From Xanthobacteraceae bacterium (GTDB taxonomy: Bacteria; Pseudomonadota; Alphaproteobacteria; Rhizobiales; Xanthobacteraceae): a stretch of DNA of 64,000 bases. A program made the translations under genes and the position numbers. Below, piece by piece: positions 1 through 64,000 of this stretch. How positions within the stretch are numbered: position 1 is the first letter of the stretch; each line of letters begins with the position of its first letter. Below the pieces are notes generated by a model. That model made no database searches. It was given only the letters and a program-made list of their open reading frames with translations, and was not told where the DNA came from. The stretch covers positions 1-64,000 of the forward strand of contig JASHQI010000282.1 in assembly GCA_030037645.1 (NCBI GenBank). Direction: 5' to 3'.

Positions 1-1041
1 GGCGTTACGCACCAGCCCAACGCTGCCAATGCGCTTGTGCGGCACGTCTTGCCGTAACCCAAGGTGCTTAACCTGAGGATCGTTGAAAACCTCGTCGAAT
101 GTATTGAGCGGAGCCGCCGGAACATCGGCCGCTTGCAACTTCGACAGCCACGTTTGCCGCGTATCGGTCCGGAATATCGCGGCAAGCTCGCTGTGCAGGA
201 CGTCGTAATGGCGGCCGCGCGTCTCCTTGGTGGCGAAGCGCGGGTCGTCGATCCATTGCGGGTTCCCCGCGACTCGAGCCAACGCCTGCCAGAATTTTGT
301 CGGCGTGGATAGGTGAATGACGAACGGCTTGCCGTCGGAGCCGACGAACGCATAGACTTGCGCTTGATGGGTCCGAGTGGCGCGGTTGGGAACCTTGCCA
401 TTTTCAAAAAATCGTGCGGCGTTCTCGCCGCAGAATGAAACCGAGGCTTCCAGAAGCGACGTGTCGACGCGTTGTCCTTTGCCGCCGCGGCCACGCGCGA
501 TCAATGCGGCGAGGATGCCGTTGCACGCCGTGATGCCGGAAAGATGATCGGATAGCGAAATGCCCATCGGGCGCGGATGATCGAGATCGGTTAGGAGACT
601 GAGAAGCCCGCTTGTCGATTGGCCGACGGTGTCGTAGCCCGGGCGGGAGGCATAGGGACCATTCGAGCCGAAGCCGGTGATTGAGCACCATACCAGGCCC
701 GGATTGTCGCGCGACACCTCGTCGTAGCCGAGGCCGAGCCGCTCCATGGTCCCGTTGCGGAAATTCTCGATCAGCACGTCGGCGGTGCGCACCAGGGCGC
801 GCGCTGCGGCGAGCCCGGCCGCGCTCTTGAGATCAAGTACCACGCTTTTCTTATTGCGATTGACGGAGCCGAAAGTCGGACTGTACTCGACGCGCCCCCA
901 GCCGCGAAACGGGTCGCCGCCATCGGGCGCTTCAACCTTGATGACCTCGGCGCCGAAATCGCCGAGCAGCATTCCGGCATAAGGGCCGGACACATAGTTG
1001 GCAAACTCGACAACGCGGATACCTTCGAGCGCGCCAGCCAT
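1..1041 (-). CDS. CaiB/BaiF (family III) CoA-transferase, truncated by window edge
   Basis: Reverse-strand reading from ATG at 1041 gives MAGALEGIRVVEFANYVSGPYAGMLLGDFGAEVIKVEAPDGGDPFRGWG..., typical class III CoA-transferase N-terminus; open to window edge, so absent from ORF track. Confidence 0.88.
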   Translation of the reverse strand, partial: MAGALEGIRVVEFANYVSGPYAGMLLGDFGAEVIKVEAPDGGDPFRGWGRVEYSPTFGSVNRNKKSVVLDLKSAAGLAAARALVRTADVLIENFRNGTMERLGLGYDEVSRDNPGLVWCSITGFGSNGPYASRPGYDTVGQSTSGLLSLLTDLDHPRPMGISLSDHLSGITACNGILAALIARGRGGKGQRVDTSLLEASVSFCGENAARFFENGKVPNRATRTHQAQVYAFVGSDGKPFVIHLSTPTKFWQALARVAGNPQWIDDPRFATKETRGRHYDVLHSELAAIFRTDTRQTWLSKLQAADVPAAPLNTFDEVFNDPQVKHLGLRQDVPHKRIGSVGLVRNA

Positions 1042-1268
1042 GGCTTTCCCTCGGTGAAGCATCAGGATTCCCACCCACACGGCTGCGAGCGGGGCAGGGG
1101 CACAATACCGCATCTGCACCGATGGTAAAATCACGCCCTGCGCGCGGGCGTAATCTTCGGTCCGAATGACGCGGCAAACTCGGCGACGTGGCGATTTGCA
1201 CCAGCGTCGGCCAGATCGATTGGAGACGCTTCCTTGACTCCAGTCGAGGCCGCAGGATTCAATTCGGT

Positions 1269-2411
1269 ATGAACCGAAGGCCGCAGCAAAAGGACCGGCA
1301 CGAAACCAATCCGGCCTTTGGCAGTCGCAAACTGAAACTCGGCACTTTTCAAACCAATCTCGACAGCGGCTGCGTCATGTCCGACCTCGACGGGCGCCTC
1401 GAGATCACTTGGCCGAATACGGTGACGCTGGCGCAACTCGCCGATGAGATGGACTTCGAGGCGCTGGTGCCGGTCGCGCGCTGGCGCGGCTTTGGCGGCG
1501 CGACCGATCCGCAGGGGCATGGCTTTGAGACCTACACCTGGGCGGCCGGGATTGCCGCGGCGACGCAAAGGTCCGGCGTCATATCGACGTCTCATGTCGC
1601 ACTCAATCATCCGATCATCGCGGCCAAGCAGTCGACCGTCATCGACCACATTTCCAACGGCCGCTATACGCTCAACGTCGTCAACGGCTGGAACTTTCCG
1701 GAAATGGAGATGTTCGGCGTTTCTTTGCTCGAGCATGAGGATCGCTACGCTTGCGCCGAAGAATGGCTCGGTATCGTCAAGCGCTTATGGACCGACGACG
1801 AGACGTTCGACCATGAAGGCAAATTTTATCGGATCAAGGGCGGCTATCTGCAACCGAAGCCGATTCAGTATCCCTACCCAGCGATCATGAACGCGGGCTC
1901 CTCGGAGCGTGGCCGGCGATTTGCGTGCAAGCACTGCGATCTCGTCTTTACCAATATCCGCAGCCACGATCTTGCGACCAACACCGCGCATGTACAGGCC
2001 TATCATCAGCTCGCGCGCAAGGAATATGGTCGCGAAGTGCGGGTGTGGAGCAACGCCACGATTGTTCAGGCGGAGACTGAGCGTGAAGCGCGTGCGTTCT
2101 ATGATTATTACGTCCACGAGAAGGGCGACTGGGCGGCAGCCAAGACCGTGATTGACACCATGGGCGCGGAGATCAATCAGCGCGATTACCCCCAAGAGCG
2201 CCGCAAGGCGATGGCGGAGATGATGATCTCGGGTTGGGGCGGCTTCCCATTGATCGGGACCAAGGACCAGATTGTCGACGGCCTCGCGACGCTGGCAAAG
2301 ATCGGCCTTGACGGCGTTCTGCTGTCCTGGCCGCGCTATATCGAGGGCATGCGCGAATTCCGCGAGGTGACTTATCCGCTGCTCAAGCAGGCGGGACTCC
2401 GAGATATGTAG
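1269..2411 (+). CDS. LLM class flavin-dependent oxidoreductase (luciferase-like monooxygenase)
   Basis: ORF 1188..2411; likely start at internal Met 1269 (MNRRPQQK); [11 protein letters not shown]...[19 protein letters not shown]...NVVNGWN...E features of bacterial luciferase family. Confidence 0.85.
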
Positions 2412-2482
2412 CGAAGCGTAGCCGGCTTTTGCCGTTGCTCAACTCAGGCTACTCTTGGTGTCACAAGCGGGAGCGAGCACGA

Positions 2483-4177
2483 ATGGCGGAGCTAACGCTC
2501 AGTTACGTTCATGGCGCAAACGACAAACCGCTGCTGGGCGAAACTATCGGGCAGTTTTTCGATGCGGCTTGCGCGGAATGGGAGACCCGGCCGGCGCTCG
2601 TCGTTCGCCACCAGAATGTACGATTGAGCTATGGCGAGTTGCGTCTGGCAGTTGACAAGCTCGCGGCCGGGCTGCTGGCGCTTGGTTTACAGCCGGGCGA
2701 TCGAATCGGCATCTGGTCGCCCAACAACAGCGAATGGGTGCTCACGCAGTTTGCGACTGCGAAGGCCGGGCTGATCCTGGTCAACATCAATCCGGCTTAT
2801 CGCGCGACCGAACTTGAATACGCGCTCAATAAGGTCGGTTGCAAGGCGCTCATCCTCGCCGAACGTTTCAAGTCCTCGGACTACGTCGCCATACTGCTCG
2901 AGTTGGCGCCAGAGCTCGGTTGCTCGGCGCCCGGCTATCTCGAAGCGTTACGCTTGCCGTCGTTGCGCTCCATCGTACTCCTCGGCGACGGCCGGCACCC
3001 AGGCACCTTTCGATTTTCCGATGTGCTCGCGCGCAGCAGCGCGGCTGAGGCGGAGCGCATCGCTGCGCTGGGGCCGCAGCTGCAATTCGACGATCCAATC
3101 AACATCCAATTCACATCGGGCACGACCGGATTTCCCAAAGGCGCAACGTTGTCACATCACAATATCCTCAACAATGGCTTCTTCATCGGCGAGTCGATGC
3201 GCCTGACGCCTGATGACCGCCTCTGCATCCCGGTGCCGCTCTATCACTGTTTCGGCATGGTTCTGGGCAATCTCGCCGCGCTGACGCACGGGGCCTGCAT
3301 GGTATTTCCCGGCGAGGGGTTCGATCCGCTGACGACGCTCCAGACGGTCGCCGAGGAGCGCTGTACTGCCCTCCACGGCGTGCCGACCATGTTTATCGCG
3401 CAGCTCGATCATCCGGAGTTCGGGCGTTTCGACCTGGCTTCACTGCGAACCGGCATCATGGCGGGCTCGCCATGCCCTATCGAGGTGATGAAGCGTGCCG
3501 TCGAGAAGATGCATCTCTCGGAGATCACCATCGCCTACGGCATGACCGAGACGAGCCCGGTCAGCTTTCAGAGCTCGACTGAAGATCCTCTCGAGCGACG
3601 TGTTTCAACCGTCGGGCGCATCCAGCCGCATCTCGAAGTGAAGATCATCGATTTGAACGGGCGCATCGTGCCGCCGGGAACGCCGGGCGAATTGTTGACG
3701 CGCGGCTACTCGGTGATGCTCGGCTATTGGGGTGACGAAGAACGTACGCGCGAAGCTATCGATGCGGCGCGCTGGATGCGTACCGGCGATCTCGCGACCA
3801 TCGACGCAGAGGGTTATTGCAACATCGTCGGGCGCATCAAGGACATGGTCATCCGCGGCGGTGAAAATGTTTATCCGCGTGAGATCGAGGAATTCCTCTA
3901 TCGGCATCCGAAAATCCAGGACGTGCAGGTGATCGGCGTGCCGGACGACCGCTACGGTGAAGAGGTTTGCGCCTGGGTCAAGCTGCGGCCGGGGGTGACT
4001 GCCAGTGAAGAGGAGATCAGGGCGTTCTGCCGCGACAAGATCGCCCACTATAAGGTGCCGCGTTACATCAAGTTCGTTGATGAATTCCCGATGACCGTGA
4101 CAGGCAAGATTCAGAAATTCGTCATGCGCGAGAGGACCATTGCAGAGTTGGGCCTGAAGGTGGTCAAGACCGCATGA
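2483..4177 (+). CDS. AMP-binding acyl-CoA synthetase
   Basis: [15 protein letters not shown]-binding motif, [31 protein letters not shown] and C-terminal GKIQKF; start likely MAELTLS at 2483. Confidence 0.92.
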
Positions 4178-4238
4178 ATTGTTCGTCACCATTCGAGGTG
4201 CGCGGCGCGCGGGCAACTCGGGATGACCGCTGGCAGGC

Positions 4239-5653
4239 CTAGATTTGCAGGATGATCTCGCAGGAGACGCCTTGCTCGCGCCATTCGAAGCGCAGTTCGC
4301 CATTGAGCTGATGGCAGATTACTCGCTCCATCACGCGCGTGCCGAAACCCTGGCGCGTCGGCGGTTTGACGGCGGGGCCGCCGCTTTCCATCCAACGAAC
4401 CGCCAGCCGCGACGCCGATTGCAACCGCCATTGCAATTCGATGCGTCCGGACGGGCTCGATAACGCTCCGTATTTGGCCGCGTTGCTTGCAAGCTCGTGC
4501 AGGGTAAGCGCCACGGCCTGTGCCGGCGCTTGTTCAAGCATGATGCTCGGACCGTTGATCTGCGTTCGAGAGTCGTCCTGCTGGCAATAGGGCAACAGCT
4601 CCTCAAGCGCCAGTTTGCGCAAATCGGCGCCGGCCCAACGCGATTGCGCGAGTAAAGCATGCGCGTTGGCTAGCGCCCGCAACCGGCCTTCGACTGCTTC
4701 CTTGAGTTCCTCGGGGGTCTCCGGCGTGGGTGAGATGGACGGTGGCTTGCGCCAGCGCCAGCAAATTCTTGGTGCGATGGTCCGCCTCGCGTGCAAGAAG
4801 AGCGATCGTCTCTTCCTTGCGTTTTTGCTCGGTGATGTCGCGTGCGACCTTGGAGGCGCCGACGATGCGCCCGAACTCATCGGTTACCGGCGACACCGTC
4901 AGCGAAACCGTGATGAAGGTGCCATCCTTGCGCTGTCGCACCGTCTCGTAATGGTCTATTCGTGCGCCGCGCCGAATGCGCTCCAGGATTCGGGTTTCCT
5001 CGTCCTGGCGATCCTGAGGGATCAAAATCGTGACCGGTTTGCCGATGACCTCTGCTGCCAGATAGCCGAACAGCCGCTCCGCACCCTTGTTCCAGGTGAT
5101 AATGATACCATTGAGGTCTTTACTGACAATTGCATCGTCACAGGACTCGACGATCGAGGCAAGACGACGAGAGGCATCTTCGGCGCGCTGATGCTCGCTC
5201 ATGTCGATGAGCATGTTCACGGCGCCGATGAAAGCGCCCGAGGCGTCGTATAACGGGGTGGGGAATGCCATGAATGGCACGCGCGTACCGTCGGGTCGCT
5301 CGGCTATCGCCTGGTTGCCACGATTCGGTCGCTGTTCCTTTAATGTCAGCGCCATCGGGCATTGATCGTGCGGCATGTGGGTGCCGTCCGTGTAATAGAG
5401 GCGCCAAGACCCGCAAAACTGATCGGAGTTAAGCTTTGGCCGGGCGCCCCAGCGCGTCTCTGCGGCCTCGTTGAAATAGGTGATCCGCCCCTCGGCATCG
5501 GTCAGATAGACGGCGGCCGGGAGCCGGGAGTAAGTCGAGTAGCTGCTTTAGCTGCACATTATCGAGTTCCGGCACAGGCGGTTGCAGCTGGGTGACCGGC
5601 CAAATGCCCATCTTGGGCTCGGCCCGTTCCGGTTCGATCTTCATCTGCGGCAC
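4239..5653 (-). pseudogene. PAS-domain HWE/HisKA_2-type sensor histidine kinase disrupted by two frameshifts
   Basis: Pieces in different frames: MPQMKIEPERAEPKMG...LKQLLDLL / PAAVYLTDAEGRITYFNEAAETRWGARPK...PAS...READHRTKNLLALAQATVHLTHA / ETPEELKEAVEGRLRALANAHALLAQSRWAGADLRKLALEELLPY...LHELASNAAKYGAL. Confidence 0.82.
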
Positions 5654-5787
5654 TATGTCGTCCCGTTCATCAAGGCCACCCTACGGCCGCCGAACGCCAA
5701 TTGGTTGCTTTGGTTCCATTCAAGCACCCCTTATATAGGCGCGGCCAGCGAACGGATACGTCATTTGACAGTCCCTGTGAGCGCAGG

Positions 5788-7875
5788 TCATTCCACGTTG
5801 CGGCTGCGGCCTGGGCGGCGGCGGATACCAAATACGTTTTGAATGCGAAACGGCGCTGCAGCCTCTTCTTCGGTCATGCCCTCCTCGATCTTGGGCTCCG
5901 ACAAGTGCCACGGCATGCCGATGACGGCCACGCGCGAGCCGCCATATTCAAGGACGGCGGATCGGATATGCTCGGCGCGGCGATTGCTCAAAAGGTATTC
6001 CCACCAGTGTCGCTTGATGATTTCCGGAATCAGGACAGCAATCGTCCGCTCCGGATTGTCATCCTCGAGTTCTCTGATTAGTTTCAACAGCGGCGCGTGA
6101 ATGCGACGATAGGGAGCGCTCAAGTAGACCAGTTTGGGCGGGCTCGGATAACGGGCGGCTGCCGCCGAACTCTCTACAGCCTTCGCCCATTGATCTCGCA
6201 GCTTCTTCTCGTCGCCCGTCACGTCCGGACCCTCGAGCGCGGCCAGGTGAACGGCAGTGACGTCCGGTGAAAGCTCCATGGCGAGGCGAAGCGCGCCGTC
6301 CGTCAGCCGATTCCATTCCCGCGTAGGGACCAGCACAATGGGTGGCTTGGCGCGACGAAACTCGAGCGACCCGTCGTCCTTAAGGCGCTCGCGCACGCCG
6401 TCGTAGTACCGCTTGATCAATTTGTGCAATAGGACGACGCAAGGAATGGCGATGATGGTGATCCAGCCGCCATCCAGAAACTTGGCCACCACAATGACCA
6501 CCAGCGCCGTCACCGTCGTCGAGGCGCCTACGGCGTTGATGACGAGATGAATCCATATTTGGCGGCGACGGGCGCCAAGGTGCTCGCTCCGCAGCTGCCG
6601 TCGCCAATGCGCCACCATGCCCGTTTGCGACATGGTGAAAGTCAAGAATGCGCCGATGGCAAACAGCGGGATCAAGTCGTTGGTGATGCCGTTGAAGACG
6701 ATCAGCAATAGTCCGGCGGTGACCGCGAGATAAAGAATGCCGACCGAAAAAACCAATCGCCGCCCGACAGTCGCAAACGGTCGCGGCAAGAATTCGTCTT
6801 GAGCCACGATCTGGCAGAGCCGCGGAAAGCCGACGAAGCTCGTATTCGCCGACAAACAAAGGATGCACAGCGCACTTGCGATGGCCACATAATAAAAGAC
6901 GCCGCGTCCCGCCACGGCGCCAACGAGTTGCGACAGCACGCTTTGGTAGCCGGGCTGCGTCTGGTCCATGGCTGCGATGCCATAGGAGGTCGCCAGATAG
7001 GCGATGCCGGCGAGCAGGATGCCGAGAATGACGACAATGGCGGTGAGCGTCGCCCGAGCATTGGTCACTCGCGGCTCGCGGAACGCGCCGGTGCCATTGC
7101 TGACCGCCTCGACCCCGGTCATTGCCGTGCAGCCGCTGGCGAATGCGCGCAGCAGGAGCCACGCTCCGACAGCCTCGGTCGCCTTGGGTGGCGGCGGCGG
7201 AGCGACTACCGGCTCCAGGTGGCCGCCACTTGTGGCGATGGCGTATATTCCGAGCACTATGACGATCATGAAACAGGCGATAAACAGATAGGTGGGCATC
7301 GCAAACAACCGGCCAGCGTCGAATGTGCCGCGCAGGTTCACGATCGTGAGTAGCGCAAGGATGGCGAGGCAAAGTGGCAGCGTGTAAGGATGTAACGTAG
7401 GCACGGCCGAGACCAGTGCCGCAACACCTGCCGAGATGCCGACCGCGACGTTGAGCACGTAGTCGATCATCAACGCTGCCGACGCCAACAGGCTCGCGTT
7501 CACGCCCAAGTTATTCTGCGCAACATTGTAGGCACCGCCGCTCTTTGGATAGGCGGCGATGGTTTGCCAATAGGAGGCGAACAGGGTCGTAAGCAGTGCT
7601 AGAATGACCAGCATCAGCGGGCCGAGGTCGGCGACGCCGACGGCGCCCGCCCCGACCAGCACGCTGAGCGCGGCTTCCGGTCCGTAAGCCGATGAGCTCA
7701 GGCCATCGAGGCCGAGCGCTGGCACGCCCTCGCCAGCGCTTATGGCGCGCGAGCGGCTTTCTCGATTGGCAAGCTGCCGACCCAGCAAAAAGCGCACAAC
7801 CGCCCGGAGCGCCGATGAACGCGCTGACGAACCTGCAGGCTGGTCGGGTGTCTCTATCGGATCCATCGATCGCAA
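5788..7875 (-). CDS. APC superfamily permease (amino acid/potassium-type transporter, 695 aa)
   Basis: Multi-TM protein; GLDGLSSSAYGPEAAL...SGGAYNVAQNNLG...TAMTGVEAVSNGTGAF; soluble C-terminal domain. Confidence 0.85.
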   Translation of the reverse strand: MRSMDPIETPDQPAGSSARSSALRAVVRFLLGRQLANRESRSRAISAGEGVPALGLDGLSSSAYGPEAALSVLVGAGAVGVADLGPLMLVILALLTTLFASYWQTIAAYPKSGGAYNVAQNNLGVNASLLASAALMIDYVLNVAVGISAGVAALVSAVPTLHPYTLPLCLAILALLTIVNLRGTFDAGRLFAMPTYLFIACFMIVIVLGIYAIATSGGHLEPVVAPPPPPKATEAVGAWLLLRAFASGCTAMTGVEAVSNGTGAFREPRVTNARATLTAIVVILGILLAGIAYLATSYGIAAMDQTQPGYQSVLSQLVGAVAGRGVFYYVAIASALCILCLSANTSFVGFPRLCQIVAQDEFLPRPFATVGRRLVFSVGILYLAVTAGLLLIVFNGITNDLIPLFAIGAFLTFTMSQTGMVAHWRRQLRSEHLGARRRQIWIHLVINAVGASTTVTALVVIVVAKFLDGGWITIIAIPCVVLLHKLIKRYYDGVRERLKDDGSLEFRRAKPPIVLVPTREWNRLTDGALRLAMELSPDVTAVHLAALEGPDVTGDEKKLRDQWAKAVESSAAAARYPSPPKLVYLSAPYRRIHAPLLKLIRELEDDNPERTIAVLIPEIIKRHWWEYLLSNRRAEHIRSAVLEYGGSRVAVIGMPWHLSEPKIEEGMTEEEAAAPFRIQNVFGIRRRPGRSRNVE

Positions 7876-7920
7876 CTTGTTCGCTGCAATAACGCGTACG
7901 TGCCGAACGCGGTTTCGTCC

Positions 7921-9186
7921 TCATCGAATGTGATGAATTCGGTCAGGGACCAGCTCATCGGGCCGTTCGACGCGCCGCAACGTCGGAAAGCGCCAAACCC
8001 AAATGAGAACGACGCCGAGAACAACCGCGCCGCCCAGCACAGCAGAGCCGACCGCACCGAACCACGCCGCGGTGACGCCGGACTCGAACATGCCGATTTG
8101 ACTGGCGCAATTGACGAACAGGGAATTGACGGCAAAGACCCGCCCTCGCATCTCGTCCGGTGTCGCAAATTGGATCAGCGATTGACGGATGACGGTGCTG
8201 AGCATGTCGGCTGAGCCGACGATAGCCAACATGCCGAGTGAGAGAATGGCATGGTCCGAGAATCCAAATGCGATCGTTGCGGCGCCGTACACCGCGACCG
8301 CCGCGAACATGATACGGCCGGCTTTGCGCGTGACAGGCACGCGCGCCAATATCGTGGCGAAAATGATTCCCCCGGTGGCCGGGGCGGCCCGCAGGAGGCC
8401 AAAGCCCCACGAACTGATCTGCAGGATGTCGCGGGCGAAGATCGGCAGCAGCGCCACCACACCGCCGAACAGCGTGGCGACGAGATCGAGCGACATTGCG
8501 CCGAGAACCGCCGGCTGGTTCCAGATGAAGCGAATACCGGCGAGCAGCGTCGCCCACGTCACCTTCGACCGTTCGGTTGGCACGACAGGAAGCGGCAGCA
8601 AAAAACTTGCAATGCCGGCAATGAGAATGAGCAGGGCGCACAGGCCGAAATCAACCCCGGCACCGAAGCTGTAGAGCAGCCCGCCGAGTGCCGGACCTAC
8701 GAGTTGCGACATTTTTCCGGCCGATGCGTAGGCGGATACTGCATGCATCAATATCGCGCGCGGCACCGTCGTGGGCACGAGCGATTGCAGCGCCGGCGCC
8801 TCGAAAGTTCGCGCGACCGCATTGACGAGGAGAAGACCGAAGATTGGTACGACCGGCCGCTCGCCAAAGGTCGCCAGCGTGAGCAAGCCTAGGGACACAG
8901 TGAACTCGACCACGTAACAGCAGTTTAGAATAAGGCGGCGATTGCAACGATCGACAATCTGTCCGGCAACCAGCGTCAAGCACAGCGGGGGAACGAATTG
9001 CACAAGCCCGATCAGCCCGAGAGCAAGCGCGCTGCCGGTAAGATCGTACATAAGCCAACCGACCGCGACGGCCTGCATCTGGTTGGCCGTATTGGCGGCG
9101 GCGCGTGTAGTGAATAAAAGCCGGAATGGGCGATAGCGAAATAGCGGCAGCGTGGACTTGGCTAGATCCGAATGCTCGTTCATCAC
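7921..9186 (-). CDS. MFS transporter (EntS-like)
   Basis: 421 aa, 10-12 hydrophobic segments; FRYRPFRLLFTTRAAANTANQMQAVAVGWLMYDLTGSALALGLIGL. Confidence 0.85.
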   Translation of the reverse strand: MMNEHSDLAKSTLPLFRYRPFRLLFTTRAAANTANQMQAVAVGWLMYDLTGSALALGLIGLVQFVPPLCLTLVAGQIVDRCNRRLILNCCYVVEFTVSLGLLTLATFGERPVVPIFGLLLVNAVARTFEAPALQSLVPTTVPRAILMHAVSAYASAGKMSQLVGPALGGLLYSFGAGVDFGLCALLILIAGIASFLLPLPVVPTERSKVTWATLLAGIRFIWNQPAVLGAMSLDLVATLFGGVVALLPIFARDILQISSWGFGLLRAAPATGGIIFATILARVPVTRKAGRIMFAAVAVYGAATIAFGFSDHAILSLGMLAIVGSADMLSTVIRQSLIQFATPDEMRGRVFAVNSLFVNCASQIGMFESGVTAAWFGAVGSAVLGGAVVLGVVLIWVWRFPTLRRVERPDELVPDRIHHIR

Positions 9187-9270
9187 GCCGTTTTGTCAAC
9201 CTTTTGCTCTGCCCATGATCCTATCCGAAACCCCGACGCCGATTTTGGAATGATGCGCCGATTTGAAAAC

Positions 9271-10221
9271 TCAAACAATGTGTGCCGGCGACAGCTTGCA
9301 CGGCCGATCGCCGCGTTCGATCTGGATCGTCGGATGCTCGATGCCGAACTGATGCTGTAAATCGGTGTATATCAAACCCAGGAATTCGGTTTGCGGATAT
9401 CCTTCCGGCATGACGAGATGGCAAGTGAGTGCGGTTTCGGTGGTGCTCATCGGCCAAATGTGGAGGTCATGCACTTCGGCCACGGCCGGAAGCGACTCCA
9501 AATAGTTTCGCACGGCAACCGGATCGATTTGCGACGGCACTCCCTGCAACGATAATTTCGCCGCGTCGCGCAACAATCCCCACGTGCTGAAAACAATCAC
9601 GGCGGAAATGATGAGGCTCGCCGCGGGATCGACCCATAACCATCCGGTCAGCAGGATGACGACAGCCGCGGCGACCACGCCCGTGGATACGGCGGCATCC
9701 GCCAAAAGATGCAAGAATGCGCCGTGGATGTTGAGGTCGTGGGTATCGCCGCGCGATAAGAGTGCAGCCGCGACGCCGTTGATGACAATACCAACAGCCG
9801 CTACCGCCATCATCGTGCCGCCGACGACTGGCGCCGGAGCGAGCAGACGTTGGATGGCCGCCCAAGCGATGGCGCCGGTCACAACAAGGAGAATAGTAGC
9901 GTTGATCAGAGCGGCCAATATCGAGGTCGAGCGAAAGCCATAGGTGTAGCGCTCGGTCGGATGTTTTTGGGAAATCGAGTGACTCGCCCAAGCCAACAGC
10001 AGGGCCAACACGTCGCCTGCGTTATGACCGGCATCCGCCAATAGCGCCATCGAGTGAGCCAGTACGCCGTAGAGCACTTGGATGACAACCAAAGCGACAT
10101 TGAGCGCGGTCGCCACGGCGAAAGCCGTTCCGAAAACACTTGGCGTGTGATCGTATGCATGGTTGTGGCCATGGTGGTGTGTGTGGCCGTGGTGCGGTTG
10201 GTGTGCGCGATCGGATGCCAT
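9271..10221 (-). CDS. Cation diffusion facilitator (CzcD-like) with His-rich N-terminus
   Basis: HQPHHGHTHHHGHNHAYDH, LLADAGHNAGDVLALLLAW, HDLHIWPMSTTETALTCHLVMP. Confidence 0.92.
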   Translation of the reverse strand: MASDRAHQPHHGHTHHHGHNHAYDHTPSVFGTAFAVATALNVALVVIQVLYGVLAHSMALLADAGHNAGDVLALLLAWASHSISQKHPTERYTYGFRSTSILAALINATILLVVTGAIAWAAIQRLLAPAPVVGGTMMAVAAVGIVINGVAAALLSRGDTHDLNIHGAFLHLLADAAVSTGVVAAAVVILLTGWLWVDPAASLIISAVIVFSTWGLLRDAAKLSLQGVPSQIDPVAVRNYLESLPAVAEVHDLHIWPMSTTETALTCHLVMPEGYPQTEFLGLIYTDLQHQFGIEHPTIQIERGDRPCKLSPAHIV

Positions 10222-10653
10222 GCTTTCTATCCGTCAGCCTGCATTGCCCGACTTACTTAGCTGCAAATCTCGTGACAGGGAATGAACTCCAGCGGTCGCG
10301 CTTCTTCGATCCTGCAGCGGTCATTCTGTGACGGTCCGGAAGCACTCTCTGCATAGTATATAATGTATTTGTTCTGTGGGCGTGGAATTGACCTGCAGCA
10401 ACAGGGTCTTGCGCGCGCGTCGTCAGCGACAATCGTGGCGCTTCCCAGCGGTCGGGTTGCCGGTGTAGCGTTACCGAAGAGCTGCACGCGGGACGTGCCG
10501 AAATCCTGCTTTTTGCGGCAGCGCTCATGCCATCGGCGGGCGCGATCTCTCCGACGATCGCCATTTTAAGTCTCTATCACATGCCACGGGCCGGGGGCCG
10601 GAGGCCGCCAGGGAGCGGGCGCCGGATTTTGTGCGTAACAAACGGAGGACGAC

Positions 10654-10944
10654 ATGCTGTTTATCTGCATGGTGAACTGGACTGATCAGGGAATTCGTGG
10701 CGTCAAGGACTCGCCCAAGCGCGCCAAAGCCGCCCGGGACCTGGCCAAGAAGGTCGGGGTCAATATGAAGGAGCTTTATCTGACATCGGGCGACTCCGAT
10801 CTTCTTGTGGTTCTGGAAGCGGCGAACGGAGACAGCATCGCCAAATTTGCAATGGCAATCGGCTCGCAAGGCAGTGTGCGCACGCGCACCTTCAGAGCCT
10901 GGACCGAGACCGAATATCAAAAGTTGATAGCCGAGCTGCCTTAA
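10654..10944 (+). CDS. GYD domain-containing protein
   Basis: 96 aa: MLFICMVNWTDQGIRGVKDSPKRAKAARDLAKKVGVNMKELYLTSGDSDLLVVLEA, GYD-family pattern. Confidence 0.8.
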   Translation: MLFICMVNWTDQGIRGVKDSPKRAKAARDLAKKVGVNMKELYLTSGDSDLLVVLEAANGDSIAKFAMAIGSQGSVRTRTFRAWTETEYQKLIAELP

Positions 10945-11046
10945 CGGCTCGATGCTGACGTGAAAGGGGCGCGCCGCAGAAAGCGCACCCCTTCGCCGAT
11001 GATTGCCGGGAAGCCCATCGCTGATGTTCAATCGGGAAAAGTCATC

Positions 11047-12033
11047 GTGACACTTCCGCGTCGGCGATTTCTGCACTTCGCGGCAACTGCCGCAGCGGCG
11101 GCCGTTGCCTCCGCACTGCCGCGCGTAGCATTCGCGCTCGATTATCCGACGCGGCCGGTGCGGATCATCGTCGGCTTTGCTCCTTCGGGTGCCGCCGATA
11201 TCCTGGCGCGTTTGATTGCGCAGTGGCTATCGCAGCGGCTTGGCCAGTCATTCGTCGTCGAAAATCGCCCCGGCGCCGCCATGAATATCGCGACCGAATA
11301 CGTCGCGCACGCAAACCCCGACGGCTACACGCTGCTCAATGTGACCACCATCAATGCCTGGAACGCCACGCTCTACAAGAATCTCGACTTCAATTTCATT
11401 CGTGACATCGCTCCAGTCGCCAGCATGAGTCGCGCCGGTGGCGTGATGGAAGTTCATCCCTCGGTGCCGGCCAAGACCGTTCCCGAGTTCATCGCCTATG
11501 CCAAGGCCAATCCGGGCAAGATCAATATGGGCACGGGCGGACCGGGTAGCGGTCCGCATCTCTATGGCGAGCTGTTCGAGATGATGACCGGTATCAAGCT
11601 GGTCGCGGTACATTATCACGGCACCGGGCCCGCATTGCCGGATCTGTTGAGCGGCCGGCTTCAGGTGATGTTCGATCTGGTCGCGTCTTCGATCGGCTAT
11701 ATCAAATCCGGCAAGCTGCGGCCGCTTGGCGTAACGACGGCCACGCGTTACGACGTGCTGCCTAATGTGCCGCCGATCAGTGAGTTTGTTCCGGGTTACG
11801 AGGCGAGTGGTTGGCAGGGCATTGGTGCGCCAGCAGGCACGCCCGTTGAAATCCTCGACAAACTGCACGGCGAAATCAACGCCGCGCTTGCCGATTCGGC
11901 ATTCAAGGCGCGGCTTGCCGATTTGGGCTCGCCGGCATTCGCAAGCTCGCGCGACGATTTCAAGAAGGTCATAGCGGCGGACACCGCAAAATGGGCCAAG
12001 GTGATCAAGTTCGCGAACATCAAAGTGGAGTGA
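11047..12033 (+). CDS. Tripartite tricarboxylate transporter (Bug-type) substrate-binding protein, array copy 1
   Basis: YPTRPVRIIVGFAPSGAADILARLIAQWLSQRLGQSFVVENRPGAAMNIATEYVA; GTG start at 11047 (VTLPRRRFLHF) chosen by analogy with downstream copies; ORF track starts at 10960. Confidence 0.88.
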   Translation: MTLPRRRFLHFAATAAAAAVASALPRVAFALDYPTRPVRIIVGFAPSGAADILARLIAQWLSQRLGQSFVVENRPGAAMNIATEYVAHANPDGYTLLNVTTINAWNATLYKNLDFNFIRDIAPVASMSRAGGVMEVHPSVPAKTVPEFIAYAKANPGKINMGTGGPGSGPHLYGELFEMMTGIKLVAVHYHGTGPALPDLLSGRLQVMFDLVASSIGYIKSGKLRPLGVTTATRYDVLPNVPPISEFVPGYEASGWQGIGAPAGTPVEILDKLHGEINAALADSAFKARLADLGSPAFASSRDDFKKVIAADTAKWAKVIKFANIKVE

Positions 12034-12071
12034 TAGCAGCGAGGGTGGCGGTACTTTGTGAGGGGAGCGCA

Positions 12072-13049
12072 GTGGACTTTCCGCGCCGAAAATTCCTGCA
12101 ACTGACGGCCGGTGCTGTCGCGCTGCCGGCCAAATCGAGGTTGGCGTATGCGCAAGACTACCCGACGCGGCCGGTGCGGCTTGTCATCGGCTTTGCCGCC
12201 GGAGGAGCGCCTGACGTTGTCGCACGACTATTGGCCCAATGGCTGTCGCGTCGGCTCGGCCAATCGTTCGTGATCGAGAACCGGCCCGGCGCCGGCACCA
12301 ATATCGCGACCGAGACGGTCGTGCGCGCGCCTGCGGACGGCTACACGCTCCTTTTGGTCGCGTCGCCGAACATGATCAATGCGACGCTCTACACGCATCT
12401 CAACTTCAATTTCATGCGCGATATTACGCCCGTTGCGGCCATCAACAGCAACCCCTTTGTCATGGAAGTCAATCCATCATTCCCGGCCAAGACCATTCCG
12501 GAGTTCATTGCCTATGCCAAGGCCAATCCGGGCAAGATCAACATCACCTCGACCGGTACCGGGAACTTGACCAATTTCGCCGGCGAACTGTTCAAGATGA
12601 TGGCCGGTATCGACATGGTCCACGTGCCGGCTCCCAGCGAGATGCAGGCGCAAACCGATCTGTTGACCAGCCGCGTCCAGGTCATGTTCGACCCGCTGAT
12701 TTCGTCGCTCGGTTACATCAGGGCCGGCAAGCTGCGCGCCTTGGGCATTACGACAGGGACCCGATTGGCAATGTTGCCTGACGTTCCAGCCGTGGCGGAA
12801 ACCTTGCCGGGCTATGAGGTCAACGGTTGGCTGGGCATCGGAGTACCTAGAGGCACGCCCACCACGATCATCGACAAGCTCAATCAGGAGATCAATGCCG
12901 GGCTCGCAGATCCCGACATTAGGAAGCGACTTATCGGGCTCGGCGGCGTGCCGCGGTCAATGACGCCCGCGCAATTCGGCAACTTCATCGCCCAAGAAAC
13001 CGAGAAATGGGCGAAGGTGATAAAGTTTGCGGGCATCAAGGTGGATTGA
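12072..13049 (+). CDS. Bug-type substrate-binding protein, array copy 2
   Basis: GTG start at 12072 (VDFPRRKFLQL); QDYPTRPVRLVIGFAAGGAPDVVARLLAQWLSRRLGQSFVIENRPGAGTNIATE. Confidence 0.9.
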   Translation: MDFPRRKFLQLTAGAVALPAKSRLAYAQDYPTRPVRLVIGFAAGGAPDVVARLLAQWLSRRLGQSFVIENRPGAGTNIATETVVRAPADGYTLLLVASPNMINATLYTHLNFNFMRDITPVAAINSNPFVMEVNPSFPAKTIPEFIAYAKANPGKINITSTGTGNLTNFAGELFKMMAGIDMVHVPAPSEMQAQTDLLTSRVQVMFDPLISSLGYIRAGKLRALGITTGTRLAMLPDVPAVAETLPGYEVNGWLGIGVPRGTPTTIIDKLNQEINAGLADPDIRKRLIGLGGVPRSMTPAQFGNFIAQETEKWAKVIKFAGIKVD

Positions 13050-13084
13050 GCCGGCGTCGCGAACGTCCGATTGGAGGAAACGCC

Positions 13085-14062
13085 ATGAAGCTTCGTCGTC
13101 GACAATTCCTGCATATTGTCGCGGGCGCCGCCACGCTGCCAGCTCTTTCGACGATCGCGTTGGCGCAAGCTTATCCAACGCGACCGGTGCGGTGGATCGT
13201 GCCCTATCCCGCTGGTGGAACAACCGATCTGGTCGCAAGGCTGATGGCGGATTGGCTGTCAAAGCGACTAGGCCAGCAGTTTGTCATCGAGAACAAGCCG
13301 GGCGGCGGCACCAATATCGGTGTCGAGGCGGTCGTCAATGCGCCAGCCGATGGTTATACGCTGTTGTTCACAGTGGCCACCAACGCGATCAATCCGTCGC
13401 TCTATAAATCGCTACCATTCGACTTTCAGCGCGACATTGCGCCTGTGTCCGGCCTCGCCGAGCTGCCGTTGGTGATGGAAGTGAACCCCGGCGTCCCCGC
13501 TAAGACCCTGGCCGAATTCATTGCTTACGCAAAAGCTAATCCTGGCAAGATTAATTTCGCCTCGTTTGGCGCGCGTACGATCAGCGATCTCGCAATCGAC
13601 TTGTTCGAGACATCGGTCGGCGTCGATGTCGTGCACGTGCCGTATCCGGGCGGAGCACCTATGGTGATCGATATTATCAGCGGTCGTGTGCAAGCCGGAA
13701 TCGACGCGTTGCCCAACTCGCTGCCCCATATCAGGGCCGGCACGATGCGGGCGCTGGCGATATTGTCGGCCACGCGAACTCCGGCATTGCCGGATGTGCC
13801 CACAGCCGGCGAAACGATCCCGGGATTCGCGGTGCAGCCATGGACCGGTGTCGGCGTTCCGCGTGGCACGCCGACCGCCATCATCGAGCGGCTCAACCGC
13901 GAGATCAACGCCGGGCTTGCGGACCCCGGCATCAAGGCAAGCCTTGCCAAGGTGGGCGGCACGCCGATTATTCGAACGCCTGAACAGATGCGCACCTTGA
14001 TCGCAAGCGGCATCGAGAAATGGGCAACGGTGGTCAAGCAGGCAGGTATCAAGCCCGAGTGA
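13085..14062 (+). CDS. Bug-type substrate-binding protein, array copy 3
   Basis: Start MKLRRRQFLHI at 13085; YPTRPVRWIVPYPAGGTTDLVARLMADWLSKRLGQQFVIENKPGGGTNIGVE. Confidence 0.92.
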   Translation: MKLRRRQFLHIVAGAATLPALSTIALAQAYPTRPVRWIVPYPAGGTTDLVARLMADWLSKRLGQQFVIENKPGGGTNIGVEAVVNAPADGYTLLFTVATNAINPSLYKSLPFDFQRDIAPVSGLAELPLVMEVNPGVPAKTLAEFIAYAKANPGKINFASFGARTISDLAIDLFETSVGVDVVHVPYPGGAPMVIDIISGRVQAGIDALPNSLPHIRAGTMRALAILSATRTPALPDVPTAGETIPGFAVQPWTGVGVPRGTPTAIIERLNREINAGLADPGIKASLAKVGGTPIIRTPEQMRTLIASGIEKWATVVKQAGIKPE

Positions 14063-14090
14063 GACGGTGCGCTTTATTGGAGAGTTCAGC

Positions 14091-15068
14091 ATGACGCTTC
14101 CGCGCCGAAAATTTCTGAGTCTGGCAACGGCCACGGCTGCGCTGCCGGCCCTGTCGCGCATGGCCAGCGCACAAGCCTATCCGCCGCGGCCAGTGCGTTT
14201 GATCGTGACCGTTCCTGCCGGCGGCTCGCCCGACATCATCGGGCGCTTGATCGGCCAATGGTTGTCGGAGCGGCTCGGACAGCCGTTCATCGTGGAAAAT
14301 CGACCCGGCGCCAGCGCAAATATTGGCACCGAATTGGTCGCCAAGGCGCCGCCCGATGGCGGCACGATCTTGTTGGCGATGTCGGCCAACGCCATCAATG
14401 CATCGCTGTACCAACACCTGAATTTCAACTTCATCCGCGATATGGCGCCGGTGGCGAGCATTGCCACGATTCCCCTGGTCATGGAGGTCAATCCGGCGGT
14501 TCCAGCAAAGACGGTTCCCGAGTTCATCGCCTATGCCAAGGCACATCCGGGAAAGATCAACTTGGCGTCGGCGGGCAATGGCACCCCGCTCTATGTTGCA
14601 GGCGAGTTGTTCAAGATGATGACCGGCGTCGACATGATTGACGTTCCTTATCAAGGCGAAGCGGCGGCGCTGCCCGATCTGCTCAGCGGGCAGGACCAGG
14701 TCATGTTCGGGGTCATGCCGGCATCGCTTGGCTATATCAAATCAGGCAAGCTGCGCGCGCTGGCGGTGACCGCAGCCACGCGCCAGCAGGCATTGCCCGG
14801 CGTCCCGGCCATGGCAGAGTTCCTGCCGGGATACGAGGCGCTTGGTTGGTACGGGGTGGTCGTGCCCAAAGGCACGCCGTCGGACATTATCGCGACGCTC
14901 AATACACAAATTAATGCCGCTCTCGCCGACCCGACAATGAAAGCGCGCCTCGCCGCTCTTGGATGTAACGTGTTCGCGGGTACGCCCGCCGATTTCGGCA
15001 AATTCATCGCCAACGAAACCGAGAAGTGGGCAAAGGTGATCAAATTCGCCGGCGTCAAGGCGGACTGA
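14091..15068 (+). CDS. Bug-type substrate-binding protein, array copy 4
   Basis: Start MTLPRRKFLSL at 14091; YPPRPVRLIVTVPAGGSPDIIGRLIGQWLSERLGQPFIVENRPGASANIGTE. Confidence 0.92.
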   Translation: MTLPRRKFLSLATATAALPALSRMASAQAYPPRPVRLIVTVPAGGSPDIIGRLIGQWLSERLGQPFIVENRPGASANIGTELVAKAPPDGGTILLAMSANAINASLYQHLNFNFIRDMAPVASIATIPLVMEVNPAVPAKTVPEFIAYAKAHPGKINLASAGNGTPLYVAGELFKMMTGVDMIDVPYQGEAAALPDLLSGQDQVMFGVMPASLGYIKSGKLRALAVTAATRQQALPGVPAMAEFLPGYEALGWYGVVVPKGTPSDIIATLNTQINAALADPTMKARLAALGCNVFAGTPADFGKFIANETEKWAKVIKFAGVKAD

Positions 15069-15104
15069 TAGGCCACCGCGCCACTCGTGTCTTTGGAGAG
15101 GTCT

Positions 15105-16082
15105 ATGAAAATTGCCCGTCGCCGATTTCTGCAACTTGCAACGGGAGCAGGCGTGATCCCGGCGGTCACGGGGATCGCATTTGCGCTGGATTATCCGACG
15201 CGGCCGGTCAAGCTGGTCATTGGCTTTGCGCCCGGCGGTCCTGCCGACATCGTTGCGCGCCTGCTTGGGCAACGGCTATCGCAACAACTCGGGCAGCCGT
15301 TCGTGATTGAGAATCGTCCCGGCGCCGGCACCACGATCGCGACCGAGACAGTCGTGCGTTCGCCCCCTGACGGCTATACGCTGCTGTGGACGACATCGGC
15401 GGATGAGATCAATGCGACACTCTACACCGATTTGAGCTTCAATTTTATCCGCGATATTGCGCCGGTCGCCAGCATCGATCTGTTGCCTCTGGTTATGGAA
15501 GTGAATCCCGCATTCCCGGCAAAAACGGTTCCCGAATTCATCACCTACGCCAAGGCCAACCCGGGCAAGATCAATTTTGCCACGGGTGGGGTCGGGACGT
15601 CGCAACATGTCGCCGGCGAGCTTTTCGACCTCATGACAGGAATCAAAATGATCCACGTGCCTTATCGGGGCGCGGCGCTGGCGGTGACGGACGTGCTGAG
15701 CGGCCAGGTGCCGGTGACCTTCAGCCCGATTCCGTTGTCGGTTGCGTATATCAAGGCGGGCAAGTTGCGCGCGCTCGCGGTTACCAGCGCGAAGCGCTCA
15801 GCGGCGCTACCGGATGTCCCCACCATAGGTGAGTTCGTGTCAGGCTACGAAGCGATTGCCACTGACGGGCTCGCTGCACCCGCCAACACGCCGCCCGAAA
15901 TCATTAGGAAGCTCAACGAAGCGGTGAATGCAGCGCTTGCCGATCCGGAGATTAAGACGCGGTTGGAAAGCCTCGGCAGTGTGGTCAACCCGATGTCCAC
16001 TGCCGATTTTGCGAAATTCATCGCCGCTGAAACCGCGAAGTGGGCCAAGGTCGTGAAGTTTGCAAACGTCAAGGCCGAGTGA
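15105..16082 (+). CDS. Bug-type substrate-binding protein, array copy 5
   Basis: Start MKIARRRFLQL at 15105; DYPTRPVKLVIGFAPGGPADIVARLLGQRLSQQLGQPFVIENRPGAGTTIATE. Confidence 0.92.
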   Translation: MKIARRRFLQLATGAGVIPAVTGIAFALDYPTRPVKLVIGFAPGGPADIVARLLGQRLSQQLGQPFVIENRPGAGTTIATETVVRSPPDGYTLLWTTSADEINATLYTDLSFNFIRDIAPVASIDLLPLVMEVNPAFPAKTVPEFITYAKANPGKINFATGGVGTSQHVAGELFDLMTGIKMIHVPYRGAALAVTDVLSGQVPVTFSPIPLSVAYIKAGKLRALAVTSAKRSAALPDVPTIGEFVSGYEAIATDGLAAPANTPPEIIRKLNEAVNAALADPEIKTRLESLGSVVNPMSTADFAKFIAAETAKWAKVVKFANVKAE

Positions 16083-16133
16083 CGGCAATTTCTTCCCGCT
16101 TTGTGCCGCGGGGGGACGGATGGAGAGATCGCG

Positions 16134-17117
16134 ATGAAACTTCCCCGTAGACATTTCCTGCATGTCGCAGCGGGATGTGCCCTATTGCCGAGCCTGCCGC
16201 GGCTGGCTCATGCTGAAAATTATCCGACTAGGCCGGTCCATATCATCGTCCCGGTCCCGCCTGGCGGCACCTTCGACATTGTCGGGCGCCTGATCGCCCA
16301 ATGGCTGTCGAAGCAACTGGGCCAACAGTTCGTCGTCGACAATCGCGCCGGCGCCGGCACCAAACTCGGAACCGACTTGGTCGCCCATGCACAACCGGAC
16401 GGATACACGCTTCTTCTCGCCGGGTCACCGGCCGCGATCAACGAGACGCTCTACCAGAATCTCGATTACGATTTCAGGCGCGACATTGCGGCGGTCGGCA
16501 GCATCGAAGCCATGCCGCTCATCATGACTGTTAATCCCACGTTGCCCGTCAAGACCGTTCCGCAATTCATCAGCTATGCGAAGGCCAATTCAGGCAAGAT
16601 CAACATGGGCTCGGGCGGTAGCGGTTCCACCGGCCATGTCGCGGGCGAGCTTTTCAACATGATGGCGGGCATCAAGCTTGCTCACGTGCCGTATCGCGGC
16701 GAGGCGCCGGCGCTGACCGACCTGCTTGGCGGTCAGGTGCAGATTGTCTTTGCCACCGCAGGCTCGGCTATCAGTTACGTGCGGGCCGGAACCTTGCGTG
16801 CGCTCGCCGTCACAAGCGGCAAGCGAATGGACATCCTGCCTGATGTGCCGACGGTCGCAGAGTTTTTGCCGAATTACGAAGCAACCGCGTGGGCCGGTAT
16901 CGCCGCGCCCGCCAAAACGCCGGTTGCAATCGTCGATGATCTCAATCGCGCAATCAACGCGGGGCTTGCCGATTCCCAATTCAAGTCGCGGCTCACCAAC
17001 CTCGGCGCCGTGGAGATGGCGGGCTCGCCCGCCGATTTCGGCAAGTTTGTCGCGAGCGAAATCGACAAGTGGGGTAAGGTTATCAAGTTCGCGAATATCA
17101 AGCCTGAGCGGGGATGA
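16134..17117 (+). CDS. Bug-type substrate-binding protein, array copy 6
   Basis: Start MKLPRRHFLHV at 16134; NYPTRPVHIIVPVPPGGTFDIVGRLIAQWLSKQLGQQFVVDNRAGAGTKLGTD. Confidence 0.92.
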   Translation: MKLPRRHFLHVAAGCALLPSLPRLAHAENYPTRPVHIIVPVPPGGTFDIVGRLIAQWLSKQLGQQFVVDNRAGAGTKLGTDLVAHAQPDGYTLLLAGSPAAINETLYQNLDYDFRRDIAAVGSIEAMPLIMTVNPTLPVKTVPQFISYAKANSGKINMGSGGSGSTGHVAGELFNMMAGIKLAHVPYRGEAPALTDLLGGQVQIVFATAGSAISYVRAGTLRALAVTSGKRMDILPDVPTVAEFLPNYEATAWAGIAAPAKTPVAIVDDLNRAINAGLADSQFKSRLTNLGAVEMAGSPADFGKFVASEIDKWGKVIKFANIKPERG

Positions 17118-17135
17118 TTGTTTCCGAAAATAGTT

Positions 17136-17166
17136 GCCGCCGCGGATCGCGCCGGGGCGGCTTTTT
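17136..17166 (+). terminator. Intrinsic terminator after the six-gene Bug array
   Basis: gccgcc (17136-17141) pairs with ggcggc (17156-17161), followed directly by ttttt (17162-17166), 18 nt after the last stop codon. Confidence 0.7.
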
Positions 17167-17183
17167 CCGGCATTCGTCGCCTG

Positions 17184-17216
17184 GAGCCCGGTCTTGATGG
17201 AATCAAGACCGGGCTC
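17184..17216. repeat. Perfect 15-bp inverted repeat with 3-nt loop
   Basis: gagcccggtcttgat / gga / atcaagaccgggctc. Confidence 0.85.
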
Positions 17217-17230
17217 TAGCATTTTGATTG

Positions 17231-17277
17231 AGCATGATCATTTCCGAAAACCGGCTTCCACCTTTCGGCATCATGCT
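17231..17277. repeat. Short palindromic intergenic element (agcatgat...atcatgct)
   Basis: agcatgatcatttccgaaaaccggcttccacctttcggcatcatgct; 8-bp terminal inverted repeats flanking a gaaaaccgg/ccttt core. Confidence 0.6.
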
Positions 17278-18600
17278 TTAGGCCGTCGCCTTTGCCACAG
17301 CCGGCGCCCTGGCAACGAGTTCGCTCAAGGGTCTGTAGCGGAACAGCAGGATCATAGTCGTACCGGCCACCAGCATGATGCAAACCGCAAGCACGAGTGG
17401 CGCCACGAAGGCCCCGGTCGCTTGTGCGATAACGCCGGTCAGGAACGGCGACAGTGTCGCCCCGATGATGCCGAAGAAGTTCATCAGACCGCTCAGCGTA
17501 CCGGTCTGATTCGGCGCGATGTCGGTGCAGATCGTCCAGAACGGAATGACATAGAACGACAAGCCTGCATTGGCGATGATGATCATGGTCACCGCCAGGG
17601 TGTTGGACTCCGTTGTAGCGGCGATGAGCGTGGTCACCGCATAGATCACGGCGCCGAGGGCGATGAAGATCTTGCGGTGGAAACCGCCTTTGGTCCAGCC
17701 GGCCGCAGCGAACCAGTCCATTCCCCATCCGGCAAAATTCACAGCAATGAAGGCGACCAGGAACGGCAGCGCGCTGAGAGCGCTGGCTTGGATAAGCGGT
17801 ATATGCCGGTAATGGCTCAGATATTGCGGCAGCCACGTCAGGAACAGGTACTGGCAGTAAGGCAGTGCAAAATAACCGATATAGAAGGGCCATAGCGGTG
17901 GACTGGTGAGCAAAAGCCAAGGCCGCACCGGCGCTTGCGCAGATCGCTCCTTGGCCTCGGCCGTTTCAGCGTGTGCGCCTTGCGGCACCGGATCGTCGAA
18001 GTTCCTGGCATAGCTCCACCATGCGGCGGCGCCGGCAAGACCGATCAGGCCGAAGATCACGAAGATGTAGGTCGGCGAGCCGGTGGCGCTCAGGATAATG
18101 CCGGCGAAAAACACGCCGGCGGCGGGTCCGAGCTGCGCGCCGGACTGCACGAAGGCGGAGAATCGGCCGCGCTTGGCAATCGAAGGGATCGCGCGTGCGA
18201 CGGCGGCGACGCTGGCCGGGATGTAGGGCCCCTCGAAGGCGCCGAGCAGCACACGGAACGTGGCGGTCAGCCAGAGCACCGTCGGGGCAATCGGTGTCAA
18301 CAAGACCCAAAGTGACCAGCCAGCCATGGCGCCGGCCAATGTGCGTCGCGCACCGGCCTTGTCGGCGATCCACCCTCCCACCGGCTGCAAGATCAGATAA
18401 CCCAGCGAGAAGGCGCTTAACATCGTGCCGATGATCGCTGGCTTCCAGCCGAACTCTTTCGCCCAGGCTGCGGCAGCAACGCTGAAATTGGTGCGGTCCG
18501 ACCATAGTAATATGCTGCCGACGAAGAACACGGTGGCGGTTACGGGCCAATTGATCGGCCGGCTTCCCTTGGAGGAACCAGGATCGGTGCTCCCCTGCAT
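17278..18600 (-). CDS. MFS transporter (anion:cation symporter-like)
   Basis: 12-TM-like; SDRTNFSVAAAAWAKEFGWKPAIIGTMLSAFSLGYLILQPVGGWIADKAGARR; start likely MQGSTDPG at 18600. Confidence 0.85.
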   Translation of the reverse strand: MQGSTDPGSSKGSRPINWPVTATVFFVGSILLWSDRTNFSVAAAAWAKEFGWKPAIIGTMLSAFSLGYLILQPVGGWIADKAGARRTLAGAMAGWSLWVLLTPIAPTVLWLTATFRVLLGAFEGPYIPASVAAVARAIPSIAKRGRFSAFVQSGAQLGPAAGVFFAGIILSATGSPTYIFVIFGLIGLAGAAAWWSYARNFDDPVPQGAHAETAEAKERSAQAPVRPWLLLTSPPLWPFYIGYFALPYCQYLFLTWLPQYLSHYRHIPLIQASALSALPFLVAFIAVNFAGWGMDWFAAAGWTKGGFHRKIFIALGAVIYAVTTLIAATTESNTLAVTMIIIANAGLSFYVIPFWTICTDIAPNQTGTLSGLMNFFGIIGATLSPFLTGVIAQATGAFVAPLVLAVCIMLVAGTTMILLFRYRPLSELVARAPAVAKATA

Positions 18601-18724
18601 GGCGTTCTCCCGAGTTTTTGATTCAGTTGTATTTGTCTGGCCCGCAATCATGTCGTCGTGCGAGCCGCGTCCCTCAAGCCCGGAACGATTGCAGCATAGG
18701 TTGCAGCATCACTCAAGTGCTGCG

Positions 18725-19708
18725 TCACTGGGCCTTGATCCCGGCCGCCTTGAGGATCGGCCACCACTTGACGATCTCGGCTTGCTGTAAGGCAGCGAGC
18801 GCCTGCGGCGTTTGCTGGTCGCGTGGGGGGATTTCCATGCCGAGAGCAACCGCGCGGGCTTTGAACTTCGGGTCGGCCAGCGCTGCTACTACGGCGGCGT
18901 CGAGCTTGTCGATGATCGGCTGCGGCGTGCCGTGCGGTGCCCACAGCCCATTCCAGAGTGAAATGTAAACCCCGGGCGTGCCGGCCTCGTCGACGGTCGG
19001 GATGTCCGGTTGCTCAGTCATGCGGGTGTTGGCCGTGACCGCATAGGCCTTGACCTTGCCGGCTCGGATATGCGGCAGCGCATCGGTTGCCAGATCGAAC
19101 ATCATGTCGATACGGCCAGCGAGCAGATCGACCATTGCCGGAGCGTCGCCGCGGTAGGGCACGAGCTGGAAGCGTGTGCCGGTTTTATGCTGGAAGAAGA
19201 CGCTTGCGACATAAGTGGCGCTGCCAATGCCGGAGTTGCCGGACGTCGCCTTGTCCGGGTTTGCCTTCAGCCAAGCAATCAATTCTCTCAGATTATTTGC
19301 CGGCATGGTGCTGCGGGCGATGATCAGTACCGGCTGGGTCGCCACCACTGCTATCGGCGCAAAATCCTTGATGACGTTGTAGTCCAGCCGATAGGCGACG
19401 GCGTTGACGACGTGGGTCGTCCAGTTACCGAGGATGAGCGAGTAGCCATCCGGCGCGGCGCGTGCGACTGCGCCGGTGCCGATGCTGCCGGCGGCTCCGG
19501 TGATGTTCTCGACGACGACGTTCTGACCGAGCGTCCTACCCATCTGCTGCGCCAGCATGCGCGCCAACACATCGCCCGGTCCGCCAGCCGCGAACGGCAT
19601 GTCCATGGTGATCGGATGCGTTGGATAATCCTGTGCGGCCGTGGTGGCGACGCTTGCCGATGCCGAGAGGGCCGCGAGCGAGGCCAAGAGCGCTCTACGT
19701 GTTGGCAT
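18725..19708 (-). CDS. Bug-type substrate-binding protein
   Basis: QDYPTHPITMDMPFAAGGPGDVLARMLAQQMGRTLGQNVVVENITGAAGSIGTGAVARAAPDGYSLILG. Confidence 0.92.
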   Translation of the reverse strand: MPTRRALLASLAALSASASVATTAAQDYPTHPITMDMPFAAGGPGDVLARMLAQQMGRTLGQNVVVENITGAAGSIGTGAVARAAPDGYSLILGNWTTHVVNAVAYRLDYNVIKDFAPIAVVATQPVLIIARSTMPANNLRELIAWLKANPDKATSGNSGIGSATYVASVFFQHKTGTRFQLVPYRGDAPAMVDLLAGRIDMMFDLATDALPHIRAGKVKAYAVTANTRMTEQPDIPTVDEAGTPGVYISLWNGLWAPHGTPQPIIDKLDAAVVAALADPKFKARAVALGMEIPPRDQQTPQALAALQQAEIVKWWPILKAAGIKAQ

Positions 19709-19959
19709 AACGTCTCCCCGCGCGATGCTATATTTCGCGCTTGTCTTCCTGAATCCGAATTTCGTCCGCGCCTACCGGGCCCGCACACTCGAGTTTTAGA
19801 GAGTGACGCAAGCAGCTCAATGATTCTATTGAAATTTCTGATTTCAAGTTGCTGTTCACGGTTTCGGTTGAATGGTAGGAACTTCAATAACGTCGCACTA
19901 GATTATTCCGCCCCAAGCCGCCGTTCCATGCGGCCTGACGTCAACCTGTAGGCAATGCC

Positions 19960-20370
19960 ATGCCCGATGCCTCCGCGAAGCTTTCCGATGTCTTAGAGGT
20001 CTGCCCTTCATCCGAGCCGGCCATGCGCACCATTGCGATGCCCGCCGACACCAATCCGCATGGCGACATTTTCGGCGGTTGGCTGTTGTGTCAGATGGAC
20101 CTCGCCGGTGCGACGGTGGCGACCCGGCGCGCTGGCGGGCGCACGGTGACTGTCGCCATCACCGGCATGGAATTTCGTCGCCCGGTCATGGTCGGTGACG
20201 AGCTCACCTGTTACTGTGTCATCGAGAAAACCGGCAATACGTCGATCACCGTGAAGATCGAGAGCTGGGCGCGGCGCGGCACCGGCAATACGCCGATCAA
20301 GGTCACCGAAGGCGTATTCACTTATGTGCGTGTCGGCGCCGACGGCCGTCCGCAGCCGCTCGCGCGGTAA
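19960..20370 (+). CDS. Acyl-CoA thioesterase (hotdog fold)
   Basis: MPADTNPHGDIFGGWLLCQMDLAGATVATRRAGGRTVTVAITGMEFRRPVMVGDELTCYC. Confidence 0.92.
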   Translation: MPDASAKLSDVLEVCPSSEPAMRTIAMPADTNPHGDIFGGWLLCQMDLAGATVATRRAGGRTVTVAITGMEFRRPVMVGDELTCYCVIEKTGNTSITVKIESWARRGTGNTPIKVTEGVFTYVRVGADGRPQPLAR

Positions 20371-20512
20371 CGGTGCGGTAGTGGCATCGGTTGTGGCTTA
20401 AGCCGGGCTAATGGAGCGGGTTCGGCATTTGCCATCCGCCGTGCCGCTAGGTTGTCAAGCGAATCTCAAATCCAAAACTCCGCTAGCACTTAATATTTGC
20501 TAGTGGTTCTTT

Positions 20513-20566
20513 GATTCAAACATTCGCACGAGTCCCCTTCGGAAATGGGATGCGCATGTTTGAATC
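20513..20566. repeat. Near-perfect inverted repeat in intergenic region
   Basis: gattcaaacattcgca (20513-20528) versus tgcgcatgtttgaatc (20551-20566): 15/16 complementary, 22-nt spacer. Confidence 0.75.
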
Positions 20567-20572
20567 GAATCT

Positions 20573-21385
20573 CTAGTGACTGACCTCTTCGGGATCGACC
20601 CCGTCTGCCACCGTCAGCCCGGGCGGGCCCCACTGCAAGGTGTGATAGTCGAACCCGGCGGCGATGGTGGGTTTGACGATGGCGAAATACGGCGAGGTGT
20701 CGAAATCGCGCGGTGTGTAAAGCCCGTGCTTGCGGATATGGTCGATCTCACTTTGCGCATAGGGGGCGACACCGTAGGTCTTGCCGTTGATCGAAATTCT
20801 TTCCGGCAGAATCGGATAGTGGATCGACTCGTAGGCTTGCGCGATCAGTTTCGAGCAGATCGCCTTGGTCGGATCGCCCGAGCCGATCGCCAGCATGCGG
20901 CGGCGAAACCACACTGGCACAGGAGGGTAGGGAAACAGATAACGCGCGAGATCGAGAATCCGTTTGGAATCGTACTGCTCGCCGATGCGTTTGAGCGCGT
21001 AGTCAATGACTTTCCGCCTTGCCGTGTCATCGAGGCCCACGGCGCGGCAGATGCGCGTATGAAAATGAGCATATTTCGAGAGCGGCGCAGTCGCGACGCC
21101 GATGTCGGCTTCGGCCTCAAGCAGCACGTTCGGCTCGCCGTTCGAGGCCGCATCCCCCGGCCGCTCGCCGACATAAAGCGCAGCGTGCGACCAGGTGGAT
21201 TGGGTCAAATATTTGATTACGGCGGAAAGCCGGCTGTTGCCCTCGACCAGCAGGATATCGCCGGGCTGCAGCGTCTTGCGGATCACCGCAGGGTCGGGCG
21301 CGAGGAACGGCGCATATCGCCCCGTGGGCTGCGATAGATAATGCAGGATTTTGTCGCTGATATAGGCTTCGAGCTTGGCGAACAT
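20573..21385 (-). CDS. YiiX/permuted NlpC-P60-like cysteine hydrolase
   Basis: LQPGDILLVEGNSRLSAVIKYLTQSTWSHAALYVGE ... KAICSKLIAQAYESI. Confidence 0.7.
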   Translation of the reverse strand: MFAKLEAYISDKILHYLSQPTGRYAPFLAPDPAVIRKTLQPGDILLVEGNSRLSAVIKYLTQSTWSHAALYVGERPGDAASNGEPNVLLEAEADIGVATAPLSKYAHFHTRICRAVGLDDTARRKVIDYALKRIGEQYDSKRILDLARYLFPYPPVPVWFRRRMLAIGSGDPTKAICSKLIAQAYESIHYPILPERISINGKTYGVAPYAQSEIDHIRKHGLYTPRDFDTSPYFAIVKPTIAAGFDYHTLQWGPPGLTVADGVDPEEVSH

Positions 21386-21541
21386 GAGCTGTAATCTTGG
21401 CTCTGGGCAAAGGCATTTGCCCGGCAGACCGCCCCTACCGGAAATTGTAACATTTTATCGGTTAGAACCTATAGTCTTGCTAAAGAATCACCCCACCCCT
21501 GACGGCGCCTTTGCGGCCGTCCGCAAACCCAGGGACATCCA

Positions 21542-23863
21542 ATGCCGCATTCATCGTTCCGGCGCGACTGGATCACCAAGCCGATCTTCCGTATGGCGCA
21601 GCACGCGCTGCCAAGCCTGTCCAGTACCGAGCGTGAAGCGATCGAGGCCGGCGACGTGTGGTGGGATGCCGAGCTTTTCACCGGCAATCCCAATTGGAAG
21701 AAGCTCTTGGCCTTCGCGCCGGCGCGGCTTTCGCAGGAGGAGCAGCAATTTTTGTCAGGTCCAGTCGAAGAGCTTTGCCGCATGCTCGACGAATGGACGA
21801 TCAATTGGGAATTGCACGACCTGCCACCGCCGGTATGGGATTTTTTGAAGGCCAAAAGGTTCTTCGCGATGATTATCCCGAAGGCTTATGGCGGCCTCGG
21901 TTTTTCCGCCTATGCGCACTCGGAGGTCATCCGCAAGCTGTCGTCGCGGTCAATCTGCGCCGCCTGCACCGCAATGGTGCCGAACTCGCTCGGTCCAGGC
22001 GAGCTGCTGCTGCAATTCGGTACCAAGGCGCAGCAGGATTACTGGCTGCCACGACTGGCCCGCGGCGAGGAAATTCCTTGCTTCGGGTTGACGAGCCCCG
22101 AGGCGGGATCCGACGCCGCCTCGATGATCGATTCCGGAGTGGTCTGCCGCGGCATCTACGAGGGCCGCGAGGTCTTGGGCATCCGGCTGAATTGGCACAA
22201 GCGTTACATCACGCTCGGCCCGATCGCGACGGTGCTGGGCCTTGCCTTCAAGCTGCACGATCCCGACCACCTGATCGGAAATCGCGATGACATTGGCATC
22301 ACGCTCGCGCTGGTGCCGACCCATCTGCCCGGTATCAACATCGGTCGGCGCCACCTGCCGGCCATGCATGTATTCCAGAACGGGCCGAACTGGGGCCATG
22401 ACGTCTTCATCCCTGTGGATAACGTCATCGGCGGCGTCGATCAGGTCGGCAAGGGCTGGAAGATGCTGATGAGCGCTTTGGCGGCGGGGCGTGGAATATC
22501 GCTGCCGTCGCTGTCGGCCGCGGGCGCGGCATTTTGCGCCAACGTCACCGGTGCCTATGCGCGCATCCGAGAGCAATTCCATGTCTCGATAGCAAAATTC
22601 GAGGCGATCGAGGAGCGCCTCGGACGGATCGCCGCAACCGCCTATCTGGTGGACGCGGCGCGGCGCATGACTTGCGCGGCACTCGATGACGGTCACCATC
22701 CTGCCGTCGTCACGGCCATCATGAAGGCGCAGGCGACCGAGCGGCTTCGCATTGCGGTCAACGATGCGATGGATGTGCACGGTGGCAAAGCCATCATAGA
22801 GGGGCCGCTGAATTATCTCGGCAGCCTGTACCGTGGCGTGCCGATCGCGATCACGGTGGAGGGCGCCAATATCGTCACGCGAAGCCTCATCCAGTTCGGA
22901 CAGGGGGCGATCCGCTGTCACCCATTTCTGTTGAAGGAAATGTCGGCGCTCGAGGATACCGATCGGGCGCGGGGTCTCGATGCATTCGACCAGGCTTTTT
23001 GGGGTCACGTCGGACACAGCCTTGCCAATGCCATGCGCGCGTGGGGTCGAGCCTGGACCGGCGGGAGATTTGCGCCGGCCGCGGACGCTGGAGCGGCAAC
23101 GCCATTTTATCGGCAACTCAGCCGCCATGCGGCTGCGTTCGCGCTTGCCGTCGATCTTTCGCTGTTGACGCTGGGCGGCACACTCAAGCGCAAGGAAATG
23201 ATCTCGGCGCGGTTCGGGGACATTCTCTCGGAGCTTTATCTGTCGAGCGCGGCGCTCAAGCGCTGGAACGACGAAGGCCGTCAAGAGGAGGACTTGCCGC
23301 TGCTCGAATATTGCCTGGAGGCGAGCCTTGCCACCATAGAGGTCCGGTTCGATGAGATCATCGCCAACTTCCCGGTGCGGCCGGTCGCGTGGCTGCTGCG
23401 CTTGCTGATCCAGCCGCTCGGTCCGCGTCGCCGCGGGCCGTCCGACCGTGTCGTCGATCGGTGCGCCGCGATCATCACCAATCCATGCCCGGCGCGTGAA
23501 CGGCTCACCGCAGACCTATTCCATCCCGCCGCAACCGGAGGCGATCAGAACGGCATCGCTTTGCTTGAGCATGCCTTCGCCTTGACGGTCGCCGTACAGC
23601 CGGTCCGTGACCGCATGCACACCGCGCACATTCGCGATGTCGGTCAGGCGGTGAAGCAGCACACCATCACCGCGGAGGAGGCAGCTCAGCTCAAAGCGGC
23701 GGCCGACGTCGTGGCGGCGGCCATCGCGGTCGACGATTTCGCGCCTGAAGAGCTTACGTCTCGCGGCGCGTCCAGCAAGGGAGATGTGTCATCGCAAGCG
23801 ACATCTCAGGGGCCATCGCAACGGATCCCGGCAGCATCGCCTCCGGCGGCCGCGGCGGAGTAG
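21542..23863 (+). CDS. FadE-type long acyl-CoA dehydrogenase (773 aa)
   Basis: ICAACTAMVPNSLGPGELLLQFGTKAQQDYWLPRLARGEEIPCFGLTSPEAGSDAASM; YITLGPIATVLGLAFKL. Confidence 0.92.
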   Translation: MPHSSFRRDWITKPIFRMAQHALPSLSSTEREAIEAGDVWWDAELFTGNPNWKKLLAFAPARLSQEEQQFLSGPVEELCRMLDEWTINWELHDLPPPVWDFLKAKRFFAMIIPKAYGGLGFSAYAHSEVIRKLSSRSICAACTAMVPNSLGPGELLLQFGTKAQQDYWLPRLARGEEIPCFGLTSPEAGSDAASMIDSGVVCRGIYEGREVLGIRLNWHKRYITLGPIATVLGLAFKLHDPDHLIGNRDDIGITLALVPTHLPGINIGRRHLPAMHVFQNGPNWGHDVFIPVDNVIGGVDQVGKGWKMLMSALAAGRGISLPSLSAAGAAFCANVTGAYARIREQFHVSIAKFEAIEERLGRIAATAYLVDAARRMTCAALDDGHHPAVVTAIMKAQATERLRIAVNDAMDVHGGKAIIEGPLNYLGSLYRGVPIAITVEGANIVTRSLIQFGQGAIRCHPFLLKEMSALEDTDRARGLDAFDQAFWGHVGHSLANAMRAWGRAWTGGRFAPAADAGAATPFYRQLSRHAAAFALAVDLSLLTLGGTLKRKEMISARFGDILSELYLSSAALKRWNDEGRQEEDLPLLEYCLEASLATIEVRFDEIIANFPVRPVAWLLRLLIQPLGPRRRGPSDRVVDRCAAIITNPCPARERLTADLFHPAATGGDQNGIALLEHAFALTVAVQPVRDRMHTAHIRDVGQAVKQHTITAEEAAQLKAAADVVAAAIAVDDFAPEELTSRGASSKGDVSSQATSQGPSQRIPAASPPAAAAE

Positions 23864-25146
23864 AGCGCCGCCCGGTCTACATCATCGACGGCAGCCGCAC
23901 GCCATTCATCAAGGCGCGCGGCAAGCCTGGCCCGTTCACGCCGGTCGATCTGGCCGTGCAGTGCGGCCGGCCGCTGCTGTTGCGCCAGCCCTTTCCGCCG
24001 GAAGCGTTCGACCGAGTGATCCTCGGCTGCGTCAACGTCCTTGCCGACGAGATGAATCCGGCGCGCGTCGCGGCGCTTCGCCTCGGCATGGGCGAAGCCA
24101 TGACCGCCTTCACCGTGCAGATCAATTGCGGCTCCGGCATGCAGTCGATCGACACCGCGTTCCGCTACATTCGCGAAGGTGTGTCCGACCTGATCTTGGC
24201 GGGCGGGGCGGAATCGCTCAGCCATGCGCCGCTTGTGTTCAGCCGCAGAGCGGTCAACTGGTACGCACGGTTGTTCGCAGCCCGCGGCATCGGCGCCAAG
24301 CTCGCCGCGCTGCTGGCGCTGCGGCCGTCATTGTTCAAGCCGGTGATCGGGCTCGAACGCGGCCTAACCGATCCGATCACCGATCTCAATATGGGGCAGA
24401 CCGCCGAACTCGTTGCGCATCTGTTTCACATCAGCCGCCGGCAGGCCGACGAATATGCCGCCGAGAGCCAGCAGCGCTTGGCGGCGGCACAGAAGGAGGG
24501 TCATTTCGCCGGCGAGATCGAGCCCGCCTTCGCGCGCGACGGTAAGCTGTTCGACCACGACGACGGCGTGCGGCCCGACAGCACAGCCGATACGCTTGCC
24601 AAGCTCCGGCCCGCTTTCGAGCGGCCGTGGGGCCAGGTTACGCCGGGCAACAGCTCGCAAATCACCGACGGCGCGTCATGGGTCATCCTCGCGTCGGCGG
24701 ACGCCGTCAAACAGCACAAGCTCACGCCAAAGGCCGTCATCGTCGATAGCGAATGGTCGGCGCTCGATCCATCCATCATGGGACTTGGCCCGGTCTATTG
24801 CTCGACCGCCATTCTCAAACGACACCGGCTTGGTCTCGGCGACATCGAGCTATGGGAACTGAATGAAGCTTTTGCCGCGCAAGTGCTTGGCTGTCTTGCG
24901 GCTTGGGAGGACGTCGAATTTTGTCGCAACGCGCTCGGCCTTCCCGCTGCAGCCGGGCAGATTGCGCGCGATCGGCTCAATGTCGACGGTGGCGCGATCG
25001 GCGTCGGTCATCCGGTCGGCGCGAGCGGCAATCGCATCGTGCTCCACCTCGTCAATGCCATGAAGCGGCTTCACTACAAGCGCGGCATCGCCACCGAATG
25101 CATCGGTGGCGGGCAGGGCGGCGCCATGTTGATCGAAGCGATGTGA
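23791..25146 (+). CDS. Acetyl-CoA C-acyltransferase (thiolase); 5' end unresolved
   Basis: Thiolase N-terminus RRPVYIIDGSRTPFIKARGKPGPFTPVDLAVQ is in frame upstream of the ORF-track Met at 23956; QINCGSGMQSIDTA; CIGGGQGGAMLIEAM. No ATG/GTG/TTG between the in-frame stop at 23746 and the gtg inside ...LAVQCG... Confidence 0.85.
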   Translation: MASDISGAIATDPGSIASGGRGGVERRPVYIIDGSRTPFIKARGKPGPFTPVDLAVQCGRPLLLRQPFPPEAFDRVILGCVNVLADEMNPARVAALRLGMGEAMTAFTVQINCGSGMQSIDTAFRYIREGVSDLILAGGAESLSHAPLVFSRRAVNWYARLFAARGIGAKLAALLALRPSLFKPVIGLERGLTDPITDLNMGQTAELVAHLFHISRRQADEYAAESQQRLAAAQKEGHFAGEIEPAFARDGKLFDHDDGVRPDSTADTLAKLRPAFERPWGQVTPGNSSQITDGASWVILASADAVKQHKLTPKAVIVDSEWSALDPSIMGLGPVYCSTAILKRHRLGLGDIELWELNEAFAAQVLGCLAAWEDVEFCRNALGLPAAAGQIARDRLNVDGGAIGVGHPVGASGNRIVLHLVNAMKRLHYKRGIATECIGGGQGGAMLIEAM

Positions 25147-25155
25147 GGGCCGTAC

Positions 25156-27270
25156 ATGAAAATCGCCGCAAAGCCCGCATTGGCAATTCTCGGCAAGCGT
25201 GACCTTGAGCTTGGGCCATTCACCGTCGATGAAGCTCCGCTGGAGGCCGGTCCCTGGGCGAATTGGCGGTTACGCGCAGACGAAGACGGTATCGCGTGGC
25301 TCCTTTTCGACAAGAAGGGTTCCAGTGCCAATACGCTGTCGGAAGAGGTGCTCGCCGAGCTCGATGCGGTACTGGAAAAGCTCGAGCGCGACCGTCCGCG
25401 TGGCTTGGTCATCCGTTCCGCTAAGCGCTCAGGCTTCATTGCCGGCGCCGACATCGCGCAGTTTCGCGGCGTCACCGAGAGCAAGCAGATCGAGGCGTTG
25501 ATCGCGCGCGGTCATGCTGTGCTCGACCGCCTCGATCGCCTGCCGCTGCCGACTGTCGTGGTGATCCACGGCTTTTGCCTTGGCGGCGGGCTCGAAGTGG
25601 CGCTGGCCTGCGATTATCGCATCGCCGTTGACAACGCGAGCTTCGGATTTCCCGAAGTGCTGCTCGGCCTGCATCCCGGTCTTGGCGGCACAGTACGACT
25701 GCCGCGGTTGATCAATCCGGTGCAGGCGATGACCATGATGCTGACCGGGCACACTGAGCGCGCGCGCCGGGCTCGTGCGCTCCGGCTGGTCGATGTGGTC
25801 ACCCAGGAACGCCACGTGCGCGGCGCCGTAAAATCGGCCGTCACCGGCGAGATGATCGCGGCGAAGCAGGATTTGCTCGGCCGGTTGATGAACACGGGCC
25901 CGACGCGCAGCGTTCTTGCCGCCCGCATGCGCGGCGAAGCCGCCAAACGGGCGCCGCGTCAGCATTATCCCGCGCCTTATGCGTTGATCGATAATTGGGT
26001 CTCTCACGGCGGTAATGCCGAAGCCATGCAGAAGGCCGAGATTTCATCCTTCGCCAAGCTGCTCGTCACCGACACGGCGCAAAATCTCGTCCGCGTGTTT
26101 TACCTGCGGGAGAACCTCAAAAGCCTTGCCGATGGCAAATGGGGAGGCCGCCGCGTCCACGTCCTCGGTGCCGGCGCCATGGGCGGCGACATCGCCGCAT
26201 GGTGCGCGTGGCACGGCTTTGTCGTCAGCCTGTTCGACACCAAGCCCGAACCGATTGCCGGAGCCATCAAGCGCGCCGCCGAGCTCTATGGAAAAATCGG
26301 CCGCGACGATCGCCGCAGGATTCGCGACTCGCTCGACCGCCTGATCCCCGATCTCAAGGGCGAAGGCGTTGCCACTGCGGATTTGATCATCGAAGCGGTG
26401 CCGGAAATTCTCGATCTCAAACGCAAAATCTTCGCCGGCATCGAGCCGAAGATGAAGCCCAACGCCATCCTCGCGACCAATACGTCGAGCATTCCGCTCG
26501 AGCAACTACGCGAGGGGCTGCCGCATCCGGAACGCCTCGTGGGCATTCATTTTTTCAATCCGGTATCGCGCATGCAGTTGGTCGAGGTCGTCAGCCACGA
26601 CAAAGTCGCCGACGCGGTGCTCGCCGATGCGCGTGCCTTCCTCGGCCGCATCGATCGGCTTCCGGCGCCGGTGAAAAGCGCGCCCGGCTTCTTGGTCAAC
26701 CGTGCCCTGACGCCATATCTGCTTGAAGCTTTGGTGATGCTCGACGCCGGCATGAAGAAAGAGACCATCGACAAGGCAGCGGTGGATTTCGGCATGCCGA
26801 TGGGGCCGATCGAACTTGCTGACGACGTCGGGCTCGACATCTGCCTGCATGTCGCCGAGATGCTGCGCGGCAGCGTCGGTCGCGAAATGCCCGATCCGCC
26901 GCAATGGCTCAAGGATATGGTCGCCAAGGGCGAGCTCGGCAAGAAGAGCGGCAAGGGGCTTTACGACTGGAAGGATGGCCATGCGGTCAAGGCCCACGAA
27001 GAGGCCACGCCGCCGCCCGATACGATTGACAGGTTGATCCTGCCAATGCTCAACGTCTGTGCGACCTGCCTGCGCGAGGGGGTCGTCGCCGATGAGAAAA
27101 TCGTCGACGGCGCGTTGATCTTCGCTACGGGTTTTGCGCCGTTTCGCGGCGGGCCGATGCATTATGCACGAACGCGTGGCGTGGCGGATATCCGCGACAC
27201 GCTCAAGCGGCTCGCCGCTAAATATGGGCCCCGCTTCCAGCCTGATCCGGGCTGGGACACACTCAAATGA
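25156..27270 (+). CDS. FadJ-like 3-hydroxyacyl-CoA dehydrogenase/enoyl-CoA hydratase
   Basis: Hydratase region GFCLGGGLEVALACDYRIAVDNASFGFPEVLLGLHPGLGGTVRLPRL; dehydrogenase VHVLGAGAMGGDIAAWCAWHGF and LATNTSSIPLEQL. Confidence 0.93.
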   Translation: MKIAAKPALAILGKRDLELGPFTVDEAPLEAGPWANWRLRADEDGIAWLLFDKKGSSANTLSEEVLAELDAVLEKLERDRPRGLVIRSAKRSGFIAGADIAQFRGVTESKQIEALIARGHAVLDRLDRLPLPTVVVIHGFCLGGGLEVALACDYRIAVDNASFGFPEVLLGLHPGLGGTVRLPRLINPVQAMTMMLTGHTERARRARALRLVDVVTQERHVRGAVKSAVTGEMIAAKQDLLGRLMNTGPTRSVLAARMRGEAAKRAPRQHYPAPYALIDNWVSHGGNAEAMQKAEISSFAKLLVTDTAQNLVRVFYLRENLKSLADGKWGGRRVHVLGAGAMGGDIAAWCAWHGFVVSLFDTKPEPIAGAIKRAAELYGKIGRDDRRRIRDSLDRLIPDLKGEGVATADLIIEAVPEILDLKRKIFAGIEPKMKPNAILATNTSSIPLEQLREGLPHPERLVGIHFFNPVSRMQLVEVVSHDKVADAVLADARAFLGRIDRLPAPVKSAPGFLVNRALTPYLLEALVMLDAGMKKETIDKAAVDFGMPMGPIELADDVGLDICLHVAEMLRGSVGREMPDPPQWLKDMVAKGELGKKSGKGLYDWKDGHAVKAHEEATPPPDTIDRLILPMLNVCATCLREGVVADEKIVDGALIFATGFAPFRGGPMHYARTRGVADIRDTLKRLAAKYGPRFQPDPGWDTLK

Positions 27271-29159
27271 TTCACTCGGGGGCGGGACCGGCAACATGCT
27301 TTGCCGATCCGGCGCAGCTTGCCGACGCGATCGTCCAAAAAGTCGGCAAGACGCTCGTGCTGGCGCTGCCGCTCGGCCTCGGCAAGGCCAATCACATTGC
27401 CAATGCGCTTTACGCCAAGGCAGTTGCCGATCGCTCGATCCGGCTCACCATTTTCACTGCGCTGACGCTTGAGGCGCCGCACGCCAGGAATGAGCTGGAA
27501 CACCGCTTCCTCGATCCGGTCTCGGCACGCGTATTCGCCGGCTATCCCGCGCTCGACTACGCGACGGCGATCCGCAAGCACGAGGTCCCGCCGAACGTCA
27601 CGGTCAATGAGTTTTTCTTCGAGGCCGGGCAATGGCTGGGTTCGCCCTACGCCCAGCAGCACTATATATCCGCGAACTACACCCATGCGCTGCGCTACAC
27701 GCTCGACCGCGGCGCCAACATCGTCGGCCAGTTGGTAGCGCATCGCGCCGAAGAAGCGAGGCATCCGTACAGCCTGAGCTGCAATCCCGATCTGACGCTC
27801 GATCTGCTCGCGTTGCGCCGCGCCGGCCGCGCCGATTTTCTGTTCGCCGGCCAGATTAATTCGGAATTGCCGTTCATGCCGGGCGATGCAGCGATTGCCG
27901 CCGAGGAGCTTGATTTCATCCTCGACAGTCCGGCGACCGACTTTTCGTTGTTCGCGCCGCCGCGCGAGCCGATTGCGCTCGAAGACTACGCGGCGGCGCT
28001 GCATGCAGCGAGCATCGTGCCAGATGGCGGCACGCTGCAAATCGGCATCGGCTCGATGGGAGAAGCCGTCGCCCAGGCCCTGATCGTGCGGCAGCGCAAC
28101 AACGCCGAGTTCTGCAGGTTGCTGACGCGACTGGGTTACGAGCCGGCGCGCGATGTGGAGGTTCGGACCGAGCCATTCGCCGTCGGCCTCTACGGCTGCA
28201 CGGAGATGTTCGTCGAGGGCATGCTCGATCTGTTCCACGCCGGCGTCCTCAAGCGCGAAGTGGATGGTTTGGTGCTGCATGGCGGCTTCTTCATCGGGTC
28301 GCGCAACTTTTACCGCTCGCTGCGCGAGATGCCACGCGACGTCGTCAAAAAATTCGGCATGACCTCGATCTCGTCGGTCAACGAACTTTACGGCGACGAG
28401 GACAACAAGCGCCGCGCCCGCGTCAACGCGCGGTTTCTTAACAACGCCATGATGGCGACCGCGCTGGGCGACGTGACCTCGGATGGCCTCGACGACGGCC
28501 GCGTCGTCAGCGGCGTCGGCGGCCAATACAATTTCGTCGCCCAAAGCTTTGCACTCGAAGACGCGCGTTCGGCGATCATGTTGCGCGCGATCCGGACGGT
28601 AAAGGGCAAGGCGCTATCCAATATCCGCTGGCGCTATGCACATACGACCATTCCGCGTCATTTGCGCGATGTCATCATCACCGAGTACGGCATTGCCGAT
28701 ATCCGCGGCAAGAGCGACCGCGAGGTCATTGGCGCGATGGTGGCGATCGCCGATGCGCGGTTCCAGGACGAATTGCTGCGCCAGGCCAAGGAGGCAGGGA
28801 AAATCGAGCGCACGTTCGAGTTGCCGAAGTCGGCCCGCGATAACACGCCCGACGCGATCAAACGTGCGCTCAAGCCGGCCGTCGAGGCCGGCCTGTTGCC
28901 GACATTTCCGTTCGGTACCGATTTTACCGAGGTCGAACAGCGCCTCATTCCAGCGTTGCAAATCTTGAAGTCCGCTTCACTTGGCGAGCTCGCAAGTTTG
29001 TTCGCACGTGGGTTCCGCACTCGCGCAGCACGTGGCCAGGAGCTTGCTCGACTGGGCTTGGCGCAACCCAAGAGCCCGTCGGAATGGCTCTATGCCAATC
29101 TGGTACGCGGTGCGCTGGACCTGCGACAGCATGAAAACGGAGCGAAGACTGGAGGATAG
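27267..29159 (+). CDS. Acetyl-CoA hydrolase/acyl-CoA:carboxylate CoA-transferase family protein (630 aa)
   Basis: ATGA overlap with upstream gene; IPDGGTLQIGIGSMGEAVAQAL-like, VDGLVLHGGFFIGSRNFY, TEYGIADIRGKSDREVIGAMVAIADARFQDELLRQAK. Confidence 0.85.
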   Translation: MIHSGAGPATCFADPAQLADAIVQKVGKTLVLALPLGLGKANHIANALYAKAVADRSIRLTIFTALTLEAPHARNELEHRFLDPVSARVFAGYPALDYATAIRKHEVPPNVTVNEFFFEAGQWLGSPYAQQHYISANYTHALRYTLDRGANIVGQLVAHRAEEARHPYSLSCNPDLTLDLLALRRAGRADFLFAGQINSELPFMPGDAAIAAEELDFILDSPATDFSLFAPPREPIALEDYAAALHAASIVPDGGTLQIGIGSMGEAVAQALIVRQRNNAEFCRLLTRLGYEPARDVEVRTEPFAVGLYGCTEMFVEGMLDLFHAGVLKREVDGLVLHGGFFIGSRNFYRSLREMPRDVVKKFGMTSISSVNELYGDEDNKRRARVNARFLNNAMMATALGDVTSDGLDDGRVVSGVGGQYNFVAQSFALEDARSAIMLRAIRTVKGKALSNIRWRYAHTTIPRHLRDVIITEYGIADIRGKSDREVIGAMVAIADARFQDELLRQAKEAGKIERTFELPKSARDNTPDAIKRALKPAVEAGLLPTFPFGTDFTEVEQRLIPALQILKSASLGELASLFARGFRTRAARGQELARLGLAQPKSPSEWLYANLVRGALDLRQHENGAKTGG

Positions 29160-29170
29160 GTCGTACGACT

Positions 29171-30052
29171 CTATCGTACGAGCCACTCAAGAAGATCGTT
29201 CATGACGGATTGCTTCAAGGTGCTGGCCTTGTAAACGATAACCACTTGCTCAACGCCAAAACCCTTTCCGAGGTCGATCGCCCGGATGCTGTCCCTTTCA
29301 ATCTGTCCAAGACACAGAGAATGAACAATGGCCGGCCCTGATTCTCGTTTCACGAGATCGATAGCGGTGTGGCATGTCGGACATTCAAGGTAATTGATCG
29401 ACCCCTTCAGTTGTTGCGACTTTGCCACGCGCGCGCGGACGGTGGCGCTGCGCGGCGCAACGATCAGCCGATCCCTGATGGCACTCAAAGGGTTTGCCGG
29501 GTCCGGAAGGTCGTGCGGCTTGAAGATGATCGACATTGTCGAAGTCGCGACTATCCGAATCCGCACGCCTTTCGGGCGCTTGAGGAAGGCGCCGATACAG
29601 AAGTCAGCCTGTCCCTTCTGCAAAGCGGTCATGGCTTCGGTACCGCGATGAATCTTGACCGTCGTAGTGATCTTGGGATGGCGTGCCGAAAATGAATTGA
29701 TCTTGGGCATGAAGAGCCAGGCGTAATCGGCTCCCAGCGAAAGATTTACGTGACCGGAATGGCTTGCTCGTTCGTGCAACTTGGCAAGAGCCTTCTCGGC
29801 CATGTCCAACAGTTGCGCAGCATCGGCGGCGAACCGCTCGCCTTCCGGGGTAATGGTGAGTTTGCTTGGCGTGCGATGAAAGAGCTCGACCCCAACGACT
29901 TCTTCTAAACGCTTTATTTGCGTTGATATGGCGGATACCGTCAGATTGAGACGTGCGGCCGCCACCTGCAAGGTGCCGTGCCGAGCAACGATCTCGAATG
30001 CCCGCAGCTTGGAAAAATCCAGTTCATGCACTTTTGGCGGCATCGATTGCAA
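29171..30052 (-). CDS. LysR family transcriptional regulator
   Basis: LDFSKLRAFEIVARHGTLQVAAARLNLTVSAISTQIKRLEEVVGVELFHRTPSKLTITPEGERF. Confidence 0.95.
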   Translation of the reverse strand: MQSMPPKVHELDFSKLRAFEIVARHGTLQVAAARLNLTVSAISTQIKRLEEVVGVELFHRTPSKLTITPEGERFAADAAQLLDMAEKALAKLHERASHSGHVNLSLGADYAWLFMPKINSFSARHPKITTTVKIHRGTEAMTALQKGQADFCIGAFLKRPKGVRIRIVATSTMSIIFKPHDLPDPANPLSAIRDRLIVAPRSATVRARVAKSQQLKGSINYLECPTCHTAIDLVKRESGPAIVHSLCLGQIERDSIRAIDLGKGFGVEQVVIVYKASTLKQSVMNDLLEWLVR

Positions 30053-30100
30053 ACCTGGACCCGGCTTTGGAGGAGGTTAAAGGAAATTAGACCCGCATTC

Positions 30101-30115
30101 CAATTTATTCAATTG
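30101..30115. promoter_or_regulatory. Candidate operator palindrome between divergent LysR and SBP-like genes
   Basis: CAATT-tattc-AATTG, 49 bp upstream of the LysR start codon. Confidence 0.35.
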
Positions 30116-30265
30116 ACGTAAATGGCCGTTGGCGTCACTTTCAGAGTCAACCCAAGGCGGGGCCTTGTGGTCGCACCGCTTGCCGGATCGTCGATTGGGG
30201 CGCTCGGGCGCGACCGTGATGCGGCCGGGCTTTGGATGTGGTCATCAACAATTCAGGAGAAAAAT

Positions 30266-31219
30266 ATGAAGACTTTGACGCTGGAAACGACCGCCCCGTT
30301 TCAGGGGTTGGCCGAACTCGTGGCCTACAACGAAGGCCTGTTCGCGAAAGAGGGCATCGAGATCAAATGGGCCGACCGTGAGAAGGGAGTCGACAAGACC
30401 CCTCAGCTCGATATGACCGACGTTACGGGCAAGGGCGTTAACCGCTTCGCCAGCCACGGCAAACTGCTCGAAGAGGGCAAAGCCGACCTCTACAACGCCT
30501 GCGAATGGGGCAACTACTGCCGCGTCGAGGGCACCAAGGTCAAAAGCCGCCAGATTGGCCGCCGCTCCATCGTGACCTTCGCGGCACTGGTGGTGCGTGG
30601 CGATTCGCCAGTGCAGACGCCGCAGCAATTTGCCGGCCGGCAGATCGGCGTACCATTCTTCTTCGGCACCCATTATCTGACGCTGCAGATGCTGGAAGGC
30701 TTTGTGCCGCGCGATCAGATCAAGCTCGGCCGCGTCCCTAATGGCTCGCCGTACCGTTTCAATCTGCTCATGACCGGCCAGATCGAGGCGACGACGCTGA
30801 CCGAGCCGTATATTTCGCTCGCCGAGAAAAAGGGCTGCCGCCTCGTCATATCGGCCTTCCATCACGGCACCGAGGTCGCGTCTGACCGGGTCGATGCCGA
30901 GACCTACAGCGCATTCAATCGCGCCGTGCGCGAAGCGGTGCGCCGCATCAACGTCAACAAGCGCGCCTATCTGCACTACTTCATCGACTATTACAAAGCG
31001 AAGGATCCGGAGATCTCTAGACTGACCATCGACGATTTGCGCGAAAGCCGCATCTACCTGGTCGATCCGGCGCCGATCCCGGCCGACGAATTGCAGCGCA
31101 CTTATGATTGGATGAGGAGCTGGGGCTTCCTTGATGAGACCCCGTCACCTCTCGACTTGGTCAATGCGAACGTGCAGCAGCACGGCTATGCCGGTTCGCG
31201 GCAGGCTGCCACTCACTAA
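30266..31219 (+). CDS. NMT1/SBP-fold protein without apparent signal peptide
   Basis: Start MKTLTLETTAPFQGLAELVAYNEGLFAKEGIEIKW at 30266; AGRQIGVPFFFGTHYLTLQMLE; no hydrophobic leader. Confidence 0.75.
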   Translation: MKTLTLETTAPFQGLAELVAYNEGLFAKEGIEIKWADREKGVDKTPQLDMTDVTGKGVNRFASHGKLLEEGKADLYNACEWGNYCRVEGTKVKSRQIGRRSIVTFAALVVRGDSPVQTPQQFAGRQIGVPFFFGTHYLTLQMLEGFVPRDQIKLGRVPNGSPYRFNLLMTGQIEATTLTEPYISLAEKKGCRLVISAFHHGTEVASDRVDAETYSAFNRAVREAVRRINVNKRAYLHYFIDYYKAKDPEISRLTIDDLRESRIYLVDPAPIPADELQRTYDWMRSWGFLDETPSPLDLVNANVQQHGYAGSRQAATH

Positions 31220-31396
31220 CCAAATCGATGTCGTCGGCCCGGCGCCCGTCTGGAACTCCAGGCGGGCGCCTGCCGTTTCGGGAAAAGGCGTTCAGCCCCG
31301 AAGTGGTGGGAACGATGACAATCTCCTGCGAAGCAATCCAAATGAGCCGCCAGGGATTTGGATTGTCCTGTCCGCGATCTTGGTAATGACAGCCGC

Positions 31397-31852
31397 TCAC
31401 GGCTTGACGTAACTGTAACCCTGCTCCTCGAGTTGCATGATTCGCACCACGCCGGAGGGCACGATGGTTGCTTGTGGCACGATCGGAATGGGATGGCCCT
31501 CGCGCCTTTCCATGGCTTGTTTGGTGTTGTTGCAGGCGGAAAAAACAATGTTCGAAGGGAAACTGACCTCCTTCAGCTGCTTGATGCGGTCTTTGACCGG
31601 CGAGGTGTCTTGCCGCAGCATATTCAGCCCCGGTCCATAGGCGACGCTCTCAACGTCGACGTCTTCGTTCTTGCCGCGATAATAGTCGAGCACATTTCGT
31701 GCGTTATTGAGTGCAAGATTCATGATCGCTGGATCGTTCTGATCGACTTGGATCACGATGCGATGCGGCTTGCCAGTTTGCGCGGCCGCACCGGTGGCGG
31801 CCGTGAGGCTCGCGGCAATAGTAACCAACAACAATCGTAAAATCCGTGTCAT
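31397..31852 (-). CDS. Exported DsrE-family protein
   Basis: Signal peptide MTRILRLLLVTIAASLTAATGAAAQ then HRIVIQVDQNDPAIMNLALNNARNVLDYYRGKNEDVDVESVAYGPGLNML; CNNTKQAM. Confidence 0.8.
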   Translation of the reverse strand: MTRILRLLLVTIAASLTAATGAAAQTGKPHRIVIQVDQNDPAIMNLALNNARNVLDYYRGKNEDVDVESVAYGPGLNMLRQDTSPVKDRIKQLKEVSFPSNIVFSACNNTKQAMERREGHPIPIVPQATIVPSGVVRIMQLEEQGYSYVKP

Positions 31853-31909
31853 CGTGTTCTCATCCGTTAGGGCGAGGAAAAGAGCGGCTGTCAGGTGCAC
31901 CGTATCGCG

Positions 31910-33652
31910 TCAGCCATCCTCGGCGAGGCCGGGGTTATTGGCTACGCCTTTAAGAGCGACGCGATTGCGGCGTTTGAGCGTGACGATTACGCGATCGGCC
32001 AAATATTTGCCGACGACTGCGGTGACCGGTTTACCGGATTGCTGGTTGACCGAGGCCCAGCCGGCGACCCGATAGCTCTTGTCGACTTCGACCGGGCGGC
32101 CATCATCGAGCGTCATATCCGAAATCCGCTTTCCCATGACTTCGTTCGGCGCGCAGGCATAGTCCATGCCGCCGACGCGCACCATGTCGCCGCCCTGTTG
32201 GTAATACGGATCGGGATTGAACAGGTTGTCGGCCACGTCTTCCATGACCGCCTTGAGATCGCTGCCCTTCATGTCCTGCACGTAGGTCTCAGGATAAGTG
32301 ATCGCCATTTGCGCCATCAAATCGCTCTCCGTGATCGGCTGACCGCCAAGCAGCGTGGTGCCCCAGCGAAACCCTGGCGACAGCGCGATTTGCGCGTCCA
32401 ACTCCTGGCGTAGCGCGTCGCAGATCATCTGATCCGTCGGGCCGGTGAAATTGCCGCGCCGGTAGAGCAATTGTTCGGAAATCACTGTTTGCTTCGATGG
32501 GGCGTCACCAAGCGGCTCGCGATGGCGCGCGATGAGCGCCAGCATTTTGTCGTCCGGCTTGAGCAGATCCGCAAAGACGGGAACGAGGTGATAGCGAAAG
32601 TCCTCGATTGCGCTTTTGCCGACATCGAGATCGAGTACGGCAAGGAATTTTCCGTTCGATCCGGCATTGGTGACCACGGTCTTGCCGCCGGCATTGGCGA
32701 CCACGATCGGGTGCGGCACGGCGTCGTGGGTGTGGCCGCCAAGGATGACGTCGATGCCGGTGACACGACCGGCGAGCTTGAGGTCGACATCCATGCCGTT
32801 GTGCGACAGCAGCACGACGGCGTCGGCATGTTGCGCGCTGCGCAAATCATCGACGAGTTTCTGCAATTCTTGTTCGCGGATGCCGAAGGTCCAATCCGGC
32901 GTGAAGCGCTTCGGATGAGCGATCGGCACGTAGGGAAACGCCTGACCGACAACCGCAACGCGCCTGCCGCCAACGCCTTTAATACTCGCCGGCTTGAAAA
33001 CGCGGCCGGATGCCGGATCGAAGGCGGCTGCGTTGTTGAATGCAGCCTCATCTGTCAAAAAGACATTCTGGGCCAGAAATTCGCCTTTGAACTCTCTGAG
33101 ATTTTGCCGCAAACGCTGTTCGCCGTAGGTGAACTCCCAGTGTCCGGTCGAGAGCTCGATACCGAGACCATTGGCGGCCTCGACCATGTTCGCGCCAGCC
33201 GTCGCATTGGCCTGGCCGGTGCCCTGCCACATGTCGCCGCCGTCGAGCAAAAGCGAATTTCCTGGCCCGGCATCGCTGCGTAGCCGATCGATCAGTGTTT
33301 TCAGATGGGCAAAGCCACCCATACGACCGTAGCGATGTGCGGCTTCCTGAAAGTCGAGGAAGGTGAACGCGTGGGCGCTGCGGGTGCCGGGCGCGATACC
33401 GAAACGTTCCAGGAAGGTGCGGCCGACCAGATGTGGCGGTTGTCCGCGCATGGTGCCGACGCCAATATTGACGCTCGGCTCGCGAAAATACACCGGCTCA
33501 AGCTGGGCGTGCGTGTCGGTCAGATGCAGCACGCGGACGTTGCCGAAACGGCCGATGTCGTAAAGATCGTCGTCGGCCGCAAGCGCAACGCGCGGCATGA
33601 CGCCGGATGCCGCCGCCACGCCAAGCCATCGGATGAAATTGCGGCGATCCAA
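31910..33652 (-). CDS. soxB: Thiosulfohydrolase SoxB
   Basis: RRNFIRWLGVAAASG Tat-type leader; VRVLHLTDTHAQLEPVYFREPSVNIG; LLLDGGDMWQGTGQAN; VILGGHTHDAVPHP. Confidence 0.95.
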   Translation of the reverse strand: MDRRNFIRWLGVAAASGVMPRVALAADDDLYDIGRFGNVRVLHLTDTHAQLEPVYFREPSVNIGVGTMRGQPPHLVGRTFLERFGIAPGTRSAHAFTFLDFQEAAHRYGRMGGFAHLKTLIDRLRSDAGPGNSLLLDGGDMWQGTGQANATAGANMVEAANGLGIELSTGHWEFTYGEQRLRQNLREFKGEFLAQNVFLTDEAAFNNAAAFDPASGRVFKPASIKGVGGRRVAVVGQAFPYVPIAHPKRFTPDWTFGIREQELQKLVDDLRSAQHADAVVLLSHNGMDVDLKLAGRVTGIDVILGGHTHDAVPHPIVVANAGGKTVVTNAGSNGKFLAVLDLDVGKSAIEDFRYHLVPVFADLLKPDDKMLALIARHREPLGDAPSKQTVISEQLLYRRGNFTGPTDQMICDALRQELDAQIALSPGFRWGTTLLGGQPITESDLMAQMAITYPETYVQDMKGSDLKAVMEDVADNLFNPDPYYQQGGDMVRVGGMDYACAPNEVMGKRISDMTLDDGRPVEVDKSYRVAGWASVNQQSGKPVTAVVGKYLADRVIVTLKRRNRVALKGVANNPGLAEDG

Positions 33653-33799
33653 CCGGAACTCCTAATCCGTCATTCCGGGACGCGGCCGCAGTCTGTGGGC
33701 CCGGAAGCAACAATCACGAAAGCTCAGGTTCGTGATATCGGTGTCATTACTACCACGATCGTGGTGACAAATGCGGCCGCCGTGGCTCCCGCATGACGA

Positions 33800-34132
33800 C
33801 TAATGAATAACCGCGGCACGCCAAGCGATTTCCTGCTCCCTCGCCTGCGCGATTGATGCCTTCGCCAACGCTTCGGCCTGTCTGGCATCGTCGACGGCGG
33901 TGTCGAAATCGCCGGCCGCCGCCGCTTTCTTTGCAGCGGTCAGTGTTTCTTCCGTGGTCGTCCATTGATTCTTGAGTGCGCCGGCGTCGTTCTCGGCCGC
34001 TTCTGCCGCATTCAAAGCCGCCTTGAAATCGGCGTTGGTGCTCGCCGCCGTGGCTGCAGTCGCTGCTACCAGCCAGATCAAACCCGTCATGGAAAACAGC
34101 AAGCGCAAACGCATCTCCCTCTCCGGCGTCAC
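33800..34132 (-). CDS. soxK: Small exported SoxK-like (SoxXA-binding) protein
   Basis: ~110 aa, signal peptide, repeating Ala-rich helix AAEAAENDAGALKNQWTTTEETLTAAKKAAAAGDFDTAVDDARQAEALAKASIAQA; 4-bp overlap with soxA. Confidence 0.6.
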   Translation of the reverse strand: MTPEREMRLRLLFSMTGLIWLVAATAATAASTNADFKAALNAAEAAENDAGALKNQWTTTEETLTAAKKAAAAGDFDTAVDDARQAEALAKASIAQAREQEIAWRAAVIH

Positions 34133-34971
34133 GGTCGAGTACCGGGGCCGGCGATCGGCAGGCCGTTGCTCATGTAAGACAGATAATATTCGACATCGCG
34201 ATAAAGCTCGTCTTGGGGCGGGAGCGGCACGCCGCGCACTTGGCTATTGCAGGTGACAAACCGGCGGCTGATCGTACCCATGCCGTTCCATTCCGAGCGA
34301 TAAATCGGCATGGCGGCGAGAATGCCAAGTGCCGGGGCCAGCATCTCGGTGCGGATATGTTCGCCGGCGCTCTGCACATGACAACTCGCGCAAGAGAAAT
34401 TGAGCTGGCCGCGCCGCGTATAAAAATATTCCTCGCCCTTCTCGTAGGCTGCGAGCGCCCGCGGGTCGTTCGGGATTTTGATATCGAATGGTTTACCGCG
34501 CGAGGTGAAGGCCATGTAGGCCGTGAGCGAAGCCATCTCGTCCTTGACGTAGGAATAAGGCGCTTCGCCGTTGGCCTCGCGGCATTGGTTGAGCGCAAGT
34601 TCAAGCGTGATGACCTGGCCGCTTTTCTCATCGAAATACGGATAGTTCTGGCGGATGCCGATGCCCTTGTTGGGAAAGCAGTCGCCGTAAGTCTTGCCGT
34701 TCTTGAACGGCTTCGCGAACATCTGCTTGCCGCGATCTATTGCAAAATCGTAGGGGGGGAATTGATCGATCTCCAGCCACTGTTTGCGTAGGCCGGCATC
34801 CATCGAATAGGGACCGTTGACGAAATCGTTCAACGGCACGTTCGGAAACTTTTTCGTGAAGTAATCGCGGAACGCCTTGAAATCGGCCTGGGGGTTGACG
34901 GCGTCGGCTGCAGTAACGGGCCGGATCAAGGCGAAGACGAAGATCGCCATTAACGACATTGCGCGAAGCAT
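34129..34971 (-). CDS. soxA: Sulfur oxidation cytochrome SoxA
   Basis: GDCFPNKGIGIRQNYPYFD; LNFSCASCHVQSAGEHIR; RRFVTCNSQVRGVPLPPQDELYRDVEYYLSYMSNGL. Confidence 0.93.
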   Translation of the reverse strand: MLRAMSLMAIFVFALIRPVTAADAVNPQADFKAFRDYFTKKFPNVPLNDFVNGPYSMDAGLRKQWLEIDQFPPYDFAIDRGKQMFAKPFKNGKTYGDCFPNKGIGIRQNYPYFDEKSGQVITLELALNQCREANGEAPYSYVKDEMASLTAYMAFTSRGKPFDIKIPNDPRALAAYEKGEEYFYTRRGQLNFSCASCHVQSAGEHIRTEMLAPALGILAAMPIYRSEWNGMGTISRRFVTCNSQVRGVPLPPQDELYRDVEYYLSYMSNGLPIAGPGTRP

Positions 34972-34993
34972 CCGCGTCTTCTCCTGGGCCGCG

Positions 34994-35356
34994 CTATCGC
35001 GTGTAAAGAAAATCGATGATGGACTCGATTTCCTGTCTGGTCAAAATCAAGTTGCGTCCGAACGGCGGCATCACCGTAAGCGGATTTCGCTTGGTCTCGT
35101 CGAAGATGATGGCTGCCAATTGCTTGCGATCGGGGAATCGCTGTTTCATGTTGTTGAGTGCGGGGCCGACATTGCCGGGGGCGTCGCCGCCCGTGATGAC
35201 GTGACAGGTCAGGCAATTGCCCTTGCTGCGGTCGAACGCGAGTGCTTGGCCGGCTGGCGCCGGCGTTTGTGCCAGGGCGGCACTGATTGCGAAAACCGGC
35301 AAACCGACCGCGAGTGCAACCAGCCACAGCATTGCCTGGGCGGTTTTGCAATTCAT
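34994..35356 (-). CDS. soxX: Sulfur oxidation cytochrome SoxX
   Basis: Signal peptide; FDRSKGNCLTCHVITGGDAPGNVGPALNNMKQRFPDRKQLAAIIFDETKRNPLTVMPPFGRNLILTRQEIESIIDFLYT. Confidence 0.92.
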   Translation of the reverse strand: MNCKTAQAMLWLVALAVGLPVFAISAALAQTPAPAGQALAFDRSKGNCLTCHVITGGDAPGNVGPALNNMKQRFPDRKQLAAIIFDETKRNPLTVMPPFGRNLILTRQEIESIIDFLYTR

Positions 35357-35418
35357 CGCCGAGTCATAGGGGCCGTGGCCGCCGAGGGCAACAGACATTG
35401 CTGCCGCACGTCGTTAAT

Positions 35419-35859
35419 ATGAAAACGATGGTTTGGCGGAACAGAATTGGGATGCCGCTTGCGGCGGCGCTCATCGTCGGAAACCTGTCGACCGACGCCG
35501 CGGTCCATCGTGCGCTGGCGGAAGGTTCGCTCGCCACGGTGCACGAAATATATGCGACATTGCGTGCGTGCTGGGTCCCGCCTGAACAGGCGACGCAAGG
35601 CAGGGTCCAAGTAACCGTACGCTTGAGTTTCAAGCGTGACGGTGAGGTCCTCGGACGCCCACTGATCGTCTACGAGAACCCCGATATGTCCGATGCGGCA
35701 CGCCGGGCCGTGCAGGCGGCGGTTGCGTCGACATTACAGCGCTGTAACCCATTGCCATTAAGCGCCGCGCTCGGCGATATCATCGCCGGGCACCCGATCA
35801 ATGTCAGATTGGGCGAAGGCTGGCGGCACAAGGGTACGGCAAAAGGGCATTCACACTGA
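35419..35859 (+). CDS. Small exported protein with TonB-C-like region
   Basis: Start MKTMVWRNR at 35419; VQVTVRLSFKRDGEVLGRPLIVYENPDMSDAARRAVQAAVASTLQRCNPLPL. Confidence 0.55.
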   Translation: MKTMVWRNRIGMPLAAALIVGNLSTDAAVHRALAEGSLATVHEIYATLRACWVPPEQATQGRVQVTVRLSFKRDGEVLGRPLIVYENPDMSDAARRAVQAAVASTLQRCNPLPLSAALGDIIAGHPINVRLGEGWRHKGTAKGHSH

Positions 35860-36037
35860 GTTGGATCGCCGCAGGTGCGCCCTTCGACCCCCCGATCGCA
35901 TTGTCGGCGCGGGCTCGGCTCGTTTCACCGAATTAATGTTTCAGAGAATTAATGTCTTCTCCAGGACCTCGTAAGTCGGATTGCGCATTTCTATTGCGAA
36001 GGTCCGCTGGGCCGCTTCCATGGATGGAGAAATGATC

Positions 36038-37600
36038 ATGAATTCGAACAACAGATCGGAACAGACGCCACGTCGGTTTTTCACGGCCCGGCGCCTCGTC
36101 CTGTTGGCGTCGGTCGCCGGACTTGGCGCGGTCGTTCTACTCGCCGGCCCGGGCGGCTATAGGCCGAACTTGCCACCTTGGACGTCGTCCGCGAACGCAG
36201 CCGATTCCGTGAGCGGCTCGACGATGTCGCATCCCGCGGGCTTCGCCGACCTTGTCGCCAAAGTGAAACCCGCCGTCATCTCGGTCCGTGTGAAGATCCC
36301 CGCCTCGGACGAGCCGGCCTTTATGCAGCAGAACAGTGATAACGGGAACATCCCGTTCGAGCCAGGCTCGCCGCTCTACAAGTTTTTCCAGCAGTTTGGT
36401 CAGAACTTCGGCCAACAATTGCCGGGCAATTCGCAACAGCATGAGACGATCGTCGGCGAAGGGTCCGGCTTCTTCATTTCGCCCGATGGCTATGCGGTCA
36501 CCAACAACCATGTTGTCGATCACGCCAAATCCGTTCAAGTCACTACCGACAACGGCAAGATCTACACGGCTAAGGTGGTCGGCACCGATCCGAAAACCGA
36601 TCTGGCCGTCATCAAAGTCGACGGCAAGAACGATTTCCCCTATGTCAAGTTCGCCCAGAACACGCCGCAAGTTGGTGACTGGGTGATTGCCGTCGGCAAC
36701 CCATTCGGGCTTGGCGGCACCGTCACGGCGGGCATCGTTTCGGCTCGCGGCCGCGACATCGGCGCTGGGCCGTATGACGATTACATCCAGATCGATGCGC
36801 CGATCAATAAGGGCAATTCCGGCGGACCGGCGTTCGACGTCAATGGCAACGTGATCGGTGTCAATACCGCGATCTATTCGCCCTCCGGCGGTTCCGTCGG
36901 CATCGGCTTCGATATTCCGTCCGATACCGTGAGGACGGTCGTGGCGCAGCTCGAGAAAACCGGCCGCGTCACGCGCGGCTGGCTCGGCGTGCAGATCCAG
37001 CCGGTGACCGCGGGCATTGCCGATAGTCTGGGTTTGAAGAAGGCCGAAGGCGCCCTGGTCGACCAGCCCCAAGACGGTAGCCCTGCGGCCAAGGCTGGCA
37101 TCAAGTCGGGGGACGTCATCACGGCGGTCAACGGCGCGCCCGTGAAGGATGCCCGCGAACTCGCCCGCACCATCGGCACGATGGCGCCAGACAGCTCGGT
37201 CAAGCTCGACATTCTGCGCAATGGCCAAACCAAGACGGTGGATTTGACCCTGGGCACAATGCCGAATGATCAGCAGGTCGCCCAAGCCGATACGGAGCAT
37301 AGCCAGCAGACGACCGGCGTGCCGCATCTCGGTCTCACGGTCGCGCCCGCCAGCGATGTTTCCGGCGCAGGCGGCAGGGGCGTCGTGGTCACCGCAGTGG
37401 ATCCGGACGGACCGGCGGCCGAGCAGGGCTTCCAGACCGGCAACGTTATCCTCGATGTCGGCGGCAAGGCCGTGGCCAATGCCGGCGACGTGCGCAATGC
37501 GCTGACGGAGGCCAAAGCCCAAGGCAAGCATGAGATTCTTATGCGCGTGAAAATGGGCGATGCGACTAGATTCGTAGCGCTGCCCCTGGGCAAGGCCTAA
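36038..37600 (+). CDS. Do/HtrA-family serine endopeptidase with two PDZ domains
   Basis: VGEGSGFFISPDGYAVTNNHVV; TDLAVIKVDG; QIDAPINKGNSGGPAFDVNGNVIGVNTAI; two PDZ-like repeats. Confidence 0.95.
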   Translation: MNSNNRSEQTPRRFFTARRLVLLASVAGLGAVVLLAGPGGYRPNLPPWTSSANAADSVSGSTMSHPAGFADLVAKVKPAVISVRVKIPASDEPAFMQQNSDNGNIPFEPGSPLYKFFQQFGQNFGQQLPGNSQQHETIVGEGSGFFISPDGYAVTNNHVVDHAKSVQVTTDNGKIYTAKVVGTDPKTDLAVIKVDGKNDFPYVKFAQNTPQVGDWVIAVGNPFGLGGTVTAGIVSARGRDIGAGPYDDYIQIDAPINKGNSGGPAFDVNGNVIGVNTAIYSPSGGSVGIGFDIPSDTVRTVVAQLEKTGRVTRGWLGVQIQPVTAGIADSLGLKKAEGALVDQPQDGSPAAKAGIKSGDVITAVNGAPVKDARELARTIGTMAPDSSVKLDILRNGQTKTVDLTLGTMPNDQQVAQADTEHSQQTTGVPHLGLTVAPASDVSGAGGRGVVVTAVDPDGPAAEQGFQTGNVILDVGGKAVANAGDVRNALTEAKAQGKHEILMRVKMGDATRFVALPLGKA

Positions 37601-37639
37601 GGCGCATCGCTTCCCGCCCCACAAAACGCGCTTTCAGTA

Positions 37640-37667
37640 GAGGACGGGTTTGCAAACACCCGTCCTC
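37640..37667 (+). terminator. Hairpin terminator downstream of HtrA-like gene
   Basis: gaggacgggt (37640-37649) / 8-nt loop / acccgtcctc (37658-37667); no long T-run. Confidence 0.5.
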
Positions 37668-37690
37668 ATTCGCATTGACTGATAGGGGTG

Positions 37691-37999
37691 TCAGTGCGCG
37701 GTATGGATCAGCCTGGCGCTGTTGGCTCGCACGCATTGCCGTAGCGGTGAGTATGCCCGCTCGGCAGCAACATAAATTCCGAGCCCGTCCGCCAGGGCCT
37801 GTTCCGCCGCAGCGCGCGCCTCGGAAAAGGCCGTTACTTTTTCGCAAATCATGCGATGTGCCTCGGCCGCCGCTTGCGGTCCGCCGGTGGCGAAGAGCAT
37901 GAGCCGTGCCGAAACAACGGTCTGCGCCTCGCAGATAAACCGCGCTGCCTCGAGCCAGTTGCCCCAGACATCGCGCAAGTCGGAATCGGATCGACGCAT
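37691..37999 (-). CDS. Hypothetical protein (102 aa)
   Basis: ORF in otherwise unassigned interval; coding-like composition only. Confidence 0.4.
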   Translation of the reverse strand: MRRSDSDLRDVWGNWLEAARFICEAQTVVSARLMLFATGGPQAAAEAHRMICEKVTAFSEARAAAEQALADGLGIYVAAERAYSPLRQCVRANSARLIHTAH

Positions 38000-38177
38000 C
38001 CGATAAGCATCGCCTAAATTTTCTAAAATTGACGGCTCCGATCCATTAAGATTGTCGCAGTGTCATTAAGGCATGCAATTGCCGTGGTTTGGAAACCGGC
38101 GTACCAATGTGATCGCGGCGGGGCGACACGATTGTCCCGGGTGCATTTCCGCTTGGCACCCGCGAAGGATGAACGCA

Positions 38178-39194
38178 ATGCAGCGACGGAAGAGCCCCGA
38201 GGGAGCTAACGTCAAGTTTTTAACCGCAGCCGTTTTGGTTTCAATGCTGCTCGGCCCCGCCGCGCTACTGGCGCAGGGAGCGAGTTTTGTCGCACCAGGG
38301 CACGTTGAAGGGGCGGGTCCAACGCTTTCAATCGATACTGCCGCGACCGGCACCGTGAGTTCGGTTTTGGTACGGGAAGGAAGCCAAGTTCACGCCGGCC
38401 AGACTCTGGTCACGCTGAGCTGCAAGCCGCTCGAGGCCGAAGTTCGCGCGCGCCAAGCGCAGTTGGCCGCTGCGCAAGCGACCTTCGATAGGGTCAAGAA
38501 CGGCCCGCGCCCCGACGAAATCCGCGTTGGCGAAGCCGTGGTCGGTTACTCGCAGGCTCGCGCCGAGGAAGCCAAAAAGACACTCGATCGGACCGAGGCG
38601 TTGCAAGAGGGCGTCACCGTGACCGAGGCCCGTGTGCTCGAAGTCAAACGAGATTCGCGAATCGCCGACGCTCAGCTCGAGGAGGCGCGCGCGCGACTGT
38701 CCTTGTTGCGCGCCGGCTCGCGCGAGGAAGATATCCGGCAGTCGCAATCTTTGCGCGATGCCGCTGCCGCGGAGCTCGATACGACTCGTGCCCGTCTGGA
38801 TCAGTGCACGATCAAGGCGCCGGTTGACGGCATCGTGCTCGACGTTGTCGCTAATCCGGGCCAATATTTGAGCCTGGCCGTTCCGCAGCCGCTTCTGCAC
38901 ATGGTGCAGGATGATCCGCTCCGCGTGCGCGCCGACGTTGGTCTGCGCGACTTGGCAAACGTATGCCCCTCGCAAAACGCCACGGTCTCGGCAGAGGCAT
39001 TTCCCAATGCATCGATCCACGCCCAGGTGACTACAATCAGCCCGATGGTCGATAGGCGAAGCGATCCAGCGGAAGGTTCTGATCCTGACGCCAATGATTT
39101 CGTGCCGGTCGTCTTGAACCTGCAAAGCGGCTCGAAGCTGCCGATTGGCTTACCGGTCACGGTTCACTTTCAGCCGTGTGCGTCGAAGACGTAA
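38178..39194 (+). CDS. HlyD-family periplasmic adaptor protein
   Basis: Signal peptide; GTVSSVLVREGSQVHAGQTLVTLSCKPLEAEVRARQAQLAAAQATFDRVKNG; LDQCTIKAPVDGIVLDVVANPGQYL. Confidence 0.82.
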   Translation: MQRRKSPEGANVKFLTAAVLVSMLLGPAALLAQGASFVAPGHVEGAGPTLSIDTAATGTVSSVLVREGSQVHAGQTLVTLSCKPLEAEVRARQAQLAAAQATFDRVKNGPRPDEIRVGEAVVGYSQARAEEAKKTLDRTEALQEGVTVTEARVLEVKRDSRIADAQLEEARARLSLLRAGSREEDIRQSQSLRDAAAAELDTTRARLDQCTIKAPVDGIVLDVVANPGQYLSLAVPQPLLHMVQDDPLRVRADVGLRDLANVCPSQNATVSAEAFPNASIHAQVTTISPMVDRRSDPAEGSDPDANDFVPVVLNLQSGSKLPIGLPVTVHFQPCASKT

Positions 39195-39282
39195 TCGTCG
39201 TGCCCCATGAAGGCGGGACATCCAGTCCTCGCGAACGAATGCGACAAATGACCGGATTATCCGTCTGCGCGGATGATGACAG

Positions 39283-39627
39283 TCAATGATTTGCGCCTTG
39301 GTGCTGCTGCTGCGGCGCGCTGCTATTGGACAAATAAGTACCGAGATAATTGGTCACGGTGTCGACATCCTCCGGAAACAGCTCGGCACCCCGCGCGACC
39401 ATCGACATCACTGTCTTGTGCCATTGGTCGCGGCTCTGTCGCATGTTGACGAATCGGGATGCCGGATGGCAGGCACCGGCGCAGAGCTCGATGACGGCGA
39501 TCTTGCCGTCGCCGTCGGGAAGCTTCGCCACCGCCGGGTCGATCCGGCGTTGCGCCTCGGCGACGAGCGGCACCAAAGCAAGCGCTGCGAGCGAGAGGCC
39601 GACGGCGGCGATCCACGTCTTGATCAT
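39283..39627 (-). CDS. Small exported c-type-cytochrome-like protein with CX3CH motif
   Basis: MIKTWIAAVGLSLAALALVPLVAEAQ signal; GKIAVIELCAGACHPASRFVNMRQSRDQWHKTVMSMVARGAELFPEDVDTVTNYLGTYLS; internal start at 39627 of longer ORF. Confidence 0.75.
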   Translation of the reverse strand: MIKTWIAAVGLSLAALALVPLVAEAQRRIDPAVAKLPDGDGKIAVIELCAGACHPASRFVNMRQSRDQWHKTVMSMVARGAELFPEDVDTVTNYLGTYLSNSSAPQQQHQGANH

Positions 39628-39635
39628 TTGGACAC

Positions 39636-41540
39636 CTACACCTGTTTGGTCCGCCGTTCGGCAATCGAGTATTTCGGATACCACGTCGAATCGGCGAGAA
39701 GCCCGATCCGCTCGGCCACCACATCGAGCACAAACGGCCTGCCGTCCTTCAGCTCTTTGATGCCGCGTGCGAGTGCAGGCGCCAAATCGCCGGGGCGCGT
39801 GACGGTGGCGCCGTTGACATCGAACGCCTTGGCCGCCGTCTCGAAACTCACATCCGGACTGCCGAGATAACTGCCCATATCGAGCTTGGTCTCGCGCAGC
39901 CGCGGCGCCACCGCGGTGACACGCATGCGTGTGTCGTTGAAGCTGCGATTGTTGAAGACGATGTAGAGCACCGGCGCTTCGAAGCGACGCGCTGCCCAAA
40001 GCGCTTCGATCTGGCCCATCAGGAATGCACCGTCACCGACCAGACACACGGTCTGCCGGTTCGGCTTTGCCATTTTGATGCCGATCGCGGCCCCGACCGA
40101 CCAGCCCAGGCCCGATCCAAGCGTGCGGCCGAACAATTGCTTCTTGCCCTTGCCGAACGTGAGCCAGGGCAGAACGCGCGGCATCGCCGAGTTGAACTCA
40201 TGGGTTATAATCGCGTCCGGCTCGAGTTGCTTTTGCGCTTCGATGGCGATGTGCTCGTAGGTGACCGGGATTAAATCCTTTCGCTCCTCCGCCATCTCCT
40301 TTCGCGTTTGCCAGACTTTGCGATTGAAGTCGGCCATCGCGTCGGTGCGGTCCTTGGCTTTGGCCTTGTCGGCTGGCGTCATTGCCGTCGAGACGGCTTC
40401 AACCAGCGCTTTTGCCGCCTCCTTCACGTCGGCCACGATCGGCACCGTATCGGCGGTCCAGCGCGCGGCGTCGTCCGGCACGGTGCGGACCTCGATGATC
40501 TTCCAGTCCGACGAAACGACAGGCGCAGCGCCTTCCTGATAGAGCATCGGGCTGCCCATGTTGATCATGACGTCGGCACCCTCCAGCGGCCGAAACTCCG
40601 TGAACGAACGGTCGCTCTGTCCGACGTAGAGCGGATGGTCGGTCGGAAAATCGGTGTAGGGGCTCAAGCCCTGAACCACTGGCATGCCAAGGAGCTCGGC
40701 AAGCTGAAGAACCTCGTCATAGGCGTCGGAGCGCCAGACATCGAGGCCCACGAGCATGAAGGGCCTGCGCGCCTCGATCAGAATTTGCGCCGCTTTCTCG
40801 ATCAGCTTCGGATCAGGCTGGGTGCGGATCGGAACCGTAAAAAGCTCGCGCGGATAAATGTCAGCCTTGGCGACGGCCGTGCTGACATTGGTGGGGATCG
40901 CGAGATAGGTGGCGCCGCCGGGCGGCGTCGTCGAAATGCGCATGGCGTTGCGCAGAAGCTCAGGCACGCGGCTCGCCATCGGCACTTCGAAGCTCCAGCG
41001 GGTGAATTGTTTCGTCAATCCCACGAGGTCATCGATCTCCTCGAAATTGTCGCGGCCGGTGCCTTCCGTCGATTTGGAGAACGACGACACAACCAGCGGA
41101 TCGCCGTCACGCTTGGAGTTGAACATGTTCAACATCTGGTTCGCCGTACCGACGGTGCCGTGCACGTTGACGAATGTCGGCTTATTGCCGGCAAGCGCGT
41201 AGCCGGAAGCCATGGCGGTGACGACGCCTTCCTCGGGGCCGAGGATCAGGTTGATGTCGCGGTCGCCCACCATGGCATCGAGCATCGCAGCCGAGGAGGT
41301 GCCGTTGCCGTAGAACACCTGCTTTACGCCGGCTGCCTTGAGTTGCTGAATCAGCAGATAGGCACCGGTGCCTTCGACGGTCCGGACGCCGCCAACGGCT
41401 GCCTGGGCGCTGACCATCGGCGCCAGCGTCGCCAGCACCGACTCGGCTGCCGCGACCGTAAAGCCGCTTGCCGCCATGCCCTTGAGAAAACCGCGCCGAT
41501 CGAGACGTCCTGCAATATAGGCTTGAACCAAATCGCGCAT
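39636..41540 (-). CDS. Thiamine diphosphate-dependent enzyme with Tat-type signal
   Basis: LDRRGFLKGMAASGFTVAAAESVLATLAPMVSAQA leader; Glu-bearing LGPEEGVVTAMASGYA; ThDP motif VCLVGDGAFLMGQIEALWAARRFEAPVLYIVFNNRSF. Confidence 0.88.
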   Translation of the reverse strand: MRDLVQAYIAGRLDRRGFLKGMAASGFTVAAAESVLATLAPMVSAQAAVGGVRTVEGTGAYLLIQQLKAAGVKQVFYGNGTSSAAMLDAMVGDRDINLILGPEEGVVTAMASGYALAGNKPTFVNVHGTVGTANQMLNMFNSKRDGDPLVVSSFSKSTEGTGRDNFEEIDDLVGLTKQFTRWSFEVPMASRVPELLRNAMRISTTPPGGATYLAIPTNVSTAVAKADIYPRELFTVPIRTQPDPKLIEKAAQILIEARRPFMLVGLDVWRSDAYDEVLQLAELLGMPVVQGLSPYTDFPTDHPLYVGQSDRSFTEFRPLEGADVMINMGSPMLYQEGAAPVVSSDWKIIEVRTVPDDAARWTADTVPIVADVKEAAKALVEAVSTAMTPADKAKAKDRTDAMADFNRKVWQTRKEMAEERKDLIPVTYEHIAIEAQKQLEPDAIITHEFNSAMPRVLPWLTFGKGKKQLFGRTLGSGLGWSVGAAIGIKMAKPNRQTVCLVGDGAFLMGQIEALWAARRFEAPVLYIVFNNRSFNDTRMRVTAVAPRLRETKLDMGSYLGSPDVSFETAAKAFDVNGATVTRPGDLAPALARGIKELKDGRPFVLDVVAERIGLLADSTWYPKYSIAERRTKQV

Positions 41541-41810
41541 GGCGCACCTTCCTTATCGTTGAGGCAAGCCGATTTCGACGGAATCGGCTGTCGTACGCAC
41601 GGCGGTCAAATTCTGACTACCGCATAGCGATTTGTGAGACATTTTGCAGAGAATAGCCGGGGTTCCCAAATGTTTTCTCCAAAGCAAGCTGCGGCACAGT
41701 GCCTTGGGGAGGTCATTGTGCCGGAGACACGAGCGGATAAGATGAGCGTAATGCGCGGGCGGCCGTAAGCCGGCCCATGAAGCGCGGTTTGAAAAAGGAG
41801 GGACGCGGAT

Positions 41811-42263
41811 ATGCTGCATCTCACGATCAACGGGACGTCTCACGACGTCGATGCCGAGCCGGATACGCCTTTACTGTGGGTGATCCGCGATACGATCGGC
41901 ATGACTGGAACAAAATATGGTTGCGGCATTCAGCAGTGCGGCGCCTGCACGGTCCATATCGATGGCGTGGCGACGCGCTCTTGCGGCATGCCGGTGAGCC
42001 TTGCGGTCGGCAAGCAGATCACCACGATCGAAGGGCTGGCGCAGAACGGCACGCTCAATGCAGTCCAACAGGCCTGGATCGATCATGACGTGCCGCAATG
42101 CGGCTATTGCCAAAGCGGCATGATCATGGCCGTCACGGCGTTGCTTAAGAAAAAGCCGAAAGCGACCGACGCGGATATCGATCGCGAGCTCACCAACATC
42201 TGTCGTTGCGGCACCTATCAGCAGATACGCGCTGCAATCCACAGCATTACGGCCAAGGCCTGA
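41811..42263 (+). CDS. (2Fe-2S)-binding small subunit of molybdenum hydroxylase (IorA-like)
   Basis: YGCGIQQCGACTVHIDGVATRSC ... QCGYCQSGMIMAVTALL ... NICRCGTYQQIRAAI. Confidence 0.95.
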   Translation: MLHLTINGTSHDVDAEPDTPLLWVIRDTIGMTGTKYGCGIQQCGACTVHIDGVATRSCGMPVSLAVGKQITTIEGLAQNGTLNAVQQAWIDHDVPQCGYCQSGMIMAVTALLKKKPKATDADIDRELTNICRCGTYQQIRAAIHSITAKA

Positions 42264-42279
42264 AGCAGGGGAGGCAGAT

Positions 42280-44454
42280 ATGAATTATCAACCGAAATTC
42301 GATCGTCGCTCCTTTATCGTCGCCTCCGCCGCCGCGGTCAGCGGCTTGTCAGTCGGATTCCATATTCCGTTTGGTGATGAGGCGGATGCCGCATTGTCCG
42401 AGCCGGAGGTCAACGCTTGGGTGGTGGTGAAACCCGATGAAACCGTCGTGATCCGCGTTGCTCGCTCAGAGATGGGGCAGGGCACGCTGACCGGCCTCTG
42501 CCAGATGGTGGCCGAAGAACTCGACTGCCAATGGTCGAAGGTGACGTATGAGTTCCCGACGCCCGGTGAGAACGTCGCTCGCAAGCGCGTATGGGGCGAT
42601 TTCTTCACGGCCGGGAGTCAGGGCATTCGCTCATCCAACCAGTTGGTCCGCAAAGGCGGCGCCGCCGCGCGCATGATGCTAGTGCAGGCCGCGGCCAATC
42701 AATGGAAGGTTCCTGTGTCCGAATGCGTGGCCTCTGCAGGCACGATCACGCATCAACCGTCGAACCGAACCATCACCTACGGCAAGGTGGCGAGCGCGGC
42801 GGCCGAGGTCGAGCCGCCGACCGACATTCCGCTGAAAGATCCGAAAGACTGGACCATTATCGGCAAGGGTCTTAAGCGCCTTGACACCCCCGACAAGACC
42901 CAGGGCAAGACGATCTATGGCATCGACATTCGTCTGCCTGGAATGCTGTACGCCTCGTTCAAGGCCTGTCCGGTCAACGGCGGCAAGATAAAGAGCTTCA
43001 ACGCGGCGAAGATCACCGGCCGCAAAGGCGTGACAAAAGTCGTCCAGGTCGAGGACTACGGCGTCGCCGTCATCGCCGATAGCTGGTGGCGCGCGAAGAC
43101 TGCGCTCGATGCCATGCCAATCGCGTGGGACAATGGCCCCGGCGCCAAAGACTCCGACGAATCGATCGCGGCTTGGCTGAAGCAGGGTCTCGATTCCGAC
43201 GACGGATTGGTCGGCAATAAAGGTGGCGACGTCAAAGCCGGCCTTGCGAGCGCAGCCAAGACCGTAGAAGCCGTCTACGCCTATCCGTACCAAGCGCATG
43301 CCACCATGGAGCCGCAAAACGCCACCGCGCGATATACGCCGGACAGATGCGAGGTGTGGTGTTCAACGCAGAACGGTGAAGCGGCGCTCGCGACCGCGTC
43401 GGAGGCCTGCGGCCTGCCGGTGCCGAAGTGTGAAGTCTACAAGACGTTCCTCGGCGGTGGATTCGGCCGCCGTGCGACGTCGCAAGACTTCGTTCGCGTT
43501 GCCGTCCTCATCGCCAAGCAAATGCCGGGTACACCGATAAAAACACTGTGGACCCGCGAAGAGGACATGACGCATGACTGGTACCACCCGGTCACGCAAT
43601 GCAAGATCACTGCTGGTCTCGACAAGGACAACAACCTGGTCGCGATCCACTATCGCATCTCGGGTCAGTCGATTCTCGCAGGCGTGATGCCGGCGCGACT
43701 ACAAAACGGCAAGGATCCCGCGACGTTCTCGGGCTTCTATCCCGGCGGCGAGGAAGCGGCCTACCCCTATACGGTGCCGAACATCCTGGTCGATCACTCG
43801 ATGCGCAACCCGCATCTGCATCCGGGCTTCTGGCGTGGTGTGAATATCAATCACAACGCCATCTATATCGAGAGCTTCATGGACGAACTTGCCAAGGAAG
43901 TCGGCATGGACGCGCTCGAATTTAGGCGCAAGCTGATGACCAAACATCCGCTGCACCTAGCCTCCCTCAACGCGGTTGCGGAGAAGGGCGATTGGGGTAA
44001 GCCGCTGCCGGCTGGCAGCGGCCGCGGCCTCGCCGTGGCCATGGCATTCGGTAGCTATGTTGCAGCCTGCGCCGAGGTGACGGTTGACGGCAACAAGGTA
44101 AAGATCAATCGCATTGTCGCCGCCACCAATCCCGGCTACGGCGTCAACCCGGCCCAGATCGAGCGGCAAGTCGCCGGCTCGTTCGTTTACGGCCTTACCG
44201 CGCTGTTCATGGGCGGCATCGACGTCAAGGGCGGCAGGGTCGAGCAAGAGAACTTCAACACCTACCAGATGATGAAAATCAGGCATATGCCGAAGGTTGA
44301 AGTCACCGTTATGCCGTCAGGCGGTTTCTGGGGCGGCGTCGGCGAACCGACGATCTGTGTCGCCGCGCCGGCCGTGCTCAACGCAATCACCGCGGCGACC
44401 GGCAAGCGATATCGCACCTTCCCATTGCGCAAGCAGGGATTGACGCTGGTATGA
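42280..44454 (+). CDS. Molybdopterin-binding large subunit, xanthine dehydrogenase family (IorB-like), Tat-type leader
   Basis: FDRRSFIVASAAAVSGLSVGFHIPFG leader; ARSEMGQGTLTGLCQMVAEELDC; QNGEAALATASEACGLPVPKCEVYKTFLGGGFGRR; GGFWGGVGEPTICVAAPAVLNAI. Confidence 0.93.
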   Translation: MNYQPKFDRRSFIVASAAAVSGLSVGFHIPFGDEADAALSEPEVNAWVVVKPDETVVIRVARSEMGQGTLTGLCQMVAEELDCQWSKVTYEFPTPGENVARKRVWGDFFTAGSQGIRSSNQLVRKGGAAARMMLVQAAANQWKVPVSECVASAGTITHQPSNRTITYGKVASAAAEVEPPTDIPLKDPKDWTIIGKGLKRLDTPDKTQGKTIYGIDIRLPGMLYASFKACPVNGGKIKSFNAAKITGRKGVTKVVQVEDYGVAVIADSWWRAKTALDAMPIAWDNGPGAKDSDESIAAWLKQGLDSDDGLVGNKGGDVKAGLASAAKTVEAVYAYPYQAHATMEPQNATARYTPDRCEVWCSTQNGEAALATASEACGLPVPKCEVYKTFLGGGFGRRATSQDFVRVAVLIAKQMPGTPIKTLWTREEDMTHDWYHPVTQCKITAGLDKDNNLVAIHYRISGQSILAGVMPARLQNGKDPATFSGFYPGGEEAAYPYTVPNILVDHSMRNPHLHPGFWRGVNINHNAIYIESFMDELAKEVGMDALEFRRKLMTKHPLHLASLNAVAEKGDWGKPLPAGSGRGLAVAMAFGSYVAACAEVTVDGNKVKINRIVAATNPGYGVNPAQIERQVAGSFVYGLTALFMGGIDVKGGRVEQENFNTYQMMKIRHMPKVEVTVMPSGGFWGGVGEPTICVAAPAVLNAITAATGKRYRTFPLRKQGLTLV

Positions 44455-44490
44455 CAAATCCGGCGGCGGCGCGAGCCGCCGCCTTCCACT

Positions 44491-45021
44491 TTGACTGAGC
44501 GCATGGCCGTAGCAAACAAAACGATCACGCCTGCCTCCCCTTCGCACGGGGCAGAGAAAGATGGTGGCATCTCTCGGCGCGAAATATTCGGCGCTATCGT
44601 GGGTGCAGGAGTCATTGCGGCAATCCGGGTCGAACCGGCGCTAGCCACGACGCAGTCGATGCAGGCTGCGATTCGCGACCTTGTCGGCGAAGCGAAGGTC
44701 ACCAAGGGCAAGGTGCATATCGACGTGCCTGCGTTGGTCGACAACGGCAACACGGTACCGCTCACGGTCGATGTCGAAAGCCCGATGACCGCGACCGACT
44801 ACGTGAAGACAATTCACATCTTCAACGAAAAGAATCCGCTGCCGAACGTCATAAACGCGTATTTCGGGCCGCGCTCGGGACGCGCCAAGCTTTCGACCCG
44901 CTTTCGTCTTGCCGATACCCAGACCGTCACGGCGATCGCCGAAATGAGCGACGGCTCGTTCTGGTCTGGCTCCGCCGATGTCGTGGTCACGCTGCAGGCC
45001 TGCCTGGAGAATTTGGATTGA
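44491..45021 (+). CDS. SoxY-like carrier with non-canonical C-terminal arm (QACLENLD)
   Basis: ISRREIFGAIVGAGVIAAIRVEPALA Tat-like leader; SoxY-like KVHIDVPALVDNGNTVPLTVDVESPMTATDYVKTIHIFNEKNPLPNVINAYFGP; ends VVVTLQACLENLD rather than GGCGG. Confidence 0.82.
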   Translation: MTERMAVANKTITPASPSHGAEKDGGISRREIFGAIVGAGVIAAIRVEPALATTQSMQAAIRDLVGEAKVTKGKVHIDVPALVDNGNTVPLTVDVESPMTATDYVKTIHIFNEKNPLPNVINAYFGPRSGRAKLSTRFRLADTQTVTAIAEMSDGSFWSGSADVVVTLQACLENLD

Positions 45022-45338
45022 CGCGCGCGCTCATCAATGTTCCCAAGACCGCGAGGCGCGGCGACGTCATCGAGATCAAGACGTTGATCTCGTACGTCAT
45101 GGAAACCGGCTTCCGTCGCGACAGCGCCGGCAAGGTCTATCCGCGCAACATCATTACAAGGTTCGTGTGCACCTATAACGGCGAACAGATTTTCGGTGCT
45201 GATCTTTTCCCCGCCATAGCAGCCAATCCATTCATTACCTTCTATACGGTCGCGACTGATAGCGGCACGATCGGCTTCGAATGGAACGGTGACAACGGCT
45301 TCCACGAGACCGCCTCGGCAACGATCACGGTCGAATGA
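45018..45338 (+). CDS. soxZ: SoxZ-like carrier protein
   Basis: TTG start overlapping SoxY stop (TTGA); ARRGDVIEIKTLISYVMETGFRRDSAGKVYPRNIITRFVCTYNGEQIFGADLFPAIAANPFITFYTVATDSGTIGFEWNGDNGF. Confidence 0.9.
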   Translation: MTRALINVPKTARRGDVIEIKTLISYVMETGFRRDSAGKVYPRNIITRFVCTYNGEQIFGADLFPAIAANPFITFYTVATDSGTIGFEWNGDNGFHETASATITVE

Positions 45339-45380
45339 TCCGGCGTACCCGCTGGCTTCCATGCTTTCGCCAGATTTCAC

Positions 45381-45458
45381 ACTAGTGTCCCGATTCCGAA
45401 GGTCGCATGATTATGCGGCACACTCGGTTGCGAACTTCGGAGTCGAAAGGACACTAGT
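45381..45458. repeat. 78-bp palindromic intergenic element with 10-bp perfect terminal inverted repeats
   Basis: actagtgtcc (45381-45390) ... ggacactagt (45449-45458); inner arms cgattccgaag / cttcggagtcg also nearly complementary. Confidence 0.75.
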
Positions 45459-45593
45459 AACGTATCGACCTACTGTGGCTCTGGTTCAGAAGTCCGCACG
45501 ACGAGGCCAGCCGAAATAATGGCGCGGACTTCTGAACCGCCACGCCAGGTTCTCGCAACCTGTCGTCGCGGGCGCACGGGGAACCGGATCACC

Positions 45594-46406
45594 ATGTCTC
45601 ACCGTATCGAACTCACCGACTCGATCGCCTATGCCGATGGTTCCCGGCGCGCGCTCGATATTTGCCGGCCGATCGGCGCAGTCGCTGCGCCCGTTGTCGT
45701 CTTCTTCTATGGCGGCGGCTGGCGAAGCGGCCGCAAGGGGCTCTATCGCTATGTCGCCAAGGCGCTGGCGCGGCGCGGCTACGTGGCGGTCGTTCCGGAC
45801 TATCGCATCTATCCTGAAGCGCGCTATCCGGATTTCATCGAAGACGGTGCGCTTGCCTTACGATGGGTCAAAGACAACGCAATGCGTTTTGGCGGCGATC
45901 CGGACAAGCTCTTCGTCATGGGTCACTCCGCCGGCGCCCATATTGCCGCCATGCTGGCGATCGACAGCAGTTGGCTGGCAAGGCTCGGCCTTACATCCGG
46001 CCGCGACATTGCCGGCCTGATCGGCCTCGCTGGGCCGTACGATTATCTGCCGCTGCGCGACGAAACGCTGAAAATCATTTTTGGTGGCGCCAATCGGCCG
46101 GAAACGCAGCCGATCTTCCATGTTACGTCCGGTGCGCCGCGGGTGCGGCTGCTAACGGGCGGCCGCGACGGACTCGTGGAGCCCGGCAATGCTGCCCGAT
46201 TTGCGGAGCGGCTTCGTGCTGCGGGGAACGACGCGATCGTCCTGACCTATCCGCGCCTAGGGCATTACAGCATTGTTGCGGCCTTCGCGCCCTTCCTGCA
46301 GTTTCTGATTCCGGTCTTGCGCGACGTCGAAGCCTTCATCGTTGAGACGGTGCAGTCACGGCAGCGGGCGACAGCAGGCCGGATTCTTGAGATCGTCGGC
46401 GCGTAA
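45594..46406 (+). CDS. Alpha/beta hydrolase (carboxylesterase-like)
   Basis: VVVFFYGGGWRSGRKGLYRYVAKALARRGYVAVVPDYRIYPEARYP; FVMGHSAGAHIAAML; start MSHRIELTD at 45594. Confidence 0.9.
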   Translation: MSHRIELTDSIAYADGSRRALDICRPIGAVAAPVVVFFYGGGWRSGRKGLYRYVAKALARRGYVAVVPDYRIYPEARYPDFIEDGALALRWVKDNAMRFGGDPDKLFVMGHSAGAHIAAMLAIDSSWLARLGLTSGRDIAGLIGLAGPYDYLPLRDETLKIIFGGANRPETQPIFHVTSGAPRVRLLTGGRDGLVEPGNAARFAERLRAAGNDAIVLTYPRLGHYSIVAAFAPFLQFLIPVLRDVEAFIVETVQSRQRATAGRILEIVGA

Positions 46407-46675
46407 TCGACGATCTACAAACAAACAACTGACGCAAAGTAGTGCGCCGGATTCGATCGTGTGTCGGTAAATTGATGATTGCTCATAAGGCGAACGAGCT
46501 GTGCTCGAACTGCGACTGCGAGCCGTTGCAATGCTTGTGTGTGCATTGTAGTTTTTGTTATCGGCATCGCTATTGAGACGGATCAACGCGCTTTCGCGGC
46601 GTGAAGTTTTTCGCTCCGGCAACGCAACGTTGTTTACACGCCGGATTCGCGCGACTCAAGACAAAGGGACACCCC

Positions 46676-47893
46676 ATGCATGACACGACCGGCGAGGTCC
46701 ACTGGCACGAGCCAGCCGGCTACAAGCGCGCAGGTTATGGCAAATTCGACCGGCCGAAGAGTCCATACGACCTCTTCATGGAATCGGAAGGCATCCCGAT
46801 CTTCCGCGATATTGGCGTGAGCAAGGTGCAGAACTTGCCTTTGCTGCCATGGAAGCGGATGGGCGGCCGCGGAACTTATATCCAGCTCTTTGGGACCGAG
46901 GGCAAATGGGGTTGCTACGTCGTCGAGGTGCCGGGCGCGGGCACACTCAATCCGGAACGGCACATGTACGAGGAAATAATGTATGTGGTCGAGGGTCGCG
47001 GTTCGACCGAGGTGTGGCTCGACTCCGACAAGAAGCGCCACATCTTCGAATGGCAGCAGGGTTCGTTGTTCTCCATTCCGATGAACGCCTGGCACCGCAT
47101 CGTCAATGCAAGCTCGTCGCCTGCGCTGCTGCTGGCGGGCACCACAGCGCCGAACCAATTGAACCTCATCAACAATGTCGATCTGCTTTTCAACTGCCCC
47201 TATGAAATGCGCGACCGCTTCAGCGGGGCTGACGACTACTACAAATATAAAGATGACATCGAGCCTGATCCGATCCGCGGTCTGGCGATGCGCCGCACCA
47301 ATTACATTCCAGACATCGTCAATTGCGATTTGCCGCTCGACAATCGTCGCTCGCCAGGTGCGCGTCGCGTCGAGCCGTTTATGACCGGCAACCAGTTCTA
47401 TCTCTGGGTCCAACAGTACCAAACAGGCCATTACTCAAAGGCGCACTCGCATACCTCGTCGGCCGTGCTCATATGCCTGAAGGGAAAAGGCTACACCTAT
47501 ACGTGGCCCGAACACCTTGGCATCACGCCGTGGAAGGACGGCAAGGCCGACCAGGTGAAGCGCGTCGACTACGAGCCAGTGGGCATGGTGTCGGCGGCGC
47601 CCGGCGGCGCGCGCTGGGTTCACCAGCATTTTGGAGCCTGCCAGGGCACATTCCGGATCACCGCCTGGTTCGGCCCCAATCATCCAGCTCTCGAGTCCGG
47701 TCCTCCCGGCCAGAAGCAGACCGACTACACCGCCATCGATATTCCCGAGGGCGGCACCGCGGTCCCCTACTACATGGAAGATCCGTATCTGCGGCGGGAA
47801 TACGCGGACACAATGAAGCAGCGGGGCGCGGAAAATCGCATGCGTCCGGAATATTACGAGAAGGACTATCAGGGACTGCTGCCGAAGGAGTGA
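46676..47893 (+). CDS. Bicupin domain protein (405 aa)
   Basis: Start MHDTTGEVHWHEPAGYK at 46676; two cupin segments ERHMYEEIMYVVEGRGSTEVW and GHYSKAHSHTSSAVLICLKGKGYTYTWPE. Confidence 0.8.
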   Translation: MHDTTGEVHWHEPAGYKRAGYGKFDRPKSPYDLFMESEGIPIFRDIGVSKVQNLPLLPWKRMGGRGTYIQLFGTEGKWGCYVVEVPGAGTLNPERHMYEEIMYVVEGRGSTEVWLDSDKKRHIFEWQQGSLFSIPMNAWHRIVNASSSPALLLAGTTAPNQLNLINNVDLLFNCPYEMRDRFSGADDYYKYKDDIEPDPIRGLAMRRTNYIPDIVNCDLPLDNRRSPGARRVEPFMTGNQFYLWVQQYQTGHYSKAHSHTSSAVLICLKGKGYTYTWPEHLGITPWKDGKADQVKRVDYEPVGMVSAAPGGARWVHQHFGACQGTFRITAWFGPNHPALESGPPGQKQTDYTAIDIPEGGTAVPYYMEDPYLRREYADTMKQRGAENRMRPEYYEKDYQGLLPKE

Positions 47894-47934
47894 GCGCCGT
47901 GCGTTATTCCGGGTCCGAGTCTGAGGGCCCGCGG

Positions 47935-49023
47935 ATGGAGGCTGCCGTCGGGCCGACCAAAGGTCGGGCTCGTTGGCGTCCATCATGTAATGACGCAAGA
48001 TATTTCGCCGTCGTGTGCGTTTGCGCGTTGGCCTTCGCCGCACTCGTGACAACAGGCGATATTGCGCAAGCGCAGAAAGCGGCGCCTTTTTTCCAAGGCA
48101 AGACGATCAACTATTACGTTGGTTTCGCGGTCGGCGGCGCTTACGATTATTATTCGCGTGTTGTCGCTCAGTTTCTCGGTAGGCATATACCGGGCAATCC
48201 CACAGTCATCGTGCAGAACATGCCAGGCGCCGGCAGCCTGCAAGCCGCCGGGTTTCTGTATTGGAATGCGCCGCGGGATGGAACCGCGATCGGAACGGTC
48301 TCGGCATCGCTGGCGCTTGAAGAAGCCTTACACACGCAGGGGGTGCGTTATAAAGCGGCCGAATTTACCTGGATCGGACGGATTACCAACTCGGTTGAGG
48401 TTGCGCTCACTTGGAAGAACAGTGCCAAGACGATCGAGGAGGCGAAGCGCCGTGAAGTGACCATGGCGACCACCGGCGCCGGATCGCCGTCGGAAGGCTA
48501 TCCGATCCTTCTGAATGCGCTCGCCGGCACGCGCTTCAGGCTCATCTCAGGATTTGCAAGCTCGCCACAAGGCATGCTGGCCATGGAGCGTGGCGAAGTC
48601 GATTCGGTGCAAACGTCGTGGGACACGCTGAAGCGGACAAAACAGGACTGGCTGCGCAATCATGACGTCAATTTGCTTTTTCAGTGCGTCACGCAGCGCG
48701 ACCTCGAGCTGCCAGACGTGCCGACCACCGTGGAACTCGGTCCCACCAAGCAAGCGATGGACTTGTTGGCGTTCTATACGCGAAGCGCCGAAGTCGGCCA
48801 GTCAATCCTGGCGCCGCCCGGCGTTCCGGCCGATCGCGCCGCAACGCTCCGCGCCGGATTTGAGGCGGTGCTGAAGGACCCGGATTTTATCGCCGAGGTG
48901 GCGAAGACGCAGGTTGCCTTGCACCCGGCTCCTGCCGAAACGGTGCAGAAGATCGTGTCCGATACAACCGCTGCGCCACGCGCGATCACGGACCGTATCA
49001 TCGCCATATTGCATTCACGTTGA
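47935..49023 (+). CDS. Bug/TTT-like substrate-binding protein
   Basis: INYYVGFAVGGAYDYYSRVVAQFLGRHIPGNPTVIVQNMPGAGSLQAAGFLYWNAPRDGTAIG; start ATG 47935 (in-frame GTG 47899 also possible); ORF-track start 47323 overlaps the cupin gene and is rejected. Confidence 0.85.
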   Translation: MEAAVGPTKGRARWRPSCNDARYFAVVCVCALAFAALVTTGDIAQAQKAAPFFQGKTINYYVGFAVGGAYDYYSRVVAQFLGRHIPGNPTVIVQNMPGAGSLQAAGFLYWNAPRDGTAIGTVSASLALEEALHTQGVRYKAAEFTWIGRITNSVEVALTWKNSAKTIEEAKRREVTMATTGAGSPSEGYPILLNALAGTRFRLISGFASSPQGMLAMERGEVDSVQTSWDTLKRTKQDWLRNHDVNLLFQCVTQRDLELPDVPTTVELGPTKQAMDLLAFYTRSAEVGQSILAPPGVPADRAATLRAGFEAVLKDPDFIAEVAKTQVALHPAPAETVQKIVSDTTAAPRAITDRIIAILHSR

Positions 49024-49062
49024 ATTCTCGCGCCGCGGGCTTCCCGCTCCTCGCCTGCGCCT

Positions 49063-50343
49063 TCACCGATTCGCGCCGAGCAGGACCATCGAGATCGCCG
49101 GCACGTAAGTGATGATCAATAACGAGATGAAATTAACGACCACAAACGGCAACACGCCGCGATAGATCGTACCCATCGGCACGTTGAAGATCGCCTTGGC
49201 GGCGAACAGGTTGAGTCCGAATGGCGGCACGTAAAGGCCGATGCTCAAATTGACCGCCATGATGATGCCGAAGTGCAACGCGCTGATGCCTGCGGCCTGA
49301 ACGACGGGCAGCAACAAAGGGGTCAGGATCAAAATCGCCGCCGGCGGCTCCAAAAAGCTTCCTGCCGCAAGCAGGCCCGCGTTGACGAACAACAGTGTCT
49401 GCCAATGCGGAAGCTGCATCGCTGCGATTCCAGCAATGAGCTTTTGCGGAATGCCGCTCGTGGTCATCAACCAGGAATAAACTCCGGCGCCGGTCACGAT
49501 GATCAAAATCTGCGCGATCAAATGCACGGAATTGACAATAACCTGCCACAGCTCAGGCAGGCCGATTTCGCGATAGACGAACATGGCGACGAACAGCGAA
49601 TAGACGACCGCGACGCCGGCGGCTTCGGTCGGCGTAAATACCCCGCCATAGATGCCGCCGAATATCACCACGATGGTGCCGATCGCCCAGCTCGCGTCTT
49701 TGGTCGACGCCCAGATGTTCTTCCAGCGTGCCCGCGACGATAGCGGCACGGCCTTGATGCGCGCGTAAAGCAAAACATAGACCGCGTCGACGAAACCGAT
49801 CAGCAGGCTGGGCAGGATGCCGGCGGTGAACAGCTTGATGGCCGAAACCTGCGCGGTCAGCGCATACAGGATCATCGAGATCGACGGCGGGATGATCACC
49901 GCAACCGCGCCCGATGACGTAATCAGGCTGACGGCGAAGCGCTCGCTGTAGCCTTGTTTGGTCAGCGAGGGAAAGAGTAGACGGCCGATGGCGACGACGG
50001 TGCCGACCGAGGTGTGCGCCATGGCGCCGAACAGCTCGGACGACGCCACGGTTGTCACGGCGAGCGAACCGCGCACCCCGCCGATGATCGACACCACCCA
50101 GGCGACGACACGATTGGCGATGCCGCCACGGCCCATGATCTCGCCGGCCAGCACAAAGAACGGCACCGCGAGCAGTGGGAAATTATTCAGACTGCCGAAC
50201 ATGTTGGTCTGGATCACCTGCAGCGGCACGTGCGCGATAAACAGGATCGCAGCCGTCGAGGTGAGAATGAGGACGATGAAGATCGGCAGGCCGAGGATCA
50301 GCAGAATCGTCGGCAGGATGAAATAAACCAGCGCGTTCGACAT
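49063..50343 (-). CDS. TRAP transporter large permease (DctM-like)
   Basis: MSNALVYFILPTILLILGLPIFIVLILTSTAAILFIAHVPLQVIQTNMFGSLNNFPLLAVPFFVLAGEIMGRGGIA. Confidence 0.93.
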   Translation of the reverse strand: MSNALVYFILPTILLILGLPIFIVLILTSTAAILFIAHVPLQVIQTNMFGSLNNFPLLAVPFFVLAGEIMGRGGIANRVVAWVVSIIGGVRGSLAVTTVASSELFGAMAHTSVGTVVAIGRLLFPSLTKQGYSERFAVSLITSSGAVAVIIPPSISMILYALTAQVSAIKLFTAGILPSLLIGFVDAVYVLLYARIKAVPLSSRARWKNIWASTKDASWAIGTIVVIFGGIYGGVFTPTEAAGVAVVYSLFVAMFVYREIGLPELWQVIVNSVHLIAQILIIVTGAGVYSWLMTTSGIPQKLIAGIAAMQLPHWQTLLFVNAGLLAAGSFLEPPAAILILTPLLLPVVQAAGISALHFGIIMAVNLSIGLYVPPFGLNLFAAKAIFNVPMGTIYRGVLPFVVVNFISLLIITYVPAISMVLLGANR

Positions 50344-50344
50344 T

Positions 50345-50860
50345 TCAGTGCTCGACATCCCTGGCCGAGATCGTGTCGCCATGGCGGGTGCCGAGCACGA
50401 TGAGCCGCGCCGCAATCAAGAGCGCCATGAGCATGAGCCCAAGCGGCACGACTGTCTCCGGAATGACCAGCGGGATGTTGGCAGTTTCGCTGCGTTGATC
50501 GAGTTCGGCGAACATCGCGATCATCGGCCAGGCGAAGAAAACGAGCATTACGCAGGTAGCGATTGTCACCAGGTCGGCGAACAACTCGAAGAGCTTGCGT
50601 GCGCCTGCGGGCAGGATCGAGACGACCACGTCCATGCGGATGTGGCGACCCAGCCAACCGACCGGAGGAGCGCCAAGGAACACGCAACCGATCATGAGGA
50701 ACAGCATCGCTTCCTCAGCCCACGATATCGATACTGAAAAAACGTAGCGGCCGATGATGTTGGCAAAATTGATACCGACACTGGCGATCAGCATCGTGCC
50801 TGCCGCGATGCGCAGTACAGCCATGAGCGCGTTTGCGCTGCGCGTGAGGATGTTGATCAT
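50345..50860 (-). CDS. TRAP transporter small permease (DctQ-like)
   Basis: SVGINFANIIGRYVFSVSISWAEEAMLFLMIGCVFLGAPPVGWLGRHIRMDVV. Confidence 0.92.
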   Translation of the reverse strand: MINILTRSANALMAVLRIAAGTMLIASVGINFANIIGRYVFSVSISWAEEAMLFLMIGCVFLGAPPVGWLGRHIRMDVVVSILPAGARKLFELFADLVTIATCVMLVFFAWPMIAMFAELDQRSETANIPLVIPETVVPLGLMLMALLIAARLIVLGTRHGDTISARDVEH

Positions 50861-51091
50861 CGGTCGGCTCGTTTCCCGTCACCGTGAGTTGCTCGACGTG
50901 TAGCGCCGAGCCTGGAAGGGCGACGGCACGCAAGTCGGCTGTTGCCGATTTGAGCACTTAAACATCTTCGAAATCGACAAAGCCGATTTCGATTGGCACT
51001 CCTGCCGTATCCTTCGAGGCTCGCCATGACGCGCCGAAGACGCGCGTAAACGCGATAACGGCTCGCGCGTCGGAATAGCGGTAACCTCGTT

Positions 51092-52135
51092 TCAGTATTT
51101 CGCGGCGGTGGTGCGAACCTTTTGCAGCATGTCGTGCACCGCGGGTTGATCCTTGGTCACCTGATCGGCCACGGGATCGAGCAGCGTCTTCATCTTGGCG
51201 AGGTCGTCGGGCGGCAGCGTGTGCACGGTACCGCCCACGCCGGTCCAGTCAGCCACCAGCTTTTTGCTGAAATCGACTTCCCAAGCTTGCGACTTCGCCT
51301 GGATTGCCGCGCCGGTATCGACCACGATCTTCTGCAGATCGGGCGGCAGCGTATCGAGCCAGGGCTTACTGACGACGGCGATCGAAATGATAAAAGTGTC
51401 GTTGGTGACGGTAACCACCTTGAGCAGATCGTTCATCTTCATCGACGCAAAGACCGAGAGGCCCGAAATCGTGCCGTCGATCGTTCCCTGGTCGAGCGCC
51501 GGCACCACTTCGGACAGGGGCATGCCAATGCCGGTGGCGCCGAGCTTTGCCATCTTCTGCCGTTCAAGCTCGGTGCCGTTGATACGCAGCTTTTTGCCTT
51601 CGAAATCCGATAGCCGCATGATTGCATGCTTGGCACCGTAATCCGAAGCGCCGAGGTTCAACGTAGCGATCCCGACCATGCGCTTAGGCGCAGCGAGATC
51701 GAACATGGCTTTTTCGATGCTGGGATCGTGGATTGTGGCCGCGGCGTTGGCGTCATCCTTAAACAGCATGGGCGAGCTGAAAACGCCGAAGCGCGGATCT
51801 ACGCCGACGAAGAAGTCGACCGGTCCAATATAGGCCTGGACGCTGCCGAGCTGCACGCCCTGGATTTCTTGCGGGATTGGGCCAAGCTGGCTGGCTGGAT
51901 AGATTTGCACCTCGATCCGGCCCCCAGAGGACTTCTCGACTGCCTGCTTATAAAACTTGATGAACTGATGCTGTGTCTCGTTGATGGTTGCGGTGCCAAA
52001 TTTCATGACGAATTGTGCCGCTACAGCGGGAGCGAGCGGCGTCAGGCACGCACACGCGGCAATGGCGGCGACGGCAATGAGCCGTGTGCCCGACACGCTA
52101 TATCGGGTCCAATTGATTGTGCGAAGTTCGGTCAT
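51092..52135 (-). CDS. TRAP transporter substrate-binding protein (DctP-like)
   Basis: FVMKFGTATINETQHQFIKFYKQAVEKSSGGRIEVQIYPASQLGPIPQEIQGVQLGSVQAYIGP. Confidence 0.93.
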   Translation of the reverse strand: MTELRTINWTRYSVSGTRLIAVAAIAACACLTPLAPAVAAQFVMKFGTATINETQHQFIKFYKQAVEKSSGGRIEVQIYPASQLGPIPQEIQGVQLGSVQAYIGPVDFFVGVDPRFGVFSSPMLFKDDANAAATIHDPSIEKAMFDLAAPKRMVGIATLNLGASDYGAKHAIMRLSDFEGKKLRINGTELERQKMAKLGATGIGMPLSEVVPALDQGTIDGTISGLSVFASMKMNDLLKVVTVTNDTFIISIAVVSKPWLDTLPPDLQKIVVDTGAAIQAKSQAWEVDFSKKLVADWTGVGGTVHTLPPDDLAKMKTLLDPVADQVTKDQPAVHDMLQKVRTTAAKY

Positions 52136-52338
52136 TGTTCCCCCCGATTTTGAACCCTATCATGCAGTTTGCTGGCTTGGCTGCACATTGAATTCGTCGA
52201 CTATAATGGGCGGGCGGTTCTTGCCAAGGGACGTTTCGCCGCGACTTTGATCGAGCATCGCGACGACCTTGAATCGGGCTCATAGCGGGGGCGTTGTGAG
52301 GATGGCGTGTCGCGCTGTGGTCGGGGAGCGCCGCTGAG

Positions 52339-53784
52339 ATGACGCACGGGCTAAAAAAAGATGCCATTTCCTTCGTGTCCAACGTCGTGATCGGCGTTGC
52401 CTCGACGGCGCCGGCCTATTCCCTCGCGGCTGCGCTTCCAAGCCTGGTCGCGGCCGCAAAATTCGGCGTCCCGGCGATCCTGATCGTCGCGTTCATTCCG
52501 ATGCTGTTTGTCGCCATAGCCTACTATCACTTGAACCATGCGGAGCCCGACTGTGGAACGACTTTCGCCTGGGCCACCCGTGCATTGGGTCCGTATGGCG
52601 GCTGGATGGGCGGCTGGGCCATCATCGCAACCGACATCCTCGTCATGCCGGGTCTGGCGCAAATTGCCGGCGAGTATTCGCTCCATTTGTTCGGCGTGGA
52701 CCAGCCGGCGGTGTCCGCCGTCACAGCCGTTGGAGTGATCTGGATCGCAGCCATGACGGCCATCTGTTATCTGGGTATCGAATTGTCCGCCAACACGCAG
52801 AAATTCCTGCTCGCAGCCGAGGTCATTGTGCTCGTTATCTTCGCGGTCGTGGCGCTCGTGAAGGCCTATGCCGGATCCGTCGCCGGTGCTCACCCTGTCT
52901 CACTCGGTTGGTTCAATCCTTTTATTGTGAATAATCGCACCGATTTCATCCAAGCCATGCTGGCCGCAGTATTCATCTACTGGGGCTGGGACACCGGTGC
53001 GTCGGTGAACGAGGAGACCAAAAATCCCAAGATCGCGCCGGCACGCGGCGCGATTGTCTCCACCATCGTGCTGGTGGGTCTATATGTGATGGTGGCGATC
53101 GCCGCGGTCGCCTTCGCGGAGCCCGGCCTGGCAGCCTATCAGGGCGACGACTTCCTGGCGCCGCTGGCCACGACCGTGCTGGGCCCCGGAGTCGACAAGC
53201 TCCTAGTCTTTGCGGTGTTGACGTCGGCCGCGGCCTGCACCCAGACGACGATCCTGCCGACCGCACGGACGGTCATCTCGATGGCGCGTGCGGGTGCGTT
53301 GCCCCGGAAGTTTGCCGAGATCCATCCGCACTACCTGACGCCGAGCTTTGCAACCCTGGTGATGGGTGTCATCTCGATCATCTGGTATCTCGGCATCACA
53401 TTCATCTCCAATAACGATGTGCTGACAGATTCAGTGACGGCAACGGCGATCGGCATTGCGTTCTATTACGGGCTAACCGGATTTGCCTGTGTCGTATTCT
53501 ATCGGCGCGAGCTTCTCAATAGCTTTAAGAACTTCGTTTTCATCGGCCTGGTGCCGGCGCTTGGTGGGCTCGCTATGCTCGCGCTGTTCATCGAATCGTG
53601 CATCAATTACAGCAATCCCGACCAGGACAAGACGTCGTTCCACGGCATCGGCGCGGCGTTGATATTCGGCGTCGGCGCCCTGGTCCTCGGCTTGATCATC
53701 ATGGCATTCGCGCGCGTGGGGTTTCCGCTTTTCTTCAAGCGCCGGCCTGAAGTGGTCGATCCGGCGCTCATTGCACCTGAGTGA
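52339..53784 (+). CDS. APC family amino-acid permease
   Basis: VVIGVASTAPAYSLAAALPSLV ... EPDCGTTFAWATRALGPYGGWMGGWAIIATDILVMPGLA; multi-TM. Confidence 0.92.
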   Translation: MTHGLKKDAISFVSNVVIGVASTAPAYSLAAALPSLVAAAKFGVPAILIVAFIPMLFVAIAYYHLNHAEPDCGTTFAWATRALGPYGGWMGGWAIIATDILVMPGLAQIAGEYSLHLFGVDQPAVSAVTAVGVIWIAAMTAICYLGIELSANTQKFLLAAEVIVLVIFAVVALVKAYAGSVAGAHPVSLGWFNPFIVNNRTDFIQAMLAAVFIYWGWDTGASVNEETKNPKIAPARGAIVSTIVLVGLYVMVAIAAVAFAEPGLAAYQGDDFLAPLATTVLGPGVDKLLVFAVLTSAAACTQTTILPTARTVISMARAGALPRKFAEIHPHYLTPSFATLVMGVISIIWYLGITFISNNDVLTDSVTATAIGIAFYYGLTGFACVVFYRRELLNSFKNFVFIGLVPALGGLAMLALFIESCINYSNPDQDKTSFHGIGAALIFGVGALVLGLIIMAFARVGFPLFFKRRPEVVDPALIAPE

Positions 53785-53785
53785 T

Positions 53786-55231
53786 TCACGGCGGGGAGCG
53801 AAATCTGACGTGAGAATCGGGCCAAGCTTCGGTCTGCTCGCACAGGTGAACATAGAATGGTGATTGCAAGACGCTTTCCATGCCGTAGACGGTATGGAAG
53901 ACGCGCGCCATCGTATCGCGAAATGCTTGCGCCAACAGCTTTGGCATCTCGAAGTTTCGCCCGAATGGCTTGTACATCAGCCGTAACGGCGGCGACTCGG
54001 CAGGTGAATAAGTCGCGCCGCCCGGCAGCGGCGGTTGCGAATAGACAATATCGACGCAGTGAAATCCTTGATGGGCAAAAAGCTGCTCGTGATCCGGCGC
54101 GCATTCGATATACCATCCGTAAGCGCCGATCGCGTCGCGGATCATGCGTTCTTCGACCCGTGCCAGCAACAAGCCGAGTCGCCCGGTACCGCGCAGCGAT
54201 CCGTCCAGCGTGATATAGCCGCCAAATCCGCTGTCTGGAAATGTGAAGAACGACGCCATCCCTTCAATGGTCGCTTCACGGGTCGATCGGATCGTCCAGA
54301 AGTGGTAGCGCGTCTCGCGCACGCTGGCCTCTCGGTCCAAGAGTGCAGCGCGGAAATTATCGGGGCTGACGTCAGTTCGCGCGCCGGGAAAGGCGCGCGC
54401 ATAGACGGCGAGACCGGTCGCAAGTTCCGGGTCGGCGGGTCCGGTGATCTCATGGATCGCGAGCGGGCGCTGCACATCGCGACCGGTATAGGTGCGCAGA
54501 CCGCACAGCGGCACCAATTCCACCGTGTCGAGGTGGCGGGCCATATATTGATATTCAGGTGTCGACTCTGGCCGCTCAAGGCGCATCGCCCAACGCATAT
54601 AGCCGGCCAGGATAGTCTTGACTTTGCTCGCTGGAAGGCCGTCCTCAAATGCGTTGCGGCATGGCTTGGCGATCAGCAAAAGGTCGTCAACGCGCGCTTT
54701 GTCCTTGGACAAAGCGGGCTGAATGTAAGGGAAATCCAGCCGCCGGTAACCCCATCCGTCCCAGATCGCTGCGCGAATGAACGGATCCATGCTGTCTTTA
54801 GTCTGTTTGAATGGATCGTTCATTTCTGCGACGATGTAATCGAGACCGCTTTTTTCGGTCGCCATTGCGTCGTTGGCGGCGAGTCTTTCAGTTTCGCCGA
54901 GCAACCGGCGGCCGCAGCCGGTGCCGCGAAGCTCGTGAGAGATGACCAGGAATTCGACGACCGCGGTGTTTGGCTCGTCGAGATAGTCGACGAAGGCGCC
55001 GGCGACCGGGTTGCCGTCCGCAAAGCCCATCAGGATGTGGTAATTGTTTCGTCCGTACCAGCCAGTGGACTTGAGCCGCAAATAGTTGCGCATGTTCTGC
55101 AACGATTCGCGCTCGTCCCGGCTCGGGAACTCGGCGACATAGATGTCACTATAGAACCGCTCGAGGATTTCGAGATCGTCCGGCCTGTGCTGAAGCTCCC
55201 GAAATGTCAGCGATAGTCGATCTGACGGCAT
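53786..55231 (-). CDS. Protein with two GNAT-like domains
   Basis: VEFLVISHELRGTGCGRRLLGETERLA (domain 1) and GGYITLDGSLRGTGRLGLLLARVEERMI (domain 2); start MPSDRLSLTF at 55231. Confidence 0.72.
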   Translation of the reverse strand: MPSDRLSLTFRELQHRPDDLEILERFYSDIYVAEFPSRDERESLQNMRNYLRLKSTGWYGRNNYHILMGFADGNPVAGAFVDYLDEPNTAVVEFLVISHELRGTGCGRRLLGETERLAANDAMATEKSGLDYIVAEMNDPFKQTKDSMDPFIRAAIWDGWGYRRLDFPYIQPALSKDKARVDDLLLIAKPCRNAFEDGLPASKVKTILAGYMRWAMRLERPESTPEYQYMARHLDTVELVPLCGLRTYTGRDVQRPLAIHEITGPADPELATGLAVYARAFPGARTDVSPDNFRAALLDREASVRETRYHFWTIRSTREATIEGMASFFTFPDSGFGGYITLDGSLRGTGRLGLLLARVEERMIRDAIGAYGWYIECAPDHEQLFAHQGFHCVDIVYSQPPLPGGATYSPAESPPLRLMYKPFGRNFEMPKLLAQAFRDTMARVFHTVYGMESVLQSPFYVHLCEQTEAWPDSHVRFRSPP

Positions 55232-55384
55232 TATACTCTCTGCGTGTGCCATGAGCTGCGACAATGCGCACGAGCTTGTCATAAGTTTCCCACGAATATA
55301 ACATGAAATACATCGAGTGATCGAAGCGCTGGGACGTCACCGCCACAACAATCTTCATTCCTCTCTCATTCGATGGGGCATTGA

Positions 55385-56848
55385 ATGAGCAACGGCAAAA
55401 AAGTGTTCATAAGCTACGCGTCGGAAGACAAACAGCGGGCCTTTGATATAGCCCTGTCTCTACGGGATTATGGCCTCGACGTTTTTTTCGACCGCGATCG
55501 TCTTGCCGCGGGCGGCGGTTACGACAAGACGATCCGCGACGAAATTAACAGATCGAATCTATTCGTTTTTCTGGTCAGCAAAAACTCCGTTGCGCCGGGG
55601 CGCTATACGCTGACCGAATTGCAATTCGCCAGAGAGCACTGGGAGAGTCCGAAGGACCATGTATTGCCGGTGATTCTTGAAAAGCGCGGCAAGGTGGCTC
55701 CCGAGGTCAAGGATCTGATGACCTATCTCGATCACGCCACTTGGCTCGAGCCGAAGGGGAACATCGCTGCGGAGGTCAGCGATGCAGCCGCAAAGATGAT
55801 TGACCGGACCGCAATATTGGCGCGTGTAACGGCCAAATTCCGTCAATACGCCTTTGGCGATTATCTCAAAGGCGGTGTTGGCAAGAGTCTGGCTTATACC
55901 AATGCGGACCTGGATGAGGAAATTCTGCGTCGGCACCAGGAAGATGGCGGTAGGATTAGCGCCGGCGAGCTGAAGGAGAAGCTCGAAGGTTCGAAAACCA
56001 AGTTGCGCAAGACGCAGTTCCTAACTGTCACCGGGCATTTTTTCCCGGGCGCATTGCTGTCCTTCGGATGGTGGGACAGGGTCAACAGGAATCTCGAACA
56101 AGACATCAAATGGAGGGATCCGGTGCTGCAGCGATGGCTGTTCTCCGGATTCGAGCAGTGGGCGCCATCCTGGGATCTCAATGATTGGTCCGACGAAAAG
56201 CCGTTCAAGCTGATCGGGCAGATCGGGCACAATGACGAAGCCGATTCCATTCCAGTGCTCATCAAAAGCGAGCGCAAGGCCAACGACCTGCGCGGCAAGC
56301 TGACCAAAAGGATCGTGGCGAATGCGAATGTCCGCGGCTTATTGTGTCACGAGTCGCATTTGCGCAATTTGGATTCGCTGGACGAGAAGGACTCCGAATT
56401 TCTGGAATCGATCAAGGAAATGACCTCGTCGCAGTATTACATTTTGTTGCTGGACCAGGAAAAATCGCACACCGTGGAGATTGTCGACGAAGACGTGGAC
56501 TATTATTCAGGATATATCTGGCAATGCTGGGCGCCCAAGGAATGGGTGCCGCCGGATCCTTACAATACGCGCCTGCCGGGCGCCTACTTCCTGTGGGAGC
56601 ACACCAATCTGGCGCAGGCGGACGTGATCAAGTACGGCTTGGACAGCCTTGACCGCAAAGTGCAATACCTGAAAAAGCGTCTCCAGGAGCAATTCGGATT
56701 GTCCGGTAACCTCGTCCTACTTCAGCATTTGATGCATGAGGGGAGACTGAGTAGCGATCATGAGGATGCCTCGCTCAAGCCGGCGATCCCGACGGAGCAA
56801 TTCAGAAATCTATTCCTGACGCGGGATGAGGCTCCGGCTGTCTCTTGA
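55385..56848 (+). CDS. TIR-domain protein with uncharacterised C-terminal region
   Basis: KKVFISYASEDKQRAFDIALSLRDYGLDVFFDRDRLAAGGGYDKTIRDEINRSNLFVFLVSKNSVAPGRYTLTELQFAREHW; ~320 aa C-terminal part with no recognised domain. Confidence 0.85.
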   Translation: MSNGKKVFISYASEDKQRAFDIALSLRDYGLDVFFDRDRLAAGGGYDKTIRDEINRSNLFVFLVSKNSVAPGRYTLTELQFAREHWESPKDHVLPVILEKRGKVAPEVKDLMTYLDHATWLEPKGNIAAEVSDAAAKMIDRTAILARVTAKFRQYAFGDYLKGGVGKSLAYTNADLDEEILRRHQEDGGRISAGELKEKLEGSKTKLRKTQFLTVTGHFFPGALLSFGWWDRVNRNLEQDIKWRDPVLQRWLFSGFEQWAPSWDLNDWSDEKPFKLIGQIGHNDEADSIPVLIKSERKANDLRGKLTKRIVANANVRGLLCHESHLRNLDSLDEKDSEFLESIKEMTSSQYYILLLDQEKSHTVEIVDEDVDYYSGYIWQCWAPKEWVPPDPYNTRLPGAYFLWEHTNLAQADVIKYGLDSLDRKVQYLKKRLQEQFGLSGNLVLLQHLMHEGRLSSDHEDASLKPAIPTEQFRNLFLTRDEAPAVS

Positions 56849-57022
56849 CCGGCTTCGCCGCCGGGCAGCGTCGCGCACCGAATGTGCGCGGGCTGGGCTG
56901 GCCGTATGAACAATTGCCCCATTAATGGTGAATAGCGACAGCCGTTTGGGCACGGCCCCTCGTTGCGTGATCTCGGTTGCGGCATCTTGGCCGGATGCGC
57001 GCACCCATGTTATCGAATCGGC

Positions 57023-60000
57023 ATGGACGAGGTTTCGGAGTCCGCCAAGACCACCGCCATGTCGTTCGGCGACGCGCTCGCTTTTGCGGACCGTTGCCGC
57101 AGCGAGGGTCGGCTCATGGAGGCCGAATCGGTGTGTCGCCGGGTGCTTGGCGCGCAGCCGAACATGCCCGAAGCCGAGCATCTTCTTGGCGTCATCGCCC
57201 ACCAAAACGGCAAGCTTGGCGACGCGATCGAGCACGTGCAACGCGCGGTCAAACTCGCGCCGCAGGTTGCGCTGTATCACGCCAACCTCGGCGAGATGTT
57301 GCGCCTGAGCGGGCGGCCCAAGCTCGCCGCCGAGGCGGCGCGACGCGCACTTGCGATCGACCCGAAAATGTCGGCGGCGCTGAGCAATCTTGGCGTCGCC
57401 CTTTATGAGTTGAAAAATTATGAAGAAGCGGCGCGCGCGCAGCGCAAGGCGATCGCCGCCAAGCCCGATTTTGCCGAAGCCTACAGCAATCTCGGCAATG
57501 CAATGCATGCGCTGCGGCAGTTCGACGAGGGCATTGCCGCCTATCGTCGCGCCATAGAGTTGAAGCCGAATTATGCCGATGCCTGGGCCAATATCGGCAC
57601 CACGTTGCACCACGCCGGGCATTTTGAGGAAGGCGTTACGGCGCTGCGCCGCGCCGTTGCGCTCGCGCCCGGCCATGCCAATGCCCATTCTGGTCTCGGC
57701 ATTCTTCTCCTGATGCGCGGCGATTTCGGGGAAGGCTGGGACGAGTATGAGTGGCGGCTGCGTTCGACGGAGCGCAAGGGACCGCGGTTTCCCGAAAATC
57801 CCTGGCAAGGTGAGAGCCTCGTCGGCAAGCACATCTATGTTCAGGCCGAGCAGGGTTTCGGCGACAGCTTGCATTTTGCGCGTTATATTCCGCTGCTCGC
57901 AGCGCGCGCCGGCAACGTCTCGTTTCGCGTTCATCAGCAGCTTGTGGCGCTGATGCGCGAGAGCTTGCCGGGCATCACGGTATTGGGAGACCGCGGCGAT
58001 CCCGCGCCTTATCAATGCGACAGCGTGCTATTGAGCCTGCCGCGCTTACTCAAGACGCGGCGTGAAACCATCCCGGCCACCGTGCCCTATCTACGGGTGC
58101 CGAGCGATGCGGCGCAGCGTTGGAACACGCGACTCGGGAAGATGGCGGGCGTCAAGATCGGCGTGGTGTGGGCCGGCAATCCCGAGCACGTCAATGACCA
58201 CCGTCGTTCGATCGACGTCGACATGCTACGGCCGCTCTGTGCCGTGCGCGGCGCGTCGTTCGCGAGCCTGCAAGTTGGCCCGCGCGCCGCCGATCTGAAA
58301 AAACTGACGCACGGCAAGAACAAGATCGAGATCGAAAATCTTTCCTCTACACTGCACGATTTCGTGGACAGCGCGGCTGCCGTGAACGCGCTCGATCTGG
58401 TGGTCACGGTCGACACCGCTGTTGCGCACCTCGCCGGCGCGCTCGGCAAGCCGGTTTGGGTGCTGCTGCCTTCGGTGACCGATTGGCGCTGGATGCTCGA
58501 GCGTGAGGATAATCCCTGGTACCCCACCATGCGCTTGTTTCGCCAGAAAAAGGGCGAGGCTTGGAACAGCGTGATCGCGCGTGTGACGGCCGAGCTGAAA
58601 TCGGTCGTGCGCGGCAATGCTGCGGCGCTGACGCCGTTCAAGGCCGAGGGCGAACGCCGCGCGGCGGAGGCGGCTGCAATCATGACGGTGGACACTGCGC
58701 GCGCCGCTGCCCCAGCCGTTGCTGCGCCACAGACCGTTAGTCCGGGCCAGTCGCTCATCCTTGCCGAGCAAAAGCGGCGTCAAGGTTTTCTCGCTGACGC
58801 CGATGATCTCGTCCGGCGCGCCATTGCCGGCGATCCGGAGAATGCAGAAGCCGTTCACATGCTGGGCATCATTGCGCATCAATCGGGCAAGACGGCCGAT
58901 GCCATCGTGCACTTGCGCCGCGCCGTCTCGATCAAACCTGATGTAGCGCTTTATCATGCCAATCTCGGCGAGATGTGCCGTCTCCTCGGGCGCATTGACG
59001 AGGCGATCGCCGCCGGGCGGCGCGCCATCGAGATCAATCCAAATTATCCAGGCGCGCTGAGCAATCTCGGCATCGCGTTGTTCGACCAGGGCAAGTTTGA
59101 GGAGGCGCTGGCGCATTATGATCGTGCCATCGCGCTTCAGAACGACTTCGCTCAGGCGCATAGCAACCGCGGCAATGCACTGCAACGGCTCAAGCGCTTC
59201 GCAGAGGCTGAACCCGCTTATCGCCGCGCCCTTGAATTGCAACCGAATTTCGGTGATGCCTGGAACAATCTTGGCACGTGTTTGCGCGAATTAAAGCGCC
59301 CCGAAGAAGCAGAGACAGTCTACCGCAAGGCGCTGGAGCAAAAACCGAACGATCCCGATACGCTCGACAATCTGGCGCTGGCGGTCAAGGACCTCGACCG
59401 CCTCGACGAGGCAGCCGACCTTCTGCGTCGAGCGCTTGTGATTGAGGCACGCAGTGACAAATTACATCTGCACTATGGCACCGTCCTACTTGATCTGGAC
59501 AAGCTCGATGAGGCGGCGGCGTCCACCGAGCGTGCGCTGACGCTTAACCCGAATAGCCATGATGCCGTCAATCTGATGGGCCGCATTGCTTTTGAGCGCG
59601 GCGATCTTCGCGTCGCGCTGGATCATTACCGGCGTGCGCTTGCGTTGAAGCCCGATCTTGCGGACGCCTACAATAATATGGGCAACGTGCTCAAAGAGCT
59701 TGGCCGATTGAAGGAAGCGTATGAGGCGTATCTCGACGCAATACGCCTCGACCCGAATATTACCGGCGTCTATGTCAATCTTGCCGATTCAAAGACATTC
59801 GCACCTGGCGACCAACACCTGGCAACGATGGAATCGCTTGCGGCAAAGACCGAGGGACTATCCCCGTCCGATCGTGTGCAACTCGATTTTGCGCTCGGTA
59901 AGGCTTATGCCGACCTGAAAGACTATGGCCGTTCGTTCAAGCATCTGCTCGACGGTAATGCGCGCAAACGCGCGACGATTTCTTACGATGAAAAAACGGC

Positions 60001-60853
60001 ATTTGGTCTGTTTGCCCGAATAGAATCGGTATTTACGCGCGAGCTTATTAATGCAAAGACCGGCGGGGGCGATCCGTCGCCATCACCAGTCTTTGTTATC
60101 GGTATGCCGCGCTCGGGCACGACGCTGGTCGAGCAGATCATCGCTAGTCATCCGGCGGTTTACGGCGCCGGCGAGTTGCGGACACTCAACGACGTCATTC
60201 TCACTGTGCGCGGGCCGGATGGCAATGCGATCCCATATCCCGAGTTCGTACCGGCGCTGAAAGCGCGAGATTTCAAGCAAATCGGCAGTCGTTATCTCGC
60301 CCTGGTTCGCCAACTGACGGCTGCTCCCGAAGACGAGACAAGAAAAGAAACGATCGAGCGCGTCACGGACAAGATGCCGTCGAACTATTACTTCGCCGGC
60401 CTTATTCATCTGGCATTACCCAGTGCAAAGATCATCCATATCGTTCGCGACCCGGTCGATACCTGCATTTCATGCTTTTCGAAGCTGTTTTCCGCCGAAC
60501 AGAACCACACATACGATCTCGGCGAGCTCGGGCGGTATTACAAACGTTACGAGCACCTTATGGCGCATTGGCACCGCGTGCTGCCGGCCGGGCGCATTCT
60601 CGATGTCCGTTACGAAGACGTGGTCGCGGATTTGGAAAGCCAGGCGCGGCTCATCATCGCGCATTGCGGGTTGCCGTGGGACGATCGTTGTCTGTCGTTC
60701 CATAAGACGACGCGACCGATACGCACGGCGAGCGCGAGCCAGGTGCGTCAGCCGATCTATAAGAGTGCCGTCGGTCGTTGGCGTGTCTATGAAGCACATA
60801 TCGGACCGCTGCTGAAATCGCTCGGTCTGACCAGGTCCGCTCAAACCGTCTAA
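57023..60853 (+). CDS. TPR - glycosyltransferase-like - TPR - sulfotransferase fusion (1276 aa)
   Basis: Two TPR arrays; between them IYVQAEQGFGDSLHFARYIPLLAARAG...VVTVDTAVAHLAGALGKPVWVLLPSVTDWRW; C-terminal VFVIGMPRSGTTLVEQIIASHPAVYGAGELRTLND and HIVRDPVDTCISCFSKLF (sulfotransferase 5'-PSB and 3'-PB-like motifs). Confidence 0.9.
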   Translation: MDEVSESAKTTAMSFGDALAFADRCRSEGRLMEAESVCRRVLGAQPNMPEAEHLLGVIAHQNGKLGDAIEHVQRAVKLAPQVALYHANLGEMLRLSGRPKLAAEAARRALAIDPKMSAALSNLGVALYELKNYEEAARAQRKAIAAKPDFAEAYSNLGNAMHALRQFDEGIAAYRRAIELKPNYADAWANIGTTLHHAGHFEEGVTALRRAVALAPGHANAHSGLGILLLMRGDFGEGWDEYEWRLRSTERKGPRFPENPWQGESLVGKHIYVQAEQGFGDSLHFARYIPLLAARAGNVSFRVHQQLVALMRESLPGITVLGDRGDPAPYQCDSVLLSLPRLLKTRRETIPATVPYLRVPSDAAQRWNTRLGKMAGVKIGVVWAGNPEHVNDHRRSIDVDMLRPLCAVRGASFASLQVGPRAADLKKLTHGKNKIEIENLSSTLHDFVDSAAAVNALDLVVTVDTAVAHLAGALGKPVWVLLPSVTDWRWMLEREDNPWYPTMRLFRQKKGEAWNSVIARVTAELKSVVRGNAAALTPFKAEGERRAAEAAAIMTVDTARAAAPAVAAPQTVSPGQSLILAEQKRRQGFLADADDLVRRAIAGDPENAEAVHMLGIIAHQSGKTADAIVHLRRAVSIKPDVALYHANLGEMCRLLGRIDEAIAAGRRAIEINPNYPGALSNLGIALFDQGKFEEALAHYDRAIALQNDFAQAHSNRGNALQRLKRFAEAEPAYRRALELQPNFGDAWNNLGTCLRELKRPEEAETVYRKALEQKPNDPDTLDNLALAVKDLDRLDEAADLLRRALVIEARSDKLHLHYGTVLLDLDKLDEAAASTERALTLNPNSHDAVNLMGRIAFERGDLRVALDHYRRALALKPDLADAYNNMGNVLKELGRLKEAYEAYLDAIRLDPNITGVYVNLADSKTFAPGDQHLATMESLAAKTEGLSPSDRVQLDFALGKAYADLKDYGRSFKHLLDGNARKRATISYDEKTAFGLFARIESVFTRELINAKTGGGDPSPSPVFVIGMPRSGTTLVEQIIASHPAVYGAGELRTLNDVILTVRGPDGNAIPYPEFVPALKARDFKQIGSRYLALVRQLTAAPEDETRKETIERVTDKMPSNYYFAGLIHLALPSAKIIHIVRDPVDTCISCFSKLFSAEQNHTYDLGELGRYYKRYEHLMAHWHRVLPAGRILDVRYEDVVADLESQARLIIAHCGLPWDDRCLSFHKTTRPIRTASASQVRQPIYKSAVGRWRVYEAHIGPLLKSLGLTRSAQTV

Positions 60854-61096
60854 TCGGAATGCGACCGCAGTCCGTGGTGGGATGCGGCAAAATACGTCAC
60901 CCCATGCAACCGGCCGGCGGCATTTGGAATCGTGGAGATACGCGATGAATGCTAGGGTTTGTTACGCAGCGAGAGCGTGGCCCGGAAGGCTGAAGCTGGT
61001 ATTCTGACAAAGTCCGGGCTCCACTAAAATGATGGAGTGCCAACCGATATAGTCTGAAGCCATTGTGCTCTCAGTGCTGAACCTGGGGAGGACGGT

Positions 61097-62143
61097 ATGA
61101 CTATCACGAAACGCAAGATGATCACACAAGCGGCCGCCGCTGCCGCCGCGCTGGTATTGCCGTTGGCGATGACGCTCGGCGCAGCGCGTGCGCAGGACAA
61201 GCCCTACGTGATGAAAATTTCGACGCCGACGCTGCACGATATCCCCGACGCATTTGCCAGGAACTATGGTGCGGCACTCGAGAAGGATTCCGGTGGCCGG
61301 ATCAAGGTGGAGCTTTACCCTGCGAGTCAGCTCGGCTCGATTCCGCGGCAGATCGAAGGCACGCAGTTCGGCGCGATCCAATGTGAGATCGTTCCTCCGG
61401 AGTTTATGGTCGGCCTCGATGAACGCTTCGAGGTGATGGCGGCCCCTGGGCTCGTCGATTCGCAGGCGCAAGGACAAAAGGTGGCGGCGGATCCCGCCGT
61501 GCTCAAGCTGATGCTGGGCCTCGGCGCCGACAAAGGCTTGCATGGTGCCGCATTATTTATGGCCGAGTCCTCGATCATCGTGTCGAAGACGCCGATCCGT
61601 ACGCTTGCGGACCTCAAGGGCAAGAAGATCAGGATCTTAGCTTCGCAATTCCAGAGCCAGGCACTCGAGCGGTTTGGCGTGACGCCGGTTGCAATGTCTC
61701 TCGGCGACGTCTTACCGGCGATCCAGCAAGGGACCATCGATGGTGCAGTCACCGGGGTAGGGCCCGTCGTCAACTTTCACTACATCGATGCGGCGAAATT
61801 CATCACTCAGACAAATCAGCCGGCGATTTTCCTCATCGTCGAAATCAATCGGAAATGGTACGAATCGCTGCCGCAGGATCTACGGCAGCTCGTCGATAAG
61901 GATGCGGCGACCCAATCCGTGGCCATCAATCCTATAGCTGCCAAGCTTCTGAAGGAATCCGAGGACGCGTGGACCGCCAGCGGCGGCGAACTGATCAAGC
62001 TGCCGCCCGATCAGCAGGCCCAATTCATGAAGACGCTTTCGAGCGTCGGTGCGGACGTGTCGGCAACCAAGCCGCGGCTCGCGGCGGCCTATCAAATTGT
62101 GACGGATGCGGCCCGGCGGACGCGGCAGGCGTCGACGCAGTGA
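61097..62143 (+). CDS. TRAP substrate-binding protein (DctP-like), copy A
   Basis: YVMKISTPTLHDIPDAFARNYGAALEKDSGGRIKVELYPASQLGSIPRQIEGTQFGAIQCEIVPPEF. Confidence 0.93.
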   Translation: MTITKRKMITQAAAAAAALVLPLAMTLGAARAQDKPYVMKISTPTLHDIPDAFARNYGAALEKDSGGRIKVELYPASQLGSIPRQIEGTQFGAIQCEIVPPEFMVGLDERFEVMAAPGLVDSQAQGQKVAADPAVLKLMLGLGADKGLHGAALFMAESSIIVSKTPIRTLADLKGKKIRILASQFQSQALERFGVTPVAMSLGDVLPAIQQGTIDGAVTGVGPVVNFHYIDAAKFITQTNQPAIFLIVEINRKWYESLPQDLRQLVDKDAATQSVAINPIAAKLLKESEDAWTASGGELIKLPPDQQAQFMKTLSSVGADVSATKPRLAAAYQIVTDAARRTRQASTQ

Positions 62144-62184
62144 TAAAGAGGGGCGATCCAAGACCCGATCGCGGGGAGGACGAT

Positions 62185-63216
62185 ATGAAGTCGATGCGAT
62201 GGGCATCTGTCGGGCGGCCGGCCGCAGTCGGTGGCGCGTTCCTGCTGTCATTTGTGCTGACCCTTGCCGCGGCGCAGGCGCAAGACAAGACTTACGTGAT
62301 GAAGATATCCACCCCCACCATCAACGCCGCACCCGACGCATTCGCCAGGAACTACGCAGCCGCCCTGGGCAAGGACTCCGGCGGCCGCATCAAGGCCGAG
62401 GTTTATCCCGCAAGCCAACTAGGCTCGATTCCGCGGCAGATCGAAGGCACGCAATTCGGCGCCATCCAGTGCGAGATCGTTCCGCCGGAGTTTATGGTTG
62501 GCCTGGACGAGCGCTTCGAAGTGATGGCCGCTCCCGGCCTCATCGACTCCATGGCACAAGCGCAGCGGCTTGCAGCGGACCCAGCGGTGCTGAAGCTGAT
62601 GCTCGGGCTCGGCGCCAAAAAGGGTCTGCGCGGAATCGCCTTGTTCATGGGCGAACAATCGGAGGTCATCGCCAGAACTCCGATCCGCCATCTTGCCGAT
62701 TTTAAGGGCAAGAAAATCCGGATTTTTGCGTCACAATTCCAGAGCACGGCCTTCGAGCGACTCGGTGTCACGCCGGTAGCCATGTCGCTCGGCGACGTTT
62801 TGCCGGCGCTTCAGCAAGGTGCCATCGACGGCGCGGTTGCTGGCGTCCAGGTCTTCACCGGCATGCACTTCTATGATGCGGCAAAATACATCACCATGAC
62901 CCATCAGCCTGCGATCTTTCTGATCGTCGAGCTCAATCGCAAATGGTACGATTCGTTGCCCAAGGATTTGCAGCAGATCGTCGACCAGGATGCAGCCAAG
63001 CAGTCGGTGGCGATCAATCCGCAAGCCGTGGAAATCATCGATCGGGGGAAAAAAGGCTGGTTGGCCGCTGGAGGCGAATTGATCGACCTGCCGCCCGGTG
63101 AGCAAGCGACGATGCTAAAGACGCTGTCAAGCGTCGCGGAAGACGTATCCAAGACGAAGCCGGCACTCGCTGCCGCCTACCAGGTGGTGAGTGAAGCTGT
63201 GCGGCGCGCGCAATAG
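62185..63216 (+). CDS. TRAP substrate-binding protein (DctP-like), copy B
   Basis: YVMKISTPTINAAPDAFARNYAAALGKDSGGRIKAEVYPASQLGSIPRQIEGTQFGAIQCEIVPPEF; start MKSMRWASVG at 62185. Confidence 0.93.
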   Translation: MKSMRWASVGRPAAVGGAFLLSFVLTLAAAQAQDKTYVMKISTPTINAAPDAFARNYAAALGKDSGGRIKAEVYPASQLGSIPRQIEGTQFGAIQCEIVPPEFMVGLDERFEVMAAPGLIDSMAQAQRLAADPAVLKLMLGLGAKKGLRGIALFMGEQSEVIARTPIRHLADFKGKKIRIFASQFQSTAFERLGVTPVAMSLGDVLPALQQGAIDGAVAGVQVFTGMHFYDAAKYITMTHQPAIFLIVELNRKWYDSLPKDLQQIVDQDAAKQSVAINPQAVEIIDRGKKGWLAAGGELIDLPPGEQATMLKTLSSVAEDVSKTKPALAAAYQVVSEAVRRAQ

Positions 63217-63344
63217 GTTCCTAGCAAGGAATGGTGCCGACGACCGCAATCGAGGTAAGGGGGCGGCGGCTGGGGGTTTGGTGCTAACGCGCAGGCTCTG
63301 CCTGTCGCGCAGGCTTGCACCGGATGTGAAGTCAGAGGGCTACG

Positions 63345-63851
63345 ATGATCGAGGCAATCCTGAAAGGCGTGCGTTGGCTTCTTTTGCTCACCAGCACGAT
63401 GTCGGCAATCTGCCTGATCTCGAGCGTGGCGATCAACTTCGCCAATATCATCGGCCGGTACTTCTTCAGCGTTTCGATCCCATGGGCCGAAGAGATCATG
63501 CTCTTCCTCATGGTGGGTTGCGTATTTACGGGCTGTTGTGCGGTGGCCTGGGAAGGGCGGCAAATCCGCATGGACGTCGTGATCGGTATGATGCCGCCGA
63601 AACTGCGGGACTTCTTCTATTTGCTGGCTGAGCTCGTGTTGATCGCCGTTGCGATCGCGGTGACGGTGTTTGCTTGGCCTGTCATTCAGCAACTCGCCGC
63701 TTTCGATGAGCGAAGCGAGGCGGCAAACTTCCCGCTCGTCATTCCGCAGGCGATGGTTCCGATCGGCTATAGCTTGATGGGGCTCTTGGTCGCCGTGCGG
63801 CTATTGACTCGTCGCAAGCCACGCGCCGACGCCGGTGGCGCGAATCACTGA
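63345..63851 (+). CDS. TRAP small permease (DctQ-like)
   Basis: SSVAINFANIIGRYFFSVSIPWAEEIMLFLMVGCVFTGCCAVAWEGRQIRMDVV. Confidence 0.92.
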   Translation: MIEAILKGVRWLLLLTSTMSAICLISSVAINFANIIGRYFFSVSIPWAEEIMLFLMVGCVFTGCCAVAWEGRQIRMDVVIGMMPPKLRDFFYLLAELVLIAVAIAVTVFAWPVIQQLAAFDERSEAANFPLVIPQAMVPIGYSLMGLLVAVRLLTRRKPRADAGGANH

Positions 63852-63866
63852 GAACGGGCAGCGACA

Positions 63867-64000
63867 ATGGCCTACTTCGTATATTTCGGCCTGCCGATGA
63901 TCCTGCTGCTCATTGGCTTTCCGATATTTCTCATTCTCCTCGTGACTTCGATTGTGGCAGTGCTCACCGTCGCCAACATCCCGACCGATGCGATCCAAAC
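63867..64000 (+). CDS. TRAP large permease (DctM-like), truncated by window edge
   Basis: MAYFVYFGLPMILLLIGFPIFLILLVTSIVAVLTVANIPTDAIQ, same N-terminal style as 49063..50343 gene. Confidence 0.85.
   Translation, partial: MAYFVYFGLPMILLLIGFPIFLILLVTSIVAVLTVANIPTDAIQ

Follow-up and report, generated by a model that had tools for sequence, protein, structure and literature searches.

The window, that is, the whole 64,000-nucleotide stretch of DNA analyzed here, carries a gene for a ThDP-dependent enzyme that begins with a twin-arginine leader and is followed on the same strand by a gene for a small c-type cytochrome. Genes of the sox system and a divergent Mo-hydroxylase pair lie nearby. The features considered are the following.

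31913..35398, minus strand: soxB (31913-33652), soxA (34129-34971) and soxX (34994-35398), matching TIGR04486, TIGR04484 and TIGR04485 above cut-off
39283..39627, minus strand: small exported c-type cytochrome of 114 aa, in which CAGACH (CxxxCH) comes after a Sec-type signal peptide
39636..41540, minus strand: ThDP-dependent enzyme of the BFDC/acetolactate-synthase fold family, 634 aa, with a Tat leader
41400..41540, minus strand: twin-arginine leader, residues 1-47 of the ThDP enzyme, with DRRGFLK, a hydrophobic region and VSAQA
41811..44454, plus strand: divergent pair of a [2Fe-2S] subunit and a Tat-leader Mo-hydroxylase (XDH/aldehyde oxidoreductase superfamily)
44491..45338, plus strand: SoxY-related AACIE-arm protein and SoxZ, matching TIGR04487 and TIGR04490 above cut-off

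All three ThDP domains were detected in the enzyme above the Pfam cut-offs (TPP_enzyme_N at residues 58-171, TPP_enzyme_M at 247-379 and TPP_enzyme_C at 470-607). The context of the catalytic Glu, LGPEEG (E104), was invariant across an alignment of 13 family sequences, as was the cofactor motif formed by GDG (502-504) and NN (530-531). These features identify the protein as a member of the ThDP-dependent decarboxylase/acetolactate-synthase superfamily, and they bear out the complete ThDP fold with both motifs that the earlier note had described. The highest NCBIfam score was that of PRK08327 (274 of 456 bits, below cut-off); the cut-offs of PRK07092 (benzoylformate decarboxylase equivalog, 240.8 vs. 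493 bits), TIGR00118 (acetolactate synthase large subunit, 189.4 vs. 538 bits) and TIGR03457 (sulfoacetaldehyde acetyltransferase Xsc, 185.5 vs. 676 bits) were also missed, and the protein reached no NCBIfam equivalog. Its nearest solved chains in the PDB were benzoylformate decarboxylases, and there was no pyruvate oxidase among the PDB and NCBIfam matches listed. A single-sequence AlphaFold model was too poor for use (pLDDT 38.5). The host genome encodes about 21 ThDP genes, four of which bear Tat leaders: the window gene and those on contigs C286, C138 and C74. No close member of the window ThDP family (family 1) was found in the plasmid collection, and phylum-wide samples of about 400 genomes each yielded no further close member of either Tat-leader ThDP family.

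The leader of the window enzyme, MRDLVQAYIAGRLDRRGFLKGMAASGFTVAAAESVLATLAPMVSAQA, is quoted in the earlier note only from residue 13 onward. The ATG of the gene lies at 41540 and is preceded by a good Shine-Dalgarno sequence, AAGGAAGG. The twin arginines (RR15-16) were invariant in 13 of the 13 family members, which are 34-84% identical to the window protein; most of them are only 34-38% identical and the closest is 84% identical. L4 and G26 were also invariant in these 13 sequences, and M1 was conserved, appearing as V in one GTG start as translated. The linker that follows the leader varies in length and is Ala/Pro-rich in several members. Between the window gene and its 84% orthologue, the differences fall mostly at third codon positions, the leader included (8/5/22 over 50 codons). 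A mis-annotated start, which would place the real N-terminus after the leader, was rejected on the basis of the Shine-Dalgarno sequence, the invariance of RR and this third-position pattern.

A profile built from the leader only and run against nine genomes matched, beyond its own family, mainly the N-terminal twin-arginine leaders of other proteins, including dienelactone-hydrolase-like and ABC-type binding proteins (named by reading their sequences). AxA-like cleavage sites are present at residues 45-47. Of the Tat-type N-terminus proposed earlier (RRxFLK, a hydrophobic stretch and an AxA-like site), the twin-arginine motif is upheld by the 13/13 conservation of RR, whereas E33 splits the hydrophobic region into uncharged runs of 12 and 19 residues. 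The residue near position 33 is E, Q, K or D across members, and several have a polar or charged residue there. Since E33 interrupts its hydrophobic region, the window leader is a less canonical Tat signal than the leaders of the second clade described below. As the window protein joins the complete ThDP fold to a Tat leader, it is probably exported folded and loaded with its cofactor, in agreement with the unusual location suggested in the earlier note, and the sequence evidence argues strongly for Tat export.

The host assembly (4.57 Mb, 336 contigs, about 90% complete) did not yield tatC, nor did three fragmented MAGs of the same genus. The gene was present in one 99% complete genome of the same genus and in 6/6 relatives tested outside the genus. 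In the host assembly, the syntenic block tatABC-serS-surE coincides with a contig break: contig C143 matches as far as the tatA region and contig C64 begins past surE. Because the gap also removes serS, the missing tatC is best explained as an assembly gap, and loss of the Tat system in the host was rejected on the same grounds. In none of the four assemblies of this genus with the ThDP gene was tatC present; the gap was located for the host assembly.

The cytochrome gene, which the earlier note overlooked, as it did the second family with such a pairing, starts 8 nt past the ThDP stop codon (TAG GTGTCCAA ATG). The 84% orthologue (L034/L074) belongs to a same-genus relative, G960, on a contig that matches public JASHVN010000375.1 (Xanthobacteraceae bacterium); at L034 the ThDP gene is followed by the same cytochrome gene, and the CAGACHPASRFVNMRQS stretch recurs there. 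A homologous cytochrome was found directly upstream or downstream of the ThDP gene in all 13 Xanthobacteraceae family members (13/13; the window, C286 completed on C179, L034, L040, L055-L060, L072, L073 and L075). One of these loci enters the count by an inferred contig joining: the paralogue on C286 is cut at its 3' end, and its last 55 codons are apparently on C179, beside a two-haem cytochrome.

Three arrangements were observed, and their cytochromes are all homologous. In L040, L058, L059 and L060 a one-haem cytochrome (one CxxCH) lies directly upstream, with an additional cytochrome downstream in L059 and L060; in L055, L056, L057, L072, L073 and L075 a two-haem cytochrome (two CxxCH) lies directly downstream; and in the window and L034 the downstream cytochrome has the rare CxxxCH motif (CAGACH), where all other family members have CxxCH. 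This motif is kept between the window copy (39283-39627, minus strand) and that of the orthologue (L034:10049-10372), the two cytochromes being 60% identical overall. The window copy itself had no Pfam match; the family profile matched SorB at 2e-4 and the alpha haem domain of quinohemoprotein amine dehydrogenase (QHNDH) at 8.8e-8. The conserved adjacency argues strongly for a partnership between the ThDP enzyme and the cytochrome c. Against the explanation of a paired module count the members of another alphaproteobacterial family, f92, in which the ThDP leader is present and an adjacent cytochrome was found in 0/4 members with context. The f92 loci (L061-L065) have no adjacent cytochrome, and those that include the 5' end of the gene carry this leader; in L061, a Tat-leader protein that resembles a molybdopterin oxidoreductase, judged only by reading its sequence, follows the ThDP gene.

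The Tat-leader ThDP genes on C138 and C74 belong to another branch of ThDP enzymes, about 28% identical to the window protein, with textbook Tat leaders, and each has a cytochrome c of the Cytochrome_CBB3 type directly downstream. We gathered this second-clade family from 150 Xanthobacteraceae genomes and scored the leader and the cytochrome by one rule, except that three leaders with A or G replacing S/T/D before RR were accepted by eye. A cytochrome c was directly downstream of 29/29 Tat-leader genes with complete flanks and of 0/41 leaderless cousins, two of which have SoxA upstream. Counting these SoxA cases, the contrast is 29/29 vs. 2/41 (Fisher p ~1e-17, uncorrected for phylogeny although the sequences are related). 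In the tree, the two Tat clades stand apart on starred branches and the leader needs two changes, both forced by those branches, which indicates that the pairing arose at least twice; the association of Tat leader and cytochrome accordingly rests on only two independent leader origins. A counter-example in the host genome, C275 (L015), is a leaderless ThDP gene of another branch that is followed by a real c-type cytochrome (CQDCH). It counts against a perfect association, and it was labelled as cytochrome-free in the tree of leader origins. In an example annotated independently, plasmid p3 of Caballeronia zhejiangensis encodes a Tat-leader enzyme (WP_244808613.1) and, after 8 nt, a c-type cytochrome (WP_244808614.1), and Novosphingobium KACC 22771 has the same arrangement. 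In a leaderless Phyllobacterium cousin, an NAD(P)-dependent oxidoreductase gene occupies the downstream place of the cytochrome.

We also compared the wider surroundings of these loci. The cytochrome was the sole neighbour common to the window and the other family-1 loci examined, if one weak HtrA-type match near L060 is set aside. Near these family-1 loci, the 84% orthologue included, no homologue of the sox genes or of the Mo-hydroxylase was present; among all loci examined, homologues of the Mo-hydroxylase pair (77% and 64% identical) were confined to the C324 cluster of the host genome. In that cluster (L049, G000:C324:1-14000) the second Mo-hydroxylase pair is joined by SoxX/SoxA-type cytochromes, and immediately after soxA comes a ThDP gene that has no leader. 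In the window, the SoxY that adjoins SoxZ is the AACIE-arm variant (TIGR04487) and not a true SoxY. Near the ThDP-cytochrome genes of L058 (10620-14540) and L059 there is a pyrogallol-hydroxytransferase-like Mo enzyme with an Fe-S subunit, accompanied in L058 by an IclR regulator. The C138 cluster encodes a cupin protein, an Fe-ADH-type dehydrogenase and a relative of arylmalonate decarboxylase, the pair on Caballeronia zhejiangensis p3 adjoins a Rieske dioxygenase cluster, and L057 and L063 contain apparent Rieske-type oxygenase genes, again by reading the sequence. Several loci are thus placed beside aromatic-catabolism genes, a hint that the substrates may be aromatic 2-oxo acids or products of ring cleavage.

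Sequence evidence establishes the ThDP fold and its motifs, the twin-arginine leader, the order of the two genes and their conserved pairing. Together these features suggest that the two genes probably form a periplasmic redox module, in which a Tat-exported ThDP oxidoreductase passes substrate electrons to its dedicated cytochrome c. The adjoining cytochrome gene, as a putative redox partner, would give a function to the export of the enzyme. According to this proposal, the enzyme would fold and bind ThDP/Mg2+ in the cytoplasm before being exported by Tat. In the periplasm, the ThDP ylide would attack a 2-oxo acid or some similar 2-oxo compound, and decarboxylation would give the enamine. The co-transcribed cytochrome c would accept the electrons one by one, the acyl-ThDP being released as the carboxylic acid, and the electrons would pass from the cytochrome to a cytochrome c oxidase. 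Two elements of this scheme carry less certainty. One is the role of the cytochrome as direct electron acceptor of the ThDP enzyme; the other is the class of substrate, which may be aryl-2-oxo acids or ring-cleavage products. ThDP enamines can be oxidized by one-electron acceptors such as ferricyanide; direct transfer from ThDP to haem would be unusual, as there is no evident flavin or Fe-S relay to connect the two.

It is also conceivable that the exported enzyme is non-oxidative and decarboxylates or carboligates 2-oxo acids with an aldehyde as product; the cytochrome would then take up electrons from a separate aldehyde oxidoreductase, perhaps the Mo-hydroxylase of the window. The closest solved relatives are indeed non-oxidative benzoylformate decarboxylases, and the divergent gene pair at 41811-44454 includes a Mo-hydroxylase that has a Tat leader and belongs to the aldehyde oxidoreductase superfamily. 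However, this Mo-hydroxylase is found near no other family-1 locus examined, whereas in the Xanthobacteraceae the cytochrome is always there, and direct use is favoured by the position of this dedicated cytochrome gene, only 8 nt past the ThDP gene; we therefore regard this explanation as rather unlikely. A role in sulfur metabolism, with a periplasmic enzyme for sulfo-2-oxo acids (which the earlier note had listed as assay substrates) working with the sox system, is suggested by the soxB, soxA, soxX and SoxYZ-like genes within about 10 kb and by the leaderless ThDP gene of C324, which lies directly behind soxXA-type genes and a Mo-hydroxylase in the same genome. Given that no sox genes lie near the 84% orthologue (L034/L074) or other family-1 loci examined, a general sulfur role is unlikely, and the Xsc model reached only 185 bits against a cut-off of 676; the proposed link did not withstand the comparison and appears highly improbable.

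The remaining explanation denies export altogether: the N-terminus would be a short helical segment without a working Tat signal, the enzyme would be cytoplasmic and the cytochrome an unrelated operon neighbour. The E/Q/K/D near position 33, which breaks the h-region in several members, and the absence of tatC from the host assembly agree with it. Nevertheless, the twin arginines are invariant despite about 35% overall identity and are followed by a linker of variable length, the leader profile matches mainly Tat leaders, the adjacency to an exported cytochrome survives rearrangement, and the second clade, with its textbook leaders, shows the same pairing. Moreover, the contig gap coincides with tatABC-serS-surE, and another genome of the genus contains tatC. 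A cytoplasmic enzyme is thus improbable, and we retain the periplasmic redox module as the preferred explanation.

To our knowledge, the accepted location of ThDP enzymes is the cytoplasm or an organelle. The recurrent pairing in two separate ThDP branches points to a kind of redox enzyme outside the inner membrane that has not been described. More tentatively, and with somewhat less than an even chance in our estimation, these proteins may represent a new respiratory class of Tat-exported, flavin-free ThDP:cytochrome c oxidoreductases that evolved at least twice and oxidize periplasmic 2-oxo acids by direct one-electron transfer from the enamine to haem c. An exported ThDP clade with its own cytochrome would give carbon oxidation a new route into the electron chain of the periplasm and, by oxidizing the 2-oxo acid outside, would spare its import; the pair would also test whether a ThDP enamine passes electrons straight to haem. 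In addition, the pairing offers a testable function for proteins annotated merely as thiamine pyrophosphate-binding protein. Searches of the open-licence literature for exported ThDP enzymes, for ThDP with cytochrome c and for Tat with thiamine pyrophosphate returned nothing relevant, and a survey of alphaproteobacterial Tat substrates does not mention acetolactate synthase or decarboxylase (PMC3305326).

Compared with known systems, the window protein resembles benzoylformate decarboxylase (MdlC; PDB 1bfd) in its three-domain ThDP fold, the aligned catalytic Glu and GDG...NN. The Ser and His that align with BFDC S26 and H70 are kept in the window protein, but the His is found only there and in its orthologue and not in most of the family, and a His is absent at the position of H281; the pair H70 and H281, which we take to be the active-site His pair of BFDC, is therefore incomplete. 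Unlike BFDC, the window protein has a Tat leader and a cytochrome partner, and it scored 240.8 bits against the 493-bit equivalog cut-off. Among the top profile matches after BFDC was cyclohexane-1,2-dione hydrolase (PDB 2pgn), a ThDP enzyme that acts on a 2-oxo compound and is not known to be exported or to have a cytochrome partner. The proposed scheme shares with pyruvate oxidase (PoxB) an oxidative decarboxylation by a ThDP enzyme that feeds the respiratory chain. PoxB is a pyruvate:quinone oxidoreductase that works on the cytoplasmic side, depends on FAD and reduces quinone, whereas the window protein is probably exported and its putative acceptor is a cytochrome c.

SorAB, a sulfite:cytochrome c oxidoreductase, and quinohemoprotein amine dehydrogenase resemble the proposed window pair in being periplasmic cofactor enzymes that have their own c-haem partner or domain, and the haem domains of both were matched by the window cytochrome family profile. 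Their cofactors, Mo in SorAB and tryptophylquinone in the amine dehydrogenase, are not ThDP, and their enzyme folds are unrelated to that of the window enzyme. The second Tat-leader clade (C138/C74; WP_244808613.1) shares with the window locus the Tat leader, the ThDP enzyme and the directly downstream cytochrome c, and differs from it in its identity of about 28%, its separate place in the tree, its canonical leader and its Cytochrome_CBB3-type cytochrome.
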